A stretch of DNA of 64,000 nucleotides from Microcaldota archaeon. GTDB taxonomy: Archaea > Micrarchaeota > Micrarchaeia > Anstonellales > Bilamarchaeaceae. Below are positions 1 through 64,000 of this stretch, in pieces (the stretch's first letter is position 1; the number at the start of each line of letters is the position of its first letter). The notes below the pieces were generated by a model. That model made no database searches and was not told the DNA's origin. It saw only the letters and a list, made by a program, of their open reading frames with translations. The DNA lies in NCBI GenBank assembly GCA_016212525.1, contig JACRGD010000010.1:124001-188000 (forward strand). The letters are read 5' to 3'. Made by a program: the position numbers and the translations under genes.

Positions 1-67
1 AGTTAGTTTCCAAAGGGCTTTCAACATGGAAAAATATATAAAGCTCAGCATTAATAAGCAGACGTAT

Positions 68-532
68 ATGAGTGCCAACACATTAGATGAGACGGACATG
101 GCGATACTTGCAGTTTTAAGAGAAGATGCAAAATTACCCATTAAAGAATTGGCCAAAAAGGTGAAAGTTCATCCAAACACAGTCATTCAAAGACTTGAAA
201 AACTCAAAAAATCAAACGTCATACTAAAGTATGCTGCAGATGTAGACTACGCGAAAGCAGGGTTGGATTTGCAGGTAATAATAATGATGAAGGTTCGAAA
301 AGGCAGGGCGGGAGATCCGGAGCAACTCGAAGAATTGATGAAAATGAAGGATCTTGAAGCAATCTATGCGACAACAGGAGTCTGGGATGTCGTAGCTATT
401 TGTCGAGTACGGGATCGGGATCATCTGCTTGAAGTCATACAAAAAGTAGGAAAGAATGAGATCGTGCTTAAAACTTCGAGTCAGATTGTATTATATACGT
501 ACAAGAAGCCCTCGGACTATAATCCATTTTAA
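68..532 (+). CDS. Lrp/AsnC family transcriptional regulator
   Basis: Small feast/famine-type regulator of 154 residues. An N-terminal winged helix-turn-helix (about residues 3-55: LDETDMAILAVLREDAK, then a recognition-helix stretch with HPNTVIQRLEKL) is followed by an alpha/beta RAM (AsnC) effector and oligomerisation domain (about 65-150) with the TTGVWDVV segment typical of the ligand-binding face. I chose ATG 68 because a TATA-like box (TATATAAA, 35-42) lies 26-33 bp upstream, which fits a leaderless archaeal mRNA; an in-frame ATG at 26 lies upstream of that box. The likely ligand is an amino acid, by family knowledge only. It stands alone, convergent with the methyltransferase gene, so its targets cannot be told from context. 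Confidence 0.88.
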   Translation: MSANTLDETDMAILAVLREDAKLPIKELAKKVKVHPNTVIQRLEKLKKSNVILKYAADVDYAKAGLDLQVIIMMKVRKGRAGDPEQLEELMKMKDLEAIYATTGVWDVVAICRVRDRDHLLEVIQKVGKNEIVLKTSSQIVLYTYKKPSDYNPF

Positions 533-537
533 GGACA

Positions 538-1794
538 TTAAATTCGTACAAAACTCTCAAGATACATACCATGAACCGAATCTATCGGTAATGCAGGAAT
601 AGCACCAGGCACCCGAGCATATCCATGAGTAGTGAAACTCGAAGAATAGAAAAGCGGGTCGCAAGGCCGTATGCGCTGAACAAGAATAGAAACGACCTCA
701 TCAGAAATAGAGGGAGTTAGTCCGATGGATTGGGGATCTTCTTCACGAACCAGTATTCTTTTCGCGCTAGAAGCCGTCACAGCATCAACGAAAGCGGGGA
801 CATCAGGAACCCAATTTTTAACATAAGATGCACTAAGACAATCGATAATATCTCCAGAATAACCCAATTTACGAAGCTCGCCCATAAGAAGAGCAAAATT
901 TACCTTAGCGATATCGTGTTTGAGGAAACCCATATGAATGTCTCTTCGCATACCCCCACCAACTTGAGCAAAAAAGGTTTGCCCGGCGGCTTTTGCAAGT
1001 CTAAGCATGTCTAAGTTTGAATCCACAAAAAGGACAAAATAGGGTAAAACAGGTTCACCACGATCTGAGGCCGAGTGTATACCAGGTACAACAACATGTT
1101 TCAGATATTCCATAATCTGAGCTCCAGAACCGCAACCCAGATCAACAAAAACATGACCAAACTGAGGTGCAACTGCCTGATTAAGTGCAGCGGCAATTCG
1201 ATTATGAGCAATCATATGCTCGTCATAAATAGGAGCGAATGCAGACATTGCGGCCTGAGTATCGGCGAGTCTAGAATCTAAAATCTCTGAATCCAAAGAA
1301 ACCCCAGCTAAAGAAGGATATACTCTCATGACCAATGGCACACCTATTTCATCATAAGAGCAACGAGCAAGGAGATCTGGGATAACTTCAGTATGACGAT
1401 CAGTAGGCAGAAGCAAGAGACTAACTGGAGAAGCGTCGGTTCCAAGTCTTCGTAATGCAGCAACAACATCAGGATTAGTTAGATCAATAGCAGATTCGAT
1501 ACCAGGTGCAAAAATAACGGTTTTTGGAATTGCTCGAGGACTAACAATATGAGCAATGAGATCATCCCCGTTAGTAATATGACGAATAGACGAATCGGAA
1601 ACTCCAGATGCCTTAAGCAGTCTACTAAATGATTTGAAGGACTTGGGAGTTGGAGCAACAATGAGAGAAACGTGTTCCTGAGCAGTCACAGCACGTAATC
1701 GATGATGCGAACCGGAATGATTGGGAGGGTTACGCGAAGCTCTTTGGGCACTAGCAAAGGTAGTACACTGGTGAGCAGCAACAAAAGCATTCAT
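538..1794 (-). CDS. Class I SAM-dependent methyltransferase with an uncharacterised N-terminal domain
   Basis: A protein of 418 residues. The C-terminal half carries a Rossmann-type SAM-binding motif (VFVDLGCGSGAQ, about residues 215-226), an acidic motif II region (FVLFVDSNLDMLRLAK) and a later LSASYVKNWVPDVPAFVDAV stretch. The first 170 residues resemble no family I recognise. Substrate unknown: the fold could serve RNA, protein or small-molecule methylation. ATG 1794 is supported by a TATA-like box (TTTATAAA on the minus strand, about 1819-1826) roughly 28 bp upstream, so the transcript would be nearly leaderless. It converges with the Lrp-type gene and diverges from the HprK-like gene, so it is probably monocistronic. 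Confidence 0.72.
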   Translation of the reverse strand: MNAFVAAHQCTTFASAQRASRNPPNHSGSHHRLRAVTAQEHVSLIVAPTPKSFKSFSRLLKASGVSDSSIRHITNGDDLIAHIVSPRAIPKTVIFAPGIESAIDLTNPDVVAALRRLGTDASPVSLLLLPTDRHTEVIPDLLARCSYDEIGVPLVMRVYPSLAGVSLDSEILDSRLADTQAAMSAFAPIYDEHMIAHNRIAAALNQAVAPQFGHVFVDLGCGSGAQIMEYLKHVVVPGIHSASDRGEPVLPYFVLFVDSNLDMLRLAKAAGQTFFAQVGGGMRRDIHMGFLKHDIAKVNFALLMGELRKLGYSGDIIDCLSASYVKNWVPDVPAFVDAVTASSAKRILVREEDPQSIGLTPSISDEVVSILVQRIRPCDPLFYSSSFTTHGYARVPGAIPALPIDSVHGMYLESFVRI

Positions 1795-1936
1795 ACAAGG
1801 CTAATCTAAGGCGAAAGTCTTTATAAATTGGTAGCATATGTGCAAATTTGTGTAAAAGTCAGAAAATATATAATAAACCATAAAAAAACACCAAAACAAA
1901 ACTACACAATACCAGCAAAACAGAAAAAGAAAGGAA

Positions 1937-1945
1937 TATAAAATA
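1937..1945 (+). promoter_or_regulatory. TATA box of the HprK-like gene
   Basis: TATAAAATA about 20-27 bp ahead of ATG 1964, with a purine-rich stretch (AGGAA) just upstream that could act as BRE. The spacing places the transcription start at or next to the start codon, so the mRNA would be leaderless. Confidence 0.5.
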
Positions 1946-1963
1946 AGATCAGATATCCTAAAC

Positions 1964-2917
1964 ATGTCATTCCCATATAAAGTAGAAGTAATAGGCGAAA
2001 AAGAAAAAGAAAGGATAATGGAAAGGATGAATACGTGTGATCTAATTGAACGTAAATCGACAATACACGGAACATGCATAAAATTCTTCACAGACAATCA
2101 TGAATTCAAGGACATGTGGGAAGACAATTTTGAACCCATGCAGGACTGGATACGACCACACGTTCGCCTATATGCAATAAAAGGCAGAAAATTAAGAATA
2201 AGATATGCCGCTGAAAGCAAAACGATCGTAATAGAAGGCTGTGATTATTATGGTTGGGTAAAAAGCATCGCACTAGGACTCGTAGCAGATTTTCTTGAAG
2301 ATTTCCCTTCAGAACATCGCCGAAACTCAGTTCATGGTTCATTTGTAGATTTCGGAGGGCATGGATTGGCACTGATCGGCCCGTCAGGAAGCGGAAAAAC
2401 TACACTCACATACGGCCTATTGTTAGATCAGCAAACAAACTTTCTAACTGATGACTGGTTTTTTGTAAGATTTACCAGCAATGGCACACTGATCTATTCT
2501 TCGGAAAAGAATTCGTACATAAGAGGCGACCTTGGAAAAGTGTGGGAAAAATACACGAAAGGATTAGATGGAATAAAGGAAGATGCACGAAATCGGGCCA
2601 TAGTTGAAGTAAAAAGACTAATTGGAAATGATCGCATAAGAACCGAATCGAATCTTGTGGCCACGGTAATATTAACAAGAAATCCCCAATTACCCGCATT
2701 TTCAAGCCTAACACAGACACAGGCAATAAAATTCCTTATGGAAAACGAATTTTGTAATCCGCATCAATTAATACGAACCAAACAAAAAATCGAAAAAAGA
2801 AGAAGGTTCTTCTTAGAGCTTTTGAAAAAGGCCCCCGTATATTTACTAAATACAATTGAAACTCCAAAAGAAAGCCTAAGTAGATTAAAGGAATTAATGA
2901 GAAAGAGCAACATATGA
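1964..2917 (+). CDS. HPr kinase/PEP carboxykinase-like P-loop protein
   Basis: A protein of 317 residues. Residues 124-165 follow the HprK arrangement closely: HG at 124-125, a short beta hairpin, Walker A GPSGSGKTT (139-147), then TDDW (162-165) where HPr kinases have the catalytic/Mg-binding DD. HprK phosphorylates HPr in bacteria; archaea generally lack a PTS, so the substrate here must be something else or the protein may only bind nucleotide. The N-terminal 110 residues are not recognised. The C-terminal third is helical and lysine/arginine-rich. The next gene (Cgi121-like) starts 29 bp downstream on the same strand. Kinase activity is inferred from motifs only. Confidence 0.6.
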   Translation: MSFPYKVEVIGEKEKERIMERMNTCDLIERKSTIHGTCIKFFTDNHEFKDMWEDNFEPMQDWIRPHVRLYAIKGRKLRIRYAAESKTIVIEGCDYYGWVKSIALGLVADFLEDFPSEHRRNSVHGSFVDFGGHGLALIGPSGSGKTTLTYGLLLDQQTNFLTDDWFFVRFTSNGTLIYSSEKNSYIRGDLGKVWEKYTKGLDGIKEDARNRAIVEVKRLIGNDRIRTESNLVATVILTRNPQLPAFSSLTQTQAIKFLMENEFCNPHQLIRTKQKIEKRRRFFLELLKKAPVYLLNTIETPKESLSRLKELMRKSNI

Positions 2918-2945
2918 TTAATCAGGAATTGTAGGGGCATGTGGC

Positions 2946-3335
2946 ATGAAGGCATACGAAGGAGCATTCAGCAGAGAGATAGCCAGCATACTAAAGGACA
3001 ACGAAACGATAGTAGCGATTAAAAAAACAGTCATCGAATCAGAGGCACAGGTCAGACTTGCATGCGAACTCACAAATAAATCATTTGGCAGCACTAAACA
3101 AATAGCAAAGGACAGGAGAACAGAATTTGTACTTTGGATTTCTGGAGAGCATGAAATCAAAAAAGCAATGGACAGGACAATGCCCAAAGAAAATGAAAAA
3201 TGCATATTCCTGGCTTTGGATGAAAAAAATGAAGATGAATTAGAAGAAATAGTTGTCAAAGGTGCAAAAAAAATAAGACTTTCAAAAAAAATAGATCCGA
3301 TTGAATTAGAAAGGATTTCGCTATCAAGAACATGA
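2946..3335 (+). CDS. KEOPS complex subunit Cgi121-like protein
   Basis: 129 residues, the size expected for Cgi121. The central block (VRLACELTNKSFGSTKQIAK, then RRTEFVLWISGEHEIKKAMD) matches the archaeal family pattern in which an 'L-Y-L-S-G-x-x-Q-I' strand and helix follow a run of basic residues. Cgi121 is the regulatory subunit that helps dock tRNA to KEOPS, which makes threonylcarbamoyladenosine at position 37. No other KEOPS subunit is in this window. It may be co-transcribed with the HprK-like gene just upstream. The assignment rests on pattern recognition and moderate similarity, so a profile search would settle it. Confidence 0.62.
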   Translation: MKAYEGAFSREIASILKDNETIVAIKKTVIESEAQVRLACELTNKSFGSTKQIAKDRRTEFVLWISGEHEIKKAMDRTMPKENEKCIFLALDEKNEDELEEIVVKGAKKIRLSKKIDPIELERISLSRT

Positions 3336-3369
3336 AGGAAATAATTTAAAGGTAGAGAAGAGATCTGTG

Positions 3370-4926
3370 TTAGATGCCTAATCGTTTGGATAATGCATCC
3401 TTATCGATAGGTAGTTCAATACCCAAAACCTGATGTATGAAAACAAACATCTCAACAATTTTAGATTTATCTTTTGAGATACGATCAGCCATCTGCTTTA
3501 TGTCCATATCTTTCCCCACAAGCTCATATAGAAGAAGTCCTTCCTTACCGTATTTTTTATAGACTGCATATCCATCCTCGCCGTATTTTTTCTTCACATC
3601 AGTACGAGCCATGGGTTTGTTTATTACCATGCCATTTTCAAAAAGAAGATTAAGGATCTCGTAAAGTGCCGGAAGGGACAAATCCATTTTAAGGCAGATG
3701 TCGATCACATCATTTTTTGAATCGATTAAATCGACTATTTTAGTACCTCTCTCACCGTATTTAAGAAGAATTTTGGCTTTCATTTGGACAGAACGAACGA
3801 TGTCCGTAGGAGCCTTTACGGGAGTTTCTAGAGGAGAGGGAACAGGAGTATTATCATCACTTGAAACCGAAGAATCGATCATGGGGTTGAAACCTGATTC
3901 AGAAGACTTCTGAGTAGGAGATGGGGGTTGTGTGGGCGCCGAATAAGCTTGCCCTAAGGACCCGGAAAATGGATTTGTACTTGAAGGGGGCACACCCGGA
4001 CTAGCAGGAGGGTTGTTTTTTGGATAGTCTAACTTTATTATGCCCTGTTCATCTAAAAAATCGAGAATTTCAACTAATTTGGATTCTGTGAGTCCGGTCT
4101 GACGCATAATTTGTTCTGCAGTACGTTGACCATCAATTAGAGCATAGACTTTGATTCCCAAATCCCCATATTTATCAAAAATTATCTTTTCTACAGCACT
4201 AAGACCAGAAGAAGATGAAGAAGGGGAAGAATCAGAATAGGGCGAAATTTCAGGCTCTGAAGGAGCAGAAGAAGAGGACTCGGAGTAAGAGGGAGATTTA
4301 GGTTGGTCAGAATCGAAAAAATCATCGGCCTTAGATCGAGACGGTTTTTTTGGAGGAGGTTCTGGGAGAGGAGATGATGACGAATCAATCTCTGGGGAGA
4401 TTGGCTCGATTTCAATTGGAACGTCCGCAGCGGGAGGCAACGGGATTTCAGGTAAAGGTTCGGACTTTTTCTTAGTACCAGAAGATGCCGAGGGAGGCAG
4501 AGGTTGGGGCTCGATAGAAATGTCGGAATCTCCAACAGAGGGAGATGGCTCGATAAGTTGAGGCTCTGGAGCAATGGGTGAGGTTTCCAAAGGCAGGGAT
4601 TTTTTAGATTTCAAACGGGGCTTTTCAGGAGGAGGCGAAGAATCCGGCAATTCAGACGGAGACGCAGCAGTAGAGAGATCAGAAGACAAGGGAATAAGAG
4701 AAACCAGATCATTATCTTTCATAAAAGACATAACTTGATCAAAAAAGTCCGGATCCAGTGCTAGATCTCGTTTGAGTTCTTTTAGAGTTCTTTTACCGGT
4801 TATTGCCTTGTAAATGGAGAGACCCTTATCCCCGTGTTTTTTTAAGACAATATTTTGATTCTTAAATCGCTGTAGAGGACCTTTCTCGTTCTTGACTAGT
4901 TTGTAATCGTTTTCATCAGACACCAT
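3370..4926 (-). CDS. Protein with repeated winged-helix-like modules joined by Pro/Ser-rich linkers
   Basis: 518 residues from ATG 4926, which follows a GGTG ribosome binding site; an upstream in-frame ATG at 4941 is less likely. At least four copies of a module of roughly 60 residues occur, with a consensus like 'KYGxxGxxVYxLIDGxRTxxEI....L....VxxILxFLxxxGxI' (near the N-terminus, in the middle, and two near the C-terminus). The modules are separated by long linkers rich in Pro, Ser and Glu. Each module looks like a degenerate winged helix. It is divergent from the pilus-like operon, whose first gene also begins with a winged helix, so a structural or regulatory role in that system is plausible but unproven. 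Confidence 0.6.
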   Translation of the reverse strand: MVSDENDYKLVKNEKGPLQRFKNQNIVLKKHGDKGLSIYKAITGKRTLKELKRDLALDPDFFDQVMSFMKDNDLVSLIPLSSDLSTAASPSELPDSSPPPEKPRLKSKKSLPLETSPIAPEPQLIEPSPSVGDSDISIEPQPLPPSASSGTKKKSEPLPEIPLPPAADVPIEIEPISPEIDSSSSPLPEPPPKKPSRSKADDFFDSDQPKSPSYSESSSSAPSEPEISPYSDSSPSSSSSGLSAVEKIIFDKYGDLGIKVYALIDGQRTAEQIMRQTGLTESKLVEILDFLDEQGIIKLDYPKNNPPASPGVPPSSTNPFSGSLGQAYSAPTQPPSPTQKSSESGFNPMIDSSVSSDDNTPVPSPLETPVKAPTDIVRSVQMKAKILLKYGERGTKIVDLIDSKNDVIDICLKMDLSLPALYEILNLLFENGMVINKPMARTDVKKKYGEDGYAVYKKYGKEGLLLYELVGKDMDIKQMADRISKDKSKIVEMFVFIHQVLGIELPIDKDALSKRLGI

Positions 4927-4967
4927 TAGCACCACGATCAAAATTCTACAATATTCATTAGGATAAT

Positions 4968-4975
4968 CTTTATTA
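4968..4975 (+). promoter_or_regulatory. TATA-like box of the pilus-like operon
   Basis: CTTTATTA about 25-30 bp ahead of ATG 4999, in the 72-bp divergent spacer between the winged-helix repeat gene and the first pilus-cluster gene. The spacing predicts a leaderless first gene. Confidence 0.45.
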
Positions 4976-4998
4976 ACATACTCAATTCATATTAGCGC

Positions 4999-6729
4999 AT
5001 GGAGTTCGATGAACTACTTATAACTACGGGAGTCGATGCATTAGTAAGACTAGTCAAAGAAAGGCAAAAAGTCGAACTCGAAGAAGCATCAAAAGCGCTA
5101 AATATATCGACAGAAACAATAGAAGATTGGTCTAGAATACTCGAAGAAGAAGGTATACTGAGAATAGAGTATCGATTAACTAAAATATGCTTAGTGTGGA
5201 TTAAACCAACTGAAGAAGACATTGCAGAAGGCAGAAACAAATTTGAAACCCAAAAAACGCAGGTAATACAAGGTGTCGAAGAATTAAAAGGAAGAATAGA
5301 AAAGGAAACAGATGAAATCAAAGAATTTGGAATTGAATTCACCAAATTTCACGAAAAAATAGATCAAAAACTAGCAGCACTTGAAAAGATATCAAATGCA
5401 ATAAATGCAAAGAACGGGGAATCCAGACACAATCAGGAAATAGAGAGAATACAAGACGAGATAGCAGGATTAAGAAATCAAGTCGGACAACTAACTCAGG
5501 AAGTAAGATCTAATTTAACACAAAACGTAGGAAGAGAAAAAGCTGGCGAAGAAACAATAACTCGAATCACCAATGCTACAGAAGAAATCAAAAAACTCCA
5601 AATCGAATTAAGCCAGCTAAGAAAAAACAATCAGGAACAAAAAGTCAGGAAAATAGACATACCAGATACAAACGAAGTAAGAAAAAAATACGAACAAATC
5701 AAAAAAGAATTTCTGGAATTGAAAACAAGAACAGCTAAAAACAGCCAAGATATGAGAGACGTTGCAGACAGTGCAACGATCCTAAAGGACGTAGCAGACT
5801 CCATAATAGGCGAAGAACAAACGGCCCAGCAGGTAAAGGTAGAATTAGAAAAACAACTTGAAAAGGCACAGAGTGTCTTGGATGCACTTCAAACCACAGT
5901 GAATAAAGCAAAAAAAAGCACCGAGATGATAGAGCGATTCCAACAAACTACCGCAAATGCAAAAGGTATTTTTGATCGATTGCCAGATCAGAAGAGAATG
6001 GAAATAGAAGTTCAGAAGAATACCGAAACACAAATAAGATTAGAGGAAAAAATACACGCGATGGATACGCTTCTCGATGAAATAGGAGGAGGCGCAAAAA
6101 CGCAGATGAACTTTAATGATTTGGAACAGAAAATAGAGGAAAGGATAAACCAAGCCAGATCAGATCTAGAGACCCTAACAACCGCACTTGAAGAGGACAA
6201 AGCCACATATTTCGCATTCCAAAAAATAAGAGATAAGATAACGACCTCCCTTGAAGCATATCAGAAGCAGATGGATACATTAGAAAATGAGGCCCGGGAC
6301 ATAGAACGGAAGATAGAGACGGAAAGTACAGAGGCAGTAAAGCAGAGCAAAGAGATAGAAGCACAATTCAAACAAGGAGACATGAAAGAGGTCCTAGATG
6401 GAATTCAGGGAATAAGCGAAAAAAGAAAAACGATTGAAGAAATAATAGAGACAGTAGAACAATTAGATGAAACGGCAGAGAATCTAACCAAAAAAATCAG
6501 TCTGCTTTCAAAAGAAGCCAAACTACTTGAAATACGAACAGATGTAACAGTCAGCAAAACGGCACAGACACTTAATGAAAATCAGGCAGAACAAAAAACA
6601 GAAGAAAAAGCAATAGAAGTAAAAAAACAGATAGAACTTACGGAATCGGAAGAACTGGAATTTAGAAGGAAAAGAGAAGAACTAAAAAAACTAATAAAAA
6701 AACTCTGGGAAGATGAAGAAGGTAGTTAG
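4999..6729 (+). CDS. Winged-helix plus long coiled-coil protein heading the pilus-like operon
   Basis: 576 residues. Residues 1-72 form a winged-helix-like domain (ALVRLVKERQKVELEEASKA, then a wing leading to a hydrophobic strand LTKICLVWIKP). The rest is almost entirely charged heptad coiled coil with few prolines, to the C-terminus at EDEEGS. No transmembrane segment or signal peptide is visible, so it is cytoplasmic. The ATPase gene begins 2 bp after its stop, so translation is probably coupled. Coiled-coil genes next to TadA/TadC-type genes occur in several archaeal lineages with no defined role. An assembly scaffold or regulator at the cytoplasmic face of the pilus machine is an inference from position. 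Confidence 0.65.
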   Translation: MEFDELLITTGVDALVRLVKERQKVELEEASKALNISTETIEDWSRILEEEGILRIEYRLTKICLVWIKPTEEDIAEGRNKFETQKTQVIQGVEELKGRIEKETDEIKEFGIEFTKFHEKIDQKLAALEKISNAINAKNGESRHNQEIERIQDEIAGLRNQVGQLTQEVRSNLTQNVGREKAGEETITRITNATEEIKKLQIELSQLRKNNQEQKVRKIDIPDTNEVRKKYEQIKKEFLELKTRTAKNSQDMRDVADSATILKDVADSIIGEEQTAQQVKVELEKQLEKAQSVLDALQTTVNKAKKSTEMIERFQQTTANAKGIFDRLPDQKRMEIEVQKNTETQIRLEEKIHAMDTLLDEIGGGAKTQMNFNDLEQKIEERINQARSDLETLTTALEEDKATYFAFQKIRDKITTSLEAYQKQMDTLENEARDIERKIETESTEAVKQSKEIEAQFKQGDMKEVLDGIQGISEKRKTIEEIIETVEQLDETAENLTKKISLLSKEAKLLEIRTDVTVSKTAQTLNENQAEQKTEEKAIEVKKQIELTESEELEFRRKREELKKLIKKLWEDEEGS

Positions 6730-6731
6730 AC

Positions 6732-8249
6732 ATGGCAACTGAAGAAGATAACCGAGCAAAATTGACGATGTTGGCTTCATATACATTTAGAAGCGAAGGG
6801 ATACCAGTTGAAGCAAAAATAACCAGAAAAGAAGGAGAATTCGTACCTAGATACGATCTAGTGATACAGGGGATAGCAGAAGGAACAAAACTAATACTTG
6901 AAACTAAACTCAGAGCAGAATTGATAACCGAAGTAAAGTTAGACATATCAGATATATTGGATCCAAAGAAATTTGAGGCAGTAAAAGTTAGATTCATAGA
7001 GTCTGCAAAAAAAATACTAACCAGAAATTTCCCGTCCCTACAGGAAGACAAAAAAGAGATACTTGCAGCATACCTGCTCCAGAACACATTAGGACTGGGA
7101 GAAATAGAATCGCTGATTTCAGATGAACAACTAGAGGAAATAGTTGTCAACAATTCACGGGACCCGGTCTGGGCATACCACAAAAAATTTGGATGGTGTA
7201 GAACTAATCTTAGAATAAAGAATGAAGAAGTGGTTTACGATTATGCATCCACAATAGCCCGAAAAGTAGGACGGCAGATAAACACACTCAATCCAATGCT
7301 TGATGCACATTTACCAACAGGAGACAGAGTAAACGCAACTCTTTTTCCAATATCAGCATTCGGTAACACAATAACAATAAGAAAATTCTCCCGAAATCCT
7401 TGGACAATAACTAGTTTCATAAAGGCAGGAACAATAGACCCTGAAGTTGCCTCGCTAATATGGACATGCATACAAAACGAACTCTCATTAATCGTTTCCG
7501 GTGGAACAGGAAGTGGAAAAACATCATTTCTAAATGCAATGGCCGGACTCATACCAGCCAATCAGAGAATAATAACAATAGAGGACACGCGGGAATTAAC
7601 ACTGCCATCATTTCTGCATTGGGTTCCAATGACAGTAAGAGAAGCCAACCCAGAGGGCAAAGGAGAAGTAACAATGCTGGACCTTATGATAAACGCATTA
7701 AGACAGAGACCAGATAGAATATTGGTCGGAGAAATAAGACGACAGAAAGAAGCAGAAGTAATGTTTGAGGCAATGCATACTGGACACAGCGTCTATGCAA
7801 CAGTCCATGCAGACAATTCAGAACAGACAATATCCAGACTAACAAACCCGCCCATCAACGTACCAAAAGAAATGCTGGATGCATTATCAGGAATAGTAGT
7901 TACTTTCAGACATAGAAGGTTAAATGTCAGAAGAGTTTTGGAATTCGCAGAAGTAACAAATGAATCAAAAGCGAACGTACTATATAGGTGGGAAGTTAAA
8001 ACAGACAAAGTAAGAGGCATAGGAAAAATGAACCGGCTTGCACAAACACTCGGATTGTATTCGGGACTAGACGAAAAAGAGATAGAGCAAGACGTAGAAG
8101 AAAAAATGAAAGTCCTTGGATGGATGTGCAAAAATAATTACGACACAGTTGATCAGGTAGGTAGAATAGTCTCTCAATATTACATCAATCCTTCGGAGAT
8201 CCTTGAGGCAGTTCAAAAGAACAAACCCTGGGAGTTTAAGGTGAACTGA
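6732..8249 (+). CDS. Type II/IV secretion ATPase (TadA/ArlI-type pilus assembly ATPase)
   Basis: 505 residues of the archaeal type II/IV secretion ATPase superfamily. Walker A GGTGSGKTS lies at 257-265, an Asp-box region at IEDTRELTL (about 283-291), Walker B at RILVGEIR (about 329-336) and the His box at TGHSVYATVHAD (350-361). The N-terminal domain (1-230) carries the usual LEEIVVN and RKFSRNPWT elements. The hexamer would power extrusion of the pilin through the TadC-like platform proteins encoded downstream. There is no sign of a FlaH/ArlH partner or archaellins nearby, so a pilus or secretion role fits better than an archaellum. The stop overlaps the next start (ATGA). Confidence 0.9.
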   Translation: MATEEDNRAKLTMLASYTFRSEGIPVEAKITRKEGEFVPRYDLVIQGIAEGTKLILETKLRAELITEVKLDISDILDPKKFEAVKVRFIESAKKILTRNFPSLQEDKKEILAAYLLQNTLGLGEIESLISDEQLEEIVVNNSRDPVWAYHKKFGWCRTNLRIKNEEVVYDYASTIARKVGRQINTLNPMLDAHLPTGDRVNATLFPISAFGNTITIRKFSRNPWTITSFIKAGTIDPEVASLIWTCIQNELSLIVSGGTGSGKTSFLNAMAGLIPANQRIITIEDTRELTLPSFLHWVPMTVREANPEGKGEVTMLDLMINALRQRPDRILVGEIRRQKEAEVMFEAMHTGHSVYATVHADNSEQTISRLTNPPINVPKEMLDALSGIVVTFRHRRLNVRRVLEFAEVTNESKANVLYRWEVKTDKVRGIGKMNRLAQTLGLYSGLDEKEIEQDVEEKMKVLGWMCKNNYDTVDQVGRIVSQYYINPSEILEAVQKNKPWEFKVN

Positions 8250-9655
8250 TGACATACGAATATAGCGAAACAGTAAGGCAGATAACTGAAATGGAAAAGA
8301 ACATTATGAGTTATTCACCTAACTTTTCAAAAGAAAAAATACAACGATTATTAGACCTAGAACCACAAGAATACGAAGGAATAACTTTTGAAGATCTGAT
8401 AAATTTATATGAAAGAAATCAGAAAATAATACAGGCATCACAAAGCGGATTCTTCGCAAGAGAAAATGCAGTTAAACCTGCAACAGTTCAGAGCACGGAA
8501 ATCGAACAAAAGCTTCAAACCATGACTCAAGAAACACTAGAGAAAGCAAAGGAAATATCTTTGATCGAACCAGTAATAACACCCAAAGAACCAGAGTCAA
8601 AGTCATCCAGTCCCAAGAAAGAAGAAGAAAAAATAGAATTCGAACATAAGGAGGAACAGAAGATAGAGTTTGAACCACCTAAGACTTCAACTAGCACAGA
8701 TGGGATTGAAATCGAAATAGAAAAACAAGAGAAAAACAAACCAGAAACACAAGTAGTTTTGGAAGGTCCAGGTCCAAACAAAAAAATCGAAAAGCCCACA
8801 ATGCCACAAATACTTACCGAAGAAGAACCAGCACAAGCCGTACACGCAGTACAGACGCAAGTACAGATGACATTAGGTGAAGGCAGAGGTGACCCGACAG
8901 CAGTAAAGAGAAGGATGCTGGAGCTAACAAAAGAGTTATTCAAAGAAAAGGGCACAAGTAGAAGAGAACAAATAAAAATGGAAATAGCCGTCCTAAAAAA
9001 CATGCTAGTGCCAGGGTCAAAAAGCACGGAAAGAAAAGAGGGGATAAATCAAGGATCCATAAGAGAAGGTTTGATCAAGGCACAAAAGAGCGAACTATAT
9101 ACTCTTAAAGAGAGCATAGTTACCAAAAAGAGGAATCAGATAGATCAATACAAAAAATCATTTATAGAGGAATTGTCATTAGAAGAAAATCAAGAAATGA
9201 GAAAAAAAATATTTGACAAGTTCGTAACAGAATTATCAGAGATAATCGAAAAATTACCCCAAGAACTAGAAACAGGCAAAAATACAGTCATAGTAAAACA
9301 TAAAGAGCAGATGAAGGCTGCGGGAAGTGAAGGAACGGATCAGATGGAAACTGAATACAACGCAGAATTCGAAGAAATCAAACAAACGATTGCCAAGGAA
9401 ATAGATACTTCAATAGACTTTGCAAGCCAAAGAGCATATGGAAAAACAGGAGAAGAAGTAGACACCATAGACGAGATTAACAGTATGGATGAAGCAAGTT
9501 TGCTTAACTACCTAAAAATCAAAAGCCCGCAAGAATACAACCAGTACGAAAAATCCGCAATAACTAAAGACCAGGCAATAAAATCAGCAAAAAGGCAGAT
9601 GGCAAAGGAAAGAGGCATAAATGCCCAAAAGATAGAAAGATACATTGGAGAATAG
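8249..9655 (+). CDS. Uncharacterised coiled-coil protein in the pilus-like operon
   Basis: 468 residues starting at ATG 8249, which overlaps the ATPase stop (TGATG) behind an AAGGTGA site. The N-terminus (1-80) is a compact helical segment; 100-200 is low-complexity and Glu/Lys/Pro-rich; 220-400 is strongly helical and charged; the C-terminal 60 residues form a second compact segment (EASLLNYLKIKSPQEYNQYE). No membrane segment or catalytic motif. It lies between the ATPase and the platform proteins, so it is probably part of the same machine, perhaps a cytoplasmic adaptor. I do not recognise the family. Confidence 0.6.
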   Translation: MTYEYSETVRQITEMEKNIMSYSPNFSKEKIQRLLDLEPQEYEGITFEDLINLYERNQKIIQASQSGFFARENAVKPATVQSTEIEQKLQTMTQETLEKAKEISLIEPVITPKEPESKSSSPKKEEEKIEFEHKEEQKIEFEPPKTSTSTDGIEIEIEKQEKNKPETQVVLEGPGPNKKIEKPTMPQILTEEEPAQAVHAVQTQVQMTLGEGRGDPTAVKRRMLELTKELFKEKGTSRREQIKMEIAVLKNMLVPGSKSTERKEGINQGSIREGLIKAQKSELYTLKESIVTKKRNQIDQYKKSFIEELSLEENQEMRKKIFDKFVTELSEIIEKLPQELETGKNTVIVKHKEQMKAAGSEGTDQMETEYNAEFEEIKQTIAKEIDTSIDFASQRAYGKTGEEVDTIDEINSMDEASLLNYLKIKSPQEYNQYEKSAITKDQAIKSAKRQMAKERGINAQKIERYIGE

Positions 9656-9663
9656 GAAGTGAC

Positions 9664-10575
9664 ATGATGGAATTACAAACAGCAGAAAGGAACGAAAGCG
9701 GAGCAAAAAAAAGAACAGCATTTACAAAAATAGCAGAGTATATTTCAGCTAGAAGTCCCAATCTAAAAGAAGACCTAAAAATGGCAGATATGAAAGAAAC
9801 ACCTCTTGAATTTTTAGAAAAATTAGTAAGAACCGCAATCACCATGTCTGCTGGGATTATAGTGCTTGAAGCGATAGTCATTTACAATTTCCTATTGTCA
9901 TTAGCTAAAACAAATGTCATGTTATTAGCAATAATAGTATTGCTCACCATATTCGCAACGCCACTGATAATATATAACTACCTAATGTTATACCCCAAAG
10001 CAATCGCAGCAAAAAGACAGAAAGAAATAGATTATGAAGTAATATTCGCAGGCAGACATATTGCAATCGCACTCAAATCAGGAATGCCACTCTTCGAATC
10101 ATTCGTAGGAGCATCAAAAGGATACGGGGCAGTTAGCAAGGAGATAGAAAGAATAGTAGATAAAGTAGTTCTGGGAGTCCCAATAAATCACGCAATAAGA
10201 GAAACCACACAGAACACACCATCCCTGTACTTCACAAGAGTAATGATGCAGGTGGCAAATTCCATTTCGAGCGGCGCGGACATTGGAAACGCACTCGAAG
10301 GAGTATTAGATCAGATATCCAGAGAGCAGTTAATAGGACTAAGAGAGTACAGTCAAAAGCTCACACCTTTCGTAATGTTCTATATGGTATTGGGAATAGT
10401 AGTCCCTTCATTGGGAATCGTAATGACGACCGTGATATTATCAACGATTAGCGGATCTCGAGCACCGATATCATTACTAGAACTAATAACAGTCGCGATG
10501 GTAATCGGGATTTTACAATATTTATTCGTAGGATTCATAGAAAGTTCAAGGCCCAGATATCTAACAGGTGCATAA
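9664..10575 (+). CDS. TadC/GspF-like platform protein 1
   Basis: 303 residues with the type II secretion F domain. Two hydrophobic helices near 65-105 are followed by a cytoplasmic helical bundle (IAIALKSGMPLFESFVGASK to about 235), then two C-terminal membrane helices (MFYMVLGIVVPSLGIVMTTV and the last 35 residues). Such proteins sit in the membrane, bind the ATPase and form the base of the pilus. Start is ATG 9664 or the adjacent ATG 9667; spacing from the GGAAGTGA site does not decide. A second, diverged platform gene follows at once, as in Tad systems, where TadB and TadC form a pair. Confidence 0.85.
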   Translation: MMELQTAERNESGAKKRTAFTKIAEYISARSPNLKEDLKMADMKETPLEFLEKLVRTAITMSAGIIVLEAIVIYNFLLSLAKTNVMLLAIIVLLTIFATPLIIYNYLMLYPKAIAAKRQKEIDYEVIFAGRHIAIALKSGMPLFESFVGASKGYGAVSKEIERIVDKVVLGVPINHAIRETTQNTPSLYFTRVMMQVANSISSGADIGNALEGVLDQISREQLIGLREYSQKLTPFVMFYMVLGIVVPSLGIVMTTVILSTISGSRAPISLLELITVAMVIGILQYLFVGFIESSRPRYLTGA

Positions 10576-10576
10576 A

Positions 10577-11647
10577 ATGAGTAATGATTCAGTATTTGAA
10601 AAGGCAGGAAGATTATTTTTTTCACGAGAACAGATAAAGGGCTATGAGAATCAGATAAGCGCAGCCGGAATTAGCCTACCTGCAGAGTCATTTGCAGGAT
10701 ATGTAGGAATAAACATAATAGTGGCAACGGTATTTTTAACTGCAATAATATTGTTATTCAGACCAATAACCATGGAAGTCAATCAAATATTTACAGACCT
10801 GAGACTGCCCCTTCCATTTCCCATTTTTGCACTGATAAGCCTCGTTATTTCTTTGATAAGTGCATATCTTGGTGCAAAAGCACTAACATCGACATACTTG
10901 TTAATGAAAGCAGACGACAGAAGAAATAAGCTCGAAATCGTATTGCCAGATTTTCTTAATTTAGTATCATCAAACATAAAGGCAGGGATGACACTGGATC
11001 AAGCAATCTGGTATTCAGCAAAGCCGGAATTTGGAATATTAACAACAGAGATAAAAGAAACGATAAAAGGTGCATTTAGTGGAGATACACTTGAAAATGC
11101 ACTAGATAAATTGAGTGCGAGGTTCGATTCAAAAACGTTTAAGAGAACAATACTTTTACTAAAGCAGGCATCCGCAACCGGAGGAGAACTGACCAGCGTA
11201 CTCGAAAAGACCGCAGATGATGTACGAGACAACCAGATAATGAAGAAAGAGATTTCTGCGACCCTTGTTCTGTATGAAATATTCGTATTAGTCGCATCGG
11301 CATTAGGAACACCGTTTCTATTTGCAGTAGCAACAAAAATAGTACAGATTTTCGAAAAAATCGCACCTCAAATAAAAGATACAAATTCGATAGGATCAAA
11401 TGCAATTTTAGGCGGAATCACCAACATAAAATTAGGTGCGCCGCTTATAAGCACAAAAGAGTTCTTTTATTTTGCAATGATAATAATATTTATAACAGGC
11501 CTCATGTCCTCAATGATAGTGAGCATCATAAGAAAAGGAAATACAACTCAGACCATGAAATATTTTCCATTTGTTCTGATAATTTCATATACGGTATACT
11601 GGATAATAATTACGATCGTAGATGTATTCTTCGCACAATTCTCATAA
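10577..11647 (+). CDS. TadC/GspF-like platform protein 2
   Basis: 356 residues from ATG 10577, which is preceded by AGGTG at 10566-10570; an in-frame GTG at 10568 is part of that site. Topology mirrors the preceding gene: two N-terminal membrane helices (about 40-100), a cytoplasmic helical domain with VLPDFLNLVSSNIKAGMTLD, and C-terminal membrane helices, here three rather than two, since an extra hydrophobic segment ends the protein. It is probably the partner subunit of the inner-membrane platform. Translation is close-coupled to the upstream gene, whose stop is at 10573-10575. Confidence 0.85.
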   Translation: MSNDSVFEKAGRLFFSREQIKGYENQISAAGISLPAESFAGYVGINIIVATVFLTAIILLFRPITMEVNQIFTDLRLPLPFPIFALISLVISLISAYLGAKALTSTYLLMKADDRRNKLEIVLPDFLNLVSSNIKAGMTLDQAIWYSAKPEFGILTTEIKETIKGAFSGDTLENALDKLSARFDSKTFKRTILLLKQASATGGELTSVLEKTADDVRDNQIMKKEISATLVLYEIFVLVASALGTPFLFAVATKIVQIFEKIAPQIKDTNSIGSNAILGGITNIKLGAPLISTKEFFYFAMIIIFITGLMSSMIVSIIRKGNTTQTMKYFPFVLIISYTVYWIIITIVDVFFAQFS

Positions 11648-11663
11648 ATTCGTACAAGGTGAT

Positions 11664-12287
11664 ATGATGAAAACAGAAAGGATGAAAGAAAAAACGGGTA
11701 ATTACTTCAAAGGACAGGCCATGATGGAATATTTGATGACATATGGTCTTGCTTTGATTGTAATATTAGTAGTATTAGGAATTTTGGCAACAGTAGTTTT
11801 GCAGAACCTGCAACCTCCAGAAACATGTCAGTTCACTCAGGCAGGCTTGAGTTGTAGCAATAAGAAACACTCATTAGTATCTGGACCTCCAGCAAATGCA
11901 GTCAATTTGATATTCCAGCTTGACAATCAGGAAGGCAGATCGATAGACATATCTGCAGTTCTTTGCTCAAATGCACCTACAGGAAACATACAGAAGACAA
12001 GCTTACAAACAGCTCAAGCAAGATTGTCAAGAAATGTAACATTGGCACCTGGAGCCAGCGCAGTATTTGGAAGTTCCACAGGAGTAACAACAGGAGTTAC
12101 CTATGGCGGAGCTGCAACACTTAACTGCTACAACCTAGACACCGCAACTCCATCACAGTTAGTACTTGCACCCAATTCCAACTTCAAAGGAAGCGTAGCA
12201 ATATTATACAGATTCCAAGATGACCTAGTAGGTGCTCCTGACAAAGTAGCAGTTGCTAATTTAGGAGGAGTAATTGAGGCAAGATAA
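11664..12287 (+). CDS. Pilin-like protein with class III signal peptide
   Basis: 208 residues. Residues 1-17 are basic, then KGQAMMEYLMTYGLALIVIL gives the archaeal prepilin peptidase site (cleavage expected before Q or A after KG) followed by the hydrophobic assembly helix. Three or four Cys after the helix could form disulfides. ATG 11664 (or 11667) follows an AAGGTGAT site; the longer frame starting at 11622 lies inside the previous gene. The C-terminal domain is Gly/Ala/Ser/Thr-rich and beta-like, as in surface pilins. It is the only candidate structural subunit in the cluster. No prepilin peptidase gene is present in the window. Confidence 0.88.
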   Translation: MMKTERMKEKTGNYFKGQAMMEYLMTYGLALIVILVVLGILATVVLQNLQPPETCQFTQAGLSCSNKKHSLVSGPPANAVNLIFQLDNQEGRSIDISAVLCSNAPTGNIQKTSLQTAQARLSRNVTLAPGASAVFGSSTGVTTGVTYGGAATLNCYNLDTATPSQLVLAPNSNFKGSVAILYRFQDDLVGAPDKVAVANLGGVIEAR

Positions 12288-12301
12288 AAACATAAAATTA
12301 A

Positions 12302-12322
12302 TTTTATTATTTTTCTTTTTCA
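12302..12322 (+). terminator. T-rich terminator after the pilus-like operon
   Basis: Consecutive T runs (ATTTTATTATTTTTCTTTTTC) sit 15 bp after the pilin stop, in the short gap with the convergent ApgM gene. Archaeal RNA polymerase terminates at such oligo-T tracts without a hairpin. Confidence 0.5.
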
Positions 12323-12327
12323 GTTAA

Positions 12328-13518
12328 TTAACTGCCATACTTTTTTGATTTTTCAATTAGATTAAGAATCAAAGGCAGAACGTCCTTGCCCTGCAAATGA
12401 CCAAGACCGCCAGCCATACAGGAGATCTCGTCAAACTTCTTAACGCCATCAATTCGCTCCGAGTCCCCCCAGACTAACAAAGGAACCTCATGGCCCGAAT
12501 GAGCTTTTCTGGAGCAGGGGGTTGAATGATCCCCAGTAATTATCAGATACGCCCCACTTTTGATAAGAGAGGGCAGAAGTTCTTTATCGATACGCTCGAG
12601 CATTTTCTTCTTTTCATCAAATTTACCATCATGACCAGCACTATCACAACCTTTGACATGTAAAAATACGAAATCATAATTTGAAAGAGCAGAAATTGTA
12701 GCCCGGGCCTTTGCCTTAAGATCAGTATTTTTGTCTCCAGTTGCACCCGGAACATCAATAATATCTAGTCCGATGAATTTTGAGACGCCTTTATATAGGG
12801 CACCTCCTGCAATACAGACGCCAGAGATACCAAATCTAGTTGAGAAAGAAGGGGCCGTATTGAATGAACCAGCGCCCCTAAGTAAAACAATGTTTGCGGG
12901 TTTTTGACGGCCTTGGTTTTCGACAGCTTGAGAAAGTCGAATCCTAACAGCAGAAGTGAATTCGTTAATGATTCTCGCGGTTTTAGCACCTTCTTTCGAA
13001 GTGGCATGCGCACCTTCGAAATGACCGGATGGATCATGAGGGTCAGTAGGGGTAATTTTCGAACTTAATCCAGGACCACGAAGAATTAACGCGCCTCGAT
13101 GTTCGGCGGAGTTTTTGAACAAAACCTCAACATCATCAATCTTCATAGGCACGTATTTTGAGAGCGCGGATGCAGTTTGCGTATCGATACGTCCAGCTCT
13201 CCGATCAGTAACAGTTTCGCCATCAATAGTGGCATAATTAGCTCTAAATGCAACATCCCCCGGCTTAAGATCCATTCCAAGACCAAGAGCCTCTAGTGGC
13301 CCACGGCCATCATAATAGACAAGCGGATCATATCCGAGAAGATTAAGATGTGCAACATCGCTGCCAGGAACGACAAACGGAGAAATAGGAGACAGAAGAC
13401 CGGTTATACCCTCCTTGGCAAGTTTATCGAAATGAGGCTTTTTAGCCGCCTGAAGTGGAGTTTTAGGAGTTGGAAGATCGCCAAGACCATCAATAATTAG
13501 CAGAATTGCCTTTTTCAT
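12328..13518 (-). CDS. apgM: 2,3-bisphosphoglycerate-independent phosphoglycerate mutase, archaeal type
   Basis: 396 residues, the usual size for archaeal iPGM (alkaline phosphatase superfamily). The N-terminus MKKAILLIIDGLGDLP holds the first metal-binding Asp; GSDVAHLNLLGYDP carries the catalytic serine region; FLHVKGCDSAGHDG, ITGDHSTP and HSGHEVPLL carry the C-terminal metal ligands. It interconverts 3- and 2-phosphoglycerate in glycolysis and gluconeogenesis with two metal ions. It is transcribed alone; a TATA-like TTTATT about 25-30 bp ahead of ATG 13518 suggests a leaderless mRNA. It is the only glycolytic gene in the window. Confidence 0.95.
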   Translation of the reverse strand: MKKAILLIIDGLGDLPTPKTPLQAAKKPHFDKLAKEGITGLLSPISPFVVPGSDVAHLNLLGYDPLVYYDGRGPLEALGLGMDLKPGDVAFRANYATIDGETVTDRRAGRIDTQTASALSKYVPMKIDDVEVLFKNSAEHRGALILRGPGLSSKITPTDPHDPSGHFEGAHATSKEGAKTARIINEFTSAVRIRLSQAVENQGRQKPANIVLLRGAGSFNTAPSFSTRFGISGVCIAGGALYKGVSKFIGLDIIDVPGATGDKNTDLKAKARATISALSNYDFVFLHVKGCDSAGHDGKFDEKKKMLERIDKELLPSLIKSGAYLIITGDHSTPCSRKAHSGHEVPLLVWGDSERIDGVKKFDEISCMAGGLGHLQGKDVLPLILNLIEKSKKYGS

Positions 13519-13645
13519 AAATATGGTTCAAAGAAAATCAATAAATAGATGGAGGTAATTTAAGGCCTCAAGACAGATTTATAAACACAAACATACACTA
13601 TAATTAACAGAAGAAACTAACGATTAGTAGAAAATAGGTGAAATT

Positions 13646-14047
13646 ATGATTATTGAGATGGAGAAAGGAGGAGAAGTTAGAATTAACGAAATAGACTCAA
13701 AAGCGCTTTTTGAACTATTAAACAGATCGTTTCAAATCAGAGAACCGAACCAAAGGAGAGCTGCCATATTGAAGCTAGTTACTGCACTGCTTGAATTAGG
13801 AAAAATTGAAGAGGTTGGGGAATGGGCAGAATTTAGGCAAAAATCATTAGACACGCTTACAAAGGCGACAATAAGTGAAATGTTATTTTGTGCCAAGAAT
13901 CCGCTTGCAACTGCGGATTTCGGAGAAGGATCAAGAGTCAGAACAGTACACGGAATTAGAAGAAATATAGAGCCCAAAGTACCTTGGATAAAAAAACCTC
14001 AGAAGGGAGAAACAGCACAACAACGATCAACCGTAAATAACAGATAA
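13646..14047 (+). CDS. Uncharacterised small protein
   Basis: 133 residues, not recognised. Residues 10-85 are predicted helical (ALFELLNRSFQIREPNQRRA, LKLVTALLELGKIEEVGEWA), followed by a short polar stretch and a basic C-terminus (KVPWIKKPQKGE). No cysteines suited to a zinc site, no membrane segment. ATG 13646 has an AGGTGAAATT site directly upstream, and TTTATAAAC at about 13576 is a likely TATA box, giving a short leader. It converges with the MazG-like gene (5-bp gap). Confidence 0.6.
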   Translation: MIIEMEKGGEVRINEIDSKALFELLNRSFQIREPNQRRAAILKLVTALLELGKIEEVGEWAEFRQKSLDTLTKATISEMLFCAKNPLATADFGEGSRVRTVHGIRRNIEPKVPWIKKPQKGETAQQRSTVNNR

Positions 14048-14051
14048 AAAA

Positions 14052-14423
14052 TCATTTTTGTTCTTTTTCTTTTCTCTTTGCTTCAACCCAGATTCGACCG
14101 GCTTCTTCTTTACTAACTTTTTCTCCCCGAATAAGCCAGGGTTTTCTGCGTGCAAACTTTGCCAAAACCCCGGAAATGACAGCGTCGCTCTTTAGTTTTC
14201 CTTCACGTTCGCAAATGTATGCAAGAGTTATAGTATCCCAAAGAACGTCGCCCAGCTCTTCTTCAATATTTTTCAGATCATTATTCTTGAAGGCCAATTC
14301 CAATTCGGCCACTTCGTCCTTAAGCCGCGCTAGATAATCACGAGAGGATTGGTCCTTACACCACTCACAAATTTCAGTATTTTTCCTAGAGAGATCGATG
14401 AGTTCGATAATTTTGGACTTCAT
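14052..14423 (-). CDS. MazG-like nucleotide pyrophosphohydrolase
   Basis: 123 residues from ATG 14423; the frame is open to 14447 but the extra residues are hydrophobic and out of family register. The MazG/all-alpha NTP pyrophosphatase pattern is visible: DEVAELELAF and then EEELGDVLWDTITLA, giving the EExxE...ExxD Mg-binding set. A basic tail (KFARRKPWLI and KEEAGRIWVEAK) resembles the MazG C-terminal 'RRRP' block. Such enzymes hydrolyse aberrant or excess (d)NTPs to NMP and pyrophosphate. Single gene, convergent with the preceding one. Confidence 0.8.
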   Translation of the reverse strand: MKSKIIELIDLSRKNTEICEWCKDQSSRDYLARLKDEVAELELAFKNNDLKNIEEELGDVLWDTITLAYICEREGKLKSDAVISGVLAKFARRKPWLIRGEKVSKEEAGRIWVEAKRKEKEQK

Positions 14424-14517
14424 GAGGAAAATGATGATGGAATTCAAATAAGAAGATAACTGTGATTTAGGTCAAAACACAGTACAATTAAATATAGGCA
14501 CAGACAGCAACTAAAAC

Positions 14518-14784
14518 ATGAAAACAGAGGGCAAAGGAACTGCGATAGCACTCTCGAGCAAAAAGAGCTCAGGAAAAATAAAGACGGAAAAGGACCAACT
14601 GATTGTAGTCATAGAGGGCAATGCAAAGATAGCCGCAGGAAAAGAAGTAAAGCATCTAAAGAAAGAAGAGAGTATTTTTGTTGCAAAGGGCACACAATAT
14701 GAGATCACAAATGAAGAGAAAGACGTTTTGATTTACGTAATTATTGAACAAAAGGATAAAGAAACAAGAGGAATAGGAGCTTAG
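14518..14784 (+). CDS. Small cupin-domain protein
   Basis: 88 residues forming a single reduced cupin barrel: DQLIVVIEGNAKIAAGKEVK (motif 1 region) and ESIFVAKGTQYEITN (motif 2 region). The usual metal-binding His pair of motif 1 is missing, so it may bind a ligand without metal or none at all. Enzymatic function cannot be assigned. TTAAATATA about 14488-14496 is a TATA candidate roughly 25 bp ahead of ATG 14518. Stands alone between minus-strand genes. Confidence 0.62.
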   Translation: MKTEGKGTAIALSSKKSSGKIKTEKDQLIVVIEGNAKIAAGKEVKHLKKEESIFVAKGTQYEITNEEKDVLIYVIIEQKDKETRGIGA

Positions 14785-14805
14785 GATCTCACATGGAGAT
14801 AAAAA

Positions 14806-15123
14806 TCATATTTTTATTTCACAGACAATTTTTGTGCCAGTAAGTTGAGTATCATAAAGCGAATGAGCAGTACTGAATTTAGCACGCAATTGAACAGTAG
14901 ACCCAGGAGCAACGCCCTTATTTAAAAGATCCTTAGAAAGAGTGTCATAAAAATTAGATGCAATAGTATTCTCCAATATTGCACGTATAACTGCGAGATT
15001 TAGACTTCCCTTAAAAGACAATGGTTTTAACAAACGCTTTCCGTCTTTCTCAGAGGCCAGATAGAAAAGAATCTCAACAGGCGTCCGTGCCAGGTTACGC
15101 TCTACATCACGAGAACGGATCAT
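14806..15123 (-). CDS. Uncharacterised small protein
   Basis: 105 residues from ATG 15123 (a TTG at 15126 also precedes it). I recognise no family. Beginning MIRSRDVERNLARTPVEILF, it has one conspicuous stretch, LNLAVIRAILENTIASNFYD, likely helical, and a beta-like C-terminus (STVQLRAKFSTAHSLYD, GTKIVCEIKI). One Cys near the end. No membrane segment. It converges with the cupin gene and lies 68 bp downstream of the next minus-strand gene, so a shared transcript is possible. Confidence 0.5.
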   Translation of the reverse strand: MIRSRDVERNLARTPVEILFYLASEKDGKRLLKPLSFKGSLNLAVIRAILENTIASNFYDTLSKDLLNKGVAPGSTVQLRAKFSTAHSLYDTQLTGTKIVCEIKI

Positions 15124-15191
15124 CAATAGATATCAGAAGATATAGTTATAAAGAAAGAGCATCAAAAAATCGAAAAATAAACTAAAAACAA

Positions 15192-16211
15192 TTATCTTAT
15201 ATAATCACGATTATCCTCAGGAGAAATCGGATCGCCTCGAACAAAATCGGGAAGGTACAAATCATCGATTAGAATATCTCGTCTTAAAGAGAACAGGTTT
15301 CCTTTTTCAGAGATAGTCCACTTGGATAGATTACTCGGATATGGACGATCCAAAGTGAACATAACGAACGCTCCGTCGACAATTTTTGGAGCACAGATGA
15401 CTTTTATATGTTTTTCAATGCGCTTTGGTAGCTCGAGCTTAACCGGAGGAGTGTTGTAAGGAGAACTATTAATCGAAGATTCGTCGATGGCTACAAATCT
15501 GCAATAACTATTTGCACCGGTCATATCGAATAGCAATGTCAAAAAACGGACATTATCAGCAGTAAGAAGTTTTTTCTTTCCGGAAATTTCAATCCTATTT
15601 TTATTAAGAAATTGAGTCAAACTGCCCAAAGTAGTTAAGAAATTATAGCGCTTGTTTTTTATATCATAAAGCACCCCAACATAATGGAAGGTATAGCTGT
15701 CCTGAGGATGAAAAATAAAGGCCAAAAAATTCCCGAAAATACCCTTGAAATTAAAAAATTTAGAAGAGGGATGAGATTTCTTCAGATCAGCCATCACAAC
15801 GAGTTTAAGTTCTTCAAATTTCTTTGGATCCGTACCACCCAGGACATCATTTTCATATTTTATTGATTCCTCAATTGCAGCAACAGCAAGAAGTTGAGGG
15901 TCGGGTACGTTATTGAATTTTCTAAGTATGAATGATTCGCCGGTAGCCGATTCCAAAATTTCGAGATAGTAAGAAATACCAACCTGCATATTATGAACAT
16001 TCGATTCCTGAGAAAAGACATAGTCGACAATTTTTTTGTTGGATTTTAAGACAGAGATAGTCTGAAGGCGATAGTACATAGTACCAGCATTATAATTCAT
16101 AGGCATCTGAACAAATAACGCAGTATAGTCGCCATTAATGTATGCACTTTTCCCATCCAAGACAGTCATCTTGCCATTTTGTGGTTCAAACTTGAAGGAA
16201 GATTTGGTCAT
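15192..16211 (-). CDS. Uncharacterised conserved-looking protein
   Basis: 339 residues from ATG 16211; the frame extends to 16256 but that adds a hydrophobic string that overlaps the upstream gene. Mixed alpha/beta with no motif I recognise. Notable stretches are YINGDYTALFVQMPMNYNAG near the N-terminus, a lysine-rich centre (KFFNFKGIFGNFLAFIFHP) and LPKRIEKHIKVICAPK toward the C-terminus. It is soluble as far as can be seen. The only context is the thioesterase gene, which ends 39 bp upstream on the same strand. Confidence 0.55.
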   Translation of the reverse strand: MTKSSFKFEPQNGKMTVLDGKSAYINGDYTALFVQMPMNYNAGTMYYRLQTISVLKSNKKIVDYVFSQESNVHNMQVGISYYLEILESATGESFILRKFNNVPDPQLLAVAAIEESIKYENDVLGGTDPKKFEELKLVVMADLKKSHPSSKFFNFKGIFGNFLAFIFHPQDSYTFHYVGVLYDIKNKRYNFLTTLGSLTQFLNKNRIEISGKKKLLTADNVRFLTLLFDMTGANSYCRFVAIDESSINSSPYNTPPVKLELPKRIEKHIKVICAPKIVDGAFVMFTLDRPYPSNLSKWTISEKGNLFSLRRDILIDDLYLPDFVRGDPISPEDNRDYIR

Positions 16212-16249
16212 CAATAACAATATATGAGAAAAGATAAAAAAAGCTCGGA

Positions 16250-16708
16250 TTAGCAAATACGACGTAAATTTTCTTTTATCTCTTTGCCGCGTTCGAAAAG
16301 ACGTTGTTCCTCAGAAGTAGAAAGGACTGGAGATGGAACGGGAATTGGCTGACCCGATTTATCAACAGCTACGAAAACAAAATCGGCACATGGAATAATA
16401 ATTTGACGTAGGTTACCCAAAAACTCAGATTCTGCTTTAACCCGAATGAGCATAGATGTTTTTCCAACATATATAAGACGGGCAGTTACGATTATGACTT
16501 CGCCGATTTTTACAGGCCGCTGAAAAACCATATTGTCTACGCTGACAGTAACGCAGTCCCGTTTGCAATATCTAGTAGCTGCAATATTGGCTGCCTTATC
16601 CATTTGAGCCATCAGAACACCCCCAAAAAGAGTTCCGTAGTGATTTGTCTGGCCCGGCATAACAATATCAATTAATTCAGCCTGACCTTTTGAAATGACT
16701 TCGTGCAT
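16250..16708 (-). CDS. Acyl-CoA thioesterase, hotdog fold (YciA/BACH-like)
   Basis: 152 residues. GQTNHYGTLFGGVLMAQMDK is the hotdog-family signature with the central helix, and VTVSVDNMVFQRPVKIGEVI supplies the following strands. Members hydrolyse acyl-CoA to free acid and CoA; chain-length preference cannot be read here. Archaea do not use fatty-acyl lipids, so the substrate may be a short-chain acyl-CoA. The 3' end lies 39 bp before the next minus-strand gene. Start ATG 16708 fits the family. Confidence 0.85.
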   Translation of the reverse strand: MHEVISKGQAELIDIVMPGQTNHYGTLFGGVLMAQMDKAANIAATRYCKRDCVTVSVDNMVFQRPVKIGEVIIVTARLIYVGKTSMLIRVKAESEFLGNLRQIIIPCADFVFVAVDKSGQPIPVPSPVLSTSEEQRLFERGKEIKENLRRIC

Positions 16709-16817
16709 AAAAAAAATGCAATTTTAAAGAATATAAATAGCAGGTATCAAAACGGAAAGTAAGCAAGAAAATGAAGTTGGGAGGAGCTAATAAAAACAGC
16801 CAGCAGGAAAAACAAGC

Positions 16818-17351
16818 ATGAGTAGGTGTTTAGTTTACATTGCAACAAGTTTGGACGGCTACATAGCAAAAAAAGGAGGAGAACTGGGTTGGTTAGAGCA
16901 ATTTCCAAATCCAGATGGAAGCGACTTTGGATTTGAAAAATTCATACAAGGCATAGATGCCATAGTCATGGGAAGAAAAACATTTGAAAAAGTCCTTGAA
17001 TTCGAGAGATGGCCATATAAAAAACCAGTTTTTGTGATTAGCACGACTATCAAGAATATTCCAAAAAAACTTGAAAAACAGGCCGAGTTAATACACGGAA
17101 AACCAAATGAAATACTAGAGAGATTAGCAAAACGAAAACTCAATAGCATTTACATTGATGGAGGAAAAACCATCCAGTCTTTTTTGGCAGAAGATTTGAT
17201 TGATGAATTGACAATAACTCGAGTTCCGATAATCTTAGGAGATGGAATTCCACTATTTGTAAAGACTGATAAGGAGATCGAGTTTGAACACGTTAAAACA
17301 GAAGTTTACAAGAATGGATTGGTAAAAAGCTACTACAGAAGAAATAGATAG
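16818..17351 (+). CDS. Dihydrofolate reductase/RibD C-terminal domain family protein
   Basis: 177 residues. Typical elements are IATSLDGYIAKKGGELGWL (N-terminal NADPH-site strand and loop), IDAIVMGRKTFEKVLEF, KPVFVISTT, and IYIDGGKTIQSFLAEDLIDE, followed by LGDGIPLF. This is the stand-alone RibD_C (YwjB-like) family, an NADPH-dependent reductase that can act in riboflavin or pterin metabolism; the substrate of solitary members is usually unknown. Monocistronic, convergent with tRNA-His. Confidence 0.85.
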   Translation: MSRCLVYIATSLDGYIAKKGGELGWLEQFPNPDGSDFGFEKFIQGIDAIVMGRKTFEKVLEFERWPYKKPVFVISTTIKNIPKKLEKQAELIHGKPNEILERLAKRKLNSIYIDGGKTIQSFLAEDLIDELTITRVPIILGDGIPLFVKTDKEIEFEHVKTEVYKNGLVKSYYRRNR

Positions 17352-17371
17352 GCAAATAAAAGAAAATATAG

Positions 17372-17442
17372 GGCCATGACCGTGAATCGAACACGGGCCT
17401 AGAGGGCCACAGCCTCTCACGCTACCATTACGCCATCATAGC
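17372..17442 (-). tRNA. tRNA-His (GTG)
   Basis: A complete cloverleaf can be folded on the minus strand. Acceptor stem GCTATGA pairs with TCATGGC (one G-U pair), the D arm is GCGT/GCGT, the anticodon stem AGAGG/CCTCT carries the loop CTGTGGC with anticodon GTG, and the T arm is CCGTG/CACGG with loop TTCGATT. Discriminator C73 is at 17372, and the base before position 1 is G (17443), so the extra G-1 that HisRS needs appears encoded and pairs with C73. CCA is not encoded. No intron. 71 nt without G-1. Confidence 0.93.
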
Positions 17443-17448
17443 CATCGA

Positions 17449-17464
17449 GCACCCTTAAGGGTGC
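17449..17464. repeat. Perfect 16-bp palindrome just upstream of tRNA-His
   Basis: GCACCCTTAAGGGTGC is perfectly self-complementary and lies 5 bp upstream of G-1 of the tRNA gene. If transcribed it would form a 6-bp hairpin with a 4-nt loop directly before the tRNA 5' end, where RNase P or another processing enzyme would cut. It could instead be a protein-binding site. Confidence 0.6.
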
Positions 17465-17488
17465 GAAGATCCAAGCTTTTGGGAAACG

Positions 17489-17524
17489 TTTGATCAAAAC
17501 TTGTGGTTCAAGTTTTTAATCAAA
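17489..17524. repeat. Long imperfect inverted repeat between the MBL gene and tRNA-His
   Basis: Arms TTTGAT-C-AAAACTTG (17489-17503) and CAAGTTTT-TA-ATCAAA (17509-17524) flank a 5-nt loop; the inner 8 bp are perfect. On the minus strand it lies after the MBL-fold gene and before tRNA-His, with T runs on both sides, so it may end the protein transcript or hold the tRNA promoter. Confidence 0.5.
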
Positions 17525-17560
17525 AACCAATTCGCCAAAAAGCAGTACAATATAGTTCGC

Positions 17561-18454
17561 CTATTTATTTAAAATCATACTCATTTTGGCTTTCTCAAGC
17601 ACCTTCGAACCATCACCACAGAAAAATTCCACAGATTTAGCTCCAGTAGCACAAACGTACTCTACAAGATCATCGAAATCTGCATGATCAGATAGAGGAA
17701 ACGAAGCATCAGAGGAAAATGAAGAACCAGTAGCCCAGCCAGTTGCCACAGCGCATTTGACAGAACGACCAAAGGCACGCGAAAGATTGGAACAAAATCG
17801 ACGATTGGCAAGACGCATAGGAACAACTGCCACAAAATCACGAGACATTGCTTCTTCCGCCTCGGTAGTTCCAATTAGAATTCGATCCAGTTTGATCCCG
17901 TGTTTGGCATAAACCTGACAAAAGGATTCCGCTTTCTCATTGACTAAAGGGACTATACCACAAAGATTAGCCAATTTTATGAGCTCTTGGGCCTTACCCA
18001 AGTCATAACCACCCAAAACACAAATAGATGAAGATGAAGCGGATTTGAGCCACCTCATCAAATCATCAGCAACCTGGGATTGATCTGGTAAAGAATAGAC
18101 AGGGTCTCCATATGTGGCCTCCATTATCAAATGGTCACATTCTTCGATTTGGGCCTTAAGATCAAAGATATTAGGAGAGGTGGAAAAATCACCGCTGTAG
18201 ATGGTCTTTTTGCCATCGCTTTCGATAACAAGTTGCCTAGCACCAAGAATATGACCAGCATCAATCATACGCAAATTTGAAAAAGACGAAACGTCCCGTG
18301 AAATACCCGCAAGATCCCGAGTCGCATCGCTCGAGAGGAAGTGGCGAACTCGAGTCGTGCCAAAAAGATGATCTGAATGAGCATGAGACAAAAATGCAAC
18401 GTCTCCCTTGGAATTATCAAGAGAAACAGTAAAATCACCGCAGGAAACATGCAT
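17561..18454 (-). CDS. Metallo-beta-lactamase fold nuclease-like protein
   Basis: 297 residues from ATG 18454; the frame is open to 18592 but the extra 46 residues are hydrophobic and overlap the divergent neighbour. The metal-binding motif HAHSDH (about residues 23-28), a downstream DAGHILGARQL stretch, YSGDFS and the late LSDHADFDDLVEYV are those of the MBL nuclease family related to mRNA 3'-end processing factors and DNA-ligase-associated exonucleases. The beta-CASP insert is short. Substrate (RNA or DNA) is not decided by sequence. Possibly the tRNA-His gene lies in its 3' region on the same strand. Confidence 0.8.
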   Translation of the reverse strand: MHVSCGDFTVSLDNSKGDVAFLSHAHSDHLFGTTRVRHFLSSDATRDLAGISRDVSSFSNLRMIDAGHILGARQLVIESDGKKTIYSGDFSTSPNIFDLKAQIEECDHLIMEATYGDPVYSLPDQSQVADDLMRWLKSASSSSICVLGGYDLGKAQELIKLANLCGIVPLVNEKAESFCQVYAKHGIKLDRILIGTTEAEEAMSRDFVAVVPMRLANRRFCSNLSRAFGRSVKCAVATGWATGSSFSSDASFPLSDHADFDDLVEYVCATGAKSVEFFCGDGSKVLEKAKMSMILNK

Positions 18455-18505
18455 GGCCCCAAATAACAGACAAAAAATAAAAAGGAAAGCGCAAATAAAG
18501 GAAGT

Positions 18506-19168
18506 ATGAAAGAACTGCTCGAATATGCAAAACTGATTCTGCCTCTTTTGATAATACCCCTGACACTCCAAGGAGTACTTATGTTCGGGCATAGTGCCGC
18601 AGATGGGATAATAGGAATTTGTTTCTTCATAGGAGCTATATCAATAGCCAAAACCCAAACAGAGCGCCGCTTCATGATTACACTCGCCATCTTTGCCATG
18701 TTATTTGAGACGGCAAATGTCGCAATTGGGATATACAAATACATAGATACGATTCAGGTTCCGGTTTGGGTTGCGATCGGATGGGGAGTATTGGGGATTT
18801 ATATAGTGAGAAATCTCGAAACGCTCAAAAAAATAAATGATAGGACAGCATACATACTTTCAGGAATCCTATTTTTTGGAATTTGGGCAGGTCAGGGATT
18901 CCAATTAAGTGGAACGAGTTCAATCATACACACGATAATAGGAGTACTAACCATATTCGTACTTAGTCGTTCATCTAGTTATCCATCAGCATATTTTTTC
19001 TTCATTGCACTAATGGGAGTAATAATAGAGTTTAGTGGAACAACATTTGGAGTCTGGACATATTTTGATCCTGCAACCAAAATTGCAATTCTGCCTCCGC
19101 TTGCAGGGTTGGGTATGGCATATGCGTCAGTTCTGGCGTTTTGTATGTGGATAAGCAAGCTAGAATAA
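18506..19168 (+). CDS. Polytopic membrane protein of unknown function
   Basis: 220 residues with about seven hydrophobic segments. Conserved-looking polar residues sit inside the membrane segments (FETANVAIGIYKYID; VAIGWGVLGIYIV; FSGTTFGVWTYFDP). This spacing of E-x-x-N, Y and W-x-Y in helices is reminiscent of carotenoid-biosynthesis-like membrane proteins, but I cannot assign the family with confidence. It is divergent from the MBL gene, with 51 bp between starts, so the two may share a promoter region. Confidence 0.6.
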   Translation: MKELLEYAKLILPLLIIPLTLQGVLMFGHSAADGIIGICFFIGAISIAKTQTERRFMITLAIFAMLFETANVAIGIYKYIDTIQVPVWVAIGWGVLGIYIVRNLETLKKINDRTAYILSGILFFGIWAGQGFQLSGTSSIIHTIIGVLTIFVLSRSSSYPSAYFFFIALMGVIIEFSGTTFGVWTYFDPATKIAILPPLAGLGMAYASVLAFCMWISKLE

Positions 19169-19180
19169 AATCCAGTAGCG

Positions 19181-19861
19181 CTACACATCAGAATCGGATT
19201 GATATAAATATGAAAGAATAGCACGGATTATTTTTGCGCGCTTTGGACCGATTCCAGAAACAACTGAGAGATCTTTCTCAGAAGCACGAAAAAGAGCATC
19301 AAGCGATCCAAAATGCAACAGAAGATTTTTTGCGGATTTGGGACCGATCATAGGAAGCGATTCTGCAATGGCACGTGCAGATGCCGAAGGAGTCAAAGCC
19401 TTCTTGCGGGCATAGATTCGCATTTGCGTTCTTTTGGCAATTTGTTCGTGTTTGGCAAAATTGAAAACCAATTCGGCAGTAGCAGAAAGATCACGAGTAA
19501 ACATAAGAGAAACACCATAATCAGAGATGATGCTTCCGTAAGCACCCAAAAGTGCACTGCGACTGATTCTGCTTTCATCAGAGGTCCCCTCAACAACGAT
19601 CACAACCCGAGAATAATTTTCAATCAGATGAGGAAGCTGTGAAAAGAGACGACCGTCAATTATAGACTGCTCAAAATCAGCACGGGTTTTTCGCTCGACG
19701 GCCAGATTCGCAGAACACAGAAAATCACCAACTAAAAGCTGACAACGCTTAACTTCGGCCCCAAGTTCAGTTAAAATCCTATCAAACTCGATGCTTTCAC
19801 GATGATCCACTGCAACAAGTGGCCGCTCACGAACTTCATGAACTGGGAAAAGCTGCATCAT
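19181..19861 (-). CDS. XPF/ERCC4-type endonuclease without helicase domain
   Basis: 226 residues. The nuclease core is explicit: VAVDHRE (first acidic cluster), then VERKTRADF (ERKxxxD-type catalytic motif, about residues 53-61). Tandem helix-hairpin-helix motifs follow (LPMIGPKSAKNLLLHFGSLD and VVSGIGPKRAKIIRAILS). This is the short architecture known from crenarchaeal XPF, which needs PCNA, rather than the helicase-fused Hef of euryarchaea. It would cut 3' flaps, forks and junctions. No PIP box is obvious at the C-terminus. Its start overlaps the stop of the PIN-domain gene (ATGATGA), so the two are translated together. Confidence 0.9.
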   Translation of the reverse strand: MMQLFPVHEVRERPLVAVDHRESIEFDRILTELGAEVKRCQLLVGDFLCSANLAVERKTRADFEQSIIDGRLFSQLPHLIENYSRVVIVVEGTSDESRISRSALLGAYGSIISDYGVSLMFTRDLSATAELVFNFAKHEQIAKRTQMRIYARKKALTPSASARAIAESLPMIGPKSAKNLLLHFGSLDALFRASEKDLSVVSGIGPKRAKIIRAILSYLYQSDSDV

Positions 19862-20541
19862 CTCACCGACTTAAGATACTGTGATATTTCATCGAAACTG
19901 ATCGAACAACCGGAATACTTGGTAGCATATAGCGCCGCCTCTAGGGCATCAAATCTTAAATCATCAAAATGATCAAAATAACCTTTTTCAAAACCCAGCA
20001 TAACCAATTCGCTGCTACGGATAAGACTAAGCGAAGATAGTGAGTCGGATAGGTCTCGAAGGTTGGTTTTATGGGTCATAATATTGATACCAAATTCTGA
20101 TTCAAGATGTTCTTTAAGTTTTATTGGAGACTCGATAAGCAGGCGAGTAGTCCGCTCATCTACAAGGATGTGATCGATACCAAGTTCAGAAGACAATGCA
20201 AGAACTTCTGCTTCACCCAGATGGATGAGTTGGATGGGTTTTGCCCTTGCAAAATAGGCAGTATTTGCAGAGGACATCAAACGCCTTGCCTTTGAAGAAA
20301 CATCCGCATCAAGACGAACTATCACCCCATCTTTTATGAGTCGCTTTATTTTTAGCGCAGAAAAAAGGAATTTCTTAATTTTAGTTTTTAGAGGATAGGT
20401 AATTGTTTCAGATTCAACTGAAGGAGGAATCAAAAAGCGGACATTAAATCGCTCGGAAAAAAACGGAAATAGTGGATCGAGACATGCAGCAGTCAGGGAG
20501 ATAAGAACTCCGGAATCAACAATTATATCTCTGGATTTCAC
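19858..20541 (-). CDS. PIN-domain-like protein co-transcribed with the XPF-type nuclease
   Basis: 227 residues, GTG start (20541). IIVDSGVLISL (about residues 6-16) gives the first PIN Asp; HLGEAEVLALSSELG supplies the central acidic residue (E of GEAE) and ILVDERTTR another acidic pair. The pattern matches PIN ribonucleases, but the C-terminal 70 residues are an extra helical domain (IRSSELVMLGFEKGYFDHFD). There is no antitoxin-like partner next to it, so it is more likely a processing or repair nuclease than a VapC toxin. The 4-bp overlap with the XPF-type gene suggests joint function. Confidence 0.68.
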   Translation of the reverse strand: MKSRDIIVDSGVLISLTAACLDPLFPFFSERFNVRFLIPPSVESETITYPLKTKIKKFLFSALKIKRLIKDGVIVRLDADVSSKARRLMSSANTAYFARAKPIQLIHLGEAEVLALSSELGIDHILVDERTTRLLIESPIKLKEHLESEFGINIMTHKTNLRDLSDSLSSLSLIRSSELVMLGFEKGYFDHFDDLRFDALEAALYATKYSGCSISFDEISQYLKSVR

Positions 20542-20611
20542 AAATAAAAATGGAAAATAGAATTAATAAAGGAGTTGGGAAAATTGAGTGGAAAGTGAAC
20601 CTAACATTCAG

Positions 20612-21157
20612 TCAATCAAAGAAAAATTTTCTTGCTGTTTTGAGGCGTTCGGAAATGTTTTTTTCTTCTTTAAGCCGATCAAACATCATAGTTTCACCAG
20701 CATAACCTATAATCTCCTGTTTTTCCAAGCCAGTCATTTCGGATGCAACTCCAAGGCTCATGCCCTGCGCATAGAGAGTAGCCGCCATCTTTAGTTTTCC
20801 TTTGGTAATAAGATTAGTAATAAAACGAGGATCCTCTTTTTCTAGTTTCGAGATGGCTTTTGAAAGAGCATCAAAACAAGGAAGCAACTCAGACTCGCTT
20901 CGTTCGGAGGCCATAACAACACAGTTAAGGGCAGAATCGATATCCTTTAGAGAAGGAGCAAATTCAGAGCGTAAAAAACGGGGCTTTGAAACGACTTTTG
21001 AAAGGACATATGAAAAGATAGCGAGCTGAAAGGTTACCTGATCGATAGAGATAGCAGAGGAAATAAGAACTTCATCATTAAGTTTTCGAAGTTTTTTTTG
21101 ATCTCTGGCCTCAAAAGCTGCACGCAACCGCACAACAACATCCCTAAGATGATCCAA
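20612..21157 (-). CDS. Helical protein with a C-terminal helix-turn-helix-like segment
   Basis: 181 residues, all helical by inspection. The start is TTG 21157 (MDHLRDVV), with GGGGTG as ribosome binding site; no ATG fits the frame better. The C-terminal segment (KMAATLYAQGMSLGVASEMT followed by GLEKQEIIGYAGE) looks like a helix-turn-helix. The centre is helix-rich with FLRSEFAPSLKDIDSA. It ends 70 bp upstream of the PIN gene on the same strand, giving a probable three-gene block with PIN and XPF-type genes. No enzymatic motif; a small DNA- or RNA-binding partner is a guess. Confidence 0.6.
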   Translation of the reverse strand: MDHLRDVVVRLRAAFEARDQKKLRKLNDEVLISSAISIDQVTFQLAIFSYVLSKVVSKPRFLRSEFAPSLKDIDSALNCVVMASERSESELLPCFDALSKAISKLEKEDPRFITNLITKGKLKMAATLYAQGMSLGVASEMTGLEKQEIIGYAGETMMFDRLKEEKNISERLKTARKFFFD

Positions 21158-21222
21158 AAAAACACCCCGAATAATAATAAGAGTAAAATTTAAAAATCAA
21201 GATAAAATAGGATGAAGACATT

Positions 21223-21420
21223 CTAAACAGGAACACGTACCATATTGAGTTTTTCATAGCGTGAGCTAAGTTTAATTTTGAGATTTTGGTTAGTTTTAGT
21301 GCAAAAATATGCCTTTGAAGTCAGATGTGTCATGCTAGAATCATAGTACAGAACACACGTCAGAGAATTAGTAAAAGTTACATTCGGATCTACTGGAAAA
21401 CAGGAAGCTTTATTAATGTA
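21223..21420 (-). pseudogene. Possible remnant of a protein-coding gene
   Basis: An open frame of about 65 codons ends with TAG at 21223. It has no proper start: a TGA precedes it and the first Met lies well inside. Translation gives a protein-like sequence (for example FPVDPNVTFTNSLTCVLYYD, later KLNMVRVPV) with three Cys, Ser/Thr-rich and beta-prone, as in extracellular or pilin-like tails. Its 5' end runs into the TATA box of the divergent winged-helix gene. It may be a 3' fragment left after rearrangement, or chance. Confidence 0.3.
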
Positions 21421-21460
21421 TCATGATTATATCATGACAGTTGCGTGATTTTATCGCAAC
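21409..21460 (+). promoter_or_regulatory. Promoter and dyads ahead of the small winged-helix gene
   Basis: TTTATTA (21409-21415) fits a TATA box about 30-36 bp before GTG 21445. Two copies of the palindrome TCATGA follow (21421-21426 and 21432-21437). A perfect inverted repeat GTTGCG (21440-21445) and CGCAAC (21455-21460), 9 nt apart, overlaps the start codon. These are good candidate operator sites for autoregulation. Confidence 0.45.
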
Positions 21461-21927
21461 ACAATCATGCGATTGGTGTTATTCTGACCGACAATCAATA
21501 TAAACCTATTGACAATGTGCTAACCAAACAGATCAAAAATGATCTGGATTTGAACTTGGAAAAGTTCAAAGATCCAATAGTGTTAGCTGAAATGGTTTAT
21601 CGATTGCTCGAAGAAAGAGAAAATACAAATCGCATATTGAAAACACTGCTCCAAAAGATCGAAACTATCGAGGCAAGGTATGACCAACCTATGCCCGTGC
21701 ACCAAGAAGAGATCAAAACGGAGTCCGGCGACATTTTGCTGCCGGAAGTGGACGAACAGATTATGCAGTTTATAAAAATCTCCCAAAAAGCAACTGCAGA
21801 AGATGTTCGGGCCAAGTTTAACTATAAAGGAAAGAATGCCGCATCGGCGAGGCTAAATCGCTTGTGCGACATGAACCTGCTAAAGAAAGCGCAGGTAGGA
21901 AAGAAGGTATACTTTTTTCCGACATAA
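21445..21927 (+). CDS. Small protein with C-terminal winged helix-turn-helix
   Basis: 160 residues from GTG 21445, chosen because ATGs just upstream run into stops within a few codons. Residues 20-80 contain a helical, coiled-coil-like segment (LAEMVYRLLEERENTNRILK), and 100-160 a winged helix (EQIMQFIKISQKATAEDVRA, then ARLNRLCDMNLLKKAQVGKK, ending KVYFFP). The coiled coil would give a dimer. It looks like a small transcription regulator. Its nearest neighbours are a gene remnant and the ribosomal protein operon, so its target is most likely its own promoter. Confidence 0.65.
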   Translation: MILSQHNHAIGVILTDNQYKPIDNVLTKQIKNDLDLNLEKFKDPIVLAEMVYRLLEERENTNRILKTLLQKIETIEARYDQPMPVHQEEIKTESGDILLPEVDEQIMQFIKISQKATAEDVRAKFNYKGKNAASARLNRLCDMNLLKKAQVGKKVYFFPT

Positions 21928-21945
21928 CACTGATGGCAAGACCGG

Positions 21946-21986
21946 GAACGGACAAACCTCCCGCTAACTCATCCTTTTGTCCGTTC
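21946..21986 (+). repeat. Inverted repeat after the winged-helix gene (terminator or small RNA)
   Basis: Eleven-base perfect arms, GAACGGACAAA (21946-21956) and TTTGTCCGTTC (21976-21986), enclose a 19-nt loop. A hairpin of that strength just downstream of the stop would cap the mRNA 3' end. There is no following T tract, so it may stabilise RNA or bind protein rather than terminate by itself. Confidence 0.6.
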
Positions 21987-22029
21987 TCGACTTGTTATCC
22001 AGATCAGAAGCCTTTTAAACTAACTGATA

Positions 22030-22141
22030 TAAACTACTAATACTCTCGTTAGAGAGATTAATGTATCGAAGGCTATTTTTCTAGGTACAAACTTTAGTTT
22101 GGACCGACATTTAGCCCAAACCGATGAAATGAGGTGTAAAT
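22030..22141 (+). promoter_or_regulatory. Structured leader of the L7Ae ribosomal protein operon
   Basis: TATAAACT (22027-22034) is a likely TATA box, which leaves about 80 nt of leader before ATG 22142. A dyad CTCTC-GTTA-GAGAG with flanking TAAT/ATTA lies near the likely transcription start (22038-22060). A second hairpin, GTTTGG/CCAAAC (22098-22103 and 22115-22120), lies nearer the start codon, which has a GAGGTG site. Archaeal L7Ae is known to autoregulate by binding kink-turns in its own leader; I could not fold a clean kink-turn here. Confidence 0.4.
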
Positions 22142-22510
22142 ATGGGATATGTAGATTTTGAAGTACCAAAAGAATTAGTACCACAGATTCTTGAAATGCT
22201 CTCAGTAGCAAAAGATGGCGGAAAGATAAAGAAGGGAATAAACGAAACAACAAAAGCAATAGAAAGAAAAACTGCTCAGTTGGTAGTTTTGGCCCAAGAT
22301 GTAACTCCGGAAGAAATAGTAGTACACATTCCGATGTTGTGCAAAGAAAATGGAGTATCTTACGCATTTGTTCCAACTAAAAAAGAACTAGGAACATCAG
22401 TAGGGATCGCAGTAGGAACATCTGCAATCGCAGTTGAAAACCCAGGCGCAGCAACTGAAAAGCTTCAGGACATAATAAAGAAGTTGCCAAAGCACGAGAA
22501 AAAGAAATAA
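22142..22510 (+). CDS. rpl7ae: 50S ribosomal protein L7Ae
   Basis: 122 residues. The family signature is present: KIKKGINETTKAIERKTAQL (RNA-binding helix with the GxNE motif), VVLAQDVTPEEIVVHIPMLC and ENGVSYAFVPTKKELG. L7Ae binds kink-turns in 23S rRNA and is also a core protein of archaeal C/D and H/ACA RNPs and RNase P. The order L7Ae-S28e-L24e-Ndk is an old archaeal cluster. Spacing to the next gene is 14 bp. A GAGGTG site precedes the start. Confidence 0.97.
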   Translation: MGYVDFEVPKELVPQILEMLSVAKDGGKIKKGINETTKAIERKTAQLVVLAQDVTPEEIVVHIPMLCKENGVSYAFVPTKKELGTSVGIAVGTSAIAVENPGAATEKLQDIIKKLPKHEKKK

Positions 22511-22524
22511 ACGAAGTGATCTAA

Positions 22525-22734
22525 ATGCCAGATGAAGGATATCCGGCAGAGATCGTCGAAATCCGAGCAAAAACCGGAGTATATGGCGAAATATACCAGG
22601 TTTTGTGCAAAGTTCTCGAAGGTCCTGACGCAGGAAGAGTCATATTAAGAAATATCAAAGGTCCAGTCCGAAAGGGCATGATCGTAGTACTTCTTGACAC
22701 TGACAGAGAAGCCAAGGAAATAAAGGCAAGGTGA
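22525..22734 (+). CDS. rps28e: 30S ribosomal protein S28e
   Basis: 69 residues, the expected size. [20 protein letters not shown] and [20 protein letters not shown] followed by TDREAK are diagnostic of this OB-fold-like small subunit protein located near the mRNA exit channel. Second gene of the L7Ae operon. Nothing unusual. Confidence 0.97.
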
Positions 22735-22738
22735 AGAA

Positions 22739-22948
22739 ATGGTCAAATGTTCTTTTTCAGGAAAAGAAATCCCAAAAGGCAAGGGAATAATGTATGTCAA
22801 GAAGGACGGAACCATAACATACTTCTACTCAAGTAAAGAGAAGAAGAACTTCCTCCACCTCGGAAGAGAAGGAAGAAGAATGAAGTGGACTCCGGCAGCA
22901 CGAACCTTTAAAGCAGGCCTAGCCCAAAAAGCAGCAAAGAGTAAGTGA
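22739..22948 (+). CDS. rpl24e: 50S ribosomal protein L24e lacking its zinc site
   Basis: 69 residues. The backbone is L24e: MVKCSFSGKEIPKGKGIMYV, then DGTITYFYSSKEKKNFLHLG and REGRRMKWT. Archaeal L24e normally has four Cys forming a treble-clef zinc site (C-x2-C near the start, C-x3-C after the second strand). Here only C4 remains; the others are S7, Y and E. So this is a zinc-free ('C-minus') form. Other ribosomal proteins have such paralogues, but it is uncommon to see it as the only copy next to L7Ae and S28e. It starts 4 bp after S28e. Confidence 0.93.
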   Translation: MVKCSFSGKEIPKGKGIMYVKKDGTITYFYSSKEKKNFLHLGREGRRMKWTPAARTFKAGLAQKAAKSK

Positions 22949-22952
22949 AATC

Positions 22953-23414
22953 ATGAAAGAAAGAACCTTACTCTTGCTAAAGCCAGATGCGGTCATGAGG
23001 GGACTAATTGGAAGAATAATTACACGATTCGAGAGCAAAGGATTCAAGATCGTGGGATTAAAAATGATCCACATTTCCAAAGACCTTTCTAAAGACCACT
23101 ATGCACACCTAACCGCAAAGCCATTTTATCCAGATTTGGAAAAATTCATGACTGAAAATCCAGTCGTGGCAATGGTTTTGGAAGGAAAGGAAGCAGTTGA
23201 AGTAATCCGAAATATAGTCGGACCAACCAACGCATCCAAGGCAGCAGGCGGAACAATCAGAGGAGACTTTTCAAACAGCACTTCTCGAAACATCATACAC
23301 GCATCAGATTCCAAGGAAACTGCAGTCAAAGAAGTCGCAAGATTCTTCAAAAAAGAAGAATTGCACGACTACAAACTCGTTTCCGAAAGCTTCTTGTATG
23401 CAAGTGATGAATAA
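22953..23414 (+). CDS. ndk: Nucleoside diphosphate kinase
   Basis: 153 residues. RTLLLLKPDAVMRGLIGRII (phosphate-binding start), NPVVAMVLEGKEAVEVIRNI, GPTNASKAAGGTIRGDF and SRNIIHASDS (with the active-site His in NIIHASDS) are all present. It transfers the terminal phosphate from NTPs to NDPs through a phospho-His. Last gene of the L7Ae-S28e-L24e-Ndk operon; archaeal clusters often continue with infB, which is not found here. A T-rich stretch follows the stop. Confidence 0.97.
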   Translation: MKERTLLLLKPDAVMRGLIGRIITRFESKGFKIVGLKMIHISKDLSKDHYAHLTAKPFYPDLEKFMTENPVVAMVLEGKEAVEVIRNIVGPTNASKAAGGTIRGDFSNSTSRNIIHASDSKETAVKEVARFFKKEELHDYKLVSESFLYASDE

Positions 23415-23447
23415 TTTTTACTTTTATTATTTCATTTTCTAATTTTG
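23414..23447 (+). terminator. T-rich terminator after ndk
   Basis: Successive T tracts (TTTTTACTTTTATTATTTC) start 3 bp after the ndk stop, matching archaeal oligo-T termination and closing the ribosomal protein operon before the convergent pdaD. Confidence 0.5.
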
Positions 23448-23498
23448 ACATGAATCCAGTAAGAAATTAAGTCCAAATAGAGAGTAACAGACTTATCA

Positions 23499-24059
23499 CT
23501 AAGATTCGGTTTCTAAGATCAAAACAGCCACAGCAATCACAGAAGTCCAATTACCTTCTTTGTCAACTACTGCAGATTGAGTTATGTTAGTTGTTTTAAC
23601 GATTTTTCCGCTCAGTTTGAAGTGCTCTTCCCGTTCATCCCACGCAGCAGTAGGATCGAATTCCAAACCCAAGGTCGACGCAAGCATCTGAGCAGCTAGA
23701 TCTTCTGCATAATCACCAGCTTTTTCTTCAGTCTGACCATAGGTGTGATGTTCACTAAGATATCCATAAGTACTCGTATCTGCCGGAAGAGCTGCACCGA
23801 CAGATGAAACTACAAGACGATTCGGTTCATTTGAAGCCTGCCGAGACATAACAACAAAAACAATTTGCCCTGGTTTTAGGCATTTTAGACCCTCACTTTT
23901 GGAGATAACTTTTGTTTCTGGAGGAAAAATACTCGAGACAGTAACTAGATTGAATTTTTCAATACCAGCATCGCGAAGAGCAAATTCGAAAGAGGTCAAT
24001 TGTTCCTTGTGTCTTCCGACTCCTTTTGTAAAGAATATCTTTTTTGGTACAAAGTCCAT
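23499..24059 (-). CDS. pdaD: Pyruvoyl-dependent arginine decarboxylase
   Basis: 186 residues. The self-cleavage site is visible in [11 protein letters not shown] (about residues 37-47): cleavage between the two Ser gives the beta chain and a pyruvoyl-capped alpha chain. Other family features are [20 protein letters not shown] at the N-terminus and [20 protein letters not shown] (active-site Glu region). It makes agmatine for polyamine synthesis and for agmatidine of tRNA-Ile2 in archaea. Monocistronic; the HIT gene ends 39 bp upstream on the same strand. Confidence 0.94.
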
Positions 24060-24098
24060 AGAAACAGCTCGGAAGCGAAATTTAAATAGAGAGGAGAT

Positions 24099-24530
24099 CT
24101 AAATCGCGTTTTTAATTTTTTGGGCTGTTTTTTCCAGGTCTTCCCGTTTTGGTCGCTCGGATGAGGAGCCAAATGAGATTTTGAATTTGTCTCCGTCAAA
24201 CCGAGGAATAAGGTGTAGATGAGAGTGTTGAACTTCCTGTCCTGCCGCCACACCATCAGCTAAGGAAAACGTAATGCCCTCGCAGTTGAGACCTGAGTTC
24301 CTCAAAGCAATACTCAGCTTTTGTGCCACCTCGAAGATATGACCAACAGTCTTTGGATCGATCTCTCGAACCAAACGAGAATGAACCTTAGGAATAATTA
24401 ACAGATGACCAGGATTAACAGGATTTATATCCAAGAATGAGAAAACTAACTCATCCTCGTAGACTTTGGTCGAGGGAATTTCACCAGAAACAATTTTACA
24501 AAAAACGCACGGATCGTGATTAGCAGTCAT
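24099..24530 (-). CDS. HIT-family nucleotide hydrolase/transferase
   Basis: 143 residues from ATG 24530; the frame is open to 24734 but the upstream part reads as non-coding. Zinc-type N-terminus CVFCKIVSGEIPSTKVYED, GHLLIIPKVHSRLV, and the catalytic triad HSHLHLIPR near residue 100 define the HIT family, which cleaves nucleotide-phosphoramidates and dinucleoside polyphosphates. Its C-terminal tail (SERPKREDLEKTAQKIKNAI) is a short helix. Same strand as and 39 bp upstream of pdaD; possibly one transcript. Confidence 0.92.
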   Translation of the reverse strand: MTANHDPCVFCKIVSGEIPSTKVYEDELVFSFLDINPVNPGHLLIIPKVHSRLVREIDPKTVGHIFEVAQKLSIALRNSGLNCEGITFSLADGVAAGQEVQHSHLHLIPRFDGDKFKISFGSSSERPKREDLEKTAQKIKNAI

Positions 24531-24763
24531 AAAAACAATTACTTCGAGAAAGAATAAAAAAGAAATTGATAGACTTATAAATAGTTCCACACATAGAACA
24601 ATTAGAAGGGTGTTGAATTTGGCCGTCCAGAAAATTGTAATGGACGTGGCGGGCATCCACAAATTTTCGAATTTTAAACGTACGCGAAGCACCATATTTT
24701 GTTCTAAAAAGCTAAGCATAACTTCCAAACTCATAACTTACAAACTCACTCGCAAAACTACTC

Positions 24764-25792
24764 ATGGAGGTGGGGTCCGCAACAAAGACTAAATTGAATT
24801 TAAGGGAAATCCACAGACCGGAACCGGTTTGTAAAATTTTTGATTTTAAAAAGAGGCGAAGCGCTTTTTCTGAAAATAAACTAACGAATTGCTATCTAAA
24901 ACCTGTAATTGGAGATCGAACTACTTTCGAAGATGATTATCAGCGCGTTTTGGGATTATTCAGTCCAAACAAAGCTCTTGAGCAGAATGGAATCGTTGTT
25001 CTATGCACTAATGACGAATCTACATTGGATCGGGTTTCGATCTTAACGGGCAAAACGGTTTTGGGATCAATACTTGAAGAACGAACGACTGGGTTAATAA
25101 GAAAACAAAAACAGCTACAAATCAAAATTCCCCAGAGCTCGGAAATTTTGGATTTAGTTGTTGGTCAGATTTTAAGAGAAATGGGGTACGTTGCTGAACC
25201 TGTTTTGGTTAGTCTTGATTACCAAAAAGCAGCAGCACCTTATCGGGAAGAAGATGCAGAAGTTAAACCTAATCCAAGAGTAACGTCTGCACCATTTAGA
25301 GCAACTTTATTTAGCGATGACTGCTCGGCATACGTTGCTACAATAGAACAGGGAGCTGGTTCATTTAACAAATTAGAGGTGTTTGATGACTTTGGTAATG
25401 AAGGGTTAGATAAATTACTTAGTGCCAAGCACCATGCCCTCGGATTAGCTAGAACCAATCGAAATTTCCGTCAGCTAAAAGGAACTCTAGATATGGACTT
25501 TTTTGCCAATTTGACAAATGAAGCCGACACACAATTAGAAGGGCACGAGTTTGTTCTTAGTGAAGCTCGAAAAATATTGCAAATCTTCCAGATGCTTAAT
25601 GAACCAGGACACACTCATGAATCTATTTTGGCAGCAATGATTGGAACTGCACTAACTGGAATTGGTGAATTTGGAACTGGATTAGATGATTTACTCAAAC
25701 CTACTCTAAGCCTTGCAGGAGAATATCTAAACTGTCTCAAAAGCGGGCTTCCCAAGAGGATTTTAGGAGAAGAATATTCGCCATTATGCTAA
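24764..25792 (+). CDS. Uncharacterised protein of the accessory island
   Basis: 342 residues, no family recognised. Start ATG 24764 (MEVGSATKTK); a GGAGGTGGGG sequence sits inside its first codons and an in-frame TTG lies downstream, so the exact start is open. Alpha/beta with no membrane segment. Stretches worth searching are IVVLCTNDESTLDRVSILTG, CSAYVATIEQGAGSF and the C-terminal helix bundle (ILAAMIGTALTGIGEFGTGL). The next gene starts 15 bp downstream, then a third follows, so it is part of a three-gene unit. Base use is richer in ATT/GTT codons than in the pilus cluster. Confidence 0.6.
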   Translation: MEVGSATKTKLNLREIHRPEPVCKIFDFKKRRSAFSENKLTNCYLKPVIGDRTTFEDDYQRVLGLFSPNKALEQNGIVVLCTNDESTLDRVSILTGKTVLGSILEERTTGLIRKQKQLQIKIPQSSEILDLVVGQILREMGYVAEPVLVSLDYQKAAAPYREEDAEVKPNPRVTSAPFRATLFSDDCSAYVATIEQGAGSFNKLEVFDDFGNEGLDKLLSAKHHALGLARTNRNFRQLKGTLDMDFFANLTNEADTQLEGHEFVLSEARKILQIFQMLNEPGHTHESILAAMIGTALTGIGEFGTGLDDLLKPTLSLAGEYLNCLKSGLPKRILGEEYSPLC

Positions 25793-25807
25793 AACGGGGT
25801 GAAATCT

Positions 25808-27187
25808 ATGAAACTCAAAAGGTTAGAAGTAAGGAAAGCAACTGAGGAGGAAACTGATGTTAGACGAGGGATAAATTTCAAATTTGGGGGGTTCAACGAG
25901 TCATATATGGGAGAAACCCGGCGGGGAATTAATCTCGGTTTGTTAAATATTGAAAATTATCGATTAAATGGAATTTCAATTGCAATAGCAAATGGCGCCA
26001 AAAAATGTGAAGGTATTGCAATTGATTTTCTTAAGGATACTGGCAGTTTTGAAGGAATTGGAGTATCTGTTTTTGGACAAGATAGTAAGTTTAGCCAAGG
26101 AATTCGTTTAAGTGGAATAGCTAATCTTGGGAACAGAGGAGTTGGAATAAGTATTGCAGGAATTGCAAATCATCATTCGACAGATCAGAAAAATGAAGAA
26201 ACTCTGCTAAAGGGAGTGAATATTGCCGGGTTGTGGAATTATTCAACGCATCACCTATCCGGGTTGAATATGTCTTGTGCTAATTGTGCAACTTCTTCAA
26301 TTAGCGGAATATCTGCCGCAGCCACGATTAATGGTTCTCTGGATTTGGATACTAATATACAAGGTCTATCTGTTGCTGGGTTATCAAACGCCGGTCTAAA
26401 TCTTAGTGGTATTTCGGTTAGCGGAGTAGTTAATATTGGAATTGAAAAAATTAGCGGAATCAGTGTTACTAGTTTAGTTAATTGTGGCGAAGAAATTAAT
26501 GGATTAGTAATCTCTGCTTTTAATATTTCCCGTAATTTCAAAGGTGTTTCTCTTGGAGCCATGAATGTAATCACACAAACTGCAAAAGGAATTTTTGTCG
26601 GGGCAATCAATGTAGCTAAGGAACTAACTGGCGCAGTAATTGGATTGATAAATTGGAATCAGAAAGTTAAGGGACTTCAGGTCGGATTGTTCAACATGCT
26701 ACATGAGTCTGAGGGCACTACACAAATTGGTTTGATCAACATGCGAACCGATGTTCCTTGGTATTTGATGCTAATACCATTAGTTGCAATTCGTTTGGGC
26801 AACTCGGGCAAGAGACTTTTTGACAAATTAGTAAAAAACACAAAAATTCTTGATGAAGTAAAAAAAACCACACGAGAGAAAATCGTCGATTTGATGGGCA
26901 AACGTCCTGTCGAATCTGATGGTTATCGCGATGCATCTGGATTACCCGATCAAAGTGAGATTGACACATTTTTGAAAGATCGTGAACTCGACAATCTTTT
27001 TGGCGATCAAAATCCATCATTAGTTAGAGTTCGCGTTATTGCGGATCCGGATTTATTTCCGGCTGAACTTCGCAGGCAAGCAATGGTAGAACTAGAGGAA
27101 TTGTTTAGGTCTGATCCAGTAAAGGCAGCAGAAACAATATCTGAATTACGTCAGTTAATAGGACGAAGAAATCCAAGTGGAGGGTGA
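25808..27187 (+). CDS. Repeat protein with G-[ILV]-x-x-G-x-x-N motifs (LA_2272-like)
   Basis: 459 residues from ATG 25808 (GGGGTGA upstream; GTG 25799 overlaps that site). Residues 20-320 consist of about fifteen repeats of roughly 20 residues built on G-I/V-x-x-G-x-x-N, for example GVSLGAMNVI, GIFVGAINVA and VIGLINWNQ, ending GLINMRTDVPWYL. The pattern fits a beta-helix-like solenoid and resembles the LA_2272 surface-repeat family of bacteria, but there is no signal peptide here. The C-terminal 130 residues are charged and helical. Possible horizontally acquired or fast-evolving repeat gene. Confidence 0.72.
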   Translation: MKLKRLEVRKATEEETDVRRGINFKFGGFNESYMGETRRGINLGLLNIENYRLNGISIAIANGAKKCEGIAIDFLKDTGSFEGIGVSVFGQDSKFSQGIRLSGIANLGNRGVGISIAGIANHHSTDQKNEETLLKGVNIAGLWNYSTHHLSGLNMSCANCATSSISGISAAATINGSLDLDTNIQGLSVAGLSNAGLNLSGISVSGVVNIGIEKISGISVTSLVNCGEEINGLVISAFNISRNFKGVSLGAMNVITQTAKGIFVGAINVAKELTGAVIGLINWNQKVKGLQVGLFNMLHESEGTTQIGLINMRTDVPWYLMLIPLVAIRLGNSGKRLFDKLVKNTKILDEVKKTTREKIVDLMGKRPVESDGYRDASGLPDQSEIDTFLKDRELDNLFGDQNPSLVRVRVIADPDLFPAELRRQAMVELEELFRSDPVKAAETISELRQLIGRRNPSGG

Positions 27188-27192
27188 AACAC

Positions 27193-27771
27193 ATGACTGA
27201 AACAAGAATGAAAGTCGGAAGAGGACCGTATCGGGAGGGGGTGGTAGTAAGTCCAAAAGAACGCAGGGGGTTTGTCCGATTTACGCCACTTGTAACAGAA
27301 GAAGGACTTAATGCAGTATGTGTCGCAGGAATATTAATTTCAAATATTGTAGGTGTCAATAAACTTTGCACACAGCGTCGGGATCAGGCAGAGAGAACTG
27401 CGATCGAGCGAGTTATTCAAAGGGTTGATTGTGTTGAACGAACCTCAAATGATCGATTCCAGCTAAGAATTGGAAGAGTTAGTCTTCCAATTGATCAAAG
27501 ACCAAGAACTCGAGAAGATTTGCAAAATTGTCAAACAGTAAATGTTCGATACGGCGATAGTAATAGGGATGAAGTGCATTGTTTGCCCAAAGAAGGAACC
27601 GAAACACAATTGCACAGGTTAGAATTTGGTTCAGGAACATTCCAGGCAGAACGCCTACGAACTATTGAAGTCAATGGGGTTAATGGAACAGTTGAACTTA
27701 GATTCCGCAGATACGGCAACGGTGACGACGGAGTCAGAATCGTTAGACAAATTCGAATTTGTCCCCAATAA
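27193..27771 (+). CDS. Uncharacterised protein, third gene of the accessory island
   Basis: 192 residues from ATG 27193 with a GGAGGGTGA site (GTG 27184 is inside it). One weak hydrophobic stretch near the N-terminus (GLNAVCVAGILISNIVGVN) may be a membrane anchor or a buried helix. The rest is Arg-rich and beta-like, with five Cys after the stretch (QRVDCVERT, LQNCQTVNV, VHCLPKEG, RICPQ). If exported it could hold disulfides. No family is known to me. T-rich terminator follows directly (27772-27788). Confidence 0.6.
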   Translation: MTETRMKVGRGPYREGVVVSPKERRGFVRFTPLVTEEGLNAVCVAGILISNIVGVNKLCTQRRDQAERTAIERVIQRVDCVERTSNDRFQLRIGRVSLPIDQRPRTREDLQNCQTVNVRYGDSNRDEVHCLPKEGTETQLHRLEFGSGTFQAERLRTIEVNGVNGTVELRFRRYGNGDDGVRIVRQIRICPQ

Positions 27772-27788
27772 TTTTTTTCTTTTTTATA
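27772..27788 (+). terminator. T-rich terminator after the accessory island
   Basis: TTTTTTTCTTTTTTAT starts within a few bases of the stop codon of the third island gene, typical of archaeal oligo-T termination, and separates the island from convergent asnS. Confidence 0.5.
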
Positions 27789-27805
27789 CAGATATGTTCT
27801 TGAAG

Positions 27806-29098
27806 TCAGGGATAACAACGATTAATCGTTCGTGGGAAGGGAATCGTATCTCTTATGTGATCTAGGTTCAACATCCACTTCACCAATCGCTCTATACCCA
27901 AACCAAAACCCGAGTGGGGAACACTACCAAACTTGCGAAGATCTACATACCACTGATAGTCTTCGATTTTTAGGTTTTGCTCTTTCATTCGTGCAATCAG
28001 ATCATCATATTGCCAGATACGCTCGCTGCCACCAATTATTTCTCCATGTCCGGCAGGCGCCAAAAGGTCGGCATTTAGTACGGTTCCTGGCTTGTTTGGA
28101 TCTTCTCGCATATAAAATGCCTTAATATCTTTGGGGAAGTTGTGGATGAAAATAGGCTTAGTCTTGGTTTTTGTAAGAAGAGCTTCTTCATCAGCTCCAA
28201 AATCCTGGCCATGCTCCATTTTGCCGCCAAGTTCGTTAACCATGTCTACTGCCTTGGCATAATCGATTCGCTCGAATGGAACGGTGATCTTGGCAAGATC
28301 TTCTGGATTTCGACCACATGCTCTCAACAAGTCAGAATGGTTCTCAACCATTTTCTTGCAGACATATGCAATCATGTTTTCCTGAACTTCCATATTCATC
28401 TTCTGATCATAAAATGCCATTTCAGGCTCTAAATGCCAGTATTCGGCCAGATGACGGATCGTACGAGATTTTTCTGCCCGGAAAGAGGGTGCAAGAACAT
28501 AGACCTTGCCTAAAGAGAATATGAAAACCTCAGCATACATCTGAGAGGATTGAGTAAGATAAGCAGGCTCGCCAAAGTAATTCATCTCAAAAAGAGTGCT
28601 GCCACCTTCACAACCAGATTTTGTAATTATCGGAGGAGCCATTTCGTAGAATCCGTCATTATCGAAAAATTCGCGAAGATAATTGACTATGTGGTGTCTT
28701 GCCTTCATTATGTGAGTCAATTTCTGGGATCGCATCCAGAGATGTCTTACATCAAGGAGGAATTCTTCACTCAGATCTTTTGAAATTGGAAATGCCTCGC
28801 CCTGTGAGATCAGTTCATAATGAGTTGCCTGAATTTCATATCCGCCAGGGGCACGCTCATCCTTTTTCACAATTCCCTTAATAGAGAGAGAACTTTCAAC
28901 ATAAGCCGAAGTTGCACCGGACCAGGATTTCTCATCTACCTTGTCTTTTTTTATTGTGACCTGAATGAGGCCGCTTGCGTCTCGAAGAACAGCAAAAACC
29001 ATGTTTCCGCTGGAACGTGTTCGATGAACCCAACCCTGGAGAGAAACTTCCTTACCATCTAAGTTATCAGTAAAAATCTTAGAGACTTGAGTAATCAT
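27806..29098 (-). CDS. asnS: Asparaginyl-tRNA synthetase
   Basis: 430 residues, class IIb. An N-terminal OB-fold anticodon domain (residues 1-110, VSLQGWVHRTRSSGNMVFAV) precedes the class II core: YLTQSSQMYAEVFIFSLGKV, FRAEKSRTIRHLAEYWHLEP (motif 2) and GFGLGIERLVKWML (motif 3), ending PFPRTINRCYP. The motif 2 loop with EYWHLEPE and the absence of the AspRS catalytic-site insertions point to AsnRS rather than AspRS. With an AsnRS here, direct Asn charging is likely, so the GatCAB route may not be needed for Asn. Convergent with the accessory island. Confidence 0.9.
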   Translation of the reverse strand: MITQVSKIFTDNLDGKEVSLQGWVHRTRSSGNMVFAVLRDASGLIQVTIKKDKVDEKSWSGATSAYVESSLSIKGIVKKDERAPGGYEIQATHYELISQGEAFPISKDLSEEFLLDVRHLWMRSQKLTHIMKARHHIVNYLREFFDNDGFYEMAPPIITKSGCEGGSTLFEMNYFGEPAYLTQSSQMYAEVFIFSLGKVYVLAPSFRAEKSRTIRHLAEYWHLEPEMAFYDQKMNMEVQENMIAYVCKKMVENHSDLLRACGRNPEDLAKITVPFERIDYAKAVDMVNELGGKMEHGQDFGADEEALLTKTKTKPIFIHNFPKDIKAFYMREDPNKPGTVLNADLLAPAGHGEIIGGSERIWQYDDLIARMKEQNLKIEDYQWYVDLRKFGSVPHSGFGLGIERLVKWMLNLDHIRDTIPFPRTINRCYP

Positions 29099-29152
29099 AG
29101 AGAAAGATTGTAAAGAAAATAATAAAAGGAGCTCGGACGGTTTGGAGCAAGA

Positions 29153-30484
29153 TTAATACCTTCGATGAGGTCTTCGACGATTGGAGCTGCCATAACCAGG
29201 ACCATTGTAGCTGTGACGCTCATCAGATCTGCCTTCCCGATTAGAGTGAGAACGATCAGACGACTCACGACTGCGATCTGAAGGTTGTCGATTGCCATAA
29301 CCAGGGCGTCGCGAATCGCGATCTCTTGAATAACCCCCAGAGGAGGACGATGAACGAGAATCTCGTCGATGATATGAAGATTGGTTGGAGCTACCACCAC
29401 GCATCCATGCAAAGTCAGGGTGATCATCACTCATGCGTTCATTGCGAGATTCTGCTTTTCGAACGAATGTGATCGCCTTGCCTTCATTGCCCATTCGACC
29501 AGTTCTACCTACCCGATGAAGGTGAACATCGCCACTTTGAGCCTCATCATAGTTGATAATAAGGTCAAGATTATCGATGTGAAGACCCCTGGCAGCCACA
29601 TTTGTAGCCACAAGAATATTTATCTTGCCATCTCTAAAAGCAGTAAGAACGGCATTTCGTTGGGACTGTGAAAGATCGCCAGATAAGACATCAGCCCTAA
29701 AACCACGATCCTGAAGGATGAAACCTAATTTTCGACAACCAAACTTTGTTTCGCGGAAAATTAGAGTCTTAACTCCCTTGTGGCCATGAAGAACTTCGAC
29801 TAATTTCGAGAGCTTTTCGCGATCTGAAACTTCGACATGCTCTTCAGTAACCGTAGAAACAACTTCAAGCGAACCGATCTCGAGAGTTTCCCAGTTGTGT
29901 GCATAGGACTCTGCTATGGATCGGATGTTATCATCCAAAGTCGCCGAGATAAGAACGATCTGTCGATGTTTTGGTAGTTTATCCAGAATCATCCTAACAT
30001 CATCGATAAATCCCATGTCCAGCATTAGATCTGCTTCATCCAAAACGACCAAATCAAAATCATGTAGATCCAAACCGCCCCTTCGATAAATGTCCAAAAG
30101 TCGCCCAGGAGTTGCAACCAGAATTTGGTTCGGACCTTGCAAAAAGGACATCTGTCTCTCAATACTGTGGCCACCATAGACAACATTAACCATAAAACCA
30201 TGAAAAATAGAAATGGCCCGAATTTCCGTGCACACCTGGATTGCCAACTCACGAGTGGGGGTCAAAACCAATGCGCGTTTTGCTTTTTGTGCGGCAAGAC
30301 GCTCGACAATACCAATGCCAAAGGCAGCAGTCTTACCAGTTCCAGTATGGCTTCGAATGAGCAAATCCTTACCCTCCTTAAAGAGAGGAACAGCCTTTAT
30401 CTGAACTTCAGTTGCGGAGGTAAATTGTAACTTTTTTAGTGCAGCCAAAGTTTTTTCATTTAAATTTAATTCTGAAAAACTCAT
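29153..30484 (-). CDS. DEAD-box RNA helicase with Arg/Ser/Gly-rich tail
   Basis: 443 residues. Helicase motifs are complete: Q motif (LQFTSATEVQIKAVPLF), I SHTGTGKTAAF, Ia PTRELAIQ, Ib VATPGRLLD, II VLDEAD, III LISATLD, V NVAARGLHID and VI HRVGRTGRMG. After residue 345 a disordered tail of about 95 residues rich in Arg, Ser, Gly, Tyr and Asp follows, like RNA-binding RGG-type tails of cold-shock and ribosome-assembly helicases. The tail begins after ERMSDDHPDFAWMRGG and could promote condensates. ATG 30484 fits the family. Confidence 0.95.
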   Translation of the reverse strand: MSFSELNLNEKTLAALKKLQFTSATEVQIKAVPLFKEGKDLLIRSHTGTGKTAAFGIGIVERLAAQKAKRALVLTPTRELAIQVCTEIRAISIFHGFMVNVVYGGHSIERQMSFLQGPNQILVATPGRLLDIYRRGGLDLHDFDLVVLDEADLMLDMGFIDDVRMILDKLPKHRQIVLISATLDDNIRSIAESYAHNWETLEIGSLEVVSTVTEEHVEVSDREKLSKLVEVLHGHKGVKTLIFRETKFGCRKLGFILQDRGFRADVLSGDLSQSQRNAVLTAFRDGKINILVATNVAARGLHIDNLDLIINYDEAQSGDVHLHRVGRTGRMGNEGKAITFVRKAESRNERMSDDHPDFAWMRGGSSNQSSYHRRDSRSSSSSGGYSRDRDSRRPGYGNRQPSDRSRESSDRSHSNREGRSDERHSYNGPGYGSSNRRRPHRRY

Positions 30485-30574
30485 TTAATCAACTTCATAG
30501 ATATTACATATATAGTAGTTAGTATTAGGAAATTCTGAAAGTAACTTTAAAAATTTGTTTCTTGGAGAAGAAGA

Positions 30575-30682
30575 ATGCATCAGTACACCAAATTAAACAA
30601 AAACATAGATACTACAGACAAAATACATAGAGATAAAATAAATAAAATAGAGAAAGAAAAAATTATTGGGTCTTTGGTTTGA
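30575..30682 (+). CDS. Possible 35-codon small ORF, antisense end of EF-1alpha
   Basis: ATG 30575 to TGA 30680 reads as a lysine/isoleucine-rich 35-residue peptide (starts [10 protein letters not shown]). A TATA-like TTTAAAAA sits about 25-30 bp upstream, as in real leaderless genes here. It ends inside the EF-1alpha gene on the other strand. The composition is low complexity and could arise by chance in AT-rich DNA, so confidence is low. Confidence 0.22.
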
Positions 30683-31931
30683 CATCCAATACGATACCAG
30701 CTGCAACAGTCTGCCCCATGTCTCGAATTGCGAATCGACCCAATGCCGGGAAGTCGCTGAATTTTTCGATTACGATGGCCTTCATTGGCTGAATCTTGAC
30801 GATTGCAACATCACCAGTCTTAATGAAGTCTGGTTTGCCTGCAGATTGACCGGTCTTTGGATCTTTCTTTTCGACCAATTCGGTAATCTTACCTGCAAAC
30901 TGAGCAGTGTGGATGTGGCAAACCGGAGTGTAACCAATGCTGATTGCAGTTGGGTGGTTCAAAACAACGATCTGTGCAGTTATTTCAGCTGCAACGGTTG
31001 GTGGATTGTTTGCTGGACCAATTACATCTCCTCTCTTGATGTCCTTCTTTTCGACACCTTTGAGGTTGAAACCAACATTATCACCACAAACGGCTTCGGT
31101 CAATTCCTGGTGGTGCATTTCGATCTTCTTAACTTCACCCTTTGCACCAGATGGCATAACGACAACTACATCGCCACTCTTAAGCTTACCCGCTTCGACT
31201 CTTCCTACTGGAACAGTACCATGTCCAGTTATTGTAAAGACATCCTGCAATGGCAATCTCAAGGGTTTTTCAGTTGGCTTTGCCGGAACCTTGAAAGAAT
31301 CAATAACTTCCACAATTGTTGGACCGTTGTACCAAGACATGTTTGTCGATTTCTTGGTAATATTGTCTCCACCATAAGAAGAAGCTGGAATGAAAGGAAT
31401 CGTTTCAGTCTTGTATCCGATAGATTTGAGCATCTTTTCAACTTCGCCCTTGACCTTTTCGTATTCTTCTTTTTTGTAACCAACAGCATCCATCTTGTTC
31501 ATGTTAACTGCGAACTGAGAAACACCAAGAACCTTTGCCAGGAATGCGTGTTCCTTTGTCTGTGGCTGAACACCATCCTTAACGGATACGACCAGGAAGG
31601 CTGCATCTGCCTGAGAAGCACCTGTGATCATGTTCTTAACGAAATCCTTGTGACCAGGAGCATCTATAATAGTACAGTGATATTTTGGAGTTTCGAATTC
31701 TCGGTGAGAGATATCGATAGTAACACCACGTTCTCGCTCTTCCTTAAGAGAGTCCATAACGAAAGCAAATTCGAAAGTGGCCTTACCGAGTCGAGATGCT
31801 TCTTCCTTCAATTTGTTCAAAACCTGTTCAGAAACTGCACCGGTTTCATACAAAATTCTACCTACTGTAGTCGACTTACCAGCGTCGACGTGTCCGATAA
31901 ACACTAAGTTCAAGTGTTCTTTCTTTGCCAT
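30663..31931 (-). CDS. tuf: Translation elongation factor EF-1alpha
   Basis: 422 residues from ATG 31931, chosen because a GGAGGTT site lies 8 nt upstream; frames starting further up would place the site inside the gene. All GTPase motifs are present: GHVDAGKST (G1), [12 protein letters not shown] (G3), VNMNKMD (G4) and the SxA-type G5. The C-terminal beta-barrels end KPKTQ. EF-1alpha carries aminoacyl-tRNA to the ribosome. The gene is alone, with no ribosomal S10 or S12/S7 genes next to it. Divergent start region to purM is 119 bp. Confidence 0.97.
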
Positions 31932-32083
31932 ATTCATAACCTCCATTAAACAATAGAAATTCACATTAATTCATTTGTACCTTTAGAAAAAGGCAACAAC
32001 AAATTAGTCTGGTGATGTTTTTAAAGGTTTCTTTGAGGGAAAAACAAGAAAATAATGATCAAAGAAGAGATTAGAGACCAACA

Positions 32084-33070
32084 CTAAGTCGAAAGATCGA
32101 TTTCCCGGCCATTCTTCTTGAGCCAGACACCAGGCTTTGAAACGACTTTTCCGATTATTTGTGCACTAACCCCGTGTCGCTTCGAAATATCAATCAATTT
32201 TTGCGCTTCTTTTTGGGGCACCACGATCGCCATACCAACCCCCATATTGAAAGTGCAGTGCATTTGACGATCATCCCGAACCTTTTCGTAGAGAGCCTGG
32301 AAAATAGGTGATGGGTCAGGGAGCGAATCGAATACGAAACCAACGGATTTGTTAAGGCGGGTGATTTTGGAAAATCCGCCTCCGGTTATGTGCGCAAGAC
32401 CATGGATTTCGCACGAATCGATCATTTCCAGAACAGGAGCGCAGTAGATACGGGTAGGAATTAGCATCTCATTACCCCATTTGGAAACATCAAGAGCAGA
32501 GCGAGCCAGAGTATACCCGTTCGAGTGAATCCCGGAACTCTCCAGACCAACAATAACATCACCGGATCGGATTGCATCACCCAAAATTTGTTTTTTGATT
32601 CGACCAACCACAGTAAAGGTTAGGTCAAATGGCTTTTCGCCTCCATGGATCAGATCGGGGATAACCGCAGTCTCGCCGCCAATAATAGCACACCTTGATT
32701 GACGAGCTCCCTCGACCAGGCCGCGCATGATCTCCTCAACAAGAGAAGCATCTTCCTGGGCAAGAGCAATATAATCAAGACCAACAAGCGGTTCTGCACC
32801 AACGCATAGAATATCGTTTACGGACATCGCAACCGCATCAATACCAACAGTGTCAAACTTGCCAAGCGCCTGGGCAACGAGCAATTTAGTACCAACGCCA
32901 TCTGCATGCATAACCAGAGTTTCATCACCACATTTGAAGAGCCCGCCATAATGACCAAAGACAGGCAGAGGCTCGCCCACTCCTTTTCGATAAGCAAACG
33001 TCTCTTTTATCTGATCCCAGATAGAACCTTGGATTTTCTTAACCTTGGAAACGTCAATCTGATACTTCAT
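32084..33070 (-). CDS. purM: Phosphoribosylformylglycinamidine cyclo-ligase
   Basis: 328 residues. AIR synthase: VMHADGVGTKLLVAQALGKF, GIDAVAMSVNDILCVGAEPL (ATP-binding), AIIGGETAVIPDLI and AHITGGGFSKITRLNKSVGF are diagnostic. It closes the imidazole ring in step five of purine synthesis, using ATP. No other purine gene is in the window, so its partners are elsewhere or the pathway is split. It sits on the minus strand downstream of a plausible promoter and ends 153 bp from EF-1alpha. Confidence 0.97.
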   Translation of the reverse strand: MKYQIDVSKVKKIQGSIWDQIKETFAYRKGVGEPLPVFGHYGGLFKCGDETLVMHADGVGTKLLVAQALGKFDTVGIDAVAMSVNDILCVGAEPLVGLDYIALAQEDASLVEEIMRGLVEGARQSRCAIIGGETAVIPDLIHGGEKPFDLTFTVVGRIKKQILGDAIRSGDVIVGLESSGIHSNGYTLARSALDVSKWGNEMLIPTRIYCAPVLEMIDSCEIHGLAHITGGGFSKITRLNKSVGFVFDSLPDPSPIFQALYEKVRDDRQMHCTFNMGVGMAIVVPQKEAQKLIDISKRHGVSAQIIGKVVSKPGVWLKKNGREIDLST

Positions 33071-33186
33071 GTTGGAAATAGGGCATCAAGGATTTAATAA
33101 ATAATTGATATTTGCAGGATTTACAGTCAAATAGGAAAAGCTGCAGGATACCAAAACCTTATAAAGATTAAATAAATGTTAGATTT

Positions 33187-33660
33187 GTGGAAGACATTGA
33201 AGATTTAATAACCGGATTTTTTAAGCAAATAATCTCAGTACTACCTAAAATAATAATTGAGTTCTTACTTTCAGTAGGAGTTCTCATAATACTATTAGCC
33301 ATCCTGATTCAGGTACCACGAACAATAGAAGATGAAATTGGACTAACCATACTTTTCATAGTAGCTTCGATAGCAGGACTTTGGAAAATAGAAGACACAT
33401 TGCGAACCAAGAGAGTTGAAAGGATACAAAAAATAATGGCATATTTAGCATTTTATCTAGAAGTTTTGTTCCTTATGTCAGTATTATTCCTGAGCGCCTT
33501 TTTGACAATAAGATTTAATGATCAAAGAATATTTTGGGTCGGTTTTGTCTTAAGTATGGCAGCATACGTAGCCATATTCAATAGAATAACAAGTGATCTG
33601 AATTTTGTTAAGAACCAGGTATTTGTAAAAGAGATCAAAGAAAAGAACATGCTGGAGTAG
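33187..33660 (+). CDS. Small membrane protein of unknown function
   Basis: 157 residues from GTG 33187. TTATAAAG at about 33159-33166 lies some 22-27 bp upstream, so the transcript should be leaderless. Four hydrophobic segments are visible (LLSVGVLIILLAILIQV; IGLTILFIVASIAGLW; LAFYLEVLFLMSVLFLSAFL; FWVGFVLSMAAYVAIF). A charged loop links segments 2 and 3. No family recognised. In-frame codons continue for 55 positions after the TAG at 33658, noted separately. Confidence 0.6.
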   Translation: MEDIEDLITGFFKQIISVLPKIIIEFLLSVGVLIILLAILIQVPRTIEDEIGLTILFIVASIAGLWKIEDTLRTKRVERIQKIMAYLAFYLEVLFLMSVLFLSAFLTIRFNDQRIFWVGFVLSMAAYVAIFNRITSDLNFVKNQVFVKEIKEKNMLE

Positions 33661-33829
33661 GTACGCACAAGGATCTTTCTAAGACAAACATTTGTATTTG
33701 TTTTCTCAGAACTGCAACGAACAGATAAAGTAGAAGCTCGAGCAACCTTAAACTTGAAAGAATTCGGATCACAAGATCAGGCAACTCGATCGGGTTTATT
33801 AATCTTACACAAGAGAAGTAGTCGATAAT

Positions 33830-34315
33830 ATGGCATTTGGCGGAGCTTTTCTACAGTTTGCATCAAGAGTACTTGAGGCCGCAAAGAGAGGAGGCCTAAG
33901 AGGAAAAGAACTAAAAACATTAGAGCAAATTCTGGCAAAAACAGGTAAGAGAAACACCATAATTTCAAAGGGCATACTCTCTGCACTTAGTGCAGGCGGG
34001 GCTCAAAAAAGAGATATTGAAGTATTCGGAAAAATCCTGATGAATGCAGAAACCAAAATTCAAGAGGGCAAAAAACCATTTACAGAATCAGAGCAAAGAG
34101 AAATAAACGATATTTTCAAAAGAGCATATATTTCTTCCAAGACAGCCAGATGGTTCTCATCTCAGATAGACGAACTGGTTGCAGAAGAGATAAATGAATT
34201 CATATCTGGGGCACGGGGAATAGAAGCAGCAATACCCGCAAGAAAGATAACCAAAGTGGAAAGAGAAGTTGAACCTCAACCAGAAGAGCGAAAGAGAAGA
34301 AGAATGACACTCTGA
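33830..34315 (+). CDS. Uncharacterised helical protein
   Basis: 161 residues. Alpha-helical throughout, starting MAFGGAFLQFASRVLEAAKR and basic near both ends. Helices near 25-60 (LRGKELKTLEQILAKTGKRN) and 75-100 suggest a compact bundle, and the last 35 residues are a charged, disordered tail ending with a KRRRMTL-like basic patch. No Cys, no membrane segment. TTTATTA about 33795 is a TATA-like element roughly 30 bp ahead of ATG 33830. Family not recognised; a nucleic-acid-binding role is possible from the basic tail alone. Confidence 0.55.
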   Translation: MAFGGAFLQFASRVLEAAKRGGLRGKELKTLEQILAKTGKRNTIISKGILSALSAGGAQKRDIEVFGKILMNAETKIQEGKKPFTESEQREINDIFKRAYISSKTARWFSSQIDELVAEEINEFISGARGIEAAIPARKITKVEREVEPQPEERKRRRMTL

Positions 34316-34389
34316 TTAGCGATCAGTTTAAAACCATATTCAACAACATAGATAGAGATCGTAGTATTTTAGTATTCATAGGGATTCCA

Positions 34390-34950
34390 ATGAAAATAAA
34401 ACTTACCCCGGAGTTATCTTACATAATTGGACTCTGGAGAAAGAGGCGAACTTTTGATGGCATTGGGGTTCGTGGAAATTCAAATCTTCTTGAAACGTTC
34501 GCAACAGAGGTTCTTGAAAAAAAACTCACGACCACAGAGAAATTACTCACAGAAGAAGATAAGGTATATTTTTACCACACTGCATATAGAAAATTTTTCC
34601 AGGAAGTCGAGGAACAGGAACTTGATCGCTACAAATACCTAAATGAATACGCAGCCAGTTATCTCGCAGGGCTCTTTGATGCTGCAGGTGGAATAGACGA
34701 GAAAGGAGTAGTATACCTGACAAAAATAAATTCGACAGATGAACTTTTATTATTAAGACTAGGTTTTCAAGTAAGACCAAGAAAGGACAGACACGTAGTC
34801 GAAAAACCAATAGTTTTCCTGACATTTATCAAAGGATACGTCAAAATACAGAAAGATCACAGAGTATTTGAAATGATAAAGAATAAGACAGAAGAAAAAA
34901 GAGCCAATGAGAAGCAGGATCAACAAGGACCCGTAGAGGCCCAGGCATAA
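34390..34950 (+). CDS. Stand-alone LAGLIDADG-like protein
   Basis: 186 residues. Two diverged LAGLIDADG-type blocks occur: LSYIIGLWRKRRTFDGIGVR (about residues 9-28) and YLAGLFDAAGGID (about 90-102), each followed by a strand-rich stretch as in homing endonucleases (GVVYLTKINSTDELLLLRLG). The second helix keeps the A-G-L-F-D core, but the usual D-G catalytic end is altered to A-A-G-G. There is no intein or intron next to it. It looks like a domesticated endonuclease fold, perhaps DNA-binding. A TATA-like sequence TAGTATTTTAG precedes ATG 34390 at about 25 bp. Confidence 0.6.
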   Translation: MKIKLTPELSYIIGLWRKRRTFDGIGVRGNSNLLETFATEVLEKKLTTTEKLLTEEDKVYFYHTAYRKFFQEVEEQELDRYKYLNEYAASYLAGLFDAAGGIDEKGVVYLTKINSTDELLLLRLGFQVRPRKDRHVVEKPIVFLTFIKGYVKIQKDHRVFEMIKNKTEEKRANEKQDQQGPVEAQA

Positions 34951-35005
34951 TGTTAAGATACACCGGTTTTTATTAGTTCCCAGAACCAATTAAGCTGGTG
35001 AAAAA

Positions 35006-35053
35006 ATGTACAACGGGTGTTTAGAAACCGAATATCAACAAAGCCAACAGTAG
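35006..35053 (+). other. Possible 15-codon upstream ORF before thrS
   Basis: ATG 35006 (behind GGTGAAAAA) encodes 15 residues (MYNGCLETEYQQSQQ) and stops at 35051. TTTTTATTAG at 34966-34975 could be its TATA box. The ORF lies 110 nt before thrS, whose own TATA-like box (ATTTAAAT) is nearer at about 35110. Only one Thr codon occurs, so there is no sign of Thr sensing. Low confidence. Confidence 0.2.
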
Positions 35054-35162
35054 AGTAAAAGTGAGACTATTTTTGATCATTAGGATAGAAAAGGGATTGA
35101 ATCAAGAAGATTTAAATCCGCTGCCAAGCAAACTAAAGACTAATGTAATTCAGGTGTAAACG

Positions 35163-37391
35163 ATGAGAATTCTTACAGTACATTCAGACTTTATAGAAGT
35201 AGATGTCAAAAAGGCGGCCATTAAAGAGCCGGAAACACTTATAGACACATGGCCAAAAAGATTTGACGAAGTACTAGTAGCATTTACCGCAGTAGAAAAA
35301 GGAGATGAAAACGTTGTAGAAACTGCAGGTAAATTGGCAGATGAAATCCTAGGAGTTGCAAATCAGGTAAAATGCCAAAACATTCTCCTACACCCATGGG
35401 TCCATCTTACATCAAACCCAAGCTCTCCAAAAATAGCCCAGGAGGTACTACTAAAAGCCCAGGAAATAATAAAGGACAGAGGATTTGAATGCAGTCATTC
35501 TCCATTTGGATGGTATAAATCATTTAACATAAAGTCAAAGGGGCATCCATTATCCGAACTATCACGACAGATAGGTGGATTTATAGAACCAGGAAGAAAA
35601 CCAAAGAGTGGGGATGCGCACACACTCAATGAAGTGCTCTATTCAGTAATGTTGGAGGAGGCCAGAAATATCGGCTTCGCACAGGATAAAAACGCATATC
35701 GAATAACAGCCGCTCTGGCATTTGCAGTAATGGCTAAACAAAAGCACCCAGGAGCAAAGTTAGGATTGCCTCAACTAACAGAAGACGGATTTTCAATAGA
35801 CATAGATTTTGGACGGGCAGTTTCACCAAAGGACCTACCAGAAATGCTAACAAACCTAAAAGAAACAATTAGCAATAAAAAGATAGATCAAAAATTACTA
35901 AAAAAGAAAGAAGCCCAGGAACTCTTCACAACGTCAAATGAACCGTATTTGAGTGATTTGGCAAAGCAAATGCCAGAGGGTACATACCTTAACGTGATTT
36001 GTGTAGATGGCATTTGTCTTCCTTCATACATAGCGCCATTAGATAACATTTCCAAACTAGGCGCACTAGAATTAGTACACTCGAGTGGAGCATACTGGCT
36101 AAATGATTCTTCCAGAGCACAGTTACAAAGAATATATGGACTATCTTTCCCAAAAGAAGAACAACTAAGAAATTTCTTGGAAATGAAAGAAAAAGCAAAG
36201 GATAGAGATCATAGAAAATTAGGTCAACAATTGGATCTCTTCTCACTTCAGCCTGTTGCCCCGGGAATGGCATTTTTCCACCCAAAGGGAATGGTCATTA
36301 GGAACAAAGTAGAAGAATATTTGCGGCACTTGAACGATAAGCATGGATATGTAGAAATACGTACTCCGATAATAGTAGATGCAGATGTTTGGAAAGAATC
36401 CGGCCACTGGGACCACTACAAAGAGAACATGTATTTCACTACAATAGATGGCAAACTCAACGGAGTTAAACCCATGAACTGTCCAGGTTCAATTAAGGTC
36501 TTTAAGAATTCAAGAAGATCATATAGAGAGTTGCCACTAAGGCTTTCAGAATTTGGACTGGTGCACAGACACGAATACTCGGGAGTATTGTCAGGACTCT
36601 TTAGAGTGAGGGCATTTACACAGGATGATTCGCACGTGTATTGTACCGAAGAACAAATAGAAGAAGAGGTCGAAAAAAGACTGCATTATATCGATGAATT
36701 TTACAGTGCATTTGGATTTGAGTACTCGCTTGAACTCTCCACAAGACCGCCAAAGAGAATGGGAACTGACGAGCAGTGGGACAAGGCAGAAGCTGCACTT
36801 AGAAAAGCGCTTGACAAAGTAGGCAAGACATATAAAATAAACGAGGGAGACGGAGCATTTTATGGGCCCAAGATCGACTTTCACATCAAGGATTCGCTAG
36901 GAAGATCATGGCAATGCGCTACAGAGCAGTTGGATTTCCAGATGCCGCTAAGATTCGGGGTTACTTACGAAGATAAGGATTCCAAACACAAGAACCCAGT
37001 CATACTGCATTCGGTTGCTGCCGGATCCATCGAAAGATTCTTTGCAATATTAGTAGAGCATTTCGAGGGCAAATTCCCGATCTGGCTATCACCAACGCAA
37101 ATAGCTGTGTTGACAATATCAGACAACCAGATGAGATATGGAGAAAGCATCTACAGTGCATTAAAAAATGCAGGCATAAGAACCGAGATAGAAAGGCAAA
37201 CAGGTACTATAGGCTCGAAGATACGAGACTGGCAGATGCAAAAAGTTCCATATATGATAATTATTGGAGCCCAAGAGGAAGAAGGCAAAACTATATCAGT
37301 GAGAGATAGAACAGGCCACGAAACAAAAGGAATCAAATTGGATGAATTTATCAAAAAAGTCTTAGCGGAAATAGCTGCCAAGGATAAATAG
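35163..37391 (+). CDS. thrS: Threonyl-tRNA synthetase with hybrid archaeal/bacterial architecture
   Basis: 742 residues, longer than archaeal ThrRS (about 620) and than bacterial ThrRS (about 640). Residues 1-140 are the archaea-specific D-aminoacyl-tRNA-deacylase-like editing domain (MRILTVHSDFIEVDVKKAAI, then FGWYKSFNIKSKGHPLSELS). Residues 180-345 resemble the bacterial N2 editing domain, including YWLNDSSRAQLQRIYGLSF, but both N2 catalytic His are gone (ITAALAFA, LPSYI); C285 may match the family Cys. Core residues 345-640 are bacterial-like with zinc ligands C440, H468 and H616, then the anticodon domain. AGGTGTAAACG precedes ATG 35163. Confidence 0.93.
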   Translation: MRILTVHSDFIEVDVKKAAIKEPETLIDTWPKRFDEVLVAFTAVEKGDENVVETAGKLADEILGVANQVKCQNILLHPWVHLTSNPSSPKIAQEVLLKAQEIIKDRGFECSHSPFGWYKSFNIKSKGHPLSELSRQIGGFIEPGRKPKSGDAHTLNEVLYSVMLEEARNIGFAQDKNAYRITAALAFAVMAKQKHPGAKLGLPQLTEDGFSIDIDFGRAVSPKDLPEMLTNLKETISNKKIDQKLLKKKEAQELFTTSNEPYLSDLAKQMPEGTYLNVICVDGICLPSYIAPLDNISKLGALELVHSSGAYWLNDSSRAQLQRIYGLSFPKEEQLRNFLEMKEKAKDRDHRKLGQQLDLFSLQPVAPGMAFFHPKGMVIRNKVEEYLRHLNDKHGYVEIRTPIIVDADVWKESGHWDHYKENMYFTTIDGKLNGVKPMNCPGSIKVFKNSRRSYRELPLRLSEFGLVHRHEYSGVLSGLFRVRAFTQDDSHVYCTEEQIEEEVEKRLHYIDEFYSAFGFEYSLELSTRPPKRMGTDEQWDKAEAALRKALDKVGKTYKINEGDGAFYGPKIDFHIKDSLGRSWQCATEQLDFQMPLRFGVTYEDKDSKHKNPVILHSVAAGSIERFFAILVEHFEGKFPIWLSPTQIAVLTISDNQMRYGESIYSALKNAGIRTEIERQTGTIGSKIRDWQMQKVPYMIIIGAQEEEGKTISVRDRTGHETKGIKLDEFIKKVLAEIAAKDK

Positions 37392-37426
37392 AATCCAATT
37401 TTATATTTTCTTTTCGATTTTAATTA

Positions 37427-38131
37427 ATGAAACTAATTATTGATAATAGAATTTTCGAAACGTTTGAAGGACTCAATATAGGCATAGTAATTGCGAAAAA
37501 TATAGATAATCACGCACAAACAACGGACATTTGGGATCGTATCAAGGAACGACAGCAGGAGATACTCAGAGAACTGAATTCCGAAACACTTTCAATGGAA
37601 CCAAAAATAGACTGCTGGAGACGTGCATACACTAAATTCGGAGGAAAGCCCAAGGAAAACAGATCATCAATAGAGAATTTGTGCAAAATGATTCTGAAAG
37701 GATCAGAGTTAAGACCAATAAATTCGCTAGTTGACATATACAATTATATTTCACTAAAATACGTGCTTCCGGCAGGTGGAGAAGACCTGGACAAAATAAA
37801 GGGAGAAATTCATCTGACATTTGCAACAGAAAATGAATCAGAAGTAGCACTTCTTGGAGAAAAGGAAGCTAGAAAACCGCACGCTGGAGAAGTAATCTAC
37901 AAGGACAATATATCGGCAATCTGTAGAAGATGGAACTGGAAGGAAGCCGACCGAACAAAACTCACAAACGAAACGAAAAACGCCATTCTGGTAGTAGAGG
38001 GCCTGCCTCCAACAACAAAAAACGAGATAGAGATGGCAACTACTGAACTTTCAGAATTAATAGCTAAATATTGTCATGGTTCGGTAGAAATGGCAATATT
38101 GAATGAACAGAACCCAAAGATAGAAGTCTGA
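37427..38131 (+). CDS. B3/B4-domain protein (PheRS beta editing-like)
   Basis: 234 residues. WRRAYTKFGGKPKENRSSIE, then SLVDIYNYISLKYVLPAGGE with DLDKIKGEIHLTFAT is the signature of solitary B3/4-domain proteins related to the tRNA-editing domain of PheRS beta, plus GEVIYKDNISAICRRWNWKE. Such stand-alone proteins may edit or bind amino acids or mischarged tRNA. It follows thrS by 35 bp, although a T-rich stretch lies between them, so co-transcription is uncertain. A shared theme with ThrRS editing is possible. Confidence 0.82.
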   Translation: MKLIIDNRIFETFEGLNIGIVIAKNIDNHAQTTDIWDRIKERQQEILRELNSETLSMEPKIDCWRRAYTKFGGKPKENRSSIENLCKMILKGSELRPINSLVDIYNYISLKYVLPAGGEDLDKIKGEIHLTFATENESEVALLGEKEARKPHAGEVIYKDNISAICRRWNWKEADRTKLTNETKNAILVVEGLPPTTKNEIEMATTELSELIAKYCHGSVEMAILNEQNPKIEV

Positions 38132-38207
38132 GGTAAAAATGATAAAATCAAAGAAGTTTTATAAACTGATTTTGAGATATTCTGCCCTGCGGGAGAGTTA
38201 GAATAAT

Positions 38208-40304
38208 ATGCATGCGTTACAGGCACAGCCATCTGCTGGAATTGCAGCAAAGCGAACAGCACCAGCCAGAGCAGAATTCGAAGGAGTGCGGAACAAACTA
38301 GACGGACGAATCGGCATTTTGATTCAACAACGACTATTTGTACCAGAGTCAGAACCCGCGCAACCTGCGAGTGCCGACACCATACTCAGACAAATTGCAA
38401 AGGAAAAAAATTGGACGATAATAGAAAAAAGATTTGAAAGCATGAATAAATCATATTTGCTGGGAGTCTATTCCAAAGAAGATGGAGTGATGCTCATAAG
38501 TAATGAAACAGAGCTAGTGATAGAACAATTAGAAAAAATGAACCTGTCAAGTTCAAACAAAGGAGACATAATCGAAGCATCCAAAAGATCAACTGGAGCA
38601 TTGCATGGGGAACATCCAGGTGGATTCATACCCACAGTGATAAGTAGTAAAGGAGACATTTATTTTAAGAGCTTAGACGAATGGATACCAAGCACGCATG
38701 TAGAACTCACACTAAGCAACTCATTTTTTGATCCAAAACACGTAAGAGAATACGATGAAAGATACGAAGAAGGTACTTCCGAACAGATAGAAAATAAAGC
38801 CCGATTTGCAGGAGCACATTCAAAAGAAAGGAACGGAGATATAGAAGCAAACCCCGGAGATCAAACAACGTATGTAAGAGCAGAGGACGGATTGGTTTTA
38901 AGCGATCATGAGATAAAAAAAGAAGTTGTAGAGGCGCTAACAACAAAGATAGCAAGCGAAGGATACGTAATAGTAAGTACTGGAGAGATCAGAAATATAA
39001 ATATCCAAATCACTCAAAGCAACGATACAAGAGTAGTAACTCAAAGAGGCAATTTGACAATACATGCAAACGATGAACAGAGCAGACCAGTGAAAATAGA
39101 TTTGGAATTTGAGATCACTAGAGCCAGACAAGCAGACGGACAAATGGCACACGACGGCATAGAACAAATTTTGAAAATTTATACAGCTGAAAAAACATTC
39201 CGGAGTACAGACATGACAATGACGCCAACTTACAGCGAATTTTCAACTACAATAAATACAGTCGTTGCCCCGCACAACGAAAGAACACTAGAAAGAGTGA
39301 CAAATATGAATGTTCGGCAACAAGCCGCAAACGATAATGAATCAGGAATATCACTAAGATCATCAATAGAAAACAGAGCCAATGACAATGAACAAAACCA
39401 AACAAGACACATAAGAGATGAAAAATTGGAAACGATAAAGTCGATAATGATTCCTGAAGACAGAAACAAACCAGATGAAAGAAACACGCGAAACAAAAAA
39501 AGCCCAACGCAGGGAGGAAAAAGATCAGATAACCAAAAAGAAACCGCAAAACAGGAGCCTAAGGGCATTCCGAAGGAAAAGGAGGGACAAAAAGGAGCAA
39601 AACAAACAGATAAGACAAGGAGAAGTAAAAATAAAGAAAAATCACAAAAAAAGAGATCCGAAGTAGAAAGGGAACAGGGGAAACATCAAAAAGCCCCCAA
39701 GACAGACAAGAAACAGGAGAAACAAAGTAAACAGAACAAAAAACAGACTGACACTCAAAAAACCGGTCTTAACATCGCAAAGAAATCAGAGGGAAAAGAT
39801 AAAGCGAATAAAATAAGACGCACCAAACAGACACAAATACTTAGTGCAGATACTACAAAATCAACCAAAGCAAAGAAACCGAATAAAAGCACACTGAACA
39901 AGACAGTGAACTCCACTTCTCAAATAAATTCAAGTGGATCAGCAAGAGTATCAGGAAAAGACATGCAAACCGAGAGCTCAAATACAAATAAAGCCAGGAG
40001 GACTAGAAACAAACGACCCAAAACAGAAAATCGAAACAGATCAAGAAGATCACTACCCAGACGAACTGCACAGGTCATAAGAAATTCGACACGAAAACGC
40101 CCGACGGAGAGAACGGTAAGAAAAGAGATAAGGCGAACTAGATCAGATCGATCAAACAGAAGATCAGAAAATAGAGAAAGAAGAAGACCAAATCCTAGCA
40201 GATCCGCAGAAAGATATTATAGAAATGAAATGCTGGGTCTAAATGGGAATAAAAATAAAAGAAGAACTAGCCGTGGAAGAATGATGGCAGGAAGTTTATT
40301 ATAA
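38208..40304 (+). CDS. Large protein with folded N-terminal half and very basic disordered tail
   Basis: 698 residues, no family recognised. Residues 1-370 are mixed alpha/beta: a short Arg/Ala N-terminus, KSYLLGVYSKEDGVMLISNE, then a beta-rich part (GNLTIHANDEQSRPVKIDLE; FEITRARQADGQM). From about 385 the sequence is low-complexity, dominated by Lys, Arg, Gln, Asn, Ser and Thr with almost no hydrophobic residues and an RS-like end (NRSRRSLPRR). Such a tail would bind nucleic acid or acidic surfaces. The last 38 bp overlap the convergent site-2 protease gene. ATG 38208 is assumed. Confidence 0.6.
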   Translation: MHALQAQPSAGIAAKRTAPARAEFEGVRNKLDGRIGILIQQRLFVPESEPAQPASADTILRQIAKEKNWTIIEKRFESMNKSYLLGVYSKEDGVMLISNETELVIEQLEKMNLSSSNKGDIIEASKRSTGALHGEHPGGFIPTVISSKGDIYFKSLDEWIPSTHVELTLSNSFFDPKHVREYDERYEEGTSEQIENKARFAGAHSKERNGDIEANPGDQTTYVRAEDGLVLSDHEIKKEVVEALTTKIASEGYVIVSTGEIRNINIQITQSNDTRVVTQRGNLTIHANDEQSRPVKIDLEFEITRARQADGQMAHDGIEQILKIYTAEKTFRSTDMTMTPTYSEFSTTINTVVAPHNERTLERVTNMNVRQQAANDNESGISLRSSIENRANDNEQNQTRHIRDEKLETIKSIMIPEDRNKPDERNTRNKKSPTQGGKRSDNQKETAKQEPKGIPKEKEGQKGAKQTDKTRRSKNKEKSQKKRSEVEREQGKHQKAPKTDKKQEKQSKQNKKQTDTQKTGLNIAKKSEGKDKANKIRRTKQTQILSADTTKSTKAKKPNKSTLNKTVNSTSQINSSGSARVSGKDMQTESSNTNKARRTRNKRPKTENRNRSRRSLPRRTAQVIRNSTRKRPTERTVRKEIRRTRSDRSNRRSENRERRRPNPSRSAERYYRNEMLGLNGNKNKRRTSRGRMMAGSLL

Positions 40305-41433
40305 AGAATGCCACCGTCGAATACGATAGGATCTTGATCAAAAGCTTATTTTTGACATTAATATCAAGAAGCCGATAACCATCGAAAAGCGGAACGGGCA
40401 ATAGATTGACGGTCCCTACAATAAAGTTGAGTGAAAATGTCAGGCCCAGAGTCACGTAGATAAATTTTAGGGCGCCCAGGACAAAAGAGGGCAAAGTAGC
40501 GATTGGCGATGAAAATAGATTCATAATAAGAATGAATGCTAGGTACAGAACAAAGAAAATAGAACTAGTAACTAAGTTCGATGTCGAACCGGCAACAAGA
40601 ACCCTGGTTTGAGTCAAAGTATCGGAATTGGACAACTCTTTTTCATCAGGCTCAACAAATGCACCAATAGGAATTATGCCAAATAAAACAATTCCTGAAG
40701 AAAGAATAGGAATTTTACCGATCCGGGCCAAAACTGCATGTGCACCCTCATGAACGATCAAAACAATTGCCAGGGCCAATATACCTTCAATAAAGGGCAA
40801 ATTGACACCAGGAAGCATTAGAGATGCGCCTGAGGCAGTCTTAGAAATCAATGGAATACCAAGAACGAATGTTGAATATAATGCCTTAAGGACCACGAAA
40901 CCATATGCCACAAGCCCAAATATAATAAATAAGAAAAGACCGCCCAAAAGGAGGATTGCGAATATTGCATACTGATACAAAGACGCATCCATAGCAGACG
41001 ATGGCTCAAAAACAGTCGCTTTTTCCATTGAATTAATCTTAACCACATTAACCAAAAAGTAAAATGCAGTCGGAGCGACAAAAACAGAAACGAATCCCAA
41101 TAGAATAAGACCCAAAACGAAACTTCTTAGAGTGATAGCCCGCTTAAAGAGTAAAAAACTTGCAAGCCCATAGCCCATAGTGAGACCGCCATCTGCAAAG
41201 AAGTTGAAAATTTTTGATCGGGCCAAACGATCTATGAATTCAAGACCCTTTTGACTCTTAAAAAGAATTAATCCCAGTTCACTAGAAAGATTATACTTGC
41301 GAATCAGAATTTGATTCACAACCAGCATTTCAATAGCAGCAAGGAAGAATTTCCATGTCCCTGGGACATCCAGCTGTAAGATCCCGTAAAAAACAGCAAA
41401 CGCAAATAATACTAAGGCAACGACAAAATACAT
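40267..41433 (-). CDS. Site-2 protease family M50 membrane metalloprotease
   Basis: 388 residues, about seven or eight membrane segments. The zinc site is VHEGAHAV (HExxH, about residue 225) and the third-ligand motif is NLLPVPLFDGYRLL (near the C-terminus). The loop after HExxH (PILSSGIVLFGIIPIGAFVE) is the usual reentrant region. It would cut transmembrane substrates such as anti-sigma-like or signalling proteins; no partner substrate is seen nearby. The 3' end overlaps by 38 bp the 3' end of the convergent basic-tail gene. Confidence 0.9.
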   Translation of the reverse strand: MYFVVALVLFAFAVFYGILQLDVPGTWKFFLAAIEMLVVNQILIRKYNLSSELGLILFKSQKGLEFIDRLARSKIFNFFADGGLTMGYGLASFLLFKRAITLRSFVLGLILLGFVSVFVAPTAFYFLVNVVKINSMEKATVFEPSSAMDASLYQYAIFAILLLGGLFLFIIFGLVAYGFVVLKALYSTFVLGIPLISKTASGASLMLPGVNLPFIEGILALAIVLIVHEGAHAVLARIGKIPILSSGIVLFGIIPIGAFVEPDEKELSNSDTLTQTRVLVAGSTSNLVTSSIFFVLYLAFILIMNLFSSPIATLPSFVLGALKFIYVTLGLTFSLNFIVGTVNLLPVPLFDGYRLLDINVKNKLLIKILSYSTVAFFIINFLPSFFHG

Positions 41434-41488
41434 AATATAGATTAAGAAAACAAAGGTATTTTTAGCTTTGTGAAGAAAAATACAGAAT

Positions 41489-41989
41489 ATGGCAAACCTC
41501 TATTGCGACATATGCGGCAAACAGCCAGTACGAGCACAGATACAACTAGAAGGAGCAAAATTAGTAGTTTGCGGTCCCTGTAGTAGAAGTGGTAAAATTC
41601 TTTTTAGATTCAGCGAAGACGAAGACAAAAACGAAGAGATCGCACAGACGATACAAAGCGCACCCTCATTCGACAAACAAGGCGAAGAAGTAATGGAGGA
41701 GGCACCCCAAATCATAAAAAGGGCAAGAGAAAAGGCAGGACTCTCCCTTAAGGCGCTAGGCGAAAAGATAAAGGAAACAGAAAGTTATATCCATGCAATA
41801 GAAAATGGAAGGATGAACGCATCCATCCCAATAGCCAAAAAACTCGAACGGGAGCTCAAAATAAGGATAATAGAGATGGGCGGCAAGGAAGTAACTACAA
41901 CAATTAGCGGATCCAAGAAGTTTTCCGAACCGACATTAGGAGATCTGCTCGAAGAGGCACAACGCAACAAAAAAGAAAAGAAAAAGTGA
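41489..41989 (+). CDS. Multiprotein bridging factor MBF1 homologue
   Basis: 166 residues. N-terminal zinc ribbon (YCDICGKQP and CGPCSRSG, four Cys), a linker, then an HTH_3-type domain (AREKAGLSLKALGEKIKETE, ESYIHAIENGRMNASIPIAK KLER) and a short basic tail (KEKKK). This is the archaeal MBF1 architecture. In archaea it associates with ribosomes and transcription. It lies divergent to the site-2 protease gene and 23 bp upstream of FEN-1, so the two may be co-transcribed. Confidence 0.92.
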   Translation: MANLYCDICGKQPVRAQIQLEGAKLVVCGPCSRSGKILFRFSEDEDKNEEIAQTIQSAPSFDKQGEEVMEEAPQIIKRAREKAGLSLKALGEKIKETESYIHAIENGRMNASIPIAKKLERELKIRIIEMGGKEVTTTISGSKKFSEPTLGDLLEEAQRNKKEKKK

Positions 41990-42012
41990 GCAGCTAAAGA
42001 GGACTGTGCTTG

Positions 42013-43047
42013 ATGGGAGTAGATTTGGGAGATATTTGCATCAAACATACACTCTCACTAGAAACACTAAACAACAAGATAATAGCTATCGACGCATACA
42101 ACATACTCTATCAATTTCTCGCGTCGATACGGCAGGAAGATGGAACCCCGCTGATGGATTTAAAGGGAAATCCAACAGCGCATTTATCAGGACTTTTTTA
42201 TAGGACATCCAGACTACTTGAAAACGGAATAAAGCCAGCATTCGTTTTTGATGGAACTGCGCATCGACTTAAAGAAAAGACACAGATTGAAAGACGAGAA
42301 ATAAAAGAAAAAGCAGTGCAAAAATGGAAGGAAGCAATAGAACTTGAAAGCAAAGAAGCACGCAAATACGCACAGGGAACATCACGTTTAACTTCTTCAA
42401 TGGTAGCCCAAAGCAAAGATCTTCTAGAGGCAATGGGAGTACCAACAATACAGGCGCCAAGTGATGGAGAAGCCCAAGCCTCAATGATGGTACACCAGGG
42501 GCTCGCATACGCGACAGGTTCACAGGATTACGATGCGCTGTTGTTTGGTTCGGATCGATTGATAAGAAATATCTCAATAACAGGAAGACGAAAAATACCT
42601 CGTCAGGACAAATATATAATTGTAGAGCCGGAAGAGATCACACTAAAGGAAACATTAGATAGCGTAAATTTGACAAGAGAACAGCTAATATTCATAGGAT
42701 TGATGCTGGGAACTGATTTCAATGAAGGAGTAAAAGGAATAGGGCCCAAGAAAGCAATCAAGATAATCACGCAGATAAAAACTCTTTCGGAGCTAGTTGC
42801 TTACCTTAAAGAAAAACATGCATACGAATTCGAGGTAGACCCACAGGAAGTCCTAGACTTGTTTATGAAGCCAGCATATACAGAGCCGCAAAAAATGCAA
42901 TGGAAACCACCTAACAAAGAGAGAATACAGGACATTCTGGTTAGCCAGCATGACTTTTCGCAAGAGCGGGTCGAGCGAACAGTCGATGAATTGGAAAAAG
43001 TAATGAAAGAAAAGGGAGCTCAAAGCAGACTTGAGCAATGGTTCTAG
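42013..43047 (+). CDS. fen: Flap endonuclease 1
   Basis: 344 residues from ATG 42013 (TTG 42010 is adjacent). Acidic active-site residues are in place: IAIDAYNIL, FVFDGTAHRLK, APSDGEAQASMM, TGSQDYDALLFG and LGTDFNEG with the H2TH-region GVKGIGPKKA. The C-terminus QSRLEQWF is a canonical PIP box (Q-x-x-L-x-x-W-F) for PCNA binding. It removes 5' flaps in Okazaki processing and base-excision repair. Its end lies 1 bp from the convergent LysRS gene. Confidence 0.97.
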   Translation: MGVDLGDICIKHTLSLETLNNKIIAIDAYNILYQFLASIRQEDGTPLMDLKGNPTAHLSGLFYRTSRLLENGIKPAFVFDGTAHRLKEKTQIERREIKEKAVQKWKEAIELESKEARKYAQGTSRLTSSMVAQSKDLLEAMGVPTIQAPSDGEAQASMMVHQGLAYATGSQDYDALLFGSDRLIRNISITGRRKIPRQDKYIIVEPEEITLKETLDSVNLTREQLIFIGLMLGTDFNEGVKGIGPKKAIKIITQIKTLSELVAYLKEKHAYEFEVDPQEVLDLFMKPAYTEPQKMQWKPPNKERIQDILVSQHDFSQERVERTVDELEKVMKEKGAQSRLEQWF

Positions 43048-43048
43048 C

Positions 43049-44581
43049 TCAGATGCCCAAATCTTTCTTGAGTCGATCGACACCTAAGGCAGCGATCAGT
43101 TTTCCAGCTCGAGGACCTTTGTCCTTTGCGATTAAAGATCGGTAGATATCAATAAACATAGCCCGGCCTTCTATCCCATTGGCCTTTGCAAAGTCATAAA
43201 CGGCATTGTGAATCGCAAGACCATCCATAGATGAGTTGAGAGTTGAAACGAATTTCTTGACCATCTCGCTTGGATTAGGAGCGTATTTGAATTTATAGTC
43301 CTCAGGCTGGAAATCGCGAGCAATCCATTCTTCAACATAGGGTCGGAGATACGCTGCACCCTGAGGATCGCCAGTATACTTTGCAACCTCATCCCAATTG
43401 CGATAAAGCTGATAGTAGAGTAGGAAGTCAAGAAACCCGACCTTCCATGCAGTCTTATTGTCAGCACTTATTCCAAATGCAATTGCCTTTTTCTGATCTG
43501 AACGGTTCATCGAATCGAGTTTGCTTGGATCGAGTTTTGCCGAAGCCTCGAAGTCCTCGATAGTTTTGAGTAAATTTTCACTATTTGGATCAATATCGAT
43601 ATTTTCCTCTAGATCTGGCCTAACAAGCATGTATTTTATGACCTCGATTGGCAGTAACTTGACCATATCGGAAACGCCCATTCCAATGCCCTTGGATTTG
43701 GAGTATTTTTTTCCCTGGAAGAGAATGAAACCATACCTATAAGGAATATGATATTCTTTTTTCATCAGATCTTTTGTGATATGACAACACGTATCTTCAG
43801 ATCCGCCTTTTGTGTGATGATCTATGCCCGCACCTTCGATACTAGTTCCAAAGATCTGCTTCCATGCAGGCCAGTGCAATCTCCAGACCAATTTGTATTT
43901 GTGATCTGAGATTTTATTTTGACCAACATAACCGCAACCTTTAGTATATTTGACATCGCGATCGCACGAATACGCATAAGCATCTATGGTGTGAGAAGTC
44001 ACACGAGTCGTTGCTATCTTACCACATTGTTGGCAGATAGGTTGTATCGGAGACCAGTCTTTTTTTTCGGCTTTGCCGCTCGTCTCTTCTACAATGGAGC
44101 GGGTTTGTGCCTCGTTTTCAAGATAGAATTTGGCCCAATCATCGAACTTTCCGGATTCGTAGTATTCATTAATGCGAATGATTTGAGGATGAACGTTAAA
44201 TTTAGTCATAAGGCTCCGGGCTTCATCAAGATAATGATCTCCAAAACTCTTGCTCTGACCAGTTGGATCGGGAACAACACACAATGGCTTTCCCAGATGA
44301 GGCTCGAGCACAGAATGATATTTTTCCATGGCCAGTGGAACCGAATCAAAAGCATCGAGGATATCAGCTACAAAATAGTATTTGCAATCCTTACCATGCT
44401 TACGTATCGCATCCCGAATCACAGAGGGAAATAAGAATTCGCATAGTGTTCCAAGATGGGATGGACCTGAAGTGGTCATACCTCCAGAAATAACATAAGG
44501 CTCCTTTTTCTCAGAGATAACTCGCTGGGCCAGCCATTCAGACCAGTGCATGTGTTTAGATTCAGATTTAAGTTCGGACAT
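43049..44581 (-). CDS. lysS: Lysyl-tRNA synthetase, class I
   Basis: 510 residues from ATG 44581. Class I features: SGPSHLGTLCEF (HIGH-like), KYSKSKGIGMG (KMSKS-like) and a C-x2-C and C-x..C zinc-like insert (ICQQCGKIATT, CDRDVKYTKGCGYVG). The C-terminal helical anticodon-binding domain ends RLKKDLGI. Class I LysRS is found in most archaea and a few bacteria. An upstream ATG (44596) gives only a few extra residues. Convergent with FEN-1, 1-bp gap. Confidence 0.97.
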   Translation of the reverse strand: MSELKSESKHMHWSEWLAQRVISEKKEPYVISGGMTTSGPSHLGTLCEFLFPSVIRDAIRKHGKDCKYYFVADILDAFDSVPLAMEKYHSVLEPHLGKPLCVVPDPTGQSKSFGDHYLDEARSLMTKFNVHPQIIRINEYYESGKFDDWAKFYLENEAQTRSIVEETSGKAEKKDWSPIQPICQQCGKIATTRVTSHTIDAYAYSCDRDVKYTKGCGYVGQNKISDHKYKLVWRLHWPAWKQIFGTSIEGAGIDHHTKGGSEDTCCHITKDLMKKEYHIPYRYGFILFQGKKYSKSKGIGMGVSDMVKLLPIEVIKYMLVRPDLEENIDIDPNSENLLKTIEDFEASAKLDPSKLDSMNRSDQKKAIAFGISADNKTAWKVGFLDFLLYYQLYRNWDEVAKYTGDPQGAAYLRPYVEEWIARDFQPEDYKFKYAPNPSEMVKKFVSTLNSSMDGLAIHNAVYDFAKANGIEGRAMFIDIYRSLIAKDKGPRAGKLIAALGVDRLKKDLGI

Positions 44582-44632
44582 ATGAAATACACCCATATCA
44601 GACTAAAAAATATAAATAAGAAATAAAGAGGA

Positions 44633-45517
44633 TCATCGTTTTAGACCCTTCCAAAATAGGAATTGGAATGGGAGGACATAAAGCGAAATGACAAAGCTTG
44701 AAACGAATGTCAGAGAACCAGAAACTATGAAATATAAAACCAATGACCCAGGTTCAGACATATTCAAAACAGATTGAAGCAGATTGTTGAAAATACTTAT
44801 CGGCAACCCGATTACAAAACTTAACACGAAAAGAAAAAACGAACCGATCAAACAAACAACAAGATTTGATTTGACCAAATTAATCGAATTTTTGAAAGCA
44901 TCTATTGGAGAAGCAGAATTGAGAGTAAGTTCAAGTAACGAAAATTGACAGAGGAAAGTAAATACCATCATACATAAGAGAAGAACCAAAAAGACACAAC
45001 AAAAAGCAGTGACTAGAGAAGATGGGTAAATAACTACAGCTAAAATAGGCAGGAAAACGATTAGAACTACAATCAAATAGATCAGAGAATAGATGAAATA
45101 ACGACTAAAAAGGGAGCCAAAAGCACCAAAAAGAGGAGAGCTGGGCTTGTTTTGATCGATATCCCTAACCTGGAAATATCTTAGTGCAGAAACAGTACCT
45201 GAAACAGTAGAAAGAACGAAATAGAACACTAATCCAAAAATCACGGCGCCAATGCTTAGTGGAGAAGCAAATAGGGGAGAGAACAGAGAGCCCAAACCAG
45301 TAGAAGGAGTCAGATGATTACTGGCAAGAGCCGCGATAGTTGAGGATCCTAAAAATAAAAAGGCCACAATGCCTAGAGGTAAAGAGGCAAAAATTCCTAG
45401 TATAAAGGACGTCAGATCCAGTTTTAAAAATCCCCAGGCCAAAGAGGAGAGATTAGTACGTGAAAAGGTGGCAGTATCAGCAATAGTCTTAAATAAATAA
45501 TCAATAGAGCTCGTCAT
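44633..45517 (-). CDS. Polytopic membrane protein, unknown function
   Basis: 294 residues from ATG 45517; the frame continues to 45553 with 12 residues that read as non-coding. Six hydrophobic segments with a GxxxP-rich set of loops: ILGIFASLPLGIVAFLFLG, FGLVFYFVLSTVSGTVSALR, FIYSLIYLIVVLIVFLPIL, VLLLCMMVFTFLCQFSLLEL, LVVCLIGSFFLFVLSFVIG and the last 30 residues. The layout, with a short SPIDAFKNSINLVKSN helix between segments, resembles glycerophosphodiester-phosphodiesterase-membrane-domain or YckC-type proteins. Neighbour of LysRS on the same strand (36-bp gap). Confidence 0.6.
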   Translation of the reverse strand: MTSSIDYLFKTIADTATFSRTNLSSLAWGFLKLDLTSFILGIFASLPLGIVAFLFLGSSTIAALASNHLTPSTGLGSLFSPLFASPLSIGAVIFGLVFYFVLSTVSGTVSALRYFQVRDIDQNKPSSPLFGAFGSLFSRYFIYSLIYLIVVLIVFLPILAVVIYPSSLVTAFCCVFLVLLLCMMVFTFLCQFSLLELTLNSASPIDAFKNSINLVKSNLVVCLIGSFFLFVLSFVIGLPISIFNNLLQSVLNMSEPGSLVLYFIVSGSLTFVSSFVISLYVLPFQFLFWKGLKR

Positions 45518-45567
45518 GAAATAGAACCTTAAGCGTAAGTCTTTTAAAGACATACAATAATAGTATA

Positions 45568-45688
45568 GTTGTCAGCGGCCACAGGAAGAAGGCCACACCT
45601 GATCCCATTCCGAACTCAGAAGTTAAGCTTCTTCACGGCGATATCGGTACTGCCCTTCGGGCGGGAAAATACGCTGCTGCTGGCACTT
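45568..45688 (+). rRNA. rrf: 5S rRNA
   Basis: 121 nt. The 5' GTCAGCGGCCAC and 3' GCTGGCAC arms form helix I. GATCCCATTCCGAACTCAGA and the GTTAAGC segment of loop C/helix III, then the CGGTACTGCCC/GGGCGGG helix, are conserved 5S features. Ends are approximate to a few bases. No 16S or 23S gene is in the window, so 5S is unlinked. TATA-like ATAATAGT lies a few bases upstream, and a T-rich stretch (TTATTTTATAG) follows. Confidence 0.93.
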
Positions 45689-45829
45689 ATAATCATCAAC
45701 TTATTTTATAGTTTAATTCAAAATAAATGATCAAAATAAAATATTTCTTATATTAACCAAAAAGTTAACTAAAATTTAATCCAAATATCTTTTATTTGTA
45801 TATCCTCATTTCTATCAAAAGGTGACAAA

Positions 45830-46342
45830 ATGGAAATATCTGAATTAATAAAGAAAAGCAGTTTTGCACAATCTTTCGATAACAAAACAGTAGAATATAG
45901 TAAAATAGCCAAGATAGTCCAGGGGGCCATAAGCGCACCCTCCTCAGAACAACTGCAGGCATATAAGATATACGTAATTAACTCAAAAGAAGCCAGAGAA
46001 AACATGTTCATTGCATGCGATTACGATCAGACAGTTCAGGACGCACCAGTATTGCTCCTCTTTTGTGCGGATTTAAAGAGAGCAGAGAAACATCATGGCG
46101 AGCGAACGGAGTTTTTTACATCCACTGATGCAGCAGTATCAGCAACATACGCACATATAGTTGCAAGAAGCGAAGGACTCAGTGCAAATTTTATCTCTAA
46201 CTTTCACCCGCTGGAAGTACTAAGAATTGTAAATGCAGGAGAATACGAAACTGCAGTAGTGCTTATGGCAATCGGATATCCAAAAGAAGAGGGAGTACGA
46301 AAAGGCCAAAGAGCAATGAAGGACATAATAAGGGAAGTTTGA
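45830..46342 (+). CDS. Nitroreductase family protein
   Basis: 170 residues. SSFAQSFDNKTVEYSKIAKI, then GAISAPSSEQLQAYKIYVIN (FMN-binding start), DAPVLLLFCADLKRAE and ATYAHIVARSEGLSANFISN (second FMN-binding block), ending AIGYPKEEGVRKGQ. FMN-dependent oxidoreductase with NAD(P)H; substrate unknown. AAAGGTGACAAA precedes ATG 45830. The DUF357 gene starts 4 bp after the stop, then KsgA follows. Confidence 0.88.
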   Translation: MEISELIKKSSFAQSFDNKTVEYSKIAKIVQGAISAPSSEQLQAYKIYVINSKEARENMFIACDYDQTVQDAPVLLLFCADLKRAEKHHGERTEFFTSTDAAVSATYAHIVARSEGLSANFISNFHPLEVLRIVNAGEYETAVVLMAIGYPKEEGVRKGQRAMKDIIREV

Positions 46343-46346
46343 TAAT

Positions 46347-46595
46347 ATGGAACAGAAAGAACGGGCATTGAAAGACCTTCAAAAACTCGAAAAAATCATC
46401 CAGATTGCCAAAAGTCTTGGTTACGATCAGAAATATCCAGAAGTCTATGAACATGCAGCAAACTACCAAAAGGACGCAATTCATTTTTTTGAAAAAAATG
46501 ACTATTTTACTTCGTTTGGGGCGGCAAATTACGCATATGGATTCATCGATGCGTTACTAATATTAGAAGGAAAACGAGACGAACATGTACTTTGA
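46347..46595 (+). CDS. DUF357 family helical protein
   Basis: 82 residues, two or three helices, ending FTSFGAANYAYGFIDALLIL, which is the conserved block of archaeal DUF357 proteins. Function unknown. It sits between the nitroreductase and the KsgA gene, in line with a frequent archaeal association with RNA-related genes. The start lies 4 bp after the upstream stop. Confidence 0.85.
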   Translation: MEQKERALKDLQKLEKIIQIAKSLGYDQKYPEVYEHAANYQKDAIHFFEKNDYFTSFGAANYAYGFIDALLILEGKRDEHVL

Positions 46596-46649
46596 CAGAG
46601 AACAATAAACAAATGAGCATCTTTAATAGTTTTCTTCCAATTTCTTTTT

Positions 46650-47408
46650 GTGTTTAGAAAAAAATCCCTTGGTCAGTGCTTCATGGAAGACAAAAATATA
46701 CTTAGATTAGAAGCAGGGGTTGCAGGAGAACTGGAAGGAAAAACGATTCTGGAGATCGGTCCCGGAGATGGACGACTTTCCGAAATACTGCTTTCAAAAA
46801 ATCCAAAAAAAATCTATTTGGTTGAAAAAGATTCCAGATTCGCCGCCATATTGAGAGAAAAATTTGCATCTGAACCTAAAGTGGAGATAATAGAAACAGA
46901 TATACTCGAACTCGAATTCCCAAAAATAGACATTGTATTTGGCAACATACCATACTACATCTCATCAGAAATCGTCTTTGGACTCAAGGGCCTTGAGATA
47001 GAGCAGGCGATTTTGATGGTGCAAAAAGAATTTGCCCAAAAGATGGTACAGAAATCGGGAAATGGGAATTACGGAAGACTAAGCGTAACATCACAGATTT
47101 TTTTCGAAGTAAAAATGATCAGAACGGTTTCCAAGGGCCTCTTTAGACCAATGCCAAAAGTAGATTCTGCCATAATTTCATTAAGACCAACAGGAATCAA
47201 GCTCACTCAAGATCAGGAAGATATAATCAGATACCTATTCTCTCATAAGAATAAAACAGTAAGAAATGCACTCTTGGATTCTAAAAAAATAAGCGAAAAA
47301 GAAATCGAAAAAATAGGCGACTATGCAAAAAAACGAGCTCGAACACTAAATAAAGAACAAGTTCTTGAAATTTGCAGACTTATTAGCAGCGATCAAAAGG
47401 TATTTTAA
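46650..47408 (+). CDS. rsmA: rRNA adenine dimethyltransferase KsgA/RsmA/Dim1
   Basis: 252 residues from GTG 46650. TTTAATAG about 25 bp ahead suggests a leaderless GTG start. SAM-binding motif ILEIGPGDGRLSE and the catalytic NIPYYISSE (motif IV N-x-P-Y) are clear. MVQKEFAQKMV follows, with PMPKVDSAIISL. It dimethylates two adjacent adenines in helix 45 of 16S rRNA, a ribosome-assembly checkpoint conserved across life. The C-terminal helical domain ends near LEICRLI. Confidence 0.94.
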   Translation: MFRKKSLGQCFMEDKNILRLEAGVAGELEGKTILEIGPGDGRLSEILLSKNPKKIYLVEKDSRFAAILREKFASEPKVEIIETDILELEFPKIDIVFGNIPYYISSEIVFGLKGLEIEQAILMVQKEFAQKMVQKSGNGNYGRLSVTSQIFFEVKMIRTVSKGLFRPMPKVDSAIISLRPTGIKLTQDQEDIIRYLFSHKNKTVRNALLDSKKISEKEIEKIGDYAKKRARTLNKEQVLEICRLISSDQKVF

Positions 47409-47429
47409 GAGAAGACGAAAATTGAAATT

Positions 47430-48239
47430 ATGAAAAACTACATCATACTATTCATCATAAGTCTGTTGATATTTGGGTGTATTGGACAACCAATTGAGAA
47501 CAAACCAATCCCAGTTGGAGCTAATAATACAAATACACAAAACATTCAACCGCCAGAAACACAGGCAATGCAAGCAGTAGCTCAGGAGATAAGCTTCAGT
47601 TCAGAAGGTTGGACAATATATGGATCAATGTATCCAGCAGTAAATTCAAATCCCAGTACAACCATTGTTCTTGCACACATGTTTTCACATGATCGAACAG
47701 ACTATTCCTCCGAGTTCGTAAACAAACTCCACAACGAAATACCAAACGCAGTAATTATAGCAATAGATCTAAGAGGACATGGGAGAAGTACCAACAAAGG
47801 ACGAGACAGCGACCTTTCTGCGCAGGACATAGCAGGAATGAAAAATGATGTCATTGGAGCCAAGAATTTTGTAAAGAGCAGATATAGTAGCGTGAACAGT
47901 GCATACGCAATAGGTGCAAGCATTGGATCGACAGCATCGATGTTAGCGGCTGGTGAAGATAGAGAGTTTACAAAAGTTGCAATGCTCGCACCGGGACTAG
48001 AATACAGAGAAGTAGACATACGCACCGCTGCAGAAGCATTTAGAGGCGATCTGTTTCTAGTTTCATCTAATAACGACCCATATGCAACCGAATCAGCGAA
48101 CGAACTGACAAGAATTTCAGGTGCCAGAACAAAACAGACTAAGATATACCCAGAGGGACACGGCTCGGAAATATTTGGAAACGAGGCCCAAGTAACACCA
48201 AAACTAGATGATTTGCTAGTTCAGTTCTTGAGAAATTAG
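47430..48239 (+). CDS. Membrane-anchored alpha/beta hydrolase (lipoprotein-like)
   Basis: 269 residues. A signal with lipobox-like LLIFGC (C17) starts the protein, followed by a Pro/Asn-rich linker and an alpha/beta hydrolase: IVLAHMFSHDRTDY (oxyanion loop), IIAIDLRGHGRS, GASIGSTAS (nucleophile Ser in G-x-S-x-G), DPYATESA and EGHGSEIF (acid and His). An archaeal lipoprotein of this kind would face the outside and cleave an ester, possibly peptidase-like. It lies 21 bp downstream of KsgA, same strand. Confidence 0.8.
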   Translation: MKNYIILFIISLLIFGCIGQPIENKPIPVGANNTNTQNIQPPETQAMQAVAQEISFSSEGWTIYGSMYPAVNSNPSTTIVLAHMFSHDRTDYSSEFVNKLHNEIPNAVIIAIDLRGHGRSTNKGRDSDLSAQDIAGMKNDVIGAKNFVKSRYSSVNSAYAIGASIGSTASMLAAGEDREFTKVAMLAPGLEYREVDIRTAAEAFRGDLFLVSSNNDPYATESANELTRISGARTKQTKIYPEGHGSEIFGNEAQVTPKLDDLLVQFLRN

Positions 48240-48255
48240 AGAGTCATGTTGGGAC

Positions 48256-49380
48256 TTAAAAACCAAACATTCCCTTTTTTGCTCCTTTTTCTTCTTTTTC
48301 AAATTCCCTAAGGAGCTCTTTTTGCCTAGAGGTAAGACGTTTTGGAACTTCAACGATAACACGCACGAGCTGATCGCCCTTGTTTGTAGTCTGTAAAATA
48401 GGCATTCCCTGACCTCGAAGCCTAAAGACCGTGTGTGAGGCAGTTCCAGAGGGAATCTGTAATTTGGTGTTACCCCAGATAGTTTTAACTTCAATTTCTC
48501 CACCTAACGCAGCGACAGTAAATGGAATTGAAGCTTCAACCCGAATATCATCGCCATCACGGACAAATGAATCGTTTTCGCCGACTCTTATAAACACATA
48601 AAGATCGCCAGGCCCACCTCGACCAAATTCGCCCAGACCATCCAATCGAATTCGCATCCCATCTTCAATACCAGGAGGGATGTTAATTTTGACATGCTCC
48701 ATTTCGCTCGTTTTACCTGATCCGCTGCAACTCTGACAGGGTTTTTCTAAAGATGACCCCTCGCCATGACACTTGGGACAGGTAGTAACAGTATAGAATG
48801 ACATGGGACCGGCCCTACGATTCTGTTGAACCTGACCACGTCCCTTACAGGTCGGACATGAAGTCCTAGAACTCCCTGGTTCGCCACCTGAACCCTTGCA
48901 TCTTGAGCATGCTTTTGTCCGATGGAATGAAAAATCTTTCTTAAGACCTTTTGCCGCATCTTCAAGGGAGATGTCGATTTCAGTCTGCAGGTTAGCACCC
49001 TTGCCACTTCTTCGCGAACCACTAGAGCGACCCGAGGAAAACTGAGAACCAAAGAGCGAACCGAAAACATCGCCAAATGGACTGTCCTCGCCAAAGAGAT
49101 CTTCAAAACCACTAAAGTTAGCTCCCCGGAATATGTCTTCCTGAGAATACATCTGATCAAAGCCGGCATGACCGTATTGATCGTATTTGGAGCGCTTATC
49201 AGGATCGGAAAGGACTGCATAAGCCTCGCTAAATTCCTTGAATCTTTCTTCTGCGCCAGCTTCTTTGTTTTTATCAGGATGATATTTTAGTGCAAGCTTA
49301 CGATAGGCAGACTTGATTTCATCTGGAGACGCGTTTTTTTGTACACCAAGAATTTCATAGTAATCTCTTTTGGAAGTCAA
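48256..49380 (-). CDS. dnaJ: Chaperone DnaJ
   Basis: 374 residues with full type I layout: J domain with HPD ([10 protein letters not shown], residues 1-70), Gly/Phe/Ser-rich linker, a zinc domain with four C-x2-C-x-G-x-G repeats ([32 protein letters not shown]) and the C-terminal substrate-binding domains ending KGMFGF. It stimulates DnaK ATPase. Last gene of the operon, after a second J-domain gene (4-bp gap). Confidence 0.96.
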
Positions 49381-49384
49381 TCAA

Positions 49385-49804
49385 TCACCTATAGGAAGAA
49401 TCAAATTTAATATCTGAACTAAATACGGATTTCATCGAAGAGATCATACGCATTTCCTCACAGAGGTGTTTGCCCTTGCGACAAAGGGAACAGGAAACTC
49501 GATGAAATTGCTCAAGAGAAAGAACATGATCGCTAAAGAGCTTAGTCCAGTAGTTCTTGATTATGATCTGATTAGCGGCACCAGAAGCATCAGATGAAGA
49601 ATCAAGTGGAATTGAAGTTGGATCTATCTTGCCACTGAGAACAGCATAAGCTTCGCTAATTTCCTTGAATTTATTTGCTGCTTCGGGTTCCTTGTTGCGA
49701 TCGGGATGATATTTCATTGCAAGGATTCGGTATGCCTTTTTGATTTGTTCATCAGTGGCATCATTAGGAATACCAAGAATTTTGTAATAATCTTTTTGAG
49801 GCAT
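49385..49804 (-). CDS. Second, short J-domain protein with Cys-rich C-terminus
   Basis: 139 residues. J domain 1-70 with HPD ([11 protein letters not shown]). The rest is unlike DnaJ: a Ser/Asp/Ala linker, [20 protein letters not shown] with a [11 protein letters not shown] pattern (about residues 105-116), then a polar tail. The Cys cluster could bind a metal. No zinc-domain repeats. A specialised co-chaperone of the DnaK encoded 114 bp upstream is likely from operon position; the substrate is unknown. 4-bp gap to dnaJ. Confidence 0.85.
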
Positions 49805-49918
49805 CTAAATCAACCCGACTTAACCAAACGATTCAAACAAATAATGCAACCAAATTAATAAACTAATCCAAACCTATGAAAAAATAAAAAACAAAAAAGC
49901 AAAGAGTAAAATTAAAAA

Positions 49919-51814
49919 TTATTTTTTGTTGTCATCGACCTTTTCGAAGTCCCCCTCGACAACTTTATCATCGCCATCCTTGGCAGATTCAGATGAACCG
50001 GAACCTTGGGAACCTGAACCATCAGATGGACCACCTGGACCAGCCTGCTGCGGACCGCCCTGACCGTAGACAGATGCACCGACTTCCTGAAGGAGTTTCT
50101 TTAATTCCTCGGAATCGGAATTGATCTTTCCAACATCATCGCCCTTTGCTGATTCTTCAAGTTTCTTTTTGGCAGCTTCGATCTTGGACTTAAGGTCTTC
50201 TTTTATCTTATCCTTGTAGTCCGAAAGGGTTTTGGTGGTAACATAGATCAACGATTCGGCATCATTCCTTGCATTTGCCAACTCAAGCGCCTTCTTATCT
50301 GAATCGGCAAACTTCTCTGCATCGGCCATCTTGGACTTGATTTCATCATCCTTCATCTTCAGAGGCGCAGTAACCCGCATACTCTGCTCTTTATTGGATG
50401 CCTTATCCTTGGCGCCCACATGCAAAATACCATTTGCATCAATATCGAAAGTAACTTCAACCTGCGGAACACCACGTGGAGCAGGCGGAATGCCAGTAAG
50501 AGTAAACTTACCAAGCGAGACATTGTCCTTTGCCATGGGCCTCTCACCCTGCAAGATGTGGATGTCGACAGCAGGCTGCATGTCTGCTGCGGTCGAAAAG
50601 ACCTGAGACTTTTTGGTTGGAATTGTCGTGTTTCGATCGATGAGTTTGGTAAACACGCCGCCCATGGTTTCAAGACCAAGCGAAAGCGGAGTTACATCAA
50701 GCAACAGAATGTCCTTAACTTCACCGGAAAGAACACCACCCTGGACTGCTGCACCCATTGCCACACATTCCATGGGATCGATTCCACGCTCGACAGTTCG
50801 ACCAAGAGTGTCTTCGACAAATTTGAGAATCATAGGAATGCGGGTTGGACCTCCGACCATAATGATTCGATCGATCTGGTTTGGAGATAGTTTCGCATCC
50901 TTAAGCGCCTGCTCAACTGGACCGCGGCAGCGCTCGACAACAGGACGAATCAAATCTTCAAGTTTTGCTCTAGTAAGCTTGTAGATGAAATGTTTTGGTT
51001 CGTTGTTGGACATCGAAAGGAAGGGTAGATTTATCTCAGATTCGAGAGTAGTTGAAAGTTCGATTTTTGCCTTTTCTGCGGCTTCAACAAGTCGCTGCTG
51101 CGCCTGCTTGTCTTTGGAAACATCAACACCAGTCTCTTTTCGGAATTGATCGGTAAGGAACTCGCAAATTATGCGATCCATGTCAGTTCCACCAAGCTGA
51201 GTATCACCACTTGTGGATTTGACTTCAAAAACTCCGCCGCCAAAGTCCATGATGGTTACATCCAAGGTTCCTCCACCAAGATCGAAAACCAGGATCTTCA
51301 TTTCCTTGGATCCCTTATCAAGACCATATGCAAGACACGCTGCAGTCGGTTCATTCACAAGTCGCTCGACATTAAGACCGGCAATAGTACCGGCATCTTT
51401 GGTTGCCTGTCTCTGATTATCATTAAAGTAAGCAGGAACAGTAATTACGGCCTTCTCGACTTTTTCGCCTAAAAAGGCTTCGGAGTCGCGTTTTATCTTT
51501 TGAAGTATAAATGCAGAAATTTCCTGAGGCGAGTATTCTTTAGTCTGACCACCAAATTTAACAGTAACTTTTTTGCCAGAACCCATCAACCGTTTGACTG
51601 CGCGAATAGTTCCCTCGGGATTAGTAACGGCCTGTCTTCTTGCAGGTTCACCAACCAAAAGCTGGCCATCTTTAGTAAATGCAACATAACTGGGAAATGC
51701 TTTTCCGTATTGGGTCATACCCTCTGCGCTGGGAATAATCCTTGGAGCACCATTTTCCAAGTAAGCCGCCGCACTGTTTGAAGTTCCCAAATCAATACCG
51801 ATTATTTTCGACAT
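49919..51814 (-). CDS. dnaK: Chaperone DnaK (Hsp70)
   Basis: 631 residues. Nucleotide-binding domain: [48 protein letters not shown]. Substrate domain follows with [20 protein letters not shown] and a helical lid, and a Gly/Pro/Ser/Asp-rich C-terminal tail ending DNKK. The bacterial-type Hsp70 system in archaea is regarded as a lateral acquisition. Operon order is grpE, 39-codon ORF, dnaK, J protein, dnaJ. Confidence 0.97.
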
Positions 51815-51864
51815 TCCAAATCACCCTCATATATTCACAATAATATTTTTCGTATTTTAGTCGC

Positions 51865-51984
51865 TTAAGATGCGACATTAACAGTTACCGGTTTTTTCAA
51901 GGACCGGACAATTCTTCGATATAGCTGTTCTTCTTTTGGCGTAAAGCCACCAATTAGTCCGATACTCAATGTATTTTCAACCAT
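51865..51984 (-). CDS. 39-codon ORF between grpE and dnaK
   Basis: ATG 51984 lies 1 bp after the grpE stop (51986-51988), behind a GGTAGTGA stretch that could serve as ribosome binding site. The 39-residue product (starts MVENTLSIGLIGGFTPKEEQ) has a short hydrophobic N-terminal segment, then a basic helical part (LYRRIVRSLKKPV). It ends with TAA at 51865, 50 bp before dnaK. Codon use resembles the flanking genes. It is too short for usual gene finders. Function unknown; position suggests a DnaK-system partner or leader-type regulator. Confidence 0.5.
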   Translation of the reverse strand: MVENTLSIGLIGGFTPKEEQLYRRIVRSLKKPVTVNVAS

Positions 51985-51985
51985 G

Positions 51986-52573
51986 TTAATCACTACCCAT
52001 CCGATCAATTTGTTTTTCACCATTACCAACGCTGACTTTAGCTATCCTAAGAACGTGATGCTTGAACATATAGCCCTTAAGAAGGACATCGACCAGCTTG
52101 CCATCATCACCAGGAATATGCCGAATCGCCTCGTGCCGATGAGGATCGAAGGAATCCCCAACTTCACCAAACGAAGACAATCCGTCTCGCTTAAGCGTAT
52201 CGAGAAGCTTTCCAAAAACCAACTTCATGCCCTTGCCAAATTCTGGATCTTTTGCTTCCAGATGTGAGATCGCGATCTCAAATTCATCAAAGAAAGGAAG
52301 AATTTTTCCCATAAGATCAGAAGCTGCCAGTTCCCTGACCAATTCGTTTTCGCGTGCAGCACGTTTCTTGTAATTTTCGAAATCCGCACTAAGACGCAAA
52401 AGCCGCTCTTCGAGGGATTTGATTTTTTCATTGGAATCAATAGTAGATGCAGGTACTGAGGCATCTTCAAGGGGTTCGGATGGATGTTTCTTATCAGAAA
52501 TGAAATCACCTAAAACAGTATTCTCTTTTTTAGATGAATCGGGATTTATTTGTTCCTCTTTATCGGATTTCAC
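51986..52573 (-). CDS. grpE: Nucleotide exchange factor GrpE
   Basis: 195 residues, GTG start at 52573 behind GGTGG. An N-terminal disordered region (to about 55) precedes the long coiled coil (KSLEERLLRLSADFENYKKR), then LMGKILPFFDEFEIAISHLE and GLSSFGEVGDSFDPHRHEAI, and the beta domain ends GYMFKHHVLRIAKVSV. It exchanges ADP for ATP on DnaK. First gene of the operon; the divergent winged-helix gene shares its promoter region. Confidence 0.94.
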   Translation of the reverse strand: MKSDKEEQINPDSSKKENTVLGDFISDKKHPSEPLEDASVPASTIDSNEKIKSLEERLLRLSADFENYKKRAARENELVRELAASDLMGKILPFFDEFEIAISHLEAKDPEFGKGMKLVFGKLLDTLKRDGLSSFGEVGDSFDPHRHEAIRHIPGDDGKLVDVLLKGYMFKHHVLRIAKVSVGNGEKQIDRMGSD

Positions 52574-52597
52574 AAAACCACCAGTGCACGAACATTT

Positions 52598-52630
52598 GTT
52601 AAACTTTTAACAATTCATTAAAATTTTAAC
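52598..52630. promoter_or_regulatory. Paired palindromic operator candidates in the grpE/regulator spacer
   Basis: Two 14-bp sites, GTTAAACTTTTAAC (52598-52611) and ATTAAAATTTTAAC (52617-52630), agree at 12 of 14 positions and are close to palindromic (GTTAAA/TTTAAC arms; TTAAAATTTTAA core). They start 19 bp apart, about two helical turns, and overlap the likely core promoter of grpE on the minus strand. The regulator's own TATA (TTTATAAAG at about 52654) lies 24 bp further. Confidence 0.6.
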
Positions 52631-52686
52631 ATACAACTTAATATTTCAAAATATTTATAAAGCTTTCTTTGGAAGAATAAGAATGT

Positions 52687-53115
52687 ATGCAAAAACGAAG
52701 ATATGTACGTCATATTTCTATCGTTGAAATAGGCATGCCAACTCCCAATGAAGACGATCCGTACTTAGAACTCGAATGGATTTATCGTTGTTTAGGCCTG
52801 GGAGATGAAAGCGACGAACTGGGTAAACAAATTTTTAAGCAATTAGTTCTGGCCAGCATGAAAAATGAAGGCATTTCATCTCGGGAGATAATGGATAAAG
52901 AAGACGTAACTCAGGCAGCGATAGTCTATCATCTTAATGCCTTCATACGCGCGGGGCTCATAATTAAAGTAGGCCGAAAATATTATCTTCGTGCCCAGAC
53001 GCTCGAAAATACGCTTGAAGAAATAGAGAACGATGTCCGGACAAGACTCGAGCGAATCAGAAAAATTGCAAGGAAAGTCGAGGAATTTCTCGAAGTCGAA
53101 CAGCAGGACAAATAA
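52687..53115 (+). CDS. Winged-helix regulator divergent from the grpE operon
   Basis: 142 residues. TATA at about 52654-52661 puts the transcription start near ATG 52687 (leaderless). A basic N-terminus is followed by an ArsR-like winged helix (IFKQLVLASMKNEGISSREI, VTQAAIVYHLNAFIRAGLII, KVGRKYYLRAQ), and then by a coiled-coil helix to the end (LEEIENDVRTRLERIRKIAR). Its divergence from grpE and the paired palindromes between them suggest it represses the chaperone genes and itself in unstressed cells. Confidence 0.72.
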   Translation: MQKRRYVRHISIVEIGMPTPNEDDPYLELEWIYRCLGLGDESDELGKQIFKQLVLASMKNEGISSREIMDKEDVTQAAIVYHLNAFIRAGLIIKVGRKYYLRAQTLENTLEEIENDVRTRLERIRKIARKVEEFLEVEQQDK

Positions 53116-53162
53116 TCAGGATAACTAAAAATAGAAAATAAGTGGGAAAGAAAAGAAAGAAA

Positions 53163-54083
53163 TTAGTTCGACTTTTTATAGAGAACAACACCGATCAGAG
53201 TAAATGTCAAAAATACCAACGAGCCACAGCAGGAAGGAGATGCGGATTTTTGCATTTGACTAAGAGCGTTAGACAAAGACGAAGTTCCAGAAGAACCCGA
53301 AGAGTCAGAACCTGATGAACCTGCGGAATTTGGATCCCGATTACCATAATCGAGATTAAGCAGAACAGTATTCGTACTTTCTCCTCCCAACTCAAACGCA
53401 AGACCTTCGCCATAGTTTCGATAAGCGACATTGGAGGTTATAGTATTACCACTGCTCGGAGCGATAATAAAAATTCCGCTACCCAAATTGTCATGGGAGA
53501 TCGTACCTGAAACAGTGTTTCCGTTACCCAAAAGGGCCAGGCCATGATGATCATTGAAGGCAACCGTGTTATTTAGAATTTGGTTATTGTTTGAACTTAG
53601 TGCAACGTACAAACCAGTATCGGCATTATGCATAGCCGAATTGTTTGCGATAACGCTTCGGGATATAGCCCAGAAATAAAGACCATAGCCGCTATTTCTG
53701 GTTGAATTTAGACGGAGAAATTGTGAATTGGAAATCGAAGTTGGTGCAAAAAGACCATCCTGATAGCCAGTAAATCGGCAATTTTTTACAATAATATTCT
53801 GCATTGGAGAATTTGTAGGATGCTCTATTAGAACAGCAGTAGCGCGAGTGTTGGAGTCGAATAAAAGTTCGTGATTGGCACAATCAAGAGTCACATCAGA
53901 AGTAGAAATCCGAATGCACGCGGTTCCACCTGCAGATGTAGATGGAATCGGAGAACCGCTCAGGTCCTGAGTCAGAACGTAATCGCCAGAATCTTGCAAA
54001 TCCACACAGCTGGTTATCGGAATTTGCGCAAAGGCAAGACCCAATAAAACCAAAATGCCAAAATAGAAGAAATGGAGTTTCAT
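53163..54083 (-). CDS. Surface parallel beta-helix protein (NosD-like) with C-terminal anchor
   Basis: 306 residues. Signal peptide (FFYFGILVLLGLAFAQ), then a right-handed parallel beta-helix with N-rich turns: NIIVKNCRFTGYQDGLFAPT, SVIANNSAMHNADTGLYVAL, NNQILNNTVAFNDHHGLALL and so on (about residues 60-235), a Ser/Gly-rich linker and a C-terminal hydrophobic helix with CCGSLVFLTFTLIGVVLYKK. This is a secreted, membrane-anchored surface protein. Function may be carbohydrate binding or cleavage; no catalytic residue is evident. Starts 51 bp from the divergent small gene. Confidence 0.85.
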   Translation of the reverse strand: MKLHFFYFGILVLLGLAFAQIPITSCVDLQDSGDYVLTQDLSGSPIPSTSAGGTACIRISTSDVTLDCANHELLFDSNTRATAVLIEHPTNSPMQNIIVKNCRFTGYQDGLFAPTSISNSQFLRLNSTRNSGYGLYFWAISRSVIANNSAMHNADTGLYVALSSNNNQILNNTVAFNDHHGLALLGNGNTVSGTISHDNLGSGIFIIAPSSGNTITSNVAYRNYGEGLAFELGGESTNTVLLNLDYGNRDPNSAGSSGSDSSGSSGTSSLSNALSQMQKSASPSCCGSLVFLTFTLIGVVLYKKSN

Positions 54084-54134
54084 ATCACATACAAAAGACG
54101 CTGAATTTTAAAAGTCTTTAGCATATTAGAAATC

Positions 54135-54401
54135 ATGCCAACGAAAGAGGAAATGCAAAAAGTCATGGACTGGTGTGAAGCCAAAAAAGCAGAACGAAAA
54201 AGAATATATATTATTGAAAGAAACCCGTTCAAAGAAGATATAGAATGGATGCGCAGATTTGCACTAATTGAAATAGATAGGCCAACAAACATAGCATCAA
54301 AACTCAGCATAGTTTATGACTCAACAACCAAGACGCTCTCGCAGCACATGAACGGAGATTGGAGAAAAATAGAACCGGATGTAAAAATTGAAAGGAAATA
54401 G
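54135..54401 (+). CDS. Uncharacterised small protein
   Basis: 88 residues. Helical and charged: MPTKEEMQKVMDWCEAKKAE, FKEDIEWMRRFALIEIDRPT and a beta-like C-terminus ending KIERK. No motif is recognised and there is a single Cys. ATG 54135 is 52 bp from the divergent beta-helix gene. It converges with the ACT regulator gene (9-bp gap). Coding status is supported by its length and clean surroundings only. Confidence 0.5.
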   Translation: MPTKEEMQKVMDWCEAKKAERKRIYIIERNPFKEDIEWMRRFALIEIDRPTNIASKLSIVYDSTTKTLSQHMNGDWRKIEPDVKIERK

Positions 54402-54410
54402 AAGATCAGA

Positions 54411-54911
54411 CTATTCTATAATTAATTTCGTTATCAACTTTGAATCCCTTAATTTCGCCAGAACAGAACCGGGGAGCTTTTTTTCGATAACGATTGTAAG
54501 ACGGGGGTTGGGGTAAATGTCAGGGTCATCACTGACAACCTGACGGATGCTTATGCCCTCTTGAGCAATTATCGTAGTTATTTCACTAACAACACCGACA
54601 GCATGAGGTTCGGATTCGAGTTCGATAACTTCAAAGCCAAGATTCTTTGCAGCTCCACGAATAAATGCAGTTGGATAAAGTCCCTCAAATATATTGAGAA
54701 GCTCTGGAACATCTGAAATTAATTGTGCGGTTTCGATTACAACCCGACGATCGAGATTTAAAGCCCTGGCGATTTTAACCGGACTGATCTCCACTTCACC
54801 ACAGTAAATATTGGCTTTTTTATCGACTCTAAAACCGCGTTTAAGCATCAGCTCGACCACCTTTTTGCGCATTGGAAAACGCAAAAAGGCATCTTCAAGA
54901 ATAGGATACAT
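54411..54911 (-). CDS. Helix-turn-helix plus ACT-domain regulator of amino acid metabolism
   Basis: 166 residues from ATG 54911; TTG 54920 is too close to the promoter. An N-terminal winged/HTH-like segment (MRKKVVELMLKRGFRVDKKA; EISPVKIARALNLDRRVVIE) is followed by an ACT domain (GVVSEITTIIAQEGISIRQV, LTIVIEKKL). This matches the archaeal COG2150-type family of predicted amino-acid regulators. Its promoter is shared with trpE; dyads overlap its start and the trpE TATA. A Trp- or aromatic-sensing repressor of the trp operon is the simplest reading, still untested. Confidence 0.78.
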   Translation of the reverse strand: MYPILEDAFLRFPMRKKVVELMLKRGFRVDKKANIYCGEVEISPVKIARALNLDRRVVIETAQLISDVPELLNIFEGLYPTAFIRGAAKNLGFEVIELESEPHAVGVVSEITTIIAQEGISIRQVVSDDPDIYPNPRLTIVIEKKLPGSVLAKLRDSKLITKLIIE

Positions 54912-54955
54912 AAGGTACAATTATGTACAGAAAGGATATAAATAGATCATTGATC
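54907..54955. promoter_or_regulatory. Divergent trpE/ACT-regulator promoter with dyads
   Basis: TATAAATA (54937-54944) is the trpE TATA, about 30 bp before ATG 54974; the same region read on the minus strand (TTTATA) serves the regulator at ATG 54911. Dyad 1: arms TACATAA (54907-54913) and TTATGTA (54921-54927), overlapping the regulator start; inside it lies GTACA-ATTA-TGTAC (54915-54928). Dyad 2: GATCA-T-TGATC (54945-54955), between TATA and transcription start of trpE. Confidence 0.6.
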
Positions 54956-54973
54956 AGAAGCTACTTGATAGCC

Positions 54974-56302
54974 ATGATAATCAAAGACCTAAACATATCA
55001 CTAAATCCCTACAGATTATATAGCATAATAGAACGGGAATATGATCACTCGTTCCTGCTTGAATCGACCCAAGGCCCAGAGCATCTGGCAAGATATTCTT
55101 TCATAGGGTTCGAACCGGAAACGAAAATGGTTTGTGAGAGGGGAGTCCTAAGGACTGAAGATGAAGAATACGAATCTAAAGACCCGCTGGAAACAATGGT
55201 CGAAAAGATTCCAAAAAAGAACTTGGACTATAGGGGATTTAGCGGCGGAGCAGTGGGCTATGTTTCTTATGAATACATAAAACGACTCGAGCAAATTGCA
55301 GGGGGAAATGAAAAATCGAGCAAATTTCCCGAGTTTGAATTTGGGATTTTTAACGATGCACTAATTTATGATCATTTAAATCGCAAAACAACTTACGTTT
55401 CGCACACAGAGGATAGATCGGCACAGATTATTGCCCTTTCAAAAGAAGACACACTAATTGGAGGTTTGGAGTGTTCAAAAGCCAAAACCAATTTTGAAAA
55501 GGAACAGTTCGAAAAAGCAGTGGAAATAGCCAAACAAGAGATAGTAGAGGGCGAGATTTTCCAGGTTGTACTTTCACGAAAATATGAGTTTGGCTTCGAT
55601 GGAAATCTGCTGAGGTTTTACAACCAACTTCGACAGATCAACCCTTCGCCATATATGTATTATTTGAGCTTTGGTGAGAAACGAATTATTGGCTCGAGTC
55701 CGGAAAACCTGGTTCGGGTCGAGGGTAGAAAAGTCGAAAGTTATGCAACACTCGCCGGAACCATCGAACGGGGCAAAACGCCAGAACAAGACAAAGAACT
55801 AGAAAACAGACTACTAAATAGTGAGAAAGACAGAGCGGAGCATTTGATGTTAGTGGATCTGACACGAAACGACTTGGGAAAAGTTTGCAGGGCCGGAAGT
55901 GTAAAGGTCAATTCGCTCATGGACGTTCATAAATACAGCCATGTTCAACACCTAAGTTCAGCAATAGAGGGGGTTTTGGAAGATACAAAGGGATGTGCAG
56001 ATGTCTTCAATGCCATATTTCCGGCCGGAACAGTCAGTGGAGCTCCAAAAGTACGGGCCATGGAGATAATCGATCGACTTGAAAAAGACGCGCGCGGACC
56101 ATATGCTGGAGCAGTCGGATACTTCTCATTCAATGGAAATTGCGACTTTGCAATCGGAATCAGAACACTTTTTTCATACAGGAGCAAGGCATATGTTCAA
56201 GCGGGCGCGGGAATAGTCTATGATTCAATTCCCGAAAAAGAATTCATCGAAACTGAAAATAAGATGAAAGCGCTTGTTGATACACTCGGGGTGATAGCGT
56301 GA
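54974..56302 (+). CDS. trpE: Anthranilate synthase component I
   Basis: 442 residues from ATG 54974; the longer frame (ATG 54923) begins upstream of the TATA box and is rejected. The Trp-binding LLES motif ([10 protein letters not shown]), then [55 protein letters not shown] and [16 protein letters not shown] of the chorismate-binding fold are present. With TrpG it makes anthranilate from chorismate and glutamine. Feedback by Trp is likely from the LLES motif. Stop overlaps the trpG start. Confidence 0.96.
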
Positions 56303-56877
56303 TCCTTATCATCGACAATTACGATTCATTTGTTTACAATTTGGCACAGTATTTCGGAGAACTTGGACAGCAGGTGAAAGTCGTAAGAAACGACTCGATC
56401 ACAATAGAAGAAATACAAAAAATCAAACCCCAGAAGATTGTTCTCTCGCCAGGCCCAGGAAGTCCAATTGTTGCAAAGGATTTTGGAGTTTGTAAAATGA
56501 TCCTTGAGAAGTCAAAGGAAACAGGAGTTCCGATACTTGGAGTTTGCCTTGGACACCAGGGAATAATTGCCCATTTCGGGGGTAATGTAGTTAAGGCCAG
56601 TAAACCCCTGCATGGCAAAACCAGTGAGATCGAAACGAACCAGAGGGGAATTTTCAAAGATCTACCAAAAAAATTCAGAGTCATGAGATATCACTCATTA
56701 GTAGGCACAGAAATACCAGATTGTCTTGAGGTAACGGCCAAAAGCTTAGATGATGGAGCAGTAATGGCAGTGCAGCACAAAACGCTTCCGATTTATGGGG
56801 TTCAGTTTCACCCTGAAAGTATAATGAGCGAGCACGGTTTGGGGATGCTTTCAAATTTTCTAAAGGTGAATTTATGA
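56299..56877 (+). CDS. trpG: Anthranilate synthase component II (glutamine amidotransferase)
   Basis: 192 residues, GTG start 56299, overlapping the trpE stop. Class I amidotransferase triad: GVCLGHQGI (Cys), then YGVQFHPESIMSEHG (His, Glu). DNYDSFVYNLAQYFGELG starts the protein, and PGPGSP supplies the oxyanion region. It feeds ammonia to TrpE. The trpE/trpG and trpG/trpD overlaps (GTGA-type and ATGA) indicate tight coupling. Confidence 0.97.
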   Translation: MILIIDNYDSFVYNLAQYFGELGQQVKVVRNDSITIEEIQKIKPQKIVLSPGPGSPIVAKDFGVCKMILEKSKETGVPILGVCLGHQGIIAHFGGNVVKASKPLHGKTSEIETNQRGIFKDLPKKFRVMRYHSLVGTEIPDCLEVTAKSLDDGAVMAVQHKTLPIYGVQFHPESIMSEHGLGMLSNFLKVNL

Positions 56878-57860
56878 AAATGTTCGATCTACTCTTCAAA
56901 TCGGATGACCTAACTGAACCAGAATATGTGCAAATTGCAAATGAACTGTTTTCAGGAAACCTAAATAACCCACAACTGGCCGCAGCTTTAGGCATACTCA
57001 ATACTAAAGAAATCAATGACCAGCTGATTCCGTTTGCAAAAGTCATGCGGGAAAACTCGATAAAATTTGAGACAAATGTCAAAAACGTAGTGGACACTTG
57101 TGGCACTGGCGGAGATGGCAGAAACACATTCAACATCTCCACTGCATCTGCACTGATTTCATGCGCCGCAGGAGTTAAAATTGCAAAGCACGGAAATCGT
57201 GCCGCATCGGGAAAAACAGGTTCTGCTGATGTAATTGAAGAACTCGGAATCAAGATCCAGGAACCCGCAATGGTTTCAAAAACGCTTGAAAAAACCGGTT
57301 TTGGATTTCTTTTTGCACCTTATTTTCATCCAAAACTAAAGGAAGTTGCAAAAGTACGAAGAGAACTGGGATTTAGAACAGTTTTCAATTTGCTTGGTCC
57401 GCTTTGTAATCCAGCTAAGGCAAAACGACAGTTGATCGGAGTGTACAACCGAACTGCAATTTATCCGATGGTAAATGCACTGATGGAGTTGGGATGCGCA
57501 AATGGATTAGTAGTAAATAGCGAAGGCATGGATGAAATAGGGCTTGGTTCAACGAATGTTGCAGAGATAAAAAATGGTTCGATTGAGGAATACGAACTTG
57601 ACGCAAAGGATTTTGGTTTTACTTCGCAGGACATTCCAAAAGTTTCCAATGCAAATGAGAGCGCCAAGATAATTCTTGAGGTTCTCTCTGGACGGGATCA
57701 AAGCGGGGCACGAGACATATCGATACTCAATGCAGCTGCAGCAATTTATGTTTCTGATCTGGCAGGAAGCATTGAACAGGGAATCAAACTTGCAGCTAAC
57801 TCAATCGATTCCGGAATGGCACAAAAAAAGCTTGAAGAGATTAAGCTGTTTTCGAATTAG
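56874..57860 (+). CDS. trpD: Anthranilate phosphoribosyltransferase
   Basis: 328 residues. VVDTCGTGGDGRNTFNISTA (PRPP-binding), AKHGNRAASGKTGSADVIEE, FLFAPYFHPKLKEVAKVRRE and RTVFNLLGPLCNPAKAKRQL are diagnostic. It joins PRPP to anthranilate. AAGGTGAATTT precedes ATG 56874, which overlaps the trpG stop. The product would normally go to TrpF, which is not encoded here. Confidence 0.97.
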   Translation: MKMFDLLFKSDDLTEPEYVQIANELFSGNLNNPQLAAALGILNTKEINDQLIPFAKVMRENSIKFETNVKNVVDTCGTGGDGRNTFNISTASALISCAAGVKIAKHGNRAASGKTGSADVIEELGIKIQEPAMVSKTLEKTGFGFLFAPYFHPKLKEVAKVRRELGFRTVFNLLGPLCNPAKAKRQLIGVYNRTAIYPMVNALMELGCANGLVVNSEGMDEIGLGSTNVAEIKNGSIEEYELDAKDFGFTSQDIPKVSNANESAKIILEVLSGRDQSGARDISILNAAAAIYVSDLAGSIEQGIKLAANSIDSGMAQKKLEEIKLFSN

Positions 57861-57873
57861 GAGGGACGAAAAA

Positions 57874-58659
57874 ATGGAACAAGAAAAAGATATTCTAGAT
57901 GAATTCATTTCAAACGCAAAAGAATCCATTGCCAATGGATATTATGATCGAAATCCGCCCATAATATCTAATGAGGTTAAGAAAAAATCATTAGTTGAAA
58001 AATTAAAAAACGATTTTGTTCTTATTTGCGAAATAAAACACGCTTCCCCAGCTGGCGAATACGAGCACACTGGAATAGATGCAAGGAAAACGGCCATAGA
58101 TTTTCAAATTAATGGAGCGGATGCGATTTCAGTAGTAGTAGTGCAAAAACGATTCAACGGAGATTTGGCAAATATATCCCAAGCCAGGGAAGCCGGACTT
58201 CCAATCGTATTCAAGGATTTCATTTTCACAAAAAAACAGATTGAATGTGCAAAACGACTTGGGGCAGACGTTATTCTATTGGTTGTCAAAGTTGCAAAGC
58301 GAACTGGATCGAACATGTCCGAACTAATAGACTATGCCCATTCGCTTGGTTTGGAAGTGCTTCTTGAATGTTATGACGCGGAGGAATTTGCTATCGCACG
58401 GAAAACCAATGCAGATATTTTAGGAATAAACAATAGAGACCTAAGAACATTAAAAGTCAATTTGGCACGAACCCAGGAAATTTTGCAAAACTTTCCACAA
58501 GTAAATAAGCCAGTAATAAGCGAGAGTGGCATAGTTAGTGCAGAAGATGTTAAACGAGTAAGAACGGCAGGTGCAAGCGGAGTGCTTGTTGGAACTGCAA
58601 TTTGGAAAGCAGTTGACTTAGGCGAAAAAATTCGAGAACTAAGATTTGGAGGCCAGTAA
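57874..58659 (+). CDS. trpC: Indole-3-glycerol phosphate synthase
   Basis: 261 residues from ATG 57874, preceded by GGAGGGACG; the frame is open upstream into trpD but without an in-family start. Family features: [16 protein letters not shown] (catalytic Lys), [67 protein letters not shown] and [17 protein letters not shown] single-function TIM barrel, with no TrpF domain fused. It decarboxylates and cyclises CdRP to indole-glycerol phosphate. Confidence 0.96.
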
Positions 58660-58660
58660 T

Positions 58661-59830
58661 ATGAGTAGATACTTTGGCGAGTTTGGCGGACAGTTTGTAG
58701 CTGAGACATTGGTTCCAGCACTTAGGGAGTTAGAAATTGCATACGAAAGATACTCAAAAGATCCAGAATTTCAAAAAGAACTGGATTATCAGCTCAAGCA
58801 GTATGCAGGACGTGAAACTCCACTTTATCCTGCAAAAAGACTTAGCGAAAAAATAGGCGGAGCAAAAATTTACTTAAAACGCGAGGACTTACTGCACACT
58901 GGCGCTCACAAGATAAATAATGCCCTTGGTCAGGCGCTTTTAGCTAAAAAAATGGGCAAAAAAAGAATAATTGCTGAAACGGGTGCAGGTCAGCACGGAG
59001 TTGCAAGTGCAACGGTTTGTGCGCTGCTAGGTTTAGATTGCGAAGTATATATGGGAAAAATCGATGCCCAGCGGCAGGCATTGAACGTTTATCGGATGAA
59101 ATTACTTGGAGCAAAAGTCAATATTGTTGAGGACGGCTCCCAAACACTTAAAGACGCAGTCAATGAAGCGCTTAGGGATTATACTGCAAACTTTGAGAAT
59201 ACCCATTACTTATTAGGGTCCGCACTTGGACCGCACCCATATCCGACAATGGTTCGTGATTTCCAATCCATAATTGGAAAAGAAGCCAAAGAGCAAATTC
59301 TCTATGCCGAAAACAGATTGCCGGATGCTCTTATTGCCTGTGTTGGCGGGGGTAGTAATGCGATTGGTTTATTTTATCCGTTTCTGGATGATTTAAGTAC
59401 GGAAATGATCGGGGTCGAAGCTGGAGGGGACGGAAGAGAAAAACACGCGGCAAGGTTTTCCAAAGATGGACGCAAAGGAGTTTTCCATGGAATGAAAACG
59501 TATCTTTTGTGCGATAAAGATGGACAGGTAAAAGAAACGCACTCTGTTTCTGCGGGTCTTGATTATGCGGCAGTTGGACCAGAGCACTCGAAATTGTTTT
59601 CAGTCAATCGGGCGAAATATGTATCAGTTACGGATGCAGAAGCGCTCGCAGCATTTCATGAACTTGCCAGATACGAAGGAATCATACCTGCACTTGAAAG
59701 CTCACATGCCGTTGCTCAGGCAATCAAGGAAGCCAAAATCAGGAGTAAAGACCAGATCATCATCGTAAATCTTTCGGGCAGGGGAGATAAGGACGTCGAA
59801 TATGTTAAAAGACTTGAAGAAGCAGGGTGA
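58661..59830 (+). CDS. trpB: Tryptophan synthase beta chain
   Basis: 389 residues from ATG 58661 (GGAGGCC site; trpC stop 1 bp before). [20 protein letters not shown] is the TrpB1 start; [20 protein letters not shown] carries the PLP lysine; [20 protein letters not shown] and [17 protein letters not shown] follow, and TVSAGLDY-type [19 protein letters not shown]. It condenses indole with serine. Standard TrpB1, not the TrpB2 paralogue. Confidence 0.97.
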
Positions 59831-59836
59831 ATTTTC

Positions 59837-60655
59837 ATGACTCAAAAACAAACTCGCACAACACAACTATTTGCAAGACTAAAAAAAGAAAACAGAAGCG
59901 CGGATTTCGCTGCATTTATGCCATATGTGTGCGCTGGAGATCCGAATCCGAACTTTACTAAAAAACTCATTCGAACACTAGTCGAAAATGGTGCGCATGC
60001 TATCGAAATGGGAATTCCATTTTCCGACCCGGTTGCAGATGGATCAACAATACAAAAAGCATCTCAACGAGCACTTAAAGCAGGAATGACACCGGATAAA
60101 GCAATCGATTTGATAAGCGAATTGCGAACGGATGGAATCGAAGTTCCGATAATTGTTATGAGTTACTACAATCTTGTCTTTGTGAATGGTCAGGATGAAT
60201 TTGTTAGAAAAATAAAAAAAGCAGGGGCTGATGGTCTAATCGTTCCTGATGTTCCACTTGAAGAATCTGACGAACTTGAGAGAATTTGCAAACGAAACGG
60301 GATTGATTTGATTTACTTAATTGCCCCAACAACGACCAACGAACGACTATATGCAATCATAAAACGGGCAAGTGGATTTTTGTACATTGTAGCAGTTGCA
60401 GGAACTACAGGTGCACGGGAAAACACATCAAAAGCAGCAATCGAACTCATATCTAAAGTAAAGGGGATTAGAAAGGACATTCCGGTAGTAGTTGGGTTTG
60501 GAGTTTCAAAAGCTGAACACGCCAAAGAATATGCAAAAGCAGGTGCAGATGGTGTAATTGTTGGAAGTAAAATTACCGACATCTGTAGATCGGAAGGGAT
60601 AGAGGAAAAGGCGCTGATCAAAATAGCAAAATTCACAAAAGAAATGAAGGAATGA
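59837..60655 (+). CDS. trpA: Tryptophan synthase alpha chain
   Basis: 272 residues. AHAIEMGIPFSDPVADGSTI (catalytic Glu/Asp), LKAGMTPDKAIDLISELRTD, PIIVMSYYNLVFVNG, GADGLIVPDVPLEESDELER and VAVAGTTGARENTS are conserved. It cleaves indole-glycerol phosphate to indole for TrpB. Last gene of the operon trpE-G-D-C-B-A; no trpF is found before the following unrelated gene. Confidence 0.97.
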   Translation: MTQKQTRTTQLFARLKKENRSADFAAFMPYVCAGDPNPNFTKKLIRTLVENGAHAIEMGIPFSDPVADGSTIQKASQRALKAGMTPDKAIDLISELRTDGIEVPIIVMSYYNLVFVNGQDEFVRKIKKAGADGLIVPDVPLEESDELERICKRNGIDLIYLIAPTTTNERLYAIIKRASGFLYIVAVAGTTGARENTSKAAIELISKVKGIRKDIPVVVGFGVSKAEHAKEYAKAGADGVIVGSKITDICRSEGIEEKALIKIAKFTKEMKE

Positions 60656-60785
60656 ATGAATTAAACTCCAGAAATTGGTCTGAGATAAGGTTTTTGGACC
60701 ATAATTATTCTAGATAACTAGTAAGATAGTTGGATAAAAAGTTAAACTGTGGTTTTTAAATAGGTGTTATTAAGTTTAGTAGTTG

Positions 60786-62579
60786 ATGACAATGCAAAAA
60801 CCATCGCTACGAGCGAAATCCGTAACTGGAGTCATGCCAGCACTCACATTGCATGATTTCGCCAAAGTCGAACTGGGTAGACTGGAACCCAGCAGACGTA
60901 CAGAAGAGCTCGGAAGAGTAGGAACAATACTTGACATTGAAGCGCAAGCCAGAGCGATTCGAATCCAAGCCAGGAGAAAAGGAGATACAAGTAACAAAGA
61001 CGACCTACTTACAGATTTGAAGATGGGTAAAAAGTATGAAGATGCAGTAGGAACAGCAAGACGATTTCATAGAGAACATGGACTTTTAATCTATCTTAGA
61101 TTTGCGATTCACGATGCATTTTTAGTGGCAGAACATTACACAAACGCCTTACATGGTATGTTAGAGATGGCAAAAGACGAGAGAACAGACGCATTTGCAA
61201 GAGTATTTGGCAAACTGATAGGCAACCTGGATCGCACACTGAACGACTACGAGACAGTTGCTCATACATTAGAAGAAAATGGACGATTAAAAGAAGCCGC
61301 AGAAACATATGGAAAAAGCGGCAACATGGTTCAAATAGTCATTGAGGATTGCGAAAACGCAGAAAAAGAGAGAGCAGTAAGATATAGCTGGATATCATTG
61401 AGCACCAAATTGGTTCGGGGAGCCAACAACCATCAAAAGGCAGGAGAAATATATGCCAAACTGGGAGATTGGAAAGGCGCAATAAGGGAGCACTCGGATG
61501 CAGCCGATGCATATGAAAAAGCTGCACAAATTATGGACTACTATGGTGCAGAAGAAAGTGCCAGGCTTGAATGTGCCGACCATTCGATAGAATGTGCAGT
61601 ATTTTCACTAAACGGGCTTAGAAAAGCAGGATTAGACGAGGAAACAGAAGGAATACTTCGCAAGAGCCGGGCCAACGAGATCATTAGGCATGCTAAAACA
61701 GCAGTACAGATCCTAGAAACAATAGAATTGGAAGTTCAGATCAAAACAGAAGCCCAAGCAAAAAAAGCTGCAAACGCAGCGATAAGATCAGTACAATACT
61801 TGGCCCAAATTGCATCGACATATGATCAACTTGAGGAAAGCCAAATAACAGAAACAGATAGGTCAAATAGAGAAAACGTAGATAGGGAAATAGAACGCCG
61901 GTTTTGCAGGGCAACAGCATATCTTACAAATGCGGGAGATGAAAATAGTGCATTTGAAATTTGTAAGCAATGGGCAGAAGCAGAAGGCGAATCTGGCACT
62001 GAAATAGCCAAGAAGGCATACAAAAAATTAGGCTTAATTTGGCTCGAGAATGCAGAAGCAAAACAAAAGGAAGATGCGACGGGAACAAGAAAATTAGAAG
62101 ATTTATTAGAAATGATAGAATACATGAGAAAAGGAAGAACATGTTTTCAAAATTCAGGTGAAAGAGCAGGGCTAATGAGCATCACAAAGAGCATAATAAA
62201 AACAGGATTAGAGGCACTCACCCTCATTGAGGAGAATAAAACAAGCGACAAGTTGGCCCAGGTCGGAGCGATTCTTGCAGACACATTTGCAGAGGAGTAT
62301 GATTTGAGTAGAGAGATTGAAAGGAAGGTCAAACCAAAACTCATGGGAATCGCAACCAACTGGCACATGATCGCCGCAAGAGAATACGAAAGAGCGGGAG
62401 AGACACAAAAAGCAAACGAACAACTTGATAAGGCAATAGAATGCGCAAGAAGAACGAGTGCAAGCAAACGAATAGAACAAAGTCTGGGGGAACCCAATAG
62501 ATCAAAGGGAAGAAAAGGACTATTTGACCAACTTGGAAGGATACATTTAGACAGCCCCACATTAAGAGCACAGACATAG
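60786..62579 (+). CDS. TPR-like helical repeat protein of unknown function
   Basis: 597 residues from ATG 60786 (also possible: 60792 or TTG 60783). TTTTTAAATAGG about 25-30 bp upstream is a TATA candidate. All helical; TPR-like pairs are visible, such as DYETVAHTLEENGRLKEAAE, YGKSGNMVQIVIEDCENAEK and AGEIYAKLGDWKGAIREHSD, and later ATNWHMIAAREYERAGETQK. It resembles SNAP/TPR-type scaffolds. There is no signal or membrane segment. A scaffold for a cytoplasmic complex is an inference only; its position between trp and aro genes suggests no specific role. Confidence 0.65.
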   Translation: MTMQKPSLRAKSVTGVMPALTLHDFAKVELGRLEPSRRTEELGRVGTILDIEAQARAIRIQARRKGDTSNKDDLLTDLKMGKKYEDAVGTARRFHREHGLLIYLRFAIHDAFLVAEHYTNALHGMLEMAKDERTDAFARVFGKLIGNLDRTLNDYETVAHTLEENGRLKEAAETYGKSGNMVQIVIEDCENAEKERAVRYSWISLSTKLVRGANNHQKAGEIYAKLGDWKGAIREHSDAADAYEKAAQIMDYYGAEESARLECADHSIECAVFSLNGLRKAGLDEETEGILRKSRANEIIRHAKTAVQILETIELEVQIKTEAQAKKAANAAIRSVQYLAQIASTYDQLEESQITETDRSNRENVDREIERRFCRATAYLTNAGDENSAFEICKQWAEAEGESGTEIAKKAYKKLGLIWLENAEAKQKEDATGTRKLEDLLEMIEYMRKGRTCFQNSGERAGLMSITKSIIKTGLEALTLIEENKTSDKLAQVGAILADTFAEEYDLSREIERKVKPKLMGIATNWHMIAAREYERAGETQKANEQLDKAIECARRTSASKRIEQSLGEPNRSKGRKGLFDQLGRIHLDSPTLRAQT

Positions 62580-62621
62580 TATGAATTCAAGAGAAGCGTG
62601 CAAAAAAATAGAAACATTGAG

Positions 62622-62663
62622 TTATAAACATTTTGTTTCTAAAATAGTGTATAGAATAGTGTA
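62622..62663 (+). promoter_or_regulatory. Promoter of the aro operon with direct repeat
   Basis: TTATAAA (62622-62628) is the likely TATA box; transcription should start near 62650, leaving about 28 nt before the small ORF at 62678. A perfect 9-bp direct repeat AATAGTGTA (62643-62651 and 62655-62663), 12 bp apart, overlaps that start region, a good candidate operator. Confidence 0.5.
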
Positions 62664-62677
62664 AAATTGTGATAATA

Positions 62678-62794
62678 ATGAAGTCTGAAGGAGCAATAAA
62701 CAGATTCAACTCATTTTCGAGCTTCTTCAGCTTTGGCTCTAGCGATTTGCAAAGCTTTGCAGTTCGCTTTAGTTATTGGTTTAGCTTTAATTAG
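62678..62794 (+). CDS. Aromatic-rich 38-codon leader peptide ORF before DAHP synthase
   Basis: ATG 62678 (behind TTGTGATAATA) to TAG 62792. The 38-residue product contains nine Phe, one Tyr and one Trp; the last nine codons are R-F-S-Y-W-F-S-F-N. Ser and Phe dominate, hydrophobic aliphatic residues are nearly absent, and there is no sign of a folded domain. This is the composition expected for a leader peptide that senses aminoacyl-tRNA supply for the pathway encoded next (DAHP synthase makes the first intermediate of Phe, Tyr and Trp). The stop codon sits in the first arm of a strong hairpin. The opposite strand is also open here over about 30 codons but lacks a start. Confidence 0.6.
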   Translation: MKSEGAINRFNSFSSFFSFGSSDLQSFAVRFSYWFSFN

Positions 62795-62842
62795 TCGAAA
62801 AAGCTACTAAACCGTTTTTATTTCAAGTGGTTTTTTCGACTA
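62742..62842 (+). promoter_or_regulatory. Alternative hairpins of a candidate attenuator before DAHP synthase
   Basis: Hairpin 1: GCGA (62742) pairs with TCGC (62764-62767) around the palindrome TGCAAAGCTTTGCA (62748-62761). Hairpin A: GGTTT-AGCTTT (62778-62788) pairs with AAAGCT (62800-62805) and AAACC (62809-62813). Hairpin B: TAGTCGAAAAA (62792-62802) is perfectly complementary to TTTTTCGACTA (62832-62842), 11 bp. AAACC can pair with either GGTTT (A) or GGTTT at 62829-62833 (B), so A and B exclude each other. The 38-codon ORF ends on TAG at the first base of hairpin B. T runs (62814-62822, 62831-62836) could terminate transcription. Confidence 0.6.
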
Positions 62843-62901
62843 CATATGGACAAAGTTAGTGATAACTCTGGAAAATAAAAAAATGGAAGGTGTTTGAAGA
62901 T

Positions 62902-63714
62902 ATGAAAGACATAAAATTGGCAGGATTGAGCGGCGAACGAAAACGTACGGTAATTAAGATAGGAAATGCAAGAGTAGGAGACGGATTGACGATTGTCGGG
63001 GGCCCATGCGCAGTAGAAAGCGAGGAACAGACGATGCAGGTTGCAAGGGCAGTAAAGGCAATAGGAGTCGATTTACTTAGAGGAGGCGCATTCAAGCCTA
63101 GAACATCTCCATACGCATTCCAGGGATTGGGATTGAAGGGGCTCAAAATACTCGCAAAAGCAAGAGACGAAACAGGACTACCAATAGTTACGGAAGTGAT
63201 AGATACCCGAGACGTTTCATGGGTATGTGAATACGCAGACGTACTACAGATCGGAACTCGAAACATGCAAAATTTCTCACTACTAAAAGAAGTCGGAAAA
63301 GCAGACAAACCAGTCTTACTCAAGCGTGGAATGTATGCAACGATCGAGGAATGGCTATATTGTGCCGAGTATATACTTAATGAAGGAAATCCCAACGTAA
63401 TACTGTGCGAACGAGGAATTAGAACTCACGAAACCGCAACGCGAAATACACTCGATTTGAGTGCTGTTCCTGCAGTAAAGGAAAAAACACACCTACCAAT
63501 AGTCGTCGATCCGAGTCACGCAACAGGAAAACGAAGTCTCATTGAACCTATGAGTCTCGCTTCAGTAGCAGCAGGAGCTGATGGGCTTATGATCGATGTA
63601 CATTGCAATCCAGAGCAGGCACTTTGTGATAAAGAACAGGCATTAGTACCAACGGATTTCGAGCGAATAGTCAAAAAGGTTAGGTCATTAAGAAAGACCA
63701 TGGAGGCGCTCTAA
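62902..63714 (+). CDS. aroF: 3-deoxy-7-phosphoheptulonate synthase (DAHP synthase)
   Basis: 270 residues from ATG 62902, preceded by AAGGTG (62887-62892); GTG 62890 is in frame and inside that site. Type I-beta DAHPS: VGGPCAVESEEQTMQVARAV, DLLRGGAFKPRTSPYAFQGL, VLQIGTRNMQNFSLLKEVG, VILCERGIRTHETATRNTLD and VVDPSHATGKRSLIEPMSLA carry PEP, E4P and metal ligands. Short N-terminal extension, so feedback through an ACT or CM domain is absent, consistent with control at RNA level. The stop overlaps the aroB start (TAATG). A 4-codon ORF at 62883-62897 overlaps the site. Confidence 0.95.
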   Translation: MKDIKLAGLSGERKRTVIKIGNARVGDGLTIVGGPCAVESEEQTMQVARAVKAIGVDLLRGGAFKPRTSPYAFQGLGLKGLKILAKARDETGLPIVTEVIDTRDVSWVCEYADVLQIGTRNMQNFSLLKEVGKADKPVLLKRGMYATIEEWLYCAEYILNEGNPNVILCERGIRTHETATRNTLDLSAVPAVKEKTHLPIVVDPSHATGKRSLIEPMSLASVAAGADGLMIDVHCNPEQALCDKEQALVPTDFERIVKKVRSLRKTMEAL

Positions 63715-64000
63715 TGAAGAAAATAGAGCTTAAGGGCCAAAATGGCAAATGTGAAATCCTGGTTGGCGAAAAACTAGAAAACATAGAGCAGCATATTAAT
63801 TCGAAAAAGAAGCTGGTAATAGTAGACAGAAAAATAGCCAATCAGATTCGGGAAAAATTAGACTCAAACAAGTTTGAATTCGTTGAGATAGATGCCAGCG
63901 AAAGTGCAAAGACCCTCCAAAGCGCAGAGCAGATATACGAAAAATGCCTCGAGATGGAATTGGATAGGGAATCAACAATAATCGGGATAGGAGGCGGAAT
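63714..64000 (+). CDS. aroB: 3-dehydroquinate synthase, 3' end outside the window
   Basis: Only the first 95 codons are visible. ATG 63714 overlaps the DAHP synthase stop. N-terminal beta strands (KIELKGQNGKCEILVGEKLE; KLVIVDRKIANQIREKL) are followed by ESTIIGIGGG, the NAD-binding glycine motif of AroB-type enzymes, and the window then ends. With DAHP synthase upstream, this is a shikimate pathway operon, step 2. Archaea often use a different route (AroA'/AroB'); here the classical DAHP/DHQ pair is present. Confidence 0.85.
   Translation, partial: MKKIELKGQNGKCEILVGEKLENIEQHINSKKKLVIVDRKIANQIREKLDSNKFEFVEIDASESAKTLQSAEQIYEKCLEMELDRESTIIGIGGG

Follow-up and report, generated by a model that had tools for sequence, protein, structure and literature searches.

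The grpE-dnaK locus

The window, the whole stretch of 64,000 nucleotides analysed here, comes from a Microcaldota archaeon with a genome of 1.47 Mb and carries on its minus strand a chaperone operon in the order grpE, a 39-codon ORF, dnaK, a short J-domain protein and dnaJ. The features referred to in the text are as follows:

48256..49380, minus strand: dnaJ (family matches)
49385..49804, minus strand: short J-domain protein (PF00226, E=1.9e-24)
49919..51814, minus strand: dnaK (Hsp70; PF00012, E=2.5e-221; TIGR02350 over cut-off)
51820..51828, minus strand: Shine-Dalgarno-like GAGGGTGAT of dnaK, outside the microprotein ORF (read directly)
51865..51984, minus strand: microprotein gene, ATG at 51984, 39 codons plus TAA (51867-51865)
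51868..51888, minus strand: codons for the conserved heptapeptide at the C-terminus, VTVNVAS in the window and V-P/V-V-G-I-A-S in most relatives
51986..52573, minus strand: grpE, nucleotide exchange factor (PF01025, E=6e-32; GTG start as listed)
51989..51997, minus strand: partial Shine-Dalgarno-like GGTAGTGAT of the microprotein gene, within the grpE end (read directly)
52687..53115, plus strand: winged-HTH protein (ArsR-like), divergent from the operon (weak Pfam matches below cut-off)

The 39-codon ORF, hereafter the microprotein gene, encodes MVENTLSIGLIGGFTPKEEQLYRRIVRSLKKPVTVNVAS. As a preliminary description of this DNA had reported, it lies between grpE and dnaK and opens one base after the grpE stop; its own stop falls 50 nt before dnaK, for which a separate ribosome site is present. 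The plausible ribosome site proposed for the ORF itself holds up in part, as a partial Shine-Dalgarno sequence inside the end of grpE, and stronger Shine-Dalgarno sequences occur upstream of the gene in several relatives. Between positions 48000 and 57500 of the window there are 91 ORFs of at least 30 aa; as a bare ORF the microprotein gene is unremarkable, and it is conservation that lifts it above chance.

Two neighbours deserve mention in their own right. The second J-domain protein of the window (49385-49804; 139 aa) consists of a J-domain and an unrelated C-terminal part, and is found before dnaJ in some relatives and missing from others. The winged-HTH protein was present in 20 of the 20 relatives' loci compared (divergent in 19; same strand in G021, locus L160), is kept with or without the microprotein gene in the locus, and has a conserved N-terminal QRRYYRQI segment (alignment A4). 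Kept with the operon in this way, it is a candidate operon or heat-shock regulator.

Occurrence among relatives

GrpE was searched for in the window genome and 98 relatives and was present in 61 of the 99. Within one family of DPANN archaea (f1; 43 genomes), 28 genomes had a GrpE match and the grpE-dnaK gap was read in all of them. Frame and length, the conservation of which the preliminary description had named as a check, are kept in 11 of these 28: each holds in the gap an in-frame ORF of 36-48 codons with a common ending, placed directly upstream of dnaK in every carrier, and the remaining 17 do not.

A profile built from the nine members first seen (A1) was run over the 301 genomes of the class and gave eleven matches at E <=2e-10, all in the grpE-dnaK slot, including two genomes outside the model (G017, 1.9e-14; G029, 1.4e-17). 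The next-best match (G116, E=7e-4) is an internal stretch of another protein, which we take to be HicB-like. A second profile from all eleven members (A2) recovered the same eleven from the 301 genomes and no others at E up to 0.01; its class and phylum searches returned sets of equal size. Among known families, Pfam gave no match for the three of the 11 microproteins scanned, NCBIfam a single match (E=0.076) and PHROGs a best value of 0.05 for all 11, and PDB 0 matches for the microprotein profile. A literature search, largely of sources outside the subscription journals, found no description of the ORF. Judged from these sequences, the ORF is a protein-coding gene restricted to one lineage.

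Other genes were seen at the same junction. In family f5, of the same order, the slot holds a different conserved protein of 109-111 aa (alignment A3; loci L018, L020, L021, L026, L193 and L194), which is longer than the microprotein, shows no similarity to it and has an ending of its own, STL/STV-x-V/I-Y. Two members had no convincing Pfam match and the alignment no PDB match. In further archaea (L178, L183, L185, L082, L111) ORFs of other kinds, 59-244 aa long, separate grpE from dnaK, and the junction looks like one that accepts small genes.

The history of the gene was read from a tree of DnaK, GrpE and the HTH protein (34 rows, 808 columns, quick method), on which presence of the microprotein needed six changes compared with 9.5 in shuffles. 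A clade of 21 rows (support 81) takes in all eleven carriers along with ten non-carriers, and a gene lacking from 10 of 21 genomes is therefore dispensable. From its distribution, the gene was probably inherited from the ancestor of this DPANN clade and lost several times; one gain with several losses is the natural reading, and with only two changes forced by the starred branches the number of losses is uncertain. Nine of the ten non-carriers have grpE-dnaK gaps of 0-14 nt; the gap of the tenth, G015 (L011 / L149), measures 131 nt, contains internal direct repeats and no microprotein, and is perhaps a remnant after loss.

Conservation of the C-terminal tail

The feature common to all eleven carriers is a tail of seven residues ending at the stop, mostly V-P/V-V-G-I-A-S. 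Counted back from the stop (n=11), the columns are S 9, A 2 at -1; A 11 at -2; I 10, V 1 at -3; G 10, N 1 at -4; V 9, I 1, T 1 at -5; P 5, V 4, T 1, L 1 at -6; and V 6, I 5 at -7. Upstream, from -8, there is no comparable constraint across the carriers. Three different stop codons follow the 11 tails. The tail of the window, VTVNVAS, has diverged and is the odd one out at -3 and -4.

The comparison of synonymous with nonsynonymous change suggested in the preliminary description came out in favour of coding. Over the last eight codons, the 55 pairs (which are not independent) have 180 synonymous and 170 nonsynonymous differences, with only 16 and 32 synonymous differences in the other two frames of the same codons. 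Most changes in the tail fall at the third codon position (290 vs 174 and 111), and its serine is TCY in some carriers and AGY in others. The tail is conserved at the amino-acid level, not the nucleotide level. Eight chosen pairs of the 55 gave pN/pS values of 0.15, 0.30, 0.80, 0.18, 0.24, 0.60, 0.56 and 0.46, four of them thus within 0.15-0.30, with synonymous sites near saturation in several pairs. Because homologues occupy the same slot in 11 of 28 genomes and the synonymous bias is confined to this frame, the gene stands above chance.

A chance ORF, or a spacer of indifferent sequence that keeps translation running from grpE to dnaK, might have been expected from the commonness of short ORFs and from the ATG, which in several genomes abuts or overlaps the stop of grpE. 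Such an origin is very improbable given the synonymous-biased tail, the profile matches in two unused genomes and pN/pS down to 0.15; amino-acid-level conservation of the tail contradicts it, and the translated spacer entertained in the preliminary description is excluded in its sequence-indifferent form.

The body of the protein evolves differently. In the sister pair G009/G016, with DnaK 91% and GrpE 82% identical, the microprotein bodies agree at 5/29 residues and the tails at 6/7; over all pairs, identity averages 0.67 in the tail against 0.15 in the body (the body figure is ungapped, hence too low). A body motif, LGF-(D/E)-(S/N)-E...YLKIK.SL or near it, is plain in six members, present in part in G000 and G019, and lacking in three of the 11 (G022, G009, G016). 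A single-sequence AlphaFold model was modest (mean pLDDT 73, pTM 0.38), with strand 6-11, helix 16-29 and strand 33-38. Selection common to all carriers seems, from these alignments, to see only the free C-terminal heptapeptide, and the body may be rewritten. The protein-like character noted in the preliminary description is borne out by synonymous bias and conservation; the basic helix it mentioned is not the conserved part, the constraint lying in the last seven residues.

Use of the tail elsewhere in the genome was considered and rejected. The pattern V-G-I-A-x-stop had 17 matches in 21 genomes, eight of which are the microprotein gene itself (carriers G000, G019 and G017 have tails that the pattern misses). 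The other nine are short frames of about 8 to 102 residues, two without a terminal stop; in G000 and in G026 there is one more frame with the ending VGIAS (13 and 32 residues respectively), otherwise unsupported, and the 301 genomes held no other convincing copy. Nor does the tail occur at the ends of GrpE, DnaK, DnaJ or the HTH protein in the genomes read, where several DnaK and DnaJ rows end at the locus edge.

Possible modes of action

A small partner or regulator of the Hsp70 system, as first suggested for this ORF, fits a coding gene that always lies between grpE and dnaK (11/11). Our preferred reading, held tentatively and at somewhat less than even confidence, is that the microprotein acts in trans on the DnaK machine through its free C-terminal tail, the partner being one that we infer. 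With V/I alternating with small residues, the tail would make a natural edge strand. It may lie extended, V/I -7, V -5 and I -3 on one face and G -4, A -2 and S/A -1 on the other, and could bind in a groove on another product of the operon, for which the peptide-binding site of DnaK or DnaJ is the likeliest candidate. The microprotein would then be a weak built-in competitor or an assembly aid. In carriers that have it, the amphipathic body (LGFDSE-E--LYLKIK-SL) may contribute further binding, without being essential.

Action in trans is favoured in part because of precedents in the literature. DafA of Thermus thermophilus, a protein of about 78 aa, is encoded in the dnaK operon. The published account describes DafA as sitting in the DnaK-DnaJ complex until substrate expels it (PMC3727329). 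Like DafA, which we compare by description only, the microprotein is a small extra protein beside the Hsp70 system; unlike it, the microprotein has 36-48 aa, lies between grpE and dnaK and is defined by its C-terminal tail. Disordered N-terminal tails of GrpE are described as entering the DnaK substrate site (PMC12915176). The likeness to the E. coli GrpE tail (17-IIM-19) is that of a short hydrophobic motif from an operon neighbour that may compete in the substrate site, with the difference that the microprotein is separate and its motif C-terminal, with a strict G-I-A-S/A end. Finally, a third report states that many DPANN archaea carry the whole bacterial DnaK-DnaJ-GrpE system (PMC8204110).

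Several observations weigh against the preferred reading. After correction for about 2,800 tests, no position in DnaK, GrpE, DnaJ or the HTH protein correlates with having the microprotein; the best co-varying position, DnaK column 118 (p=2.2e-4 among 1181 tests), fails correction. Binding in the substrate site of DnaK would call for neither the G, A and S residues nor an exact C-terminus. The gene is missing from 10 of the 21 clade members, the window tail has diverged, and 3/11 carriers are without the conserved body. Replacement of the GrpE N-terminal tail by the microprotein was rejected, these tails looking alike with and without the gene (some rows have uncertain starts). In family f1 the GrpE N-termini look disordered and repeat short motifs (KLVEHE/ELLE and the like) that may correspond to the DnaK-entering IIM motif of E. 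coli.

Regulatory leader peptides such as TnaC, ErmCL and SecM stall ribosomes, and the microprotein could likewise be a nascent-chain leader, its tail stalling or slowing the ribosome at the end of the ORF and so tuning dnaK translation or operon transcription, with the free protein inert. Like these peptides it is a small ORF immediately ahead of the gene it would control, with conserved C-terminal residues: in all 11 members constraint is found only next to the stop, the conserved stretch runs exactly up to the stop codon, dnaK is the next gene, and the body is rewritable. The ribosome exit tunnel has about the length of a chain of 36-48 aa, that of the microprotein. The penultimate Ala is GCA/GCG in 11/11 (product of the genomes' own frequencies 0.0066, post hoc and with relatedness ignored). 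Unlike the known leaders, however, no RNA structure, fixed spacing or fixed stop codon was found. The stop and the dnaK ATG lie 10 to 62 nt apart; when the stretch from the last 90 nt of the ORF through the dnaK start was folded, z lay between -1.79 and 1.21 in the 11 sequences, and the ribosome site of dnaK was not consistently paired or masked. Well-known arrest motifs are discontiguous, whereas constraint on the tail is contiguous and strictest in its last four residues. We regard a leader as unlikely; an RNA attenuator was rejected for want of support, the 11 sequences having no unusually stable fold and a comparison with Rfam giving no match.

Set against action in trans on DnaK, a C-terminal degron would have the hydrophobic-Ala-Ser/Ala tail shorten the life of the microprotein, whose level would then signal how much chaperone or protease capacity is free. 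The final three positions of the tail, I-A-S/A, do resemble ssrA-type ends (ssrA tags end Leu-Ala-Ala), and genes for a Lon-type protease and the proteasome occur in 21/21 genomes. The proteases are, however, equally present in the ten non-carriers and hence show no association, and the constraint spans seven residues, more than a degron needs, which makes this explanation doubtful indeed.

Docking to a small heat-shock protein, through likeness of a V-P-V/I-P-V tail to the C-terminal IXI/IPV motif, a ligand of the alpha-crystallin groove, is scarcely credible. BAG3 is described as joining small Hsps and Hsp70 via IPV motifs (PMC6297355). That sequence resemblance notwithstanding, HSP20 (PF00011) was found in only 3/21 genomes (1/11 carriers, 2/10 non-carriers; 12/14 control genomes positive), and the candidate was rejected on its presence in a single carrier. 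In each of these three HSP20-positive genomes, the HSP20 gene immediately precedes grpE in the same orientation:

G003:C70:5060-5356, grpE strand: HSP20 gene
G005:C6:7085-7390, grpE strand: HSP20 gene
G012:C30:12559-12858, grpE strand: HSP20 gene

Significance

Either as a stand-alone tail ligand that sets the DnaK substrate cycle in trans or as an archaeal nascent-chain sensor before dnaK, the microprotein may represent an undescribed type, a possibility we put a little short of an even chance. Small Hsp70 accessory proteins are few and hard to find, and the microprotein adds a lineage-restricted, apparently ancestral and repeatedly lost case. Since it is reduced to a target of seven residues, tests of what it binds and of what follows from its loss should be unusually easy. 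The carriers are archaea with very small genomes that keep a tiny gene flanked by those for two components of their main protein-folding machinery. Together with the other genes seen at this position, this suggests that the grpE-dnaK junction of DPANN archaea, part of a bacterial-type DnaK system, repeatedly takes in small lineage-specific genes.

Follow-up and report, generated by a model that had tools for sequence, protein, structure and literature searches.

The bacterial leader-peptide attenuators (the trpL, pheL, pheA and hisL class) form the reference class for the locus described here. In Rho-dependent attenuation, as at tnaC and similar systems, a ribosome near the stop codon decides the access of a termination factor to exposed RNA; the TnaC nascent peptide stalls in response to Trp. 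A bacterial intrinsic terminator needs a U-run after its hairpin, and archaeal termination depends on U-tracts, for which a hairpin is unnecessary. Of relevance to the latter, aCPSF1 binds RNA carrying two U4 tracts (PMC8716108), and structures of FttA have prompted the suggestion that a coupled ribosome and FttA are in competition (PMC11616081). Archaeal aromatic biosynthesis genes are controlled by TrpY and TK0271, which are DNA-binding proteins acting at promoters (PMC6737238). A paper from 2021 described a mechanism of transcription attenuation or antitermination as then unknown in archaea (PMC8448881), and no later claim of archaeal attenuation was found in full-text searches of an open-access library, a scope outside which subscription journals mostly lie.

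The window, a stretch of 64,000 nucleotides from an organism whose nearest named relatives are Candidatus Micrarchaeota, contains an ORF of 38 codons (MKSEGAINRFNSFSSFFSFGSSDLQSFAVRFSYWFSFN; 62678..62794, with ATG at 62678 and TAG at 62792-62794; the leader, its RNA elements and the DAHP synthase are all on the + strand). The initial annotation had placed this ORF upstream of a DAHP synthase and counted 11 Phe, Tyr or Trp codons in it, a description confirmed base by base (9 Phe, 1 Tyr and 1 Trp). A TATA box (TTATAAA, 62622..62628) predicts a transcription start approximately 25 nt to its 3' side, at ~62650. The DAHP synthase (62902..63714, ATG at 62902; PF00793, E 2.2e-81) is the first gene of an eight-gene shikimate/Phe/Tyr operon, which extends beyond the window and was read in L087 as aroF-aroB-aroDE/K fusion-aroA-aroC-pheA-tyrA-aminotransferase. 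As identified by Pfam, aroB encodes a 3-dehydroquinate synthase of the bacterial AroB type, the fusion joins a type I dehydroquinase to a shikimate dehydrogenase and a P-loop shikimate kinase, and the later genes encode EPSP synthase, chorismate synthase, chorismate mutase-prephenate dehydratase, prephenate dehydrogenase and an aminotransferase.

Within the window alone, the aromatic content of the leader ranks 10th of the 392 ATG-initiated ORFs of 18-60 amino acids; because nine other small ORFs equal or exceed it, this sequence on its own is unconvincing. The window leader is also atypical when set against those of its relatives: it is longer and carries an insertion, the pairing between its Shine-Dalgarno (SD)-like box and the segment after the stop codon is weak, and it has a private hairpin. 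Between 62720 and 62794 it seems to have been internally extended, a canonical FFSFGSS copy being followed by DLQSFAVRFSYWFSFN. No Rfam covariance model (T-box, riboswitch or other) gave a match between 57000 and 64000 at E values of up to 1.

The comparative evidence is more extensive. Leaders were identified at DAHP-synthase loci in 33 genomes from ten families, using upstream regions from across the order and the phylum; 25 of these regions were studied in detail and eight at class level, all in draft genomes, for the most part metagenome-assembled. The leader is present in 15 of 17 genomes in family f1, in all seven in f5 (one cut by a contig end), in all four in f24, and in single genomes of f3, f7, f8, f11, f22, f25 and f27; it is absent from the DAHP-synthase loci that were read in f20 and f21. 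Two related upstream regions in f20 (L121 and L141) contain small ORFs ending SSQYGTFY and YWEYGAFY, which are possibly another type of leader or a piece of a neighbouring gene. One further locus (L021, genome G048) was left out of the count, as its contig looks bacterial and carries a bacterial terminator, and its genome is 6% contaminated. Of the additional leader-motif matches in 301 genomes that were read, most represent chance occurrences inside other frames or genes.

Each of the 25 leaders has between 5 and 18 aromatic codons, the extreme being the f3 leader, in which 18 of 32 codons are aromatic (L023), and the usual C-terminus is ...FFSF(S/G)Y(x)Y-stop. Nearly all contain both Phe and Tyr, and most also Trp; as the operon makes chorismate, Phe and Tyr, this content matches the pathway. 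Aligning the leader across relatives, as the initial annotation had advised, shows both the ORF and its aromatic codons to be conserved: in the 19 alignable leaders, Phe codons alternate only between TTT and TTC and never change to Leu, and the Ser codon is AGC in 19 of 19. This implies constraint on both the peptide and the RNA. The TATA-like element also recurs: 19 of 25 loci have one between -62 and -28 relative to the leader start, frequently at -54 to -57, where mononucleotide shuffles would give 4.8. Directly 5' of the leader ATG stands a conserved GTG(G/A)T box (S0; GTGAT at 62669..62673 in the window, GTGGT in most relatives), a putative, SD-like ribosome-binding element. On translation of the leader, the comparison gives codon-level constraint and this box, and a search of the draft assembly of the window organism for the anti-SD pattern GGMTCACCTCC at a 16S 3' end gave no match. 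In another locus (L009), ~330 bp containing many short inverted repeats of the GACAAT/ATTGTC types separate the leader hairpin from the DAHP synthase.

Two structures involving the leader ORF and its stop codon can be drawn. In the first, P1, the beginning of the ORF folds onto its end, and a segment following the stop codon is paired with the SD-like box. In the window its 5' arm, S1, occupies 62680..62694 and its 3' arm, S2, comprises codons of the FFSF segment, including the conserved AGC, at 62721..62734, such that S1 pairs with the first copy of the repeated motif. In the second, P2, the post-stop segment S3 (62792..62808, beginning at the leader stop codon) instead pairs with S4 (62826..62842), forming 17 bp (62792-62808/62826-62842) with an energy of -19.8 kcal/mol when folded alone. 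All 25 loci have P2 in their minimum-energy fold, with a mean z of -2.6 relative to dinucleotide shuffles (22 of 25 loci fall below -1.5).

As P1 and P2 share S3 and the spacers vary in length, an arm-swap permutation was chosen in preference to a covariance model: in 25 loci, the pairing of each sequence's own arms was compared with that of arms from other species over 20,000 permutations. Own arms pair more stably than swapped ones for S1:S2 (-16.2 against -12.7 kcal/mol, z -6.7), SD:S3 (-8.2 against -7.1 kcal/mol, z -3.2) and S3:S4 (-23.6 against -17.6 kcal/mol, z -9.1), values from which the permutations do not fully remove the relatedness among loci. With one sequence per subclade, the corresponding z scores are -5.7, -3.1 and -7.5. 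Of the control pairings, S2 with downstream sequence (z -0.4) and SD with S4 (z +1.8) show no such preference; S1:S4 is not clean (z -2.9), again advising caution about relatedness. Compensatory changes are also evident by inspection, as in CGATGGCTGAAGC/GCTTTAGCTATCG (L006), GCTATTGCCGAA/TTCGGCTATAGC (L080), AATAGCTAAAGAA/TTCTTTAGCTATT (L081) and CAAAACCAAAA with TTTTGGTTTTG (L019). Mutually exclusive structures are hence found around the ORF and its stop codon, and are kept by compensatory change. The exclusion is confined to one part of P1: S1:S2 and P2 can coexist, and the only direct competitor of P2 is the SD:S3 pairing, which is short (~6-8 bp) and weak in the window.

These results modify the pair of competing hairpins that the initial annotation had envisaged. 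Its hairpin B, a perfect stem beginning at the TAG, is real, conserved and subject to compensatory change, at a length of 17 bp rather than the 11 bp originally given. Its hairpin A (62778..62813, arms 62778-62788/62800-62813) can fold, at -8.3 kcal/mol, and shows no comparable support from compensatory change (z -1.7); it is essentially specific to the window, which argues against it as a general antiterminator, and the conserved competitor of B is P1. The suggestion that this archaeon employs attenuation logic consequently retains the leader and its folds, both conserved in relatives, and loses the hairpin pair first proposed for it. A stretch resembling TTAGTGATAAC recurs in many loci on the 3' side of P2, before the first gene (62854-62867 in the window); a pairing of S2 with this motif was rejected (swap test z 0.06).

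The distribution of U-runs relative to P2 is unusual for a bacterial intrinsic terminator. Of 24 loci, 23 carry a T-run of four or more nucleotides in either the loop or the S4 arm of P2, and the T fraction there is ~0.5, compared with ~0.27 in the tail leading to the first gene, where T-runs reach at most four. In the window, the first such tract (TTTTT, then ATTT) lies in the loop at 62815..62819 and the second (TTTTTT, 62831-62836) within S4. As the U-runs of the archaeal set are positioned in the loop and 3' arm and not after the hairpin, P2 is not a bacterial intrinsic terminator; of the features expected of an attenuator, the set has an ORF rich in product codons and the conservation of this ORF with its cognate codons, and lacks the intrinsic terminator. 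In the window and in many relatives the loop and S4 together supply two U4 tracts, and in other relatives one, so that a candidate site for aCPSF1/FttA may lie there. The position of P2 relative to the ORF is also constrained: in all loci but one its 5' arm begins at a point from 17 nt upstream to 7 nt downstream of the end of the stop codon. The first aromatic codon lies a median of 38 nt upstream of P2 and the last a median of 3 nt, and in most loci P2 ends ~35-80 nt before the start of the first gene.

Taken with the conservation of the leader, this arrangement makes it very probable that the element is a leader-peptide attenuator sensing aromatic amino acids. The best explanation, and on present comparisons a probable one, would be attenuation of the micrarchaeal aromatic amino acid operon with the ribosome as sensor. 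What the sequences show is the ORF, its conservation, both folds and the location of the U-runs; that the leader is translated, that ribosomes stall and transcription terminates, and in which direction the switch works, are inferred. Transcription from the TATA promoter would generate an RNA containing the Phe/Tyr/Trp-rich ORF, in which S3 may pair either with the SD-like box (as part of P1) or with S4 (P2), and the charging of aromatic tRNAs would fix the position of the ribosome. A ribosome at the stop codon would mask S3, preventing P2 and leaving the U-tracts open to U-tract/aCPSF1 (FttA) termination, which is the OFF state; as the 5' arm of P2 starts near the stop, such a ribosome is expected to mask S3 in almost all species. 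Were the leader not translated, S3 would be held by SD:S3 in P1, and the absence of P2 would again mean OFF. A ribosome halted by starvation at the first aromatic codons would disrupt P1 and, given the median distance to P2, spare S3, leaving it free to form P2, bury the U-tract of S4 and turn the operon ON. The assignment of P2 to the ON state and of exposed U-tracts to OFF rests on this geometry and is held at slightly under even confidence. It meets a difficulty in some leaders, where the last Tyr or Trp codon is only 3-7 nt before P2 and a stall would partly cover S3. Furthermore, RNA polymerase passes the U-tracts before P2 forms, so hiding them can help only against a factor that acts behind the polymerase.

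A sensor of the same type with the opposite sign is unlikely, although it accounts for several of these features. P2 often resembles an A-tract followed by a stem (ACCAC/GTGGT) and the U-run of S4, and might be terminator-like; a stall at the last aromatic codons, so close to P2, would then cover S3 and permit readthrough on starvation, and the bacterial relatives of the leader do have a true terminator. However, no U-run follows P2 in the archaeal set, the T-runs of the tail being four or fewer, and a starved ribosome should halt at the first aromatic codon, from where P2 still forms. As an OFF structure, P2 would make starvation shut the operon down, the reverse of the expected sign, and P1 would mean ON with an untranslated leader. 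P2 is therefore preferred as an antiterminator.

Control at the level of translation, in which translating the leader would alter initiation at the first gene or mRNA stability without any premature termination, appears improbable. Archaeal coupling of termination and reinitiation does exist (PMC6728339), and in the f8 locus, L024, the 3' arm of P2 adjoins a GGAGGTGA box belonging to the next ORF; the distance between P2 and the first gene in most loci nevertheless excludes the start region of that gene from the structure. It is more improbable still that the peptide itself is the sensor, with nascent FSF(S/G)Y stalling on free aromatic amino acid and not through codon-specific starvation. The Ser and Gly residues flanking the aromatic ones are conserved too, and FGYFYFY is common to micrarchaeal and spirochaete leaders, but the Ser and Gly codons fall in S2, where pairing with S1 accounts for their conservation, and the f3 and f8 leaders (L023, L024) are rich in aromatic codons without containing the motif.

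As to the origin of the leader, the archaeal DAHP synthases of f1, f5 and f11 form a group that falls among bacterial sequences, with weak support for a single clade and three bacterial sequences inside the open group. Spirochaete leaders such as KSFSFGYFYFYF precede a G+C hairpin with a long T-run behind it, and a TTGACA box lies upstream of four of the five. One of them (L043) is identical at 23 of 24 nt to a micrarchaeal leader (L126) whose contig was assigned to archaea by binning alone, a score reached by 0 of 300 codon shuffles; the scores of L053 and L057 were likewise reached by 0 of 300 shuffles, and that of L054 by 1 of 300. The archaeal leader and the one heading bacterial DAHP-synthase operons are thus probably related; in the simplest account, the leader arrived together with a bacterial-type aro operon, and its terminator was later replaced.

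Leaders of this type are not restricted to DAHP synthase. In one genome of family f13 (G090; L257, reverse strand, leader at 365), the leader MRNAKVCISGNSFFFSFSYY, with P1-like pairing, heads an apparently full DKFP-type operon of aspartokinase, ASA dehydrogenase, an AroA'-like enzyme, AroB' and later aro genes through tyrA, the DKFP-type genes being named by sequence resemblance and a match to PF01959. This AroB' family occurs in 6 of 301 genomes, and only G090 has the leader, several of the other contigs being short. In a second genome (G012) an aromatic leader heads a pheA gene, the only pheA leader found. The presence of the leader before both implies that the module follows the pathway and not one gene. 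No His leader was seen at 21 hisG loci, nor any Trp leader at 22 trpE loci, within the order. Elsewhere (L258, G022:C52, and also L239), the leader MARNERKGWSPFNAFSFGYFYFGRF with a TATA box is positioned 5' of two similar proteins of unassigned function; in G022, where no DAHP synthase was found, it may be an orphan or have been reused.

That the leader is merely a passenger remnant of a bacterial attenuator moved with the aro operon, as its similarity to spirochaete leaders and the bacterial setting of the DAHP synthase might suggest, is very improbable, because the covariation of P1 and P2, the archaeal TATA box, the conservation of aromatic codons across families and the reuse before a non-homologous operon require continuing selection. 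The fullest version of the proposal is that this is the first ribosome-mediated attenuator in archaea, with P2 an antiterminator hiding U-tracts from aCPSF1/FttA and a leader of bacterial derivation that arrived with its operon, was adapted to the promoters and termination of archaea and was then reused before the unrelated DKFP operon; as a whole this is tentative, and less likely than not. If true, it would provide a conserved and testable mechanism of attenuation in archaea, would mean that archaeal transcription-translation coupling serves regulation, and would offer a natural substrate for studying how a ribosome or an RNA fold keeps aCPSF1/FttA off mRNA. It would also represent a ribosome-dependent regulatory RNA that crossed domains and was rebuilt for another RNA polymerase and termination machinery.

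Comparison with TrpY and TK0271 shows a shared concern with archaeal aromatic biosynthesis genes, with control by RNA proposed for the leader and exerted at promoters by these proteins. The trp operon of the window has a TGTACA box (~54924, in the trpE upstream region 54411-54975) and no Trp leader, and looks to be under a TrpY-like repressor. In two relatives (L196, L205), a TGTACA...TGTACA palindrome lies near a TATA element, beside a divergently oriented gene whose product weakly matches the ACT domain.

The bacterial DAHP-synthase leaders share the family of the downstream gene, both in Spirochaetota (L043, L053, L054, L057 and L058), where the peptide is similar too, and in delta-proteobacteria (L055, L065, L070 and L078) and Acidobacteriota (L072); they differ in having a G+C hairpin followed by a T-run, and so an intrinsic terminator. 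Like the trpL, pheL, pheA and hisL class, the archaeal leader heads a biosynthetic operon with a short ORF that is enriched in codons for the pathway products, and shows alternative pairing of segments around the stop codon. Unlike that class, it has a TATA promoter, U-runs within P2 itself, in its loop and 3' arm, with none after the hairpin, and pairing of the ORF start with the ORF end and of the SD-like box with the post-stop segment. With Rho-dependent attenuation it would share the same ribosome-gated logic, the factor proposed in the archaeal leader being aCPSF1/FttA acting on the U-tracts.
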